Below the pieces are notes generated by a model. The model ran no database searches, was not told the DNA's origin, and was given only the letters and a program-made list of their open reading frames with translations. A DNA stretch of 27,989 nt from a virus. Each line of letters begins with the position of its first letter. Within the stretch, counting starts at the first letter, position 1. The stretch covers positions 1 to 27,989 of the IMG/VR virus record IMGVR_UViG_3300017963_000656; one strand, written 5' to 3'. Below, piece by piece: positions 1-27,989 of the stretch. The translations under genes were made by a program, and so were the position numbers.

Positions 1-17
1 GTACCCCTTTCGATTGT

Positions 18-39
18 GGCGGGCGCTTGCGCGCCCGCC
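18..39 (-). terminator. GC-rich hairpin 3' of the 102-aa gene
   Basis: There is a perfect 9-bp stem (GGCGGGCGC paired with GCGCCCGCC) with a 4-nt loop (GCAA on the minus strand), just after the TAA of the gene at 50-358. No U-tract follows on either strand, so it is either a weak or factor-dependent terminator or an mRNA-stabilising hairpin. The next minus-strand bases contain GAAAGGGG, a likely ribosome binding site for a gene just outside the window, which suggests some readthrough. Confidence 0.55.
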
Positions 40-49
40 GTCGTGATGG

Positions 50-358
50 TTAGAAGCTTGTGTACATTCCCGTCGCTGATTCGAAGACCGTACGCAGGCT
101 GTCGCAATACACGTCGTTGTACTCTGCGACCTGCGTGCAGCGTGCGCGGGTCACGTTCCAGAACCGCACGTCGTACAGGTCGCGACCGTTCAGCGTCACA
201 ACGACCTTGTTGACGCGCTTTGCGTTGCGGCCAATGCTGAACTGTACACCGTCTTCGCCGTTGAACGCTGCCGACAGCGCGACGAAGTTGCGCGCGCCCG
301 TCATTGCAGCGAACCGCCCGCCGCCCAACTGTTCGATGATTGTCTTTGCTACGTTCAT
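50..358 (-). CDS. conserved small phage protein, function unknown (102 aa)
   Basis: The protein begins MNVAKTIIEQLGGGRFAAMT. This N-terminus, followed by GARNF, an FSIGRNAKRVNKVVVTLNG stretch and a DLYDVRFW segment, matches a conserved family I recall from many phages and plasmids. I know of no established function. The ATG has a good ribosome binding site (GAAAGGG, 7 nt spacing). It is separated from the late operon by a terminator (664-697) and has its own sigma70-like promoter (402-430), so it is probably transcribed independently, perhaps as the first gene of an early or replication operon that continues beyond position 1. No membrane segment or signal peptide is visible. Confidence 0.85.
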   Translation of the reverse strand: MNVAKTIIEQLGGGRFAAMTGARNFVALSAAFNGEDGVQFSIGRNAKRVNKVVVTLNGRDLYDVRFWNVTRARCTQVAEYNDVYCDSLRTVFESATGMYTSF

Positions 359-401
359 TCTGTCGCCCTTTCTGTTGATTGTTCGTTCCCGTTACAATCA
401 T

Positions 402-430
402 ATAATACGACGCGCCCGGCGAAAATTCAA
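402..430 (-). promoter_or_regulatory. sigma70-like promoter for the 102-aa gene
   Basis: On the minus strand, TTGAAT (425-430) and TATTAT (402-407) are separated by exactly 17 nt. The element lies about 45 nt upstream of the ATG at 358, in an AT-rich block that contrasts with the GC-rich surroundings. The same bases read on the plus strand contain TATAAT (401-406), so a divergent promoter cannot be excluded, although no plus-strand gene follows. Confidence 0.65.
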
Positions 431-520
431 CAAGAAAATAAGCGATTCGCGTTATTTTTACATAGTTGGCGTTTTTGAGCCAGAAACGGCAATTATGTTT
501 CGGCATAATCACAGTATCGT

Positions 521-545
521 CAGAACGCCATACGAACGCAATACA
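521..545 (-). repeat. intergenic motif copy 1 (TATGGCGTTCTG)
   Basis: The minus strand reads TGTATTGCGTTCGTATGGCG (545 to 526). This matches 19 of 20 bases of plus-strand 24889-24908. It continues as TATGGCGTTCTG, which also matches the minus strand at 27929-27940 in 11 of 12 bases. All copies lie in noncoding gaps, suggesting an operator or other protein-binding site. Confidence 0.55.
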
Positions 546-588
546 GATATACCCTTGCACGTACGGCGCATTTTAAGGCGGTTTGCGG

Positions 589-664
589 GCAGGCAGGCCC
601 GGTACCCCTGTCAGAGTACCCCCGCAGGTATTCGCGCCCTGTCAGCGCGCCCGCAGGCAGGCCC
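589..664. repeat. GCAGGCAGGCCC direct repeats enclosing two CTGTCA-loop hairpins
   Basis: GCAGGCAGGCCC occurs at 589-600 and again at 653-664. Between the copies are two small inverted repeats: GGTAC/GTACC (601-605 and 616-620) and CGCGC/GCGCG (633-637 and 645-649). Their loops both carry CCTGTCA. The two stems differ in sequence but present the same loop, which could be a binding site or an RNA element. The function is unknown. Confidence 0.5.
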
Positions 665-697
665 AAATAAAGAGCGGCACCCCTTTCGGAATGCCGC
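664..697 (-). terminator. rho-independent terminator of the late operon
   Basis: Read on the minus strand, a 10-bp stem with two U-G wobbles (GCGGCATTCC, 697-688, with GGGGTGCCGC, 683-674) has a GAAA tetraloop and is followed directly by TCTTTATTT. It lies about 40 nt after the stop of the last late gene (739). This is a classic intrinsic terminator. Confidence 0.85.
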
Positions 698-738
698 CCC
701 CGGAGACAGAAGCAACGAGCAACGCCCGCAGTTCTGCG

Positions 739-1350
739 CTAGGTTCCGAAGTCGTCGTCGGTGAGTGTTCGCCAACTGCCGCCGCACACCTGCAAGTCAT
801 GCGGTGACACGCTGCCGACCTGCAACCCAATCGGGTTCGACTGGTTCGGGTCGGGTCGAACGTTGAAGCTGTGCGGGTACGTGCAACCGAACTTCGCGGT
901 CAACGCACAATCGAATTCGCTGCAATACCATTTGTGCGGGTCTTGCCTGAACGTCTTATTGACAAATGAAAACACGCCGCGCCGGTCGTACTCTGCCATG
1001 TTCAAACGTTCGCGATAGACGTACGCGATAATCGCCTGCGCGCGCTCGCGCTTGTCTTCGTCGTCGAAGACCGGCGAACGTCTGAACGATATGATGTACC
1101 GCGACCGCTGCGACAAGTAACGTTCAAGCGTATCGATTGACAACCCATCGGTCAGCATTTCCGCAATCAATAGCTGACCGTGAAAGTCGACCAACAACCC
1201 GGTATGCGTTGCAACGTGTTTGTCGAACTGCCGCCTGAACCCTGCGGTGCGTCGACGTATGCGCCATGCGACGAAACCGCGACCGCCACACACGACGCGG
1301 TCAAGCGCGCGCAGGTGCGGGTACGGTATCGTGTCTATCGCGTATGACAT
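739..1350 (-). CDS. YiiX-like permuted papain-fold hydrolase (203 aa)
   Basis: The layout fits the circularly permuted NlpC/P60 (YiiX/YebB-like) families. A conserved His comes first (ATHTGLLV, H49), followed by an acidic residue in LLIAEML (E64), and the catalytic Cys lies late in a WYCSEF motif (C143). Such enzymes cleave amide or peptide bonds, in phages often in the cell wall, but family members also act on other substrates. The ATG has an AAGGGG ribosome binding site. It is the last gene before the terminator at 664-697 and directly follows the M15 peptidase, so a role in lysis or in penetrating the wall is plausible. Function is inferred from motif order only. No signal peptide is seen. 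Confidence 0.65.
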   Translation of the reverse strand: MSYAIDTIPYPHLRALDRVVCGGRGFVAWRIRRRTAGFRRQFDKHVATHTGLLVDFHGQLLIAEMLTDGLSIDTLERYLSQRSRYIISFRRSPVFDDEDKRERAQAIIAYVYRERLNMAEYDRRGVFSFVNKTFRQDPHKWYCSEFDCALTAKFGCTYPHSFNVRPDPNQSNPIGLQVGSVSPHDLQVCGGSWRTLTDDDFGT

Positions 1351-1360
1351 GGTGACCCCT

Positions 1361-1819
1361 TCACGGTTTGAACAGTTGAATGCCGTGATGAAAGACGTTC
1401 GCGCAATCGGCGTGCAGCCAATTCACCTTATCTTCGACGCGGGTGACATACGGAAACACCGAAGAGTGATTGACGACGATGTCGCGAACTTCGGTTGCCG
1501 ACACGCCGACGACAGTTGCATCGAGCGCGCGCCCGAATCGGTGTTGACTCCATCGTGCGCCGGTGCGTGAATTCGGCGGGCGGTACCCGCGTTGCGTCTT
1601 CCATTTGCGCGACGGCACACCTTGCTTCTTCTTCCAATACCAATCATTGATTAGCACAGGCACACCGAAGAAGTCGCGCAGTTGGTCGGCGGTGATAAGC
1701 GTACGAACGTCGACAAGGAAGTGCAGCGCATCGCGCCCCAATTCAGCGTACACTTCGGGCGGTACGAATTCGTATGCCTTGAAGTGTCGCGGTGCGTAAT
1801 ACTCGATGCGCTCGCACAT
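1361..1819 (-). CDS. M15-family peptidase, candidate endolysin (152 aa)
   Basis: The protein has the two zinc-site motifs of M15 D,D-carboxypeptidases/endopeptidases: H93-x6-D100 in SQHRFGRALD and H136-x-D138 in WLHAD. It is a single catalytic domain without a signal peptide or a recognisable wall-binding domain, and 152 aa is typical of small single-domain phage M15 enzymes. It would cleave peptidoglycan cross-links or stem peptides and needs a holin for export, consistent with the holin-like protein at 2547-2834. The start has AGGTGA upstream and lies 6 nt after the preceding stop. Confidence 0.8.
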   Translation of the reverse strand: MCERIEYYAPRHFKAYEFVPPEVYAELGRDALHFLVDVRTLITADQLRDFFGVPVLINDWYWKKKQGVPSRKWKTQRGYRPPNSRTGARWSQHRFGRALDATVVGVSATEVRDIVVNHSSVFPYVTRVEDKVNWLHADCANVFHHGIQLFKP

Positions 1820-1825
1820 TGGTCG

Positions 1826-2536
1826 TCACCTGTCATAGAAGATTGCGAATTCGCCCGACACCTTCGTGTTCGCCGCAGACACCGAATCAACACGCAGCTT
1901 CACGTCGGTCAGCGGTACAAGTTCAATCGCCTTCGGGAACGGGCGGTACAGGGTCGGCGCTGTATCGGTCAAGCCAAGCGACGACTTCGACGTGAAGACA
2001 CCGCCCGGCGAACGCGCGTACAAGCTGAATTCGACTTGCACACCTGACGGCGAACCCGGCAGCACCGTCAACAGCATGTCGGCGATGAACCCGCGACGGA
2101 TCGTGCGGTTGCCGACCTGCGCCGGTACCGTCGTAATTGCCTGCAAGGTCTGACCGACCGCAGCGGCGATATGTGCGCGAGTGTTCGCAAGCGCGGGTAC
2201 ACCGCCTGTCGGCGCAGCTTCGGTACCGACGTACACATCGCCGGTCGGCAGTGCCGTATCGCTGATATACGCCCGGTACACGCGCAACCATGTACCCGCG
2301 AGCGCAACGCCCGACTGACCGTTCAGCGCTTTCGTGTCGCTGACTTCCAACCCGTCAGCGTTAAGACCGACAACGGTGACGTTCTTTGTGTCGCCGCCTG
2401 TGTCGCTCGATATGTACAGCGTTTCAGCACTCGACGCGAAGGTGTACGTGCCGCCCAACGACCAAATATCTTCGGCAGCATCAACGTCGGCGTTGCGACC
2501 GAACTTCGCGATTCCCAATGCACGCGGGTCAAACAT
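1826..2536 (-). CDS. putative phage structural protein (236 aa)
   Basis: The sequence is beta-rich with a YTFASSAETLYISSD segment, resembling proteins I associate with phage virions, but I cannot name a family. The C-terminal part reads like a beta-sandwich (VEFSLYARSPGG, then LRVDSVSAANTKVSGEFAI). There are no transmembrane segments. It lies between the holin-like gene and the endolysin gene. Its position downstream of the tail fibre suggests a tail-tip, fibre-associated or adhesin component rather than a lysis protein. The start has a strong AGGGGGTGA site. Confidence 0.6.
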   Translation of the reverse strand: MFDPRALGIAKFGRNADVDAAEDIWSLGGTYTFASSAETLYISSDTGGDTKNVTVVGLNADGLEVSDTKALNGQSGVALAGTWLRVYRAYISDTALPTGDVYVGTEAAPTGGVPALANTRAHIAAAVGQTLQAITTVPAQVGNRTIRRGFIADMLLTVLPGSPSGVQVEFSLYARSPGGVFTSKSSLGLTDTAPTLYRPFPKAIELVPLTDVKLRVDSVSAANTKVSGEFAIFYDR

Positions 2537-2546
2537 AGGTCACCCC

Positions 2547-2834
2547 CTAGAAAAGTTTTTCAAGCAACTTCGATACAAGGTTCAGAACAAACACAATCAC
2601 AGCGACGGCGATTGTGACTTGGGTTCGTATCTTGACGACAGATTCGGAAACCTTGCCGACCTGCCGTTCGGTGTCGCGGTGCAGTTCGAACAGTTCGGTG
2701 ATTTGCTCTTTGTTCGTCTTGCTGCGTTCCGTATTGACTGCGACGCGTTCGCCCATAGCTTCGACCTTCCCCCCAACGCCGTTCAGGTCGCGCGCGGTTG
2801 CGTATTCCGGGTGCCCGTGTTGCTCGACTGTCAA
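2547..2834 (-). CDS. holin-like / XhlA-like membrane protein (95 aa)
   Basis: A charged, helical N-terminal region (about residues 20-72, probable coiled coil) is followed by one transmembrane helix (about 73-90, TQVTIAVAVIVFVLNLV) and a short basic tail. This matches the layout of haemolysin XhlA-type holin partners. With the nearby M15 peptidase it probably forms the lysis cassette. The start is TTG, supported by AGGGGG at 5 nt spacing (CAGGGGGAACGCTTG). I see no second membrane protein in the window, so a class III-like single-helix holin or an accessory factor are both possible. Confidence 0.65.
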   Translation of the reverse strand: MTVEQHGHPEYATARDLNGVGGKVEAMGERVAVNTERSKTNKEQITELFELHRDTERQVGKVSESVVKIRTQVTIAVAVIVFVLNLVSKLLEKLF

Positions 2835-2849
2835 GCGTTCCCCCTGCGA

Positions 2850-3968
2850 CTAGATGATACGACGGTCGAAGTACCCCGCACAATACAAGCCGACGTTGCA
2901 GGCAGTACCCGCGAGATATTCAGTCATGTACACCCGCTGCGAAGTGTCGGTCACAAGGTCGACAAGGAACGACAGAATTTCAGTCGGGTTATAGTTGAAC
3001 GAAGTGTACCGCTGCGAAGTTGCCGCAATACCTGCGCCCGCAACACCATCCCACAAACGAAGCTGCGACCCTGCGGTCGTGTGCCAATGATTGATAAACA
3101 ATCGCGCAGGCAACGAAAGACCTGCCGGTACACAATCGGCCAGCGTGAAGGTCGTGACAGTTGGTTGCGGTTGCACAAGCGTCAATACTGTATCGGTCAC
3201 GAAACCGGGTTGGTGCAGGAAGTACCCGGTGTTCGGGTCATGCACGAACGGTCGCACCTTCGTCGTGCTGTCGACGTAGTACACCGAAGCAACCCGGCGA
3301 TACCATGTGTACCCGCTGTCGGTAAGAAGCTGCGTCGGAATCAACGCGCTGTCGAACCCTGCGTCGACGGTGCCGTCGCTTTTTTTGATAATGAAGAAAT
3401 GCCACCATGAACCGTCATTCAGCGTTTGGTTCGCGCGACCGCCATTGCCCGCGCCCGCGACCCAAAGCGTTTCAAGGTCTTTCGCTATCGCCGATTCGAA
3501 ATTGATTATCTGCGACTTCGTCGCGTCGATAGCGATGCCGTCGTCGACCTGCACCGTGTCAGACGGCACTATCGGGTTCGACACCTTGCACCCCTGAATA
3601 TCGCGAGCGAAGAAACGCATTAGATGCGCAAGCGGTCGGTTGCCGTCGCCCGTTTCGATTGAAAGGTCGTTGACTTCGTTGCGCACAAGGTCACCGTTCG
3701 CAACGCGGTCGTTCGCGTTGCGGGTGAATGCTTCGGCAGCGACGTACCCCTGAATGACACCCGACGCTTGATTCATCGAAGCAATCGGTTCGCCCGGCGA
3801 ATTCAACGACAGGCCCGCGTCTTCAATGATGTTCGCGATTTCTTCCTGAAATTGGTTCGCGTCTTCTGCCTTCAACTGCGTCGCATCCCAATTGCCCGGC
3901 GATTCTTCGCGGTATACCCGCTTCGTTCCCGACGTGCCGTAACTGTCGCCGATTGTTCTGTGTGCCAT
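2850..3968 (-). CDS. putative tail fibre protein (372 aa)
   Basis: It lies immediately after the gp48-like baseplate genes, where Mu-type phages encode the fibre. The N-terminal part contains a likely attachment region and a helical stretch (LKAEDANQFQEEIANIIEDA). A beta-rich middle with a TVQVDDGIAIDATKSQIINF segment follows, then a C-terminal domain ending in CNVGLYCAGYFDRRII. The first part resembles collar or fibre proteins of phages with gp47/gp48 baseplates. No obvious chaperone gene follows. It is the best candidate for host recognition in the window, but receptor binding is an inference. The start has AGGGGG upstream. Confidence 0.7.
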   Translation of the reverse strand: MAHRTIGDSYGTSGTKRVYREESPGNWDATQLKAEDANQFQEEIANIIEDAGLSLNSPGEPIASMNQASGVIQGYVAAEAFTRNANDRVANGDLVRNEVNDLSIETGDGNRPLAHLMRFFARDIQGCKVSNPIVPSDTVQVDDGIAIDATKSQIINFESAIAKDLETLWVAGAGNGGRANQTLNDGSWWHFFIIKKSDGTVDAGFDSALIPTQLLTDSGYTWYRRVASVYYVDSTTKVRPFVHDPNTGYFLHQPGFVTDTVLTLVQPQPTVTTFTLADCVPAGLSLPARLFINHWHTTAGSQLRLWDGVAGAGIAATSQRYTSFNYNPTEILSFLVDLVTDTSQRVYMTEYLAGTACNVGLYCAGYFDRRII

Positions 3969-3979
3969 TTGTCAACCCC

Positions 3980-4483
3980 CTAGTATCGATTGAAGACGAC
4001 GACCGTGTGCGCAGGTTTCAGCTTTTCGAACATGCACACAAGCGAATCGAAATGCGGTTCGGTCATTGCCACGTTCACCCGCCAAATGTAGAACGTCGCG
4101 ACCGACCACAAGCGTTCGCTGACGCGCGTGACATCGGGTGTACTCGCGCCGCCTGTCCTGAACGGTGTACCGACACCGCCTTGATAGTCAATGGTGATAG
4201 TGATTCCCATGTTTGCAGCATAGTCGATATAGAACTGCTCCGACAGACCGGTGTACTTCGACGTGTACTTCGCATGAACGTTCGCCTGCCGTTCACCTTT
4301 CAACTGCACAGGCGGCATACACACTTCGGGAAGGCCCAACATTGATTCGAAGTCAGACAACAGTTCATCGCACAGACCCGGCACCGCTTCGCGAATCAAC
4401 GCAATCACGCGCGCTTCAAGTCGCGACAGTTCAGTCGCGAAGCACGAAAGCAATTTGCCAAACCACGAATTAGGCGCTGCCAT
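3980..4483 (-). CDS. gp48/YmfQ-like baseplate protein, C-terminal part (167 aa)
   Basis: The protein carries the main body of the Mu gp48 (DUF2313/YmfQ) family: a helical segment FATELSRLEARVIALIREA, a conserved MLGLPE, and the terminal IWRVNV and LKPAHTVVVF motifs. In relatives this is preceded, in the same chain, by an LLPxGxxW region. Here that region is on the separate upstream ORF at 4495-4719. The ATG has its own ribosome binding site (ACGGGG, 6-7 nt spacing) and an in-frame TAG lies two codons before it, so it is translated independently. It would cap or complete the baseplate wedge. Confidence 0.8.
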   Translation of the reverse strand: MAAPNSWFGKLLSCFATELSRLEARVIALIREAVPGLCDELLSDFESMLGLPEVCMPPVQLKGERQANVHAKYTSKYTGLSEQFYIDYAANMGITITIDYQGGVGTPFRTGGASTPDVTRVSERLWSVATFYIWRVNVAMTEPHFDSLVCMFEKLKPAHTVVVFNRY

Positions 4484-4494
4484 ATTCTACCCCG

Positions 4495-4719
4495 TCAATA
4501 GTCGTCAGGTTCGCCGATTGGGAACCGCCAGATAAACCCGGTCGGCAACAGTCGGCGAAGCATTTGCAGATAGTCGAACGTGAAGAAGCGTTGTTGCGGC
4601 ACAACCGGGTTCAGGTCGGGCAGCGGCGACGCAGTTTCAAACGGCCAGTACGCCGAAGACCTGACACCGTCGTCTTCCCAAAGTTCGACACCTGTGATTG
4701 TCAATCCACCGCTGACCAT
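4495..4719 (-). CDS. gp48/YmfQ-like baseplate protein, N-terminal part (74 aa)
   Basis: Its C-terminal third, DYLQMLRRLLPTGFIWRFP, matches the usual N-terminal motif of gp48/YmfQ proteins. The chain then stops at TGA where relatives continue into the helical domain encoded by 3980-4483. The N-terminal ~40 residues (GVELWEDDGVRSSAYWPFE) are not part of the family core that I recognise. The ATG has GGAG at 7 nt and lies 11 nt after the gp47 stop. It is either half of a split gene whose products assemble together or a short adaptor of its own. Confidence 0.65.
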   Translation of the reverse strand: MVSGGLTITGVELWEDDGVRSSAYWPFETASPLPDLNPVVPQQRFFTFDYLQMLRRLLPTGFIWRFPIGEPDDY

Positions 4720-4730
4720 AGTTCACTCCA

Positions 4731-5804
4731 TTACGGATAATCAACGTATGCAACAGTACCCAACACGCCGTATTCGAACCCGCTGTACAACAGGTCTTGC
4801 GTCACCGGGTCGGTCGCAGGTACGTCGCCTGTCAGCGCGTATATGTGGAACTTGACCGGCCCGGCAGTTGCGACCGCGTTTTCGATTTGCGACCAATACA
4901 TTGTCGCGCCCGGCGCAGCAACAGCTTCGAAGTGTGCGGCAAGGTTCGCTTCGATTGCCGCTTGTTGTTCTGGCGTGTTCGGGTCAACCTGCATATAGAT
5001 GTTCAGCGTCAGTATGTACGCCGACCCGGTCAGCTTCACGACAGTCAAGTCAGTCGTGACCGGCATACGGTCGCCGATATAGTCTTCAACTGTCGTCGCC
5101 CCTGCGGTACCCAAGTATGATACTGTGACCTGTCCGGGCGACGGCGTGTTCGGGTGACACCATGCCTTGTCAACACCGGGTACTTCGGTCGCCCAACGCA
5201 CATAATCGGCAGCGGTGCCGCCTGCGGGCGGTTCCTGTATTCGAAACAGAATGCGCGCGCGGTAATCATCGTCAGCTTCTTCGTCGACACCGTTTTCGAA
5301 GTCACCATTGAGAACAACACCGGTGATACCGGCAATGGGTTCGACAAGTGCAACACCTGCCGGGTCGGTCATGTTGCCATCAACACCCGCTTCAACCGCA
5401 GTTGCGGCAAGGTCGACAGTACCGCCGCCACCAACAACGCCGCCGCTGTCGACTTCGTATTCAACGCCATCGCTCGCGCGGGCGACACGCGTACCCGCAG
5501 GTATGCCGGTCGCAGGTGTTCCGCTGAACGTGAACGTGCCGGTCGCGAATTCCGCAGCTTTGCGGTCGACTCCCCAAATGAAACCATGACGGTCAAGCCA
5601 TTCGCGTTGAGCTTTGTCGACAAACAATTGTTCGCTAATGAAGGTCAGGTACCCGTACAGAATATGCACCGCACCGGCGAACACCGCAGCGAGTACACGC
5701 AGCAACGCACGACGCAGAAGCGTCACGCTGCCGGTCAACCGCGATTCCATGTCGGCGACTATCCGGTCATAGATTTGTGTGATTGTCGGTCGTGCAAATG
5801 CCAT
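4731..5804 (-). CDS. baseplate J-like protein, Mu gp47 family (357 aa)
   Basis: The N-terminal helix (ITQIYDRIVADMESRL) and LDRHGFIWGVDRKAAEFATG, followed by a beta domain with IPAGTRVARASDGVEYEV, are typical of baseplate_J/gp47 proteins (counterpart of T4 gp6 and P2 gpJ). ADDDYRARILFRIQEPPAGG and VTVSYLGTAG continue the family signature. These proteins form the baseplate wedges that trigger sheath contraction. Length is normal. The start is one base after the gp46 stop (TGATATG), a coupled arrangement. Confidence 0.95.
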   Translation of the reverse strand: MAFARPTITQIYDRIVADMESRLTGSVTLLRRALLRVLAAVFAGAVHILYGYLTFISEQLFVDKAQREWLDRHGFIWGVDRKAAEFATGTFTFSGTPATGIPAGTRVARASDGVEYEVDSGGVVGGGGTVDLAATAVEAGVDGNMTDPAGVALVEPIAGITGVVLNGDFENGVDEEADDDYRARILFRIQEPPAGGTAADYVRWATEVPGVDKAWCHPNTPSPGQVTVSYLGTAGATTVEDYIGDRMPVTTDLTVVKLTGSAYILTLNIYMQVDPNTPEQQAAIEANLAAHFEAVAAPGATMYWSQIENAVATAGPVKFHIYALTGDVPATDPVTQDLLYSGFEYGVLGTVAYVDYP

Positions 5805-5805
5805 A

Positions 5806-6339
5806 TCATACCGCCCTTCGTGCGACTTGATTTTTCCAGTTGAAATAGTACGGGAAGAAGATTGATTCGCCGTTGTCCGGTCGTATCACTTCAACCGTTA
5901 TCTGCAACAGCGAACCGTCGACCCGCTTGATACCGTCGATGTCGACGAACACCTGTTCGGTCACACGCTCGACGACGACATTGACCGAACCGGCAACGCC
6001 ATCGTCAAGCAACCATTGCAGCGCTTCGGTCGCGTACTGTTCTGCGTCGACCAACAAGCTGTCAACGAACTTGCCGCGACCCAACAACCAAAGCTTCGAC
6101 CCTATCTTGTCGCCGTTCGACAACAGCGCATCGGCCCACCAACCTTCACGCGAACCGTCTGCGTCAGGCAATTCGTCTTCGTCGTCGGCGCGACGGTTCG
6201 TGAACAGCGAAACGGTGATTGCGGTTTCAAGTCCGTCGTCGCGTTCAAGGTCGCGGTTCACGATAGCGACATCGGCATACCCCTGCGCAGCGACGTGCGT
6301 GAAGCGTGCATCACCTTCGGTCGGTATTCGTGTCGTCAT
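5806..6339 (-). CDS. Mu gp46-family baseplate protein (177 aa)
   Basis: The central part has SLFTNRRADDEDELP and GSREGWWADAL, then KLWLLGRGK and a C-terminal SLLQITVEVIRPDN. These are characteristic of the phage GP46 family, which has a role analogous to T4 gp25 in linking baseplate wedge and sheath. It sits between gp45 and gp47 exactly as in Mu. The ATG is one base after the gp45 stop (TGATATG). Length agrees with relatives. Confidence 0.92.
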   Translation of the reverse strand: MTTRIPTEGDARFTHVAAQGYADVAIVNRDLERDDGLETAITVSLFTNRRADDEDELPDADGSREGWWADALLSNGDKIGSKLWLLGRGKFVDSLLVDAEQYATEALQWLLDDGVAGSVNVVVERVTEQVFVDIDGIKRVDGSLLQITVEVIRPDNGESIFFPYYFNWKNQVARRAV

Positions 6340-6340
6340 A

Positions 6341-6922
6341 TCATTCTGCCTTCGTCTTCGATGTCATGTCGCTTGCCGGTACTGTCGCGGGAAACGGTTT
6401 GACCGCGCCGCCGACAGGCGGTATACCGACACCCGAATCAGACGCGGGTGTACTTGTCGAGAACACGCCAGAAGGCGCAGCGGTGAAGTTGTGTACGTGA
6501 CCTTCAAACGTTGCTTTGAAATTCTCGTTTATCAACTTCAAAAAGTCAGCTTCACCGATTTCGATGTCGCCATTGTTTTTCAATACGACCTTGTTGCCGT
6601 TCTCATGCGCCAACGCGACTTCGCCTTCTTCCAACCCTGCGGGTCGGTCTGCCTTCCAACCGACAAGCGCGACCGCAAGTTCATGGTTCCCGTTCGGCGC
6701 GAGCATCAACACCGGCGAACCCTTCGGCGCGTGCGACGTGAACCCGTACGGGTGCATGACTTCAACGTCTTCGACGACTTCGTCGTCACCCGGTATGACC
6801 TGCACGACCTGCAAGACACCGCCGTCGTCAGTCGTATCGAGCAACGCGCGCACAACCGCAAGCGACAACCGCCGCTTGATTGGCGCGATAAACCGTTCGA
6901 ATGCGTCGAGTACGCCCGGCAC
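6341..6922 (-). CDS. baseplate spike/assembly protein, Mu gp45 family (193 aa)
   Basis: An OB-like N-terminal domain (VEDVEVMHPYGFTSHAPKGS, then LVGWKADRPAGLEEGEVAL) is followed by a C-terminal spike with KVVLKNNGDIEIG and a GHVHNFTAAPSG motif. This fits Mu gp45, the trimeric membrane-piercing spike that caps the tube. The HVH motif may be a metal-binding feature of the spike; I infer this from similar spike tips. Translation starts at GTG overlapping the stop of the 57-aa gene (TAGTG), preceded by AAGGAAG. Confidence 0.92.
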   Translation of the reverse strand: MPGVLDAFERFIAPIKRRLSLAVVRALLDTTDDGGVLQVVQVIPGDDEVVEDVEVMHPYGFTSHAPKGSPVLMLAPNGNHELAVALVGWKADRPAGLEEGEVALAHENGNKVVLKNNGDIEIGEADFLKLINENFKATFEGHVHNFTAAPSGVFSTSTPASDSGVGIPPVGGAVKPFPATVPASDMTSKTKAE

Positions 6923-7095
6923 TATTCTTCTTCCTTCTTCGCGTACAGTATGCGACCGTCACAGATAGCGCAGGCAACCGCGTTGTTCGCTGCGAAGTTG
7001 TGACAGGTCTTCGAACAATCAAGCTTCGCCGCTTCTTCTTTCCCAAGTCGGCGATACGTCTTGACTTCGACTTCCTGCATTTCTTCTTCTGGCAT
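6922..7095 (-). CDS. 57-aa Cys-rich protein between hub and spike genes
   Basis: This small ORF begins MPEEEMQEVEVKTYRRLGKE, 3 nt after the hub gene stop, and ends with its stop overlapping the gp45 start. It has four cysteines spaced C27-x3-C31 and C42-x2-C45, suggesting a small zinc-binding knuckle, and a charged C-terminus (KKEEE). An alternative start is the ATG at codon 6. I do not recognise a family. The tight coupling on both sides argues that it is a real gene. It could be a small assembly factor or a baseplate plug, but its function is unknown. Confidence 0.7.
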   Translation of the reverse strand: MPEEEMQEVEVKTYRRLGKEEAAKLDCSKTCHNFAANNAVACAICDGRILYAKKEEE

Positions 7096-7098
7096 TGG

Positions 7099-8151
7099 CT
7101 ACCATCCCAAGTTCGGCACCGACTTCACAGTCTTCGCCGGTTGTGATTGGTACGCGTCGGGTCGCCGCAGTTCGAACGACGTGACGGTACCTGACGCTGT
7201 GATTGCAAAATCGACCGTCGTTATCAGCATTGAATTTTGTACACCCAAGTCAGGAAGCTTGACGTTCGTTTGCCTGTTGATAGTCCACAGGTCGCCGTTC
7301 GTCTGCCGCAACCCCTGCACGACACACCGCACCGTCACCGACTTCGCTGCGCGTACGTTCGCTTCCCATCGCGCTTGATTCTGACACCCCTTCTTCGACG
7401 CTGCGCCTGTCGCCTTCAAGACGCGCGGGCGAAAGCGCGACACTTCATCGTCGAACGCTTCACCTGTTATCGAAATAGTCGATGCATCCCAACCCGACCC
7501 GGCGGTCTTTGTCTGCCCCTTCACCGTGTAGTCGCTGAACCGTTCGGTGAAGTCATAGCTGACGCTCGCGTCTTTGATATTGAATCCAAGTTCAAGACCG
7601 TCGTACGTGCGTTCGCTCGACGACGATGTCAGAACTAGATTGCCGTCGTTGTTCGTGACCAACAGAACCGCACGCTTCTGCGCCGCACGCGTCAGCGCTT
7701 CGAACGCTGTTTCGCCTGTCTGCAATGCGAAGGTCGGAAACGCCGCACCGACATCGGTTTCGGTGACGACATCGATTTCGTACGGCGACGCTAATAGAAG
7801 CGCGAGTCGGTCAAGCTTTATGTTGCGCCATGAACCCGGCACACCGGTCGGCGAACAGTCAACAAGGTCGCCGGTCTTGTCGCGACCGGTAATCGCGAGC
7901 GTGCGCGACGATTCGCTGATTGCAGCGTCGTACCGGTCAATGTACCCGTCGATTAGTTGGTCGTTGCCATAGTACAGCTTTACGTTCTGACCCGGATGAA
8001 TCAAAAGCGGGTCTTGTTCGATTGCCCATTTGTCAAGCAATGAGAACGAAAAGGTGCCCGACAGCGATTCGACAGAACGCCGTACGTGCGCTTCTTTCCA
8101 ACCGAAGAAGCGTTGCCCTTCAAGCAACATTGTCACTTCTTCATTCGGCAT
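7099..8151 (-). CDS. baseplate hub protein, Mu gp44/P family (350 aa)
   Basis: The sequence FSFSLLDKWAIEQDPLLIHP, then VKLYYGNDQLIDGYID and TLAITGRDKTGDLVDCS, is typical of Mu gp44 (gpP), the trimeric hub that is structurally related to T4 gp27. A later VTVRCVVQGLRQTNGDLW segment and a C-terminal beta domain agree. Length is close to the usual 350-380 aa. The start lies inside the end of the gpN gene (11-nt overlap) with AGGTG upstream. It connects the tail tube end to the spike (gp45). Confidence 0.92.
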   Translation of the reverse strand: MPNEEVTMLLEGQRFFGWKEAHVRRSVESLSGTFSFSLLDKWAIEQDPLLIHPGQNVKLYYGNDQLIDGYIDRYDAAISESSRTLAITGRDKTGDLVDCSPTGVPGSWRNIKLDRLALLLASPYEIDVVTETDVGAAFPTFALQTGETAFEALTRAAQKRAVLLVTNNDGNLVLTSSSSERTYDGLELGFNIKDASVSYDFTERFSDYTVKGQTKTAGSGWDASTISITGEAFDDEVSRFRPRVLKATGAASKKGCQNQARWEANVRAAKSVTVRCVVQGLRQTNGDLWTINRQTNVKLPDLGVQNSMLITTVDFAITASGTVTSFELRRPDAYQSQPAKTVKSVPNLGW

Positions 8152-9331
8152 CGACTAGCACCTGTATCGGTTGCCCGGCAGTCATAAACCCCGGATGGTC
8201 GACACCGTTGCGCCTGACAAGGTCGTCTTCGCGCTCGATGTCGCCGTACAATTGATTCGACAGAACAATCGCGGGCAGCGTGTTCGGCAAGGTCATTTCA
8301 GTCAGTCGCGGCAGCGTTGCCGACCGCGCGCGTACATCTTCGACAATCGCCTGCCGCAAGTCGCGCAGCGATATACGCAGGTCGTCGGTTGCAATGTTCG
8401 ATTCGATGATTGTATCGACCTGCGCTAGTACCGCGTCTTGCGCTTCGACCGCAGCTTCGTACGTATCGAATTCGATTTCGCCAATCAGACCGCCCGCCGT
8501 AATCACCGCAGACCATGCAAGGTATTTCGCGTACACGTCTGCCGGGTCTGTTTCTGCGCCCGCTTCGGCAGGTTCGAAGTCGAATAGGTTGCGTTGTTCG
8601 GCGAACTGCGATGTACCGTTCGCGAACGACGCGCGCAGGTCACCCCGGTCAGGATAGGTACCGAAGGCAACAAGGTCTTGCGTGTTCGTCATAAGCGACG
8701 ACGCATCGGTCACCAACTCGCGAGCGCGCCCGGCAAGACCTGCAATCTGCCGCGCGAAGTCAGGATTGTCGGCGGCAAGACGTTTCACCGAATCTATTGC
8801 ATCGAACCCCGCTTCGATAGAAGCGATTGCGTTTGCGACCTTCGCGTACTGCGCGCGCACCGTACTGTACACAGACAGAAACGCGTTGAACGCTGCCGCA
8901 AGCGCGCCAATCTTGCGAAGGTTCAGCGACGACCGTGTATCGCGAACGATACCCGGAAAGGCGAGCGAACCCGCTTCTTCGAACGTCAACGTGAATCGAG
9001 CGACGCGCCCTTCGCCGGTTGATTCGCTGACGCTGTACGACCGACACAACACGAACATCGAACCGAAGTACGGATGAACCAACAGGCCCGGCCCGTTCTG
9101 TTCGCACGCAGCAATCAACGCATCGCGCCGGGCGAAGTACGTATCGCCCAACACATACGCTTCGACATCGAACCCGCGCGCCCTGCGGCCCAAGTCTTCG
9201 ACATACGGTTCGTCGCGCAACGGGAATTCGTGACGCTCAAGTCTTCGCCCGCCGCTGACGCTGTGGCGGTCGACGAAGAATTCAACGCCGCGATACTTTG
9301 CCTGTCTGTACTTCAATCGCCATGACAGCAT
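8141..9331 (-). CDS. gpN-like tail/DNA circularisation protein (396 aa)
   Basis: The N-terminal domain (residues about 1-110; GVEFFVDRHSVSGGRRLERH and RARGFDVEAYVLGDTYFARR) matches the DNA_circ_N family of Mu gpN, which includes a baseplate/hub protein. The remainder is largely helical with AKVANAIASIEAGFDAID and a C-terminal VRARSATLPRLT segment. The name 'DNA circularisation' is historical; a baseplate role is more likely here because it sits between the tape measure and the hub gene. The start is 9 nt after the tape measure stop. Confidence 0.9.
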   Translation of the reverse strand: MLSWRLKYRQAKYRGVEFFVDRHSVSGGRRLERHEFPLRDEPYVEDLGRRARGFDVEAYVLGDTYFARRDALIAACEQNGPGLLVHPYFGSMFVLCRSYSVSESTGEGRVARFTLTFEEAGSLAFPGIVRDTRSSLNLRKIGALAAAFNAFLSVYSTVRAQYAKVANAIASIEAGFDAIDSVKRLAADNPDFARQIAGLAGRARELVTDASSLMTNTQDLVAFGTYPDRGDLRASFANGTSQFAEQRNLFDFEPAEAGAETDPADVYAKYLAWSAVITAGGLIGEIEFDTYEAAVEAQDAVLAQVDTIIESNIATDDLRISLRDLRQAIVEDVRARSATLPRLTEMTLPNTLPAIVLSNQLYGDIEREDDLVRRNGVDHPGFMTAGQPIQVLVDAE

Positions 9332-9340
9332 AGTGTACCC

Positions 9341-11071
9341 CTATTGCGCAGTCGCGGGCAGCGGCCCGCCCTGCATTGTCGTCGTGACGTTGTCACCGCC
9401 TGCGATAGCTGTACGCGTTCCGGGCGGTGCGTTCCTGAACGTGACATCGACGGCGGCATTGTTCGTTGTCGTGCTAGTGCCGCCCAACGCTGCACCTGCG
9501 GCAGCTTGCGCGCCTATCGATGCAGCTTCACCGCTTGCGACAGCTTCTTCGGCAATCGACGGCGACAGACCGATAAGACGTTCAAGCCATTTCGGAAGAA
9601 TGAATCGCGCGAGCGCAGCGGCAAACCCAAGCAAGTCTTTCAGCAGGTCGCCGAAGAAAAAACCTAGCGCCTTGACGAAGATACCGAAGTCTTCCCACGG
9701 TTTCGCGAAGTTATCCCAATTCTGTATTATCAAGCGCATCACGTTCGCCCAAACCAACACCGCAGCAATCACCGCGAGTATCGGCGCAAGAAATGCGACT
9801 ATAGGTGCCGCCGCTGCAATCAACCCTGCGACGAACGGCCCGGTCAACAATGCGATGATTGACGAAATAGAAGTCGCAAGCGTTCCCAACACAAGCAACA
9901 TCGGCCCAATCGCAGCGACGACCGCGCCGATAATCATACCCCATTTCAGAAATGCCGGGTTCGCCTTCGACAACTCGCGCAGAAACCCGGTCAGCTTCTC
10001 CACCATGTCGGTTACGAAGGCAAGCAACCCGCTATCGGCAATCGCGATTTTCAGTTCGTCAAACGCAGACTTCAACGACTTCATTTGACCGTTGAAACCT
10101 TCCATTTGTTTTTTAGCGACCTTCTCAGCAATGCCGCCCGCGCCGTCGATTTCATTGCGAAGCGCAATCAACGCACCGCTGCCTTGATTAACAAGCGCGG
10201 TCATGCCCGGCCCGGCCCGGTCGCCGAAGATTTCAAGCATTTCGTCGGCACCTGCGCCCGCCTTCTCTAATACCTGAATCGTGTTTGTCAACGACAGTAC
10301 GTTGCCTTCTGCGTCAAGCAAGTCTTCGCGACGAATGCCCAACCGCTGCAAGACCTTCACCGCTTCGCGCGAAGGTGAAGCAAGCTTCGACAGCGCGCCG
10401 CGCAGCGACGTGCCCGCCATGCTACCTTGAATACCCGCGTCGCCAAGCTTTCCCATCGCCGCCGCAACTTCATTCATTTCGATACCCATGCCTGCGGCAA
10501 CAGGGGCAACGAACTTCATACCTTCCCCTAGTTGTTCAAGGTTGGTATTCGACTTTGTAAAGGTTGCGACTAGTGCGTTCGCTATATCATCCATGTCGGA
10601 AGCGTTCTTACCAAACCCCGTCATTATGTTCGAAGCGATGTCAGCGGTTCGGCCCAACTCCATTTGACCCGCTGCGGCAAGATTCAGCGTGTCGCCCATC
10701 GATGTTAGAATCTGGTTACTATCGAAACCGGCCATGCCCAAGAAACCCATTGCGTCGGCAGCTTCCGAAGCGCTGAACTGTGTTGTCGCGCCCAAGTCAC
10801 GCGCCTTCTTCCGCAGTTGGTCGAAGTCACCACCGACCGCACCGGTGAGCGCGCTAACGCGGTTCATGCTCGATTCGAAGTCGCCCGCTGTCTTGATAAC
10901 TGAACCGGTAAAAAGAGCGAACGGGGCGGTGAACCCGATTGACATTGTGCGACCGACCTTCGTTGCGTTCTGCCCGAAGGTGTTTAGCTTCTTCTGCGCA
11001 ATGCCTAGTTCCTTCGTCAGCTTGTCAACGCCGACAATCGGAATCTTGATACCAAAGAGTGTCACCGCCAT
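9341..11071 (-). CDS. tail tape measure protein (576 aa)
   Basis: Residues about 40-340 form the conserved tape-measure core: AGDFESSMNRVSALTG, then LGATTQFSASEAADAM, LGRTADIASNIMTGFG and GIQGSMAGTSLRGALSKL. Residues about 376-450 contain several hydrophobic helices, as in other tape measures that span the host inner membrane during injection. With roughly 0.15 nm per residue, 576 aa predicts a short tail of about 85 nm. It starts with AAAAGGGG 7 nt upstream, 13 nt after the end of the frameshifted chaperone ORF. The C-terminus is Gly/Thr-rich. Confidence 0.95.
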   Translation of the reverse strand: MAVTLFGIKIPIVGVDKLTKELGIAQKKLNTFGQNATKVGRTMSIGFTAPFALFTGSVIKTAGDFESSMNRVSALTGAVGGDFDQLRKKARDLGATTQFSASEAADAMGFLGMAGFDSNQILTSMGDTLNLAAAGQMELGRTADIASNIMTGFGKNASDMDDIANALVATFTKSNTNLEQLGEGMKFVAPVAAGMGIEMNEVAAAMGKLGDAGIQGSMAGTSLRGALSKLASPSREAVKVLQRLGIRREDLLDAEGNVLSLTNTIQVLEKAGAGADEMLEIFGDRAGPGMTALVNQGSGALIALRNEIDGAGGIAEKVAKKQMEGFNGQMKSLKSAFDELKIAIADSGLLAFVTDMVEKLTGFLRELSKANPAFLKWGMIIGAVVAAIGPMLLVLGTLATSISSIIALLTGPFVAGLIAAAAPIVAFLAPILAVIAAVLVWANVMRLIIQNWDNFAKPWEDFGIFVKALGFFFGDLLKDLLGFAAALARFILPKWLERLIGLSPSIAEEAVASGEAASIGAQAAAGAALGGTSTTTNNAAVDVTFRNAPPGTRTAIAGGDNVTTTMQGGPLPATAQ

Positions 11072-11084
11072 CGTTCGCCCCTTT

Positions 11085-11518
11085 TCACTTCGTCTTCGTT
11101 GCCTTCTTTTGTTCCCTGCCGATCCAAATCAGTTGGTCGACCCAAAAGCGCAGGTCGTCAGCTTCCATTTCCCAAATCTCTGACGGCGGGAAATGGAAGC
11201 TGTACGCAATCAACGCTATTGATTCTCGCCAATCGACAGGCCATCGGGCAAAAAAGACGACACCCCCTTCATTACCTTCGTGAAGTCTGCGATGTCAAGT
11301 TCGTTGATTGCCGGTACAGGTACGCCGGTCAGACGCGAAACAAGCAACAGCGTTTCGTCGAAGGTGAAGTTGCCTGCGGGCAACCCTTTGAAGTCCTTTG
11401 CCTTCGGTCTGCGGTCGAAGACAAGTTCGGTGATACGTTGGCTGTCGTACTCGATTGGGTAATCGAGCGACACCGTCAAGACCGGTTCGGTTCCGGTCGC
11501 CTGCCCTGTTGCCGTCAT
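11085..11518 (-). CDS. tail assembly chaperone, -1 frameshift fusion (144 aa)
   Basis: This is the predicted long form made when ribosomes slip by -1 at T TTT TTG (11255-11249) in the short chaperone gene. Residues 1-90 are shared. The -1 frame then stays open for 54 more codons (starting ARWPVDWRES) and ends at 11085, just before the tape measure start. The extension contains FPPSEIWEMEADDLRFWVDQL, a helical segment typical of the T-part of such chaperones. The extension has no ATG of its own near its beginning, which supports production by frameshift. Such pairs (lambda G/GT, P2 E/E', Mu 41) escort the tape measure during tail assembly. Confidence 0.88.
11216..11518 (-). CDS. tail assembly chaperone, short form (100 aa)
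   Basis: The protein fits the Mu gp41-type tail assembly chaperone family: SLDYPIEYDSQRITELVF, then KAKDFKGLPAGN and a C-terminal INELDIADFTKVMKGVSSF. It lies between the tube and tape measure genes, the invariant position. The start at 11518 has AAGGAG upstream with 10 nt spacing; longer in-frame versions reach back into the tube gene and lack support. It contains a slippery heptamer at codons 88-90 giving the long form. Confidence 0.9.
   Translation of the reverse strand: MTATGQATGTEPVLTVSLDYPIEYDSQRITELVFDRRPKAKDFKGLPAGNFTFDETLLLVSRLTGVPVPAINELDIADFTKVMKGVSSFLPDGLSIGENQ
11249..11255 (-). promoter_or_regulatory. -1 ribosomal frameshift slippery site
   Basis: On the minus strand the zero-frame codons TCT TTT TTG contain the heptamer T TTT TTG, the X XXY YYZ form. 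It lies 11 codons before the TAG of the short chaperone. Both frames are open across it, and the -1 frame continues to the end of the gap before the tape measure gene. Confidence 0.85.
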
Positions 11519-11580
11519 ACGCTTCTGTCTCCTTTGCTGAACTGCGGTTGACGGGTGGAACGCCCGAAGGTCTGTCGGCG

Positions 11581-11946
11581 CTAACTCACTTCGTCGCCGT
11601 CCATCCCTTCGAAGCGCACTTGTATGTTGCCTTCTTCGGTCTGCACGTCGCCATCGGCTGAATACCATGCGTCGCGAAGTATGAACACCTTGCCGTTCGC
11701 AAGTTCAAGCGTGACGGTCGCGTCGACGATGTTCTGAAACGTAATCAACGACAGCGTACCCGCGTCGGTGATTTCGCCTTCCACGTACGGCACCTGCGGC
11801 ATTTCCTTGTAACCGTGTACGCGGTCAGGCCCGACGATAGCTTCACGCTTCGGTTGCCCGGCGTTGTATGTCCAGTTCCCTTTTGCGTCATACTGCACGC
11901 CGTTCACCTTCACGAACAGCGTACCGGCGCGTCGATTGTCAGGCAT
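11581..11946 (-). CDS. tail tube protein, Mu gpM family (121 aa)
   Basis: AGTLFVKVNGVQYDAKGNWT at the N-terminus, then KREAIVGPDRVHGYKEMPQV, VPYVEGEITD and a C-terminal EGNIQVRFEGMDGDEV, match the Mu-type tail tube family at its normal length (~118 aa). It forms the inner tube through which DNA passes. It follows the sheath gene, with GAAGGGGG upstream and the conserved order sheath-tube-chaperone-tape measure. Confidence 0.95.
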   Translation of the reverse strand: MPDNRRAGTLFVKVNGVQYDAKGNWTYNAGQPKREAIVGPDRVHGYKEMPQVPYVEGEITDAGTLSLITFQNIVDATVTLELANGKVFILRDAWYSADGDVQTEEGNIQVRFEGMDGDEVS

Positions 11947-11998
11947 GTCTTACCCCCTTCTATGGGTTGCGGTTTTCGTTTGTCAAGCAACCTTGAAC

Positions 11999-12018
11999 CG
12001 CCCGCTAGATTGCGGGCG
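11999..12018 (-). promoter_or_regulatory. hairpin at the sheath gene stop codon
   Basis: A perfect 7-bp GC-only stem (CGCCCGC/GCGGGCG) with a 6-nt loop that contains part of the sheath TAG stop. No U-tract follows. It may protect the sheath mRNA 3' end or adjust expression of the tube relative to the sheath. Confidence 0.5.
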
Positions 12019-13480
12019 ATTCAAGTAGGAACTGAATAGTCGCGCCGCCAATCCTGAACTGATTGACAAGGTCGGGCGGCAAGATCCATTCAAGCCGATT
12101 CGGGTCAGTCTGCGACCGAACGCACACAAGGTCGGTCTTGAACTGGTCGAAGTTCTCGACAAGGCCCAACAGTTCCCATTGACGGAACTTCGCGAGCGCT
12201 TCACCCTTGCCTATCTTCGGCGTGATGATTTGCTGACCCGGTGCGACACGCACGCCATCGTTCGCAAGCTTCGCGCGCGGGTACTTCGTCAAGATGTAGT
12301 TGCGGAAGTCATATCGCAGGTACATCAGGGTCAGCATCGTATTCACGTCAAGGTACGCGATGTCGTCGGCACCAACCGCGTTCTTCTGATACATCGTGAT
12401 AGCGCGTTCGATGCGCACCTTGCCGCCGCTGTCGACGTTGACAGTTGCGATACCGTCGTACAGAAGTGTATTGCGTTCCGCGTACGTGAACTGCACGTCG
12501 ACCGGCGCAGGCACCGCACCGATAAGTTCAAGCGTCTGGAACGGGCGCGCCGGGTCGGCGCTTGCTTCTGCCGCAATCTGCCCGGCGTACATCGCACATA
12601 CTTCGTGCGGGTTGCTGATTGTGTCGGTCGCTTCGACGCAAGTGACATGCGGCGAATTGCGCCCGCTGCCGAACGACGACAGGTTGCCAAGCGTATCACG
12701 CTTCGACGTGTAGTACACACCGTCGTTCATGCGAATCGGCCCGAAGCGGTCGGCCAACTCTGTTTCGATGGCGGTCAGGTTGGTCGCATCGACGAACGGA
12801 CACACGAACGCTTGATACCACGTATCGCCCAAGATGTCGATAACGTCTTGTATGTCCGGGTTGGTCGCACCGGCGACAACGCTGCCCATCGCCGCAACGA
12901 CACCGGTGACACCGGTTGGCAGTACATCGCCGTCGTTGTAGTTCAGGCGCAGGTCGATACTGTTGCCGTGTTCGCCCTTGTTGCGTGCGGTGAAGGTCAC
13001 GGTACCGGTGACATTCGCTGCGGTCACAGGCAGGTCAGTCACAGCGTTCACCGCAGCTTCGACAGCATCGCCGACATCGGTTGCCGTATCGCCGACCGCG
13101 ACCGCTGCGGTGACAAGACGACCGCCGATATACAGGTATACCGTACCTGCCGCCGTCGCTGTTCCTGACAGCGTCAGCGTACCGGTTGCGGCGACACCTG
13201 CGGCAGCATCGTCGAGCGCGACGAAGTACGCCGGGTTCAGCTTGTTGTTGCGAAACCAAGCTTGTGCCATGTTGTGAATCACAGAACCGACACCGAAATA
13301 GTCACCGACTTCATCGGCAGACGTTGCGCGACGTATGACCAATTCGGCAACGCTGCCGGCCGACAGACGGTTGCCGACAATCAACGCCGTGTGTTGCAGA
13401 ATCGCCGGGCCTTGGAAGGCGCGCGACGGGTCGAACTCGATTGCCATGATTGGCGCGCGCAGATTTGCGGGTATTGTCAT
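12005..13480 (-). CDS. tail sheath protein, Mu gpL-like (491 aa)
   Basis: The N-terminus (AFQGPAILQHTALIVGNRL) and the VDSGGKVRIERAITMYQ segment, with YLDVNTMLTLMYLRYDFRNY and a C-terminal domain ending GATIQFLLESPAI, are typical of Mu-type contractile sheath proteins. Residues about 97-185 form an inserted beta domain (ATGTLTLSGTA, ARNKGEHGNSIDLRLNY). Length is close to Mu gpL (495 aa). It polymerises around the tube and contracts during infection. Its ribosome binding site AAAGGGGG is among the strongest in the window, fitting a highly expressed protein. Confidence 0.95.
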   Translation of the reverse strand: MTIPANLRAPIMAIEFDPSRAFQGPAILQHTALIVGNRLSAGSVAELVIRRATSADEVGDYFGVGSVIHNMAQAWFRNNKLNPAYFVALDDAAAGVAATGTLTLSGTATAAGTVYLYIGGRLVTAAVAVGDTATDVGDAVEAAVNAVTDLPVTAANVTGTVTFTARNKGEHGNSIDLRLNYNDGDVLPTGVTGVVAAMGSVVAGATNPDIQDVIDILGDTWYQAFVCPFVDATNLTAIETELADRFGPIRMNDGVYYTSKRDTLGNLSSFGSGRNSPHVTCVEATDTISNPHEVCAMYAGQIAAEASADPARPFQTLELIGAVPAPVDVQFTYAERNTLLYDGIATVNVDSGGKVRIERAITMYQKNAVGADDIAYLDVNTMLTLMYLRYDFRNYILTKYPRAKLANDGVRVAPGQQIITPKIGKGEALAKFRQWELLGLVENFDQFKTDLVCVRSQTDPNRLEWILPPDLVNQFRIGGATIQFLLESPAI

Positions 13481-13519
13481 TGCTTCCCCCTTTGAAGGAA
13501 GTGAAACGGTTGAAGGGTA

Positions 13520-13732
13520 CTAGTCTTTGTCTTTGTCTTTGTCTTTGACCTTCTTATCGGTCGGCGCAGGTTTCGACTTCCGACCCTGCGGTGCGCCGAT
13601 TGTCTCGCAGTCGCCCGCTTTCAAGCGCCTGCGCCAGTAAGAGGTATTGGGAACGTGCGCGCCGCGCGAAGGCAACAAGGTACCGTCAGGTCGACGCACT
13701 TGCGAACCGTCTTTCGGTTTCAGATACAGCAC
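13520..13732 (-). CDS. DUF2635 family small tail protein (70 aa)
   Basis: LYLKPKDGSQVRRPDGTLLP and VPNTSYWRRRLKAGDC are the signature of DUF2635 (Mu gp38-like), a small protein encoded just before the sheath in Mu-type tails. I place the start at GTG 13732, not the GTG three codons earlier: the ribosome binding site AAGGAG is 8 nt from the former and touches the latter, and family members begin at this point. The C-terminus is a run of Lys-Asp pairs encoded by a perfect hexanucleotide repeat. The function is unknown. Confidence 0.88.
   Translation of the reverse strand: MLYLKPKDGSQVRRPDGTLLPSRGAHVPNTSYWRRRLKAGDCETIGAPQGRKSKPAPTDKKVKDKDKDKD
13523..13546. repeat. hexanucleotide microsatellite (GTCTTT)x4
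   Basis: Four perfect copies of GTCTTT (plus strand) encode the Lys-Asp repeat at the C-terminus of the DUF2635 protein. A unit of 6 nt keeps the frame, so copy-number change would lengthen or shorten the charged tail without a frameshift. Confidence 0.9.
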
Positions 13733-13733
13733 G

Positions 13734-14267
13734 TTATTCACTCCTTATTGTTTGGTTGAATTCAATTGTCGCGCCGTCACCGATTGGCGCGTCTATCTTC
13801 TCACCGAAGTTCAGGAATTCGTCGGTCGCGTTCGGTACATACACATAACTGTGATAATCGATTTCGAACGTCAACCGGGTCAGACCGGCAACCTGTTCAC
13901 CGTCTGCGTCAGGGTCAAGCGGTACGCTCGATACAAGCTTGACATTGTCGACACCGTCAAGGTCGCCAAGCGTCGTATCTTCAAGCATGGTCTGTTCGAC
14001 CTGCCATGCCAACCGGTCAAGGAAGTCGTCGATACCCTGCCGTACCTTGTGCAGAAGGTCAACGTTCATCGTCAAGCGTCGGTCGTACGTGTCCTGTGCG
14101 GCGTTGACCGCGACAATCGCTTCGTTCGTGTAGTACACCAACGCGACCGGCATTTCACCTTCGAAGACCGGTACAGGTCGTTCGGTGAACACACGCCCGC
14201 CAACGTCAACGGTCGCTTTCAAGCGGTCGCTGACTCGACGACGAATCTGTATGCGCAGGTGCGGCAT
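13734..14267 (-). CDS. putative tail terminator / tail completion protein (177 aa)
   Basis: The arrangement RVFTERPVPVF, then MPVALVYYTNEAI, YDRRLTMNVDLL and the C-terminal GLTRLTFEIDYHSYVYV fits minor tail proteins of the lambda gpU/tail-terminator type: an alpha-beta fold whose middle strands carry 'P.ALVYY' and whose last strand is a long beta strand. It sits between the FII-like joiner and the DUF2635/sheath genes, the expected position. It would cap the tube and sheath and join the tail to the head. The ATG has AAGGTGA upstream and follows the previous stop by 4 nt. Confidence 0.72.
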   Translation of the reverse strand: MPHLRIQIRRRVSDRLKATVDVGGRVFTERPVPVFEGEMPVALVYYTNEAIVAVNAAQDTYDRRLTMNVDLLHKVRQGIDDFLDRLAWQVEQTMLEDTTLGDLDGVDNVKLVSSVPLDPDADGEQVAGLTRLTFEIDYHSYVYVPNATDEFLNFGEKIDAPIGDGATIEFNQTIRSE

Positions 14268-14271
14268 AGTG

Positions 14272-14676
14272 TCACCTTCTCAACAGAGTAATCACAGTCA
14301 CGCCGGTACCGTCCGGGTGAACTTCCTTGACATTGAACGTGCGATTGCGAATGACCATCGAATCACCTTTGCCCGGCACACGTTCGAACTTGTCGCTGTC
14401 TGCGATGAACTGCGGCCCGGTTTGCATGATGTCAGCTTCGGTACCGATGTCAACGGTCGTCGCTTCTTCGTCGAAGATTCCGGTGACGGTTTGCGAATGC
14501 CCGTCAGCGAAAGCGTACGTCGCGTCTTCGCCGAATTCATCGCCGTTCAGGAATACGTCGCTGACATCGGCGGCAACGTACCGCTTGAACGGTTCAAGTG
14601 CAATCACCGTTAGCGATGGCGTGCCGCTCGATTCGGCGGTCGGTGTTCCTGTCGGGTCGATGTACTGCGTCGGCAT
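14272..14676 (-). CDS. FII-like head-tail joining protein (134 aa)
   Basis: DVFLNGDEFGEDATYAFADG, then VTGIFDEEATTVD and the C-terminal KGDSMVIRNRTFNVKEVHPD, follow the pattern of lambda FII-type proteins (Phage_attach family): an FGExATY motif, a V.GIFD strand and a final KGD...I.G..Y.V.....D segment. This protein forms the last ring of the neck to which the tail binds. It is the last lambda-like head gene before the Mu-like tail. The start is one base after the previous stop, without an obvious ribosome binding site, so translation is probably coupled. Confidence 0.8.
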   Translation of the reverse strand: MPTQYIDPTGTPTAESSGTPSLTVIALEPFKRYVAADVSDVFLNGDEFGEDATYAFADGHSQTVTGIFDEEATTVDIGTEADIMQTGPQFIADSDKFERVPGKGDSMVIRNRTFNVKEVHPDGTGVTVITLLRR

Positions 14677-14677
14677 A

Positions 14678-16636
14678 CTAGACGACCGTTTCAGTTTCGG
14701 TGTTGAAGTTCACATCTTGCCCAACCGCGACCGTGACCTTGTGCGCGCCGGTACCCGCTTCGTACGAAGAAGGTTTCTGATTCGCGTGCCTTCCTGTCAC
14801 GTTGCGTTCGAAGCTGTAATCAACGAAGTCAGCATCGGTCAGGTCGTCGGCAAGCTTCTGCCCTGCCTTGTCTGCACCGGTGTGCGTCGTGATGTCTTCT
14901 TCCCAAACAGCATCAGCATTCGCGTCAGCGTCAGGAACGTCGGCAAGCGTCTTGCCTGCGGTACCTGCGCCGCTGTGCCCTGACAACGCTTCATCCCAAA
15001 CAGCATCAGCGGTATCGGCAGCGTCAGGCAACGCGTCGACCTTTCCATCAACAGTCGCGACCGCGTCGCTGATTGCTTCAAGCGAATCGGTCGAAGCGTT
15101 GAAGCTGCCGCCTGCCATATCTGCGGCATTGTCTGCGAGCGTCGAACCGCTGCCCAAGTCGACCGGCGCGCCAAGCTTCGGTTGCATGTCTGCGGTGTCG
15201 GCAAGTATCGCCGTCGTGTCAACGATGATTGCAGCGGTGTCGACGAGCAACTGATCCAATTGGTCAGCGTCGATGTCTTTGCCGGTCGCGCCCTTCGTGA
15301 AGGTTGCGCCGTTGCCCGGCTTGTACCCAACGACACGCAGACCGTCACCACCAACCGACGACCCTGTATCACCGCCCGCGATACCGACAATACCATGCGT
15401 GACGGCACCGGCGACTTCGATACGACCCGAACCGCGAATACCTGCGTTGTCGGTGTTGTGCCCGGCGACACCGTGAAAACCGTGTCCGTTCGAACTTGAT
15501 TCGGCGTGTATTGCATCGCCGCCCGCGCTGACCGAAAGACCTTGACCGCTGCCGCCCGGATTCGACAGAACCATCACCGACCCGGTCGCGCCGATTGGCG
15601 TTGTCACTTCTACAACGTTCGCGCCGCTGTCGTTCGTTTCAAGCTTCAAGGCATAGTTGTCGCTGCCTGCGGTACCTGCGACGACCTGTACGCCCGCATC
15701 GCCTTGCAGGTACACAGCGCGAGTACCGGCGACGATGCGAAGACCCTGCCCGGCACCGTCAGTCACCATGTTCACAACGTTACCGCCGCCCGTACCATCA
15801 AGCTTGATAACGTCAGCGCCGCCGCTCGATTTGAAGTCGACCACACCGTACCCGCCGTTGTTGCGGGCGCGAATCACCATGTCGCCCGCGCTGTCAAGTT
15901 CCACAGCGCGCGTACCGCCCGAACCCGGTGCGTTGATTTGTACAGCGCTGCCGCCTGACGACCCGCCCTTCAACCGGGCAGCGACCGACACCGATGCAGA
16001 AAGCACGTCAAGACCGTACCCACCGTTGCCGGGTTGCGCCTTCACACAGGCACCCGCGTCATTCGCGTTCAGCACAAGCGCGCTGCGGTCGCCGCAGGTA
16101 CCCGAATTGACTGCGACAGCATCGGCAGAAGCACCGCCATCGATGGCAGCGGCAACCCCCGAACCTTCGCCCGCGAGTACCAACCCGCGCCCGTTGCTGC
16201 CTGTCGACTTCACAATCAACGCATCGCCTGCGCTGTTCTGAATGTCAAGCTGTTTCAGTTTCAGCGTCGCGTTGTTACCGTCGATAGACTGCCCGCCGAT
16301 TTGCCGCAGGTCGACCGGCACCGGAATCAGACGAATCAAAATCGTCTGTTCGTCGATTTCGTCGGCATTGATTTTCACAATCATATAGTCGTCGGCACCG
16401 CTGCCCGGATTCATTTCCGCTTGCGTGAATGCGAGCGCCCACAACCCGCTAGAACCCTGTTGCGAAGGTGTGCCCGCAATGGTTCGCGATGTCGGCCCCG
16501 ACCCGTCTTGATACGAATACGCAGTCACCGAAGTATTCGTCAGCGTGCCGGTGTGATACGCAGGTCGGCCCGCCGAATTGATAAGCGGTACAACAATCTG
16601 CGTCGCAACGTTTTTCAGTCTCGATACTTCGGCCAT
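14678..16636 (-). CDS. large repetitive fibre-like surface protein (652 aa)
   Basis: The N-terminal ~110 residues (ATQIVVPLINSAGRPAYHTG, then WALAFTQAEMNPGSGADDYM) resemble the folded attachment domain of phage fibre or BppU-like proteins. Residues about 125-440 are Gly/Ala-rich with repeated short beta strands such as GRGLVLAGEGSG and GQGLSVSAGGDAIHAESS, suggesting a beta-helix or fibre shaft. Residues about 465-545 are helical (QLLVDTAAIIVDTTAILADT). Two 31-residue repeats begin with AVWDEALSGH (545) and AVWEEDITTH (576). This repeat is common in phage fibres. The encoding position, between capsid and head-tail genes, allows a head fibre as well as a tail fibre. Confidence 0.7.
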   Translation of the reverse strand: MAEVSRLKNVATQIVVPLINSAGRPAYHTGTLTNTSVTAYSYQDGSGPTSRTIAGTPSQQGSSGLWALAFTQAEMNPGSGADDYMIVKINADEIDEQTILIRLIPVPVDLRQIGGQSIDGNNATLKLKQLDIQNSAGDALIVKSTGSNGRGLVLAGEGSGVAAAIDGGASADAVAVNSGTCGDRSALVLNANDAGACVKAQPGNGGYGLDVLSASVSVAARLKGGSSGGSAVQINAPGSGGTRAVELDSAGDMVIRARNNGGYGVVDFKSSGGADVIKLDGTGGGNVVNMVTDGAGQGLRIVAGTRAVYLQGDAGVQVVAGTAGSDNYALKLETNDSGANVVEVTTPIGATGSVMVLSNPGGSGQGLSVSAGGDAIHAESSSNGHGFHGVAGHNTDNAGIRGSGRIEVAGAVTHGIVGIAGGDTGSSVGGDGLRVVGYKPGNGATFTKGATGKDIDADQLDQLLVDTAAIIVDTTAILADTADMQPKLGAPVDLGSGSTLADNAADMAGGSFNASTDSLEAISDAVATVDGKVDALPDAADTADAVWDEALSGHSGAGTAGKTLADVPDADANADAVWEEDITTHTGADKAGQKLADDLTDADFVDYSFERNVTGRHANQKPSSYEAGTGAHKVTVAVGQDVNFNTETETVV

Positions 16637-16650
16637 AGTATTACCCTTCG

Positions 16651-18633
16651 CTATGCGGTGCCGACTAGTACACCGCGTTCAACCCCTGCGGGCGCGTATC
16701 GGTCGCCGCCGACAGTCGCGAGAACGAACACCCAATGATTCGAATTGTTGCCGCTGTCGACGTTGGTTGTGTCGGTCGCGTCGATGTACCCACCCGACAG
16801 ATTATTGTCTTTGACATCGGTGCGCGTCACGGTTCCGTTGTTCGTCACGTTCACGCGCGCAGCGTCGGTATCGACGCGCGAGCGAATGCGCACGCGGTTC
16901 GTACCGGTACCGCGAAAATCGAAGTCGTCGACCGTCGCGACGTACGTGTCGTCTTCATAGAAGTCGAACACGACATCGGCATAATCTGCGGTCAACTCTA
17001 GTTCGGCGGCATAGAATTCGCAATGGCATTCGACGCTTGTTTCGCTCGATGAACCATTGTCGAGCGTCGACAGCTTGTTGTTCGCCTGCAACGATGTATA
17101 GATGTACCCGGTACCGCCTGTGTAATCGACAATCACATCATACAAGTCGTATTCGACCGGGTGACCCGGCCCGGCGCTGCGCGCCTGCCATGACTCGCCG
17201 AAGTTGCGACATTGAACAAGCGACGTACCTTCGTTGAAGGTCTGCGCTGTGTTGACCGCGTTGGTCGTGATTCCGTATACCGACCATGTTGTATTCTCCG
17301 GGCCGTCTTTCGCCTTGAAGCTTGCCGACTGCAAGTTGTGCGTCGCTGCATCCCATTGCCAACGAATGAACGACGACCAACGTATCGACGACGAACCCCA
17401 ATACGAAGTAAACGTGCAAGCGTCGGCGGCAAGTTCAGGCCCGATTCGAATGTGCGCGTACACGCCTTCGCCGGTGCCGTCAGTCTTCCGAATGTGATAG
17501 TTGTCTGTATAGAACGTAATCACAGCGGAAGACCCCGCCGCCGTCGACCAAATACCGAAGTTGTTGACATCGCGAATGTCGGCAGACATGCGCACCGTCG
17601 CGGTGACGTTGTTGATTATCTCGACGTGCAGCGCCATACCGGTCAACCCGCCGTCGATGTTCCAACCCGTCGACCCGCAAATATAGTGCGTACCTGCGGC
17701 GTTGATTTCATAGTGCAGCGTCGACCCGTTGCCATATATCAAACCGTTCAGTACAAGCGCGGTGCCTGCGGTCGCCTGCCGCAAGTACACATCGTAAGTC
17801 GCGACGGTGTCAAGACGACAATACAGGTCGATGGTCAGTACGCCGGTTGTGCGAATGTCAGAACCCAAGTCGACATCGGCAGCACCGTTTGATATTTGCA
17901 GGTCGAACAGCGTGAAGCTTGCTTCGTCTGCGGTCAACGTCTGCGTCGTCGTACCATCGCACTTAATCTTCGACGACCCTGCGGTGAACGTACCCGACGT
18001 GAACGTCACGTCACCCGCGACTTCGAACAAGCTTGACGAATTCGAACAGTCGAGCGTACCGCCGTTGATTATCAAGTCGCCTTCGATGTCGAAGTCAGCG
18101 TCGCCTTCATCCGGGTCTTTCGTTTTGAAAGTACCGCCCGTCACGCGCAGGTCGCCGTCGATGTCGATAGTATTTGTGCCGCCGTCGTCTTCGAAGGTCA
18201 GCGTACCGGTACCGTTGATTGTGACATCGTTGAAGTTGTGCCCGTTGTCTTGATGTCGCCATGTCGACGAACCGCTGCCCGACCACAAAAGTGTACCGGT
18301 TTGCCCATTGAAAGTACAGAAGGTCGTGACGAAGTTGCCGGTGACTTCAAGGGTACCCGAACCGCCGTTGATTGTTCCGTTGTAGAATTCGCAGCTTCCG
18401 ACTGTCATGCCGTACGTCGAGAAGTCAAGCGTACCGCCATAACCGGGAGTCGACAACCGTTGTACTGTCGTCGTCACGTCAACGGTGCATGTACCGGTAC
18501 CTGAATTGCTGTCGAATATCGCATGGTCGGAACTGCCCGGAACACTCGCGCCGCCGCTGCCGCCCGAACTCGTTGACCAGTTCGCGGTACTGTTCCAGTT
18601 CGAAGTACCCCCGACCCAATATCTATCGGCCAT
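16651..18633 (-). CDS. large beta-rich putative surface/fibre protein (660 aa)
   Basis: The protein begins RYWVGGTSNWNSTANWS, a domain found at the N-terminus of many phage and bacterial surface proteins, followed by repeats of short beta strands (GTLEVTGNFVTT, GDLRVTGGTFKTK, GDLIINGGTLDCS, GDVTFTSGTFTAG), consistent with a right-handed beta-helix over about residues 60-260. The remainder is beta-rich. The C-terminus has a DATDTTNVDSGNNSNHWVF motif typical of this group. There is no enzyme motif. It follows the glycosyltransferase gene by 5 nt with AAGGA upstream, so both are co-translated. A virion-surface fibre or decoration is likely; where it sits is unknown. Confidence 0.7.
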   Translation of the reverse strand: MADRYWVGGTSNWNSTANWSTSSGGSGGASVPGSSDHAIFDSNSGTGTCTVDVTTTVQRLSTPGYGGTLDFSTYGMTVGSCEFYNGTINGGSGTLEVTGNFVTTFCTFNGQTGTLLWSGSGSSTWRHQDNGHNFNDVTINGTGTLTFEDDGGTNTIDIDGDLRVTGGTFKTKDPDEGDADFDIEGDLIINGGTLDCSNSSSLFEVAGDVTFTSGTFTAGSSKIKCDGTTTQTLTADEASFTLFDLQISNGAADVDLGSDIRTTGVLTIDLYCRLDTVATYDVYLRQATAGTALVLNGLIYGNGSTLHYEINAAGTHYICGSTGWNIDGGLTGMALHVEIINNVTATVRMSADIRDVNNFGIWSTAAGSSAVITFYTDNYHIRKTDGTGEGVYAHIRIGPELAADACTFTSYWGSSSIRWSSFIRWQWDAATHNLQSASFKAKDGPENTTWSVYGITTNAVNTAQTFNEGTSLVQCRNFGESWQARSAGPGHPVEYDLYDVIVDYTGGTGYIYTSLQANNKLSTLDNGSSSETSVECHCEFYAAELELTADYADVVFDFYEDDTYVATVDDFDFRGTGTNRVRIRSRVDTDAARVNVTNNGTVTRTDVKDNNLSGGYIDATDTTNVDSGNNSNHWVFVLATVGGDRYAPAGVERGVLVGTA

Positions 18634-18638
18634 GTCGA

Positions 18639-19151
18639 CTATTCCTTCAAGTATGCAAGGTGTCGACCTTGCTGCGAATCGTTAAGCCAAGTCTGCCGCC
18701 AACCGCAGCGCTGCACCTGTTTGCCGAACGCGGTGCAGTTGCACGCTTGCGGGTTGTCGCAAGTGAACTTGATATGGTGTATGATTTCCTTGACAAACAC
18801 CATTGCCCCTATATCAAAGTGACCCGGCGTGTATCGCGGTTTCATGCGCAGGTGAACGACCTTCAAGTCACTAGCGCTTGTCAACAGCATGATACACGCA
18901 TCGTTCAACGCGTCCGGGTCGGTCAGTATGTTGTCGCAATCGAGCATTGCCGCAAACCGACAGTCGACGTTTTCCAACAAGCTGAACAGACGATTGCGGG
19001 TGATTGCCTGTGACGCGTACTTTCCTGCGGGAACGGCAGCGCGTGACACCGCCATCACCGCGACCTTCTGCGACTGCACCGACAACGCCGAAATGAATTC
19101 GGGTTGCATTAGGTGACCGTCTTTCAGCGGCACAAGGCAAGGCAGAATCAT
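18639..19151 (-). CDS. compact GT-A-like glycosyltransferase (170 aa)
   Basis: The protein has a DxD-type metal/nucleotide-sugar motif in FAAMLDCDNIL (D71-C-D73), preceded by an ITRNRLFSLL helix, as in GT-A fold transferases where an R-N segment precedes the DxD strand. The C-terminal part has HFDIGAMVFVKEII and a Cys-rich stretch (CDNPQACNC, RCGWRQTW) and a late His (GRHLAYL). At 170 aa it is short for the fold, so it may be a minimal version. Its start overlaps the preceding stop (ATGA). The context of large surface proteins suggests it sugar-modifies a virion protein, but the substrate is not known. Confidence 0.6.
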   Translation of the reverse strand: MILPCLVPLKDGHLMQPEFISALSVQSQKVAVMAVSRAAVPAGKYASQAITRNRLFSLLENVDCRFAAMLDCDNILTDPDALNDACIMLLTSASDLKVVHLRMKPRYTPGHFDIGAMVFVKEIIHHIKFTCDNPQACNCTAFGKQVQRCGWRQTWLNDSQQGRHLAYLKE

Positions 19152-19555
19152 AGTTTGAATATCTTGTCTGTTCCATCATCCCACCTGACGACTATATCGT
19201 CACCGTCGCCGGTCTTCGGCAATCCTGTCGCTTCGTCGTCATAATGCACAAGCGGCGATGCGCTGTCGATTCCGATGTCTTTGAATATCAACACCGCGCC
19301 AACGCTTGCACCTGTTGCGACGTTCGCGAACGTCGTATCGTCTGCATCGCACACACCGTTCGCCGTACTGCGCCCGGATAGTGTCACCGCCTTAATGCGC
19401 GCGGCAAGGGGCACATCTGACAGGTATTCGTCGTTGGCAAGGTCAGCGGTGTACTGCGATTTGTCAACGAGTACAGCGCGCATCGAGTCGTTGACCCAAT
19501 CGATGTCACCGGTTGCGAACTTGTCGCGCCCCTTGTCGTACAAACCCTTCGCCAT
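19148..19555 (-). CDS. small putative virion structural protein (135 aa)
   Basis: It begins AKGLYDKGRDKFATGDIDW and continues with MRAVLVDKSQYT and DEYLSDVPLAARI, a pattern recurring in a phage protein family that is found next to fibre genes; I recall members from diverse phages but no established function. The rest is beta-strand rich (AVLIFKDIGIDSASPLVHYD). It is not hydrophobic and has no signal peptide. It is coupled by ATGA to the glycosyltransferase gene, so the two may work together. A role as a head- or fibre-associated subunit is likely. Confidence 0.65.
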   Translation of the reverse strand: MAKGLYDKGRDKFATGDIDWVNDSMRAVLVDKSQYTADLANDEYLSDVPLAARIKAVTLSGRSTANGVCDADDTTFANVATGASVGAVLIFKDIGIDSASPLVHYDDEATGLPKTGDGDDIVVRWDDGTDKIFKL

Positions 19556-19589
19556 AACGTACCCCTTCCCCCTTCGCGCGCTCGACGCG

Positions 19590-19940
19590 TCAGTCGTTCA
19601 ACGCATCAATGATTCTGTCGGCGGTCTTCTCGCCGATACCTTCGATGTCGGTCAGGTCGTCGGCGCTGACTTCCGCATCGCGCAGCGCGTCGGGCGAATC
19701 ATAACCCGCCGCAATCAGCTTTTCCGCGACAGTCTTATTGACACCGTCAAGCTTGCACAGCGCTTCGACCGCTGCGCCCTGCGGGTCGACTTCCGGGTCG
19801 ATGTCTGCGCCGGTGTCGCAGGGAACACACACGCCCTTGTCAATCAGCGAACGCGCTTCGTCTTTCGACCGGTCAATCACGCTGCCGACAGGCAACCATT
19901 TGCCGTCGCACTTCACCGATACCTTCGTACGCAACTTCAC
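19590..19940 (-). CDS. helix-hairpin-helix protein downstream of major capsid gene (116 aa)
   Basis: The first ~40 residues (TKVSVKCDGKWLPVGSVIDR, then ARSLIDKGVC) match a short fold common in small phage proteins encoded after the capsid gene. The C-terminal half holds two helix-hairpin-helix motifs: LDGVNKTVAEKLIAAGY (about 64-80) and IEGIGEKTADRIIDAL (about 99-114). HhH motifs usually bind DNA non-specifically, or act in protein packing. In lambda this place holds FI, which assists packaging, so a packaging or neck role is possible but not shown. The start is GTG with AAAGGGGG upstream. Confidence 0.75.
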   Translation of the reverse strand: MKLRTKVSVKCDGKWLPVGSVIDRSKDEARSLIDKGVCVPCDTGADIDPEVDPQGAAVEALCKLDGVNKTVAEKLIAAGYDSPDALRDAEVSADDLTDIEGIGEKTADRIIDALND

Positions 19941-19972
19941 TTCTGCCCCCTTTGAAACGGTTGTATGTTGAT

Positions 19973-20001
19973 ATGCGGCGCACCACGAAGGTACGCCGCA
20001 T
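19973..20001 (-). promoter_or_regulatory. strong hairpin downstream of the major capsid gene
   Basis: ATGCGGCG pairs with CGCCGCAT (8 bp), extended by one U-G wobble and ACC/GGT around a TTCGT loop. No U-run follows on the minus strand, so it is not a classic terminator. It lies 20 nt after the capsid stop, a place where phages often keep an attenuator or mRNA-stabilising hairpin to set capsid over downstream expression. Confidence 0.6.
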
Positions 20002-20021
20002 ACAGGTCACACCGGGTCACC

Positions 20022-21050
20022 TTATGCGACAGTCGCGCACAGGAACCCGTCGATCTGGTGCGGCGCGAGAAGCGGCGCAGACTGCATCAGAAGGAACCGG
20101 GCAGACGGGTCTTCCTGTTCCCATGACTTCGCGAAGCGCGGCACAACAAACGTCGCCTTCAAGTCCTGAATCGCCCCATAGTGACGGGTTGCACGAGAAC
20201 CGCGCGCCCACATCACAACCTTGTCAGGGTCAATCATCGGCTTTTCGGTCGACGTGCCGACATCGTAATACCATTCGGTGTATTCCCAAACGTCAAGACC
20301 GGCTTCGTTCAGGTAACCGTGATAGATTACGCCATCGGGCAACTGTTCAGGCACAATCTGCCCAAGCGCGATTCGCCGGTTGTCAAGCAATGCCTTCGCC
20401 GTCGTATTGCGCTGGAAATACTGAACAGCGTTGTACCCCATAATCACATCGCGCGGCGCAAGGCCCGCGTCCTGTGATATGATGTTGCGCCACGTTTTCA
20501 GGTCGGCGAGCGGGTCGCTGTTGGCAAGGTCACTCCATTGGTCAGTACCGACAAGCGCGGGCTTGTGCGTCGCTGCCATGCCGAAGTCGATGGTTGCAGA
20601 AATGCCTTCGCCGACCGCCGTGACAATGCCGGTCTGTATAGCTTCTGCCGCCTGCACTTCTTCGGTACGGTCGATACGTTCCATCAACATACGCAGGTCT
20701 TTGCCAAGCTGACGCTGCGCCTTCTGCTGCGGTGTCGACCCGCCGCTGTACACATTGGTACCCATGTCGCGGGTAAGGAAGTCTTGCGCCGTCGTGACGG
20801 TCTTTTCCTTCGTGTACGGCGGTTCGTACGTGTTGGTCTGGAACCCTTCACGCGTGACGACCTTGCCTTCGAGAAGCGGCGACACGTACGCAGCGATGCG
20901 CCGGTTGCCCTTCTGAATGTCGATGTCAACGTACTTCGTCGTGTGTGTCTCGACATCGTTGAAGATGGTGTCACGCAGGAAGGTGCGCGGTGTCTTGATT
21001 TGCTCGATGGCGCGCAGCATCGTGCGGGTATCAAACATATCGATTGCCAT
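20022..21050 (-). CDS. major capsid protein, lambda gpE family (342 aa)
   Basis: This is the lambda E-like capsid family: DMFDTRTMLRAIEQIKTPRT at the N-terminus, then TTKYVDIDIQKGNRRIAAYV and a PLLEGKVVTREGFQTNTYEP segment (E-loop region), RQLGKDLRMLMERIDRTEEV, and a C-terminal GSRATRHYGAIQDLKA. Length is that of lambda gpE (341 aa). I start at ATG 21050: AAGGGG is 8 nt upstream, while the GTG three codons earlier lies inside that site. It builds the HK97-fold procapsid. Confidence 0.95.
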   Translation of the reverse strand: MAIDMFDTRTMLRAIEQIKTPRTFLRDTIFNDVETHTTKYVDIDIQKGNRRIAAYVSPLLEGKVVTREGFQTNTYEPPYTKEKTVTTAQDFLTRDMGTNVYSGGSTPQQKAQRQLGKDLRMLMERIDRTEEVQAAEAIQTGIVTAVGEGISATIDFGMAATHKPALVGTDQWSDLANSDPLADLKTWRNIISQDAGLAPRDVIMGYNAVQYFQRNTTAKALLDNRRIALGQIVPEQLPDGVIYHGYLNEAGLDVWEYTEWYYDVGTSTEKPMIDPDKVVMWARGSRATRHYGAIQDLKATFVVPRFAKSWEQEDPSARFLLMQSAPLLAPHQIDGFLCATVA

Positions 21051-21107
21051 TGTTGGCACCCCTTTGTTGTTGGTTGTTGGTTCAGTTCACTTGACGTTGT
21101 AGATTCC

Positions 21108-21136
21108 CGGTACTGTCAGACTAGACTGACAGACCG
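21108..21136 (-). promoter_or_regulatory. hairpin at the decoration gene stop codon
   Basis: An 11-bp stem with one bulged base (core CTGTCAG/CTGACAG, extended by CGGT/ACCG) spans the stop codon of the decoration gene, with the stop in the loop. There is no U-tract. It may alter mRNA stability or translation between decoration and capsid genes. Confidence 0.6.
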
Positions 21137-21486
21137 CCCGCACTCACCGGCTTGATATACATGCACAGCGCGCGCATTGCTGCCTTGTGCGTCGCGTCGG
21201 TATCGGTACCGCCGTACGTCAACTGCCCGGCAGCGAATTCGCCCGACAGCGCTGCCGGTGCGACCTTGTCGGCAGCACTCGCGTCGGTGTCCTGCAACAG
21301 CACAGCGTACGGGTCTTCGCTTCCGTCGACTGCGGTGCTGTCGCACGCAACGCACTTGCCCGACGCGGTAACCTTGCCCAACACCGTACCGCGTGTCAGG
21401 TTGTTGCCGGTCAAGATGGTCACTTCTTCCCCAACTCGCGGAAAGTCGCCCGCGATAAGGTTGTCAGGTGTGAAGGTTTCAGCCAT
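21121..21486 (-). CDS. head decoration protein, lambda gpD family (121 aa)
   Basis: DNLIAGDFPRVGEEVTILTG near the N-terminus, then LTRGTVLGKVTASGK, DPYAVLLQDTDASAADK and APAALSGEFAAGQLTYGG, match lambda gpD-type trimeric decoration proteins, which stabilise the expanded capsid. Length is close to gpD (110 aa). It lies between the protease/scaffold and the major capsid gene as in lambda. The strong AAGGGGTGA start site fits its high copy number. Confidence 0.92.
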   Translation of the reverse strand: MAETFTPDNLIAGDFPRVGEEVTILTGNNLTRGTVLGKVTASGKCVACDSTAVDGSEDPYAVLLQDTDASAADKVAPAALSGEFAAGQLTYGGTDTDATHKAAMRALCMYIKPVSAGGLSV

Positions 21487-21571
21487 TGGTTCACCCCTTC
21501 GTTGATTGTGATTGGTTTCTGTTCGTCAGTACAACCGGATAAGCGCCCTGTGATTGTGCGCGCCGACCGGG

Positions 21572-22000
21572 TTAGTCGTTCGTCTTGTTCCCGCCTGCCG
21601 CCATCTGCGCAACGACAGCTTCTTCTTCGTCTTTGCTGTCAAGCGCGCTGCCCTGCGATGTCTCGACACCCGACAGCTTCCCGGCAAGGTCTTCGCCGTC
21701 TTCCTTCTGATTCTTCGCGGTCGCTTCGCGCTTCTCCTTCTGCGCATCGAGAATCAGCTTTGATACGCTTTCGGCGGTTGCTTCCGCGTTGAACTTGTTG
21801 TCAGCGATAACCGATTCGTACCCCGGCGCGTCGAGCGCTTCGATACCCTGTATGCGCTCACGCTCTGCCGTCGCGCCCGCTTCGCGTGCGTCGGCGACTG
21901 CCTGCGTGTTGTCGGTCGTTGCTGCCTGCCTTCCTTCGTTGACTGCGGCCCGGTATGCTTCCGGTTCCTGTGCGCGCAGTTCTTCAAGGGTCATAGGCAT
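21572..22000 (-). CDS. internal in-frame scaffold protein, lambda Nu3-type (142 aa)
   Basis: An ATG at 22000 inside the protease gene, in the same frame, is preceded by ACAGGGGGTATCGAA, one of the best ribosome binding sites in the window. The product starts MPMTLEELRAQEPEAYRA, is highly charged and helical (DAREAGATAERERIQGIEAL; SVSKLILDAQKEKREA) and ends disordered, as expected for a scaffold. In lambda, C and Nu3 are arranged in exactly this way. It would direct procapsid assembly and be degraded by the protease. Confidence 0.85.
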   Translation of the reverse strand: MPMTLEELRAQEPEAYRAAVNEGRQAATTDNTQAVADAREAGATAERERIQGIEALDAPGYESVIADNKFNAEATAESVSKLILDAQKEKREATAKNQKEDGEDLAGKLSGVETSQGSALDSKDEEEAVVAQMAAGGNKTND

Positions 22001-22912
22001 TTCGATACCCCCTGTTGAAAAGGTTGATTGTGACTGCGTTTGCAGTTCCGATATGATAGATTCAAGCGAACCGATGCGGTCGGTCAATCCTGAATCGACC
22101 GCCCGTTGCCCGACTAGAACGTCCCCCTTTCCGAAGTTGTCGCGTACGTCTTCTTCGGTCGTGCCGCGATTGCGCGCGACGGTTGCGACGAAGATGTCGG
22201 CAAGGTCGTCGACCGCACGCTGCACTTGTGCTTTTCCTTCGTCTGTGAATACGTCAGGTCGTTTCTTCGGCGACACGCTCGATACGATTTCAAGCGAGCG
22301 AATGCCGCGCTTTTCGTCTGCCTTGCGATAGTCGGTGTACGCAGCAACGATACCGATTGAACCCGTTTCGGCGGTCGGCGCTGTGACTATCTCGCTTGTC
22401 GCTGACGCAATCCAGTACGCCGCCGATGCGCCCAACCCGTACACGTATGCGACGATTGGCTTGACCGCCTGCGCTGCGAACAGCATGTCGGCGAACTCTG
22501 CGATGCCGGTGACAACACCGCCCGGCGAATCGATGTTCAACAAGATAGCGTCAACGTCAGGTGAATCGAGCGCGACCCGCAGGTCTTTCGCCATGCCCTG
22601 CACGTCTGCCATACCCGACATACGTGCGAAGAAGCTTGCGCGCGGCACTATCGGCCCTATCACCGGAAGTACCGCGACGTTCTCGCGCAAGCTGACGCGT
22701 CGCGTTCCTTCAAGGTGTTCGCCGTCAAGCGCTTCGATTGCAGCTTTGTCTTCGTCGGTCGGTGATACATGGAAAGCGACTTGCAGGTCTTCGGGCGGTC
22801 GGTCTGCGAGCGTCAACAGGTCTTCGCGGTCAACGACCGACAAGATTGCTTCAAGCGCTGTCGGCGTGATTGCCCATCGGTTATCGAACACCCAATCGAG
22901 TACGAAAGACAT
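21572..22912 (-). CDS. S49-type head maturation protease with C-terminal scaffold, lambda gpC family (446 aa)
   Basis: The N-terminal ~285 residues form an S49/SppA-like serine protease: IDSPGGVV (about 128-134), the nucleophile Ser163 in YGLGASAAYWIAS, and the probable base Lys216 or Lys217 in SSVSPKKRPDVF. A variable linker follows and then the scaffold domain from Met305. It processes and removes scaffold and portal tails during procapsid maturation. The start at 22912 has AAGGA 8 nt upstream and follows the 57-aa gene stop by one base; an in-frame ATG 36 nt earlier overlaps that gene and is less likely. Confidence 0.93.
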   Translation of the reverse strand: MSFVLDWVFDNRWAITPTALEAILSVVDREDLLTLADRPPEDLQVAFHVSPTDEDKAAIEALDGEHLEGTRRVSLRENVAVLPVIGPIVPRASFFARMSGMADVQGMAKDLRVALDSPDVDAILLNIDSPGGVVTGIAEFADMLFAAQAVKPIVAYVYGLGASAAYWIASATSEIVTAPTAETGSIGIVAAYTDYRKADEKRGIRSLEIVSSVSPKKRPDVFTDEGKAQVQRAVDDLADIFVATVARNRGTTEEDVRDNFGKGDVLVGQRAVDSGLTDRIGSLESIISELQTQSQSTFSTGGIEMPMTLEELRAQEPEAYRAAVNEGRQAATTDNTQAVADAREAGATAERERIQGIEALDAPGYESVIADNKFNAEATAESVSKLILDAQKEKREATAKNQKEDGEDLAGKLSGVETSQGSALDSKDEEEAVVAQMAAGGNKTND

Positions 22913-22913
22913 G

Positions 22914-23087
22914 CTATTCTTCCTTTGCTTCTTCGGCAGTCGCTTCACCGCGTTTGTTCTGCCGCCATATCGAGTGACAGACCGCCGCCCCCTGCGTACC
23001 GTCTTCTGCGGTGCCGTCGCGAATCACCTGCGGTATGCACCGCTGTATGAACTTCTGTCGCGTTTCGCCTTCGCGCGGTGTCGGCAT
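22914..23087 (-). CDS. 57-aa conserved small phage protein between portal and protease
   Basis: It starts MPTPREGETRQKFIQRCIPQ and ends with AAVCHSIWRQNKRG and a Glu-rich tail. The pattern GE-x-R-x2-FI-x2-C ... AAVC-x2-W recurs in short proteins, or in N-terminal segments, near phage portal and prohead protease genes. The start overlaps the portal stop by one base (TAATG) and the stop is one base before the protease start, so it is coupled on both sides. The function is unknown; it may be a capsid assembly accessory. The two Cys residues (C17, C37) are the conserved ones. Confidence 0.75.
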   Translation of the reverse strand: MPTPREGETRQKFIQRCIPQVIRDGTAEDGTQGAAVCHSIWRQNKRGEATAEEAKEE

Positions 23088-24772
23088 TATTGATTGTCCG
23101 TCAGGTCTTCAAGTGTCACGTCGTCGGTCGCGGTATCGTCTTCGGCAGTATCGTCGACAGCATCAACCGCAGTCGTTGCGGCGCTGCCCTTGACATCTGC
23201 AACCTTCGTATTCTCGCGCTTGCGCCTGTCCATCATGCCATCCCAACCGCCCGGCGTACCGCCGTTGATTGTCGTGTATTCGTCTTCGTACGTCGACAGC
23301 ATATTGTCGATACGAAGCTTTGCGCCTTCGCTTTCCTTCTTCGGGTCGATCATGCCCATGCCCGCGCCCAACCATGCCGAATTCGCCCAAGCCATACGCG
23401 CAAGCGGGTCTTCTAGGAAACCGGGCGCAGCGATGCGGCCCTTTGTCACCGCTTCGGTCAACCATTCGGTATACACCGGTTGGCAAAAGTTGCGCACAAG
23501 CCACATACGCACCGTGCGGTAATACTTCCAAGCTTCAAGCAACGCCGCACGCGCAGCGCTGTACGAAGACGAAAAATGAAGTATCATGTGTTCGTACGGA
23601 ATTTCAAGCGCCGCGCCGACTGCCTTGCTGTATGAAAAGAAGAATTCTTCGAAGGCGGTGACAGGTCGTTCAGCTTTGATTATTCCGATGTCTTCGCCTT
23701 CGTCAAGTTCTAGCACGTTACCGGTACCGACTTCAAGTGTACGTTGGTCGGTCGCGATGGCGCTGTCGGTCGGTTCGCCGTCGTTGCCGCGCGGAACAAC
23801 CGAAGCGTTCGGTACGAACCCCGAACCCATGCCTTGCGCGCCCTGCGACTTCACGAACACCGTGAAGAATTCTTGAATGATTGTTGCCATCAACGCCGCT
23901 TCGGAAAGTCGCGTCTGTTGCTTCAAGACTTCGACGACCGGCGCAAGCAACGGCATACCGCGCTTCTGACCGGGCCGTTCCTTGTTGAACAGGTGATACA
24001 CATTTCGCCGACCTGACTGACTGCCCCAAACGTCAAGCGGTGTCCACGTTCCGATATTCGTACTGCCGTACACCTTCGTGTTCACGTAGTACCGAATAGG
24101 CGCACCGAATTCGTCGTACTCGATACCCGCGACAAGGTTGTGTTTCTTCCCTTGCTTGTCTTCGAACGGGCCATCGGGCAACCCCTGCGGATTGCTGACG
24201 CGGTCGCCTTCAATCAGCATGACGCGAAGGTCGTACGGGAACCCGCGCAAATGTTGGAAGGGAAGCGCGACGAACAGGTCACCCGACAGCATCGGGTTGT
24301 ACACCGCCATCGCTTGAAGGTCGGCGAACGTCTGCGCCCGCGACATATCGCAGAACTGACTTTCGGCCCAAAGTCTGAACTCGCGTTCGGTCTGTCGTTC
24401 CCAAGCGTCAGCGTCATCGTCTGACAGGCGCAGGTATTCGCGGTCGACTCGCGACTGCAAAACAAGACCGCCGCCGACGACGTTTGTTCGAATACGTTTC
24501 AGCGGCGCGAGCGCAAGCGGTGTGTTCATCGACAGGTCGCGCGAACTTGCAACGCTGTCGCTGTGCGCGGGTACCGTGTCTTCGTCTGCGGATTTTAGCG
24601 ACGGGTGCCAAGCGCGCATCGAGCGCTTCGATTGCCCGCCTGTGATGTACCCGGTTGCCTGCAACGAAGACAAAGCGGCCCGCGCTGCGATACGTTCCAT
24701 ACCGCGACGCGGGCTTATCCATGTTATGACTTTGTCAACGACGTTCGGCCTAACTTCGATTGACTTCCCCAA
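23087..24772 (-). CDS. portal protein, lambda gpB family (561 aa)
   Basis: This matches lambda-type portals: VVDKVITWISPRRGMERIAA at the N-terminus, SSRDLSMNTPLALAPLKRIR, VVGGGLVLQSRVD, MLIEGDRVSNPQG and VFVKSQGAQG, then YEHMILHFSSSYSAARAALL and WRYYRTVR-like WKYYRTVRMWLVRNFC. Length is near gpB (533 aa). The start is TTG at 24772 with AAGG upstream; the next Met (residue 25) would lose the conserved VITWISP start, so the TTG is preferred. It forms the dodecameric DNA entry and exit ring. It stops with TAATG overlap to the next gene. Confidence 0.93.
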   Translation of the reverse strand: MGKSIEVRPNVVDKVITWISPRRGMERIAARAALSSLQATGYITGGQSKRSMRAWHPSLKSADEDTVPAHSDSVASSRDLSMNTPLALAPLKRIRTNVVGGGLVLQSRVDREYLRLSDDDADAWERQTEREFRLWAESQFCDMSRAQTFADLQAMAVYNPMLSGDLFVALPFQHLRGFPYDLRVMLIEGDRVSNPQGLPDGPFEDKQGKKHNLVAGIEYDEFGAPIRYYVNTKVYGSTNIGTWTPLDVWGSQSGRRNVYHLFNKERPGQKRGMPLLAPVVEVLKQQTRLSEAALMATIIQEFFTVFVKSQGAQGMGSGFVPNASVVPRGNDGEPTDSAIATDQRTLEVGTGNVLELDEGEDIGIIKAERPVTAFEEFFFSYSKAVGAALEIPYEHMILHFSSSYSAARAALLEAWKYYRTVRMWLVRNFCQPVYTEWLTEAVTKGRIAAPGFLEDPLARMAWANSAWLGAGMGMIDPKKESEGAKLRIDNMLSTYEDEYTTINGGTPGGWDGMMDRRKRENTKVADVKGSAATTAVDAVDDTAEDDTATDDVTLEDLTDNQ

Positions 24773-24821
24773 ATCGACCCGCCTTGCGCAAAGCGTTCAT
24801 ACTGTCGTCTGTATACCTAAT

Positions 24822-24851
24822 AGTATAACGCATTTCGCAGGCAAGGAACAA
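24822..24851 (-). promoter_or_regulatory. candidate late promoter upstream of portal
   Basis: On the minus strand, TTGTTC (24851-24846) and TATACT (24827-24822) are 18 nt apart. The -10 overlaps an inverted repeat TATAC/GTATA (24812-24816 and 24823-24827, 6-nt spacer) that could bind a regulator. The hexamers are fair rather than ideal, so this is provisional. Confidence 0.45.
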
Positions 24852-24871
24852 TCACATATTGACAAAGCATA

Positions 24872-24908
24872 GCGTTCGTGTGGCGTTTTGTATTGCGTTC
24901 GTGTGGCG
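24872..24908 (+). repeat. tandem 14-nt direct repeat GCGTTCGTGTGGCG (intergenic motif copy 2)
   Basis: GCGTTCGTGTGGCG is found at 24872-24885 and 24895-24908 (period 23 nt, about two helical turns). The second copy with its flank (24889-24908) matches the minus strand at 545-526 in 19 of 20 bases. The first copy runs into TGTGGCGTTTTG (24879-24890), close to the motif at 27929-27940. The spacing and location suggest operator sites upstream of the promoter. Confidence 0.6.
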
Positions 24909-24910
24909 AA

Positions 24911-25141
24911 TTAGATGTCGCGCGGAATGACGCGACGACTGCGAATTCCCCCGCCATGTTCAAGGCGATTGACCTTCGCTTCCCATTCCGCGCGACCGGC
25001 CCGAATCTCTTTCAGGTTCGCGCGGTTCAGCGTGCGGTCTTTGATAGTGTACGACTGCCCGGTCAAGACGACCGTTTCAGCTTCCTTGTACAGCGCGAGC
25101 ATTGCGCGCGCTTCGGCGAGTGTGTAGACCGGATCGGCCAT
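24911..25141 (-). CDS. gpW/DUF6148-like head-tail connector protein (76 aa)
   Basis: The sequence YTLAEARAMLALYKEAETVV, then TGQSYTIKDRTLNRANLKEI and WEAKVNRLEHGG matches the small head-completion family that includes lambda gpW-type proteins and DUF6148: helix, SYTI..RTL.RANL hairpin, helix. It lies between terminase large subunit and portal, exactly where lambda has W. In lambda it binds the portal after packaging to hold the DNA and receive FII. The start has AAGGGGG upstream. Confidence 0.85.
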   Translation of the reverse strand: MADPVYTLAEARAMLALYKEAETVVLTGQSYTIKDRTLNRANLKEIRAGRAEWEAKVNRLEHGGGIRSRRVIPRDI

Positions 25142-25157
25142 TGGGTACCCCCTTCGG

Positions 25158-27023
25158 TTAGTGTATGCCGCTTGACAAAGAGCGACGACGGGCGCGCTTC
25201 TTCATCGGTTGATTCGTGAATTGCATGATGCCGCCGCGCTGCGCGATTGCATCGAAGTTCGGGTTTAGTATGTTGAGCGCCGCGAGCGCATACGTACGAC
25301 AGTCAAGCGCTTCGTTGCGTCGGCCCGGCAACAGTTCCCATTGCAGCTTAACGAAACCGCGAACCCTGCGGGTGACCAATCGTTCAGCGGTCAGCATTCG
25401 GAAATAGTCACGGTCGTACATGGTCTTCTGTGGGAAGTGACAATATCCGGGTGAAGGGTCGTCGACCCGCAGCATCGAATATACCTTCGACTTCACTTCG
25501 TCAACCCAAACCGTGAACAGCCAAACGCCGTCAGGATGCTTTCGCATCGGACGCTTGATATACCCTTTGCCCCAACCGGAATCGCCCTTGACAGGAAAGA
25601 CGTTTCTATGCTCGCGCACCTTGCAGTATCGGTACACGACTCGCGCCCGGTGCCCGCTGTCGACCGCAGCGCAAGCGATGTTGATTGGTTGCCCGCTTTC
25701 GTGCGCCCAAGTCTGCAACAGATAGTCGTCTAATTGCTGCCACACGAACGCGCCTTCGGTGTCACCCCTAAACACCGCGTAATCGATTGACCATGATTCA
25801 AGGTCGCCCGACCAACCGACGACTTCGACTTCGATGCGGTCTTCCTGAACGTCGACACCTGCGGTCAACACCGCAACCTTCATCGGTGCGTCTGCCGGGT
25901 ACTTCTGCGCTCGACGCATGATACCGATTGCTGCAACGGTGCGCGCTTCTTCTGTCCATGTCTCGCCTAGCACAGTATTCACAAAGACCTTCAACAGTTC
26001 CTTGTTGTTGCTGTGCGTCGCCCGAAGAAACATCTTCACCGCATCGCGCCAACTGTAGAACCCAAGCGGCGAGTACAGCGCCGACAGGTGATAGCTGTGA
26101 ACTTCGGCACCCGGATTTTCAGCGACCCAACATGCCCCGTTGTCTTCCGACAGAAACCACGTCTTTTCTTTTTCGTCAATCCGTTTCTTGCAATGCTCGC
26201 ATTGGTACCACACGTCGCGCGGTTCGTCGCGGTTCGTCTTCTTCAACTCCCATTTCACATTCGCCCATTTCAACACCTGCAACTTGCCGCAGCGCGGGCA
26301 GGGTATGTTGTATCGGCGTTGGTCGCCTTCTTCGAACTTGGGTTCGATGCGCGACAGTTCCTTCACAAGCGGCGTTGACAGATAGAAGATTTTGCGTCGC
26401 GGGAAGTTCGCGGTTCGTCTGATTGCCAGTTCTGCCGGGTCACCTTCCGCGTCAACGTCGGTCGGGTACGCATCCCATTCATCGAGCATCAATACTTCGA
26501 TGGGCATTGACCGCAGCGACGCACCGCTGTTCGCGCCGCCCATAATGATAATGCCGCCCGGAAAAGACTTCATGCGAATCGTGTTCGAACTGTCGCGCGA
26601 CTTCATATCGCCCAACCGTTCGCTGACCTGCGGCACCATTTCGGCGCTAGGGGTAAAACGCTGTTTGCTGAACTTCTCTATGTTGTCAAGCGTCGGTTGT
26701 ACGTACAGCATCGGTACCGGGTGATAGTCGATGTTGTAGAACATAAGATTGATAGCGACTTCGGTAAACCCAAGTTGCGCGCCTTTCATCACCGCGACTT
26801 CATTGACTGACGAACTGATTGAAAGGTCTTCCATGATAGCACGAAGGAAGGGAAAGCGCGACGTGCGCCAAGGCCCGTACTCGCTCGATGATATGCGCGG
26901 CAAGCGTCGGTGATTGTCTGCCCATTGTGCGACGGTCAATTCAGGTGGCGGTTCAAACGCGCGCGCCAACCCTGCGCGGAGTTTTTCGAATCGATGGTCG
27001 ACGGCAGGCGACGCGGTCAGCAT
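25158..27023 (-). CDS. terminase large subunit, lambda GpA family (621 aa)
   Basis: The ATPase has a deviant Walker A (MKGAQLGFTE, about 79-88) and Walker B (VLMLDEWDAYP, about 177-187). A CPRCG...CEHC zinc knuckle (242-246, 275-278) is typical of GpA. The nuclease domain follows with D391 (AGVDVQEDRIEVEV), D455 (AAVDSGH) and a C-terminal RRNEALDCRTYALAAL motif. It packages DNA into the procapsid and cuts it. I start at ATG 27023, which has GGAG 8 nt upstream; the longer version would overlap the preceding gene by far more. It overlaps that gene by 7 nt. Confidence 0.95.
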   Translation of the reverse strand: MLTASPAVDHRFEKLRAGLARAFEPPPELTVAQWADNHRRLPRISSSEYGPWRTSRFPFLRAIMEDLSISSSVNEVAVMKGAQLGFTEVAINLMFYNIDYHPVPMLYVQPTLDNIEKFSKQRFTPSAEMVPQVSERLGDMKSRDSSNTIRMKSFPGGIIIMGGANSGASLRSMPIEVLMLDEWDAYPTDVDAEGDPAELAIRRTANFPRRKIFYLSTPLVKELSRIEPKFEEGDQRRYNIPCPRCGKLQVLKWANVKWELKKTNRDEPRDVWYQCEHCKKRIDEKEKTWFLSEDNGACWVAENPGAEVHSYHLSALYSPLGFYSWRDAVKMFLRATHSNNKELLKVFVNTVLGETWTEEARTVAAIGIMRRAQKYPADAPMKVAVLTAGVDVQEDRIEVEVVGWSGDLESWSIDYAVFRGDTEGAFVWQQLDDYLLQTWAHESGQPINIACAAVDSGHRARVVYRYCKVREHRNVFPVKGDSGWGKGYIKRPMRKHPDGVWLFTVWVDEVKSKVYSMLRVDDPSPGYCHFPQKTMYDRDYFRMLTAERLVTRRVRGFVKLQWELLPGRRNEALDCRTYALAALNILNPNFDAIAQRGGIMQFTNQPMKKRARRRSLSSGIH

Positions 27024-27277
27024 GGTACAAACTCCAATCGGGTACGCTCGCGCACCGGCATAACGCGACCGATTGCGGCGAAGCTTCGTTCTATCTTCGC
27101 CCAAGATTCATCGGTCAAGATGTCGTCGACCGTCGTTACTTCTTTGTGTGCATCACAGACAATCAAAGATGTCTCGCCGCGCGCGGGCGGTGCGTCTTTG
27201 TAGTCCATCGGCGCGAACAGCAACAACACGATTCGCCAACGACCAACGCCGGTACACTCTGACCTATAACAGTTCAT
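27017..27277 (-). CDS. small Cys/His protein between terminase subunits (86 aa)
   Basis: C3, C8, C41 and H44 (CYRSEC and VCDAHK) could form a zinc site. The middle is VLLLFAPMDYK and the tail is TTVDDILTDESWAKIERSF. The start overlaps the end of the small terminase gene by ATGA, and the end overlaps the large terminase start, so it is translated with both. Similar short proteins with a C..C...VC..H pattern occur near phage terminase genes, but I know no function; assisting packaging is only a guess. Confidence 0.7.
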   Translation of the reverse strand: MNCYRSECTGVGRWRIVLLLFAPMDYKDAPPARGETSLIVCDAHKEVTTVDDILTDESWAKIERSFAAIGRVMPVRERTRLEFVPC

Positions 27278-27882
27278 GCCTTCACCCCTTCGCGCACCGA
27301 ATCAGCGATGTCGGTTAGCGCGTGTCTGATTTCCTCAGTCAGTACGCGGTGTATCTCGCGGTGTTTCATTCCTTCGACCATCGTTGAAACGCGGTCGGGT
27401 ATCGATAGAAGACGCGCCTGCACCCCCTGCGCAATGGTCTGCCATTCGCGTTCAACCGTCGCGGCAGGCACAAGGTCGCCTTGCAGTTGCAGGTATTCAA
27501 GCTTCGCCCGGCGCGCCTTGTACATGCGTTCACGCTGCGCGGCATTTGTTTCGGTGATGCCGTCTTCGTCGCTCGCTTCGGGCGCGTCGTGTTCAAGTTG
27601 CTTCATGCCCATCACCCTGCGGCGCGTGCAGGTCGACAGGTACTTCGGTAACTCCGTATCCATGTTGAAGCGGTACCGGTTGTTGCGCACGACGGCGCTG
27701 ATTTTGCCTTCCTTCAAGGCATACCGTATCGCTTCTTCGGTGACACCTGCCGCCTTCGCAAGCTGACCGGTCGACACCCAATTCGACGAATCAAGTTGAC
27801 GTTTGCGAACGCGCCCGTTGCCGCCGCTTTTCTTCTTTGTCGCGCTCGATTTTGCGCGCCGTTTCCGTTGAACTGTTGGCAC
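27274..27882 (-). CDS. terminase small subunit, Nu1-like (202 aa)
   Basis: A winged-helix/HTH region (STGQLAKAAGVTEEAIRYAL, about residues 36-57, followed by ISAVVRNNRYRF) binds the packaging site, as in lambda Nu1. The C-terminal half is helical (AQRERMYKARRAKLEYLQL; EWQTIAQGVQARLLSIPDRV), as in the oligomerising domain of small terminases. The basic N-terminus (RKRRAKSSATKKK) may contact DNA. The start at GTG 27882 has AAGGGG 5 nt upstream; the GTG two codons earlier lies inside that site. It recognises the phage DNA and loads the large subunit. Confidence 0.88.
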   Translation of the reverse strand: MPTVQRKRRAKSSATKKKSGGNGRVRKRQLDSSNWVSTGQLAKAAGVTEEAIRYALKEGKISAVVRNNRYRFNMDTELPKYLSTCTRRRVMGMKQLEHDAPEASDEDGITETNAAQRERMYKARRAKLEYLQLQGDLVPAATVEREWQTIAQGVQARLLSIPDRVSTMVEGMKHREIHRVLTEEIRHALTDIADSVREGVKA

Positions 27883-27888
27883 ACTCAC

Positions 27889-27989
27889 CCCTTATACATA
27901 ATACACGTTTGCAGAACTGTGATTGTGACAGAACGCCACAGAAACGCCCACCAAATGCCCTAAAAACGCAACAATGACCAACTAGTGCA
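27889..27989. other. noncoding region upstream of terminase, motif copy 3
   Basis: There is no gene here within the window. The minus strand at 27940-27929 reads TGTGGCGTTCTG, matching copy 1 in 11 of 12 bases. A tandem near-repeat of about 11 nt (ACAGAACGCC, ACAGAAACGCC) lies at 27928-27948. A TATTAT (27898-27903) without a good -35 is present near the start codon. In lambda-type phages the packaging site lies near this position, so this region may be part of it, or the late operon control region. Confidence 0.5.

Follow-up and report, generated by a model that had tools for sequence, protein, structure and literature searches.

A four-gene cassette between the capsid and head-closure genes

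The window, the whole 27,989-nucleotide stretch of DNA that we analysed, is a viral metagenome contig that carries the structural block of a contractile-tailed phage on its minus strand. The block runs from a GpA terminase through a lambda-type portal, an S49 protease, a decoration protein, capsid protein E and a helix-hairpin-helix protein to four genes, encoding P0004, P0001, P0003 and P0002 in that order; these are followed by head closure Hc1, a tail terminator and the sheath, with baseplate J further down. The major capsid protein (20022-21059, minus strand; PF03864 at 3.7e-71, phrog_29) and Hc1 (14272-14676, minus strand; phrog_82 at 8.4e-19) form the upstream and downstream borders of this cassette, in agreement with a preliminary description of this DNA, which had placed the genes between the major capsid gene and a head-tail joiner.

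The interval between the capsid and Hc1 genes is about 5.3 kb in this phage. In contrast, the capsid gene is separated from the head-tail joining gene by only about 0.2-0.45 kb, with one small gene, in six annotated capsid-protein relatives (Sulfurimonas SNW-1, Vibrio phi 2, Vibrio R20L, Pararheinheimera KLER1-1, Serratia BZS1 and Cylindrospermopsis Cr-LKS3), and the difference in size corresponds to the four-gene cassette (14678-19555). The cassette was absent from the capsid-related viral contigs that we checked, and a complete copy was not found elsewhere when sought via P0004, P0003, P0002 and capsid relatives. The cassette is a set of virion surface genes, inserted between capsid and head-closure genes, that includes one orphan gene of non-structural appearance, and its genomic context supports a virion role.

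We noted two further features of this region. Directly after the capsid gene, and before the cassette, lies a gene for a 116-aa protein with ligase-type helix-hairpin-helix similarity at its C-terminus (19590-19940, minus strand), in a slot that is occupied in relatives by other small, DNA-binding-like genes. Another contig (L010:3626-4162; IMGVR_UViG_3300042731_001979) carries a capsid fragment 98% identical to that of the window, and stops before the cassette.

The orphan is P0001 (18639-19151, minus strand), a 170-aa protein that is probably compact and GT-A-like, as judged from its coding score, its motif and a seeded fold model. Its reading frame is intact over 170 codons, and codon scoring in 120-base windows gave the best coding score to its own frame in nearly all of them, with no frameshift indicated along the gene; we rejected a frameshifted or mis-called gene since the codon scores argue against it. 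The codon score of P0001 is at the low end among the genes of the window and equals that of the ORF at 739-1350. (The latter encodes a 203-aa protein with a WYCSEFDCA motif, suggestive of a papain-like hydrolase, which adjoins an M15 peptidase gene at 1361-1819; it has no PHROG match, and could be a lysis or entry enzyme.) The start codon of P0001 shares an ATGA (19148-19151) with the stop codon of the upstream gene for the 135-aa P0004, so that translation of P0001 is very probably coupled to that of P0004. Both the 170-aa gene and this overlap had been described before and are present in the sequence.

P0004 (19148-19555, minus strand) is a virion protein of phrog_644, which it matches at 3.6e-32 across residues 1-135, the full length of the protein. 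Relatives of P0004 adjoin minor tail genes in mycobacteriophages and follow the capsid genes in F116-like phages, and the phrog_644 member of Catdawg (gp60) was detected in phage particles by mass spectrometry (PMC4351075). P0003 (16651-18633, minus strand) is a surface protein of 660 aa. Its N-terminal module, RYWVGG..W....HWS..SGG.GGASVP, is also found in phage genes and, across many bacteria, in large proteins of surface type; a Pfam scan of P0003 found no family over this module. We also observed that Bacteroidota, among other bacteria, have very large surface-type proteins with this module (cf. L093-L206). P0002 (14678-16636, minus strand), of 652 aa, is likewise of surface type and has relatives in 32 viral contigs. 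The preliminary description had spoken of two beta-rich surface proteins of about 650 aa; the sizes hold, while "beta-rich" comes down to composition and to the RYWVGG module of the 660-aa protein.

Two of the partners of P0001 occur together in an Arthrobacter prophage (L225), in the order distal tail protein, phrog_644 protein, RYWVGG protein and lysin, with the phrog_644 and RYWVGG genes 12 bases apart and no gene between them. The likeness is that the same two partners adjoin after tail genes; the prophage differs in that the pair sits at a siphovirus-type tail position, rather than in the capsid-Hc1 slot, and in that the P0001 gene is missing. Since the pair exists without P0001, P0001 looks like an accessory insertion, that is, an element added between two co-occurring surface genes. 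A search for the same cassette in other phages had been proposed as a check on the function of P0001; with P0001 itself lacking relatives and its two neighbours occurring without it in this prophage, the outcome is compatible with the proposal and not decisive.

Searches, motifs and fold of P0001

P0001 had been called GT-A-like at the outset, and sequence comparison did not confirm this, as no family, relative or PDB match emerged. P0001 had no match at E ≤ 10 in Pfam, PHROGs, NCBIfam, PDB sequences or plasmids, was unmatched at E ≤ 10 in a six-frame search of the record with PF00535 and phrog_12406, had no match at E ≤ 1 in PADLOC, and had no relatives in scans of viral and genome contigs. 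Against 50,697 phage records we obtained two matches, both at chance level; the weak tblastn matches in phages Simon and Bajun were rejected because they lie in short frames, that in Bajun on the strand opposite to the annotated genes. Direct comparisons with glycosyltransferases gave the same result: P0001 scored at the level of shuffled copies with a profile of 26 phage glycosyltransferases, its score with a 13-sequence profile was equalled by about 5% of unrelated ORFs and at least 7% of shuffles, hhalign and HMM comparisons were negative, and its superfamily HMM score fell within the controls.

The motifs of P0001 are more suggestive. The DxD reported earlier at residues 71-73 is present in the translation as D71-C72-D73 (18933-18941, minus strand), a putative metal/nucleotide-sugar site that follows a hydrophobic strand (FAAMLDCDN, residues 66-74; strand 66-71 in the seeded model). 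R52-N53 (18993-18998, minus strand) lies 18 residues before D71, and this spacing, together with the hydrophobic strand and D71-x-D73-N, matches that of true phage enzymes in L003, L048, L216 and L223. Taken by itself, the loose R-N...D-x-D motif carries little weight, occurring in 16 of 1832 non-glycosyltransferase ORFs (about 1%). A stricter motif, composed after seeing P0001, occurred in none of these 1832 ORFs and in 0.005% of shuffles; since it matched just 2 of 38 real glycosyltransferases, it is a fitted motif. When the P0001-derived pattern was run on viral contigs, it retrieved 17 stretches, three of which are GT-A-type enzymes from two families: one (L208; PF13704/PF00535) with a near-identical DDDNILTED, and two (L216 and L223) of a single family, phrog_1574. 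In our judgement, this probably exceeds what chance would retrieve, given how common such genes usually are.

Structure prediction against GT-A folds had been suggested as a check, and its outcome depended on the input. A single-sequence, unseeded model was uninformative (pLDDT 38.6). A model seeded with a 14-row alignment, consisting of P0001 and 13 glycosyltransferase rows, adopted a GT-A fold (pLDDT 68.1, pTM 0.67), with a local pLDDT of about 80 across residues 51-100 and 111-130. In BFVD, its lowest-E match was a family-2 glycosyltransferase from a Synechococcus phage (2.4e-5), and unannotated proteins matched as well; the 50 PDB matches listed were glycosyltransferases and nucleotidyltransferases of the nucleotide-diphospho-sugar fold, and the model superposed on mannosylglycerate synthase with Z 9.8 and rmsd 2.8 over 133 residues. 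Since the alignment rows carry the GT-A fold themselves, the seeded model shows compatibility only, and the check is not decisive. Overall, we consider a GT-A fold fairly likely for P0001, and motif spacing together with the seeded model makes a glycosyltransferase identity plausible.

We considered that P0001 might be no glycosyltransferase, but a small morphogenesis or virion protein of another fold whose motifs are coincidental. The uniformly negative sequence and profile searches, the frequency of the loose motif and the seeding of the fold model with glycosyltransferases all speak for this possibility. Nevertheless, the pattern derived from P0001 retrieved real GT-A enzymes, the seeded model has fair local confidence, and the setting of the gene is typical of phage glycosyltransferases. 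We regard this alternative as rather unlikely, at odds of about one in four.

A more specific question concerns the catalytic residues. A MAFFT alignment of P0001 with 13 glycosyltransferases places RN, DxD, Gly and His in register, and P0001 agrees with them at 5 of 9 near-invariant columns. Because this number of agreements is reached by about 10% of shuffled copies and unrelated ORFs, we rejected the alignment as evidence for a glycosyltransferase. The comparator phage enzymes match STIV A197 (PDB 2c0n; profile E 4e-9), and in both an acidic pair, E-D (N-D in some comparators), precedes the last helix (Glu150-Asp151 of A197 by profile alignment), of which Asp151 is the published catalytic base (PMC4187194). 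In this statistically unsupported alignment the column of the E/N-D motif is occupied in P0001 by N138-C139 (18735-18740, minus strand), which lies 11 residues from the following Gly, as in the comparators, and lacks the acidic base. Thus, by motif spacing, the catalytic Asp of the A197/phrog_1574 class appears to be Cys139 in P0001. If the alignment is right, the usual base is missing; if it is wrong, the main motif evidence is weaker too. H164 aligns with the C-terminal metal-site His, shifted by one residue, and controls show that such matches can arise by chance. In many GT-A enzymes, acceptors bind in the segment between two central strands; this segment is strongly shortened in P0001, whose acceptor region falls far short of that of the comparators.

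These observations raise the possibility that P0001 descended from a GT-A glycosyltransferase and is catalytically dead, and that it either partners the surface proteins in binding or assembly or is decaying. The Asn138/Cys139 pair at the conserved Gly spacing, the length of 170 aa compared to 215-275 aa, and the extreme divergence of a protein for which no relatives were found would all fit such a history. However, the underlying alignment is statistically insecure, the intact frame and ATGA coupling suggest that the product is maintained, and some GT-A enzymes are active without an obvious acidic base. We consider a dead enzyme unlikely, with perhaps one chance in five.

Glycosyltransferases beside virion genes in other viral contigs

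We found undoubted glycosyltransferases in equivalent places of other contigs. In L003 a phrog_644 gene is followed directly by a true glycosyltransferase gene (PF00535 at 3e-8), and the contig also carries a second glycosyltransferase and a methyltransferase-like gene; glycosyltransferases also lie near P0002-like genes in L031, L046, L047, L048 and L053. Moreover, a glycosyltransferase class with ENNLHH...DxDNPP motifs is accompanied by an SGxFxxTxKxS-repeat protein in 23 of 26 stretches, which were fetched by sequence alone and some of which are the same or overlapping contigs. The repeat gene usually starts at, or a few bases from, the end of the enzyme gene, among the other fetched stretches such repeat proteins occurred only in L031, L032 and L047, all three of them enzyme-bearing, and two of the repeat proteins have matches to families of minor tail or virion structural proteins. 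Thus, viral glycosyltransferases of the STIV A197/phrog_1574 type repeatedly adjoin virion surface genes, and their placement makes a dedicated transferase a sensible reading for P0001.

Several observations from this survey stand in their own right. The pair in L063-L088 (e.g. L067:4998-7158, L073:4965-7553 and L079:4992-7133) consists of a phrog_1574-type glycosyltransferase of 215-240 aa and then an SGxF-repeat virion protein; many uncultured phages carry it, usually with the gene of a small conserved protein (..LVPLKVKIG..HADHP..) ahead of it. The survey suggests that small A197-type glycosyltransferases and virion surface repeat proteins are commonly paired in uncultured phages; if so, a sugar coat would be a usual feature of phage particles and not an exception. 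Glycosyltransferase genes at L003:3124-4400, L003:10393-11196 and L168:5093-7394 come with methyltransferase-like genes (L003:3933-4400 and L168:6885-7394), sets that recall the cluster of methyltransferase and glycosyltransferase genes in Corndog-type phages. Downstream of an RYWVGG gene in L125 (7469-7999) lies a 177-aa ORF with glycosyltransferase-like motifs (..IIIANDDIVLTP..); as it has no match in Pfam or PHROG, it is another undescribed compact candidate.

Interpretation and comparison with known systems

The reading that we favor, with a probability of roughly 0.45, is that P0001 is a minimal, accessory GT-A protein and that its targets for glycosylation are the surface proteins next to it. 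An extremely compact GT-A-fold protein, inserted between the phrog_644 and RYWVGG virion surface genes, would most likely take sugar from a host nucleotide-sugar and attach it, before or during assembly, to P0003, P0002 or P0004, its translationally coupled neighbours, and so might alter the virion surface. Of the dedicated transferase proposed in the preliminary description, the surface-cassette setting stands and has equivalents in other contigs; the enzyme identity fares less well, the sequence statistics being negative and the expected Asp appearing to be Cys. A bolder and doubtful proposal is that P0001, as one of the smallest GT-A proteins of viruses, no longer has the canonical catalytic acid and either uses a different residue or is a non-catalytic sugar-binding or assembly partner of the RYWVGG protein, and that phages inserted it between two surface genes that occur together. 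It is improbable that P0001 is an active glycosyltransferase with another target (host envelope sugar, in seroconversion, phage DNA bases or the capsid protein): phage glycosyltransferases acting on DNA or the host surface are known, and the glycans of Che8 and Corndog sit on capsid and tail-tube proteins (PMC12619734, PMC12363180), but P0001 is translationally coupled within a surface-gene cassette, and we noticed no modified-base biosynthesis or membrane partner genes within the window.

The accessory transferase that we favor has parallels in known systems. The minimal GT-A protein A197 of STIV is essential and has been proposed as a coat-protein modifier (PMC10551542) and possibly a minimal active structure (PMC4187194, PMC10551542). 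P0001 resembles it as a small virus-encoded candidate GT-A protein, and the virus of A197 has a glycosylated coat protein, whereas P0001 does not match A197 in sequence, falls about 30 residues short of its length and apparently has Cys for the catalytic Asp151. The phrog_1574/phrog_12406 glycosyltransferases (L003, L031, L046-L048, L053 and L063-L088) share with P0001 the spacing from R-N (or its equivalent) to DxD and likewise belong to virion surface blocks, where they lie near phrog_644-like genes in L003, L067, L069, L073 and L083; unlike P0001, they are 215-275 aa long, have the acidic E/N-D motif and are recognised by profiles.

In the papers considered here, demonstrations of virion glycosylation by phage enzymes come from only a few mycobacteriophages. 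Che8 gp110 and Corndog gp38 are reported to be essential for mycobacteriophage capsid glycosylation, and in cluster O phages the glycosyltransferase genes lie between portal and protease (PMC12363180, PMC4351075). These are likewise small phage-encoded glycosyltransferases that modify virion proteins, with the Catdawg and Corndog genes in the capsid block. They differ in that three glycosyltransferases occur together (joined in cluster O by a methyltransferase), either near the genome end or between the portal and protease genes, in acting on capsid and tail tube, and in having no established sequence relation to P0001. Since the mechanism of virion glycosylation is already known, the novelty here would be a further reduced, base-less form inside a surface-gene cassette. 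The cassette is a simple, self-contained four-gene case, in which a candidate enzyme is coupled to its presumed substrates and which could be tested in a heterologous host.
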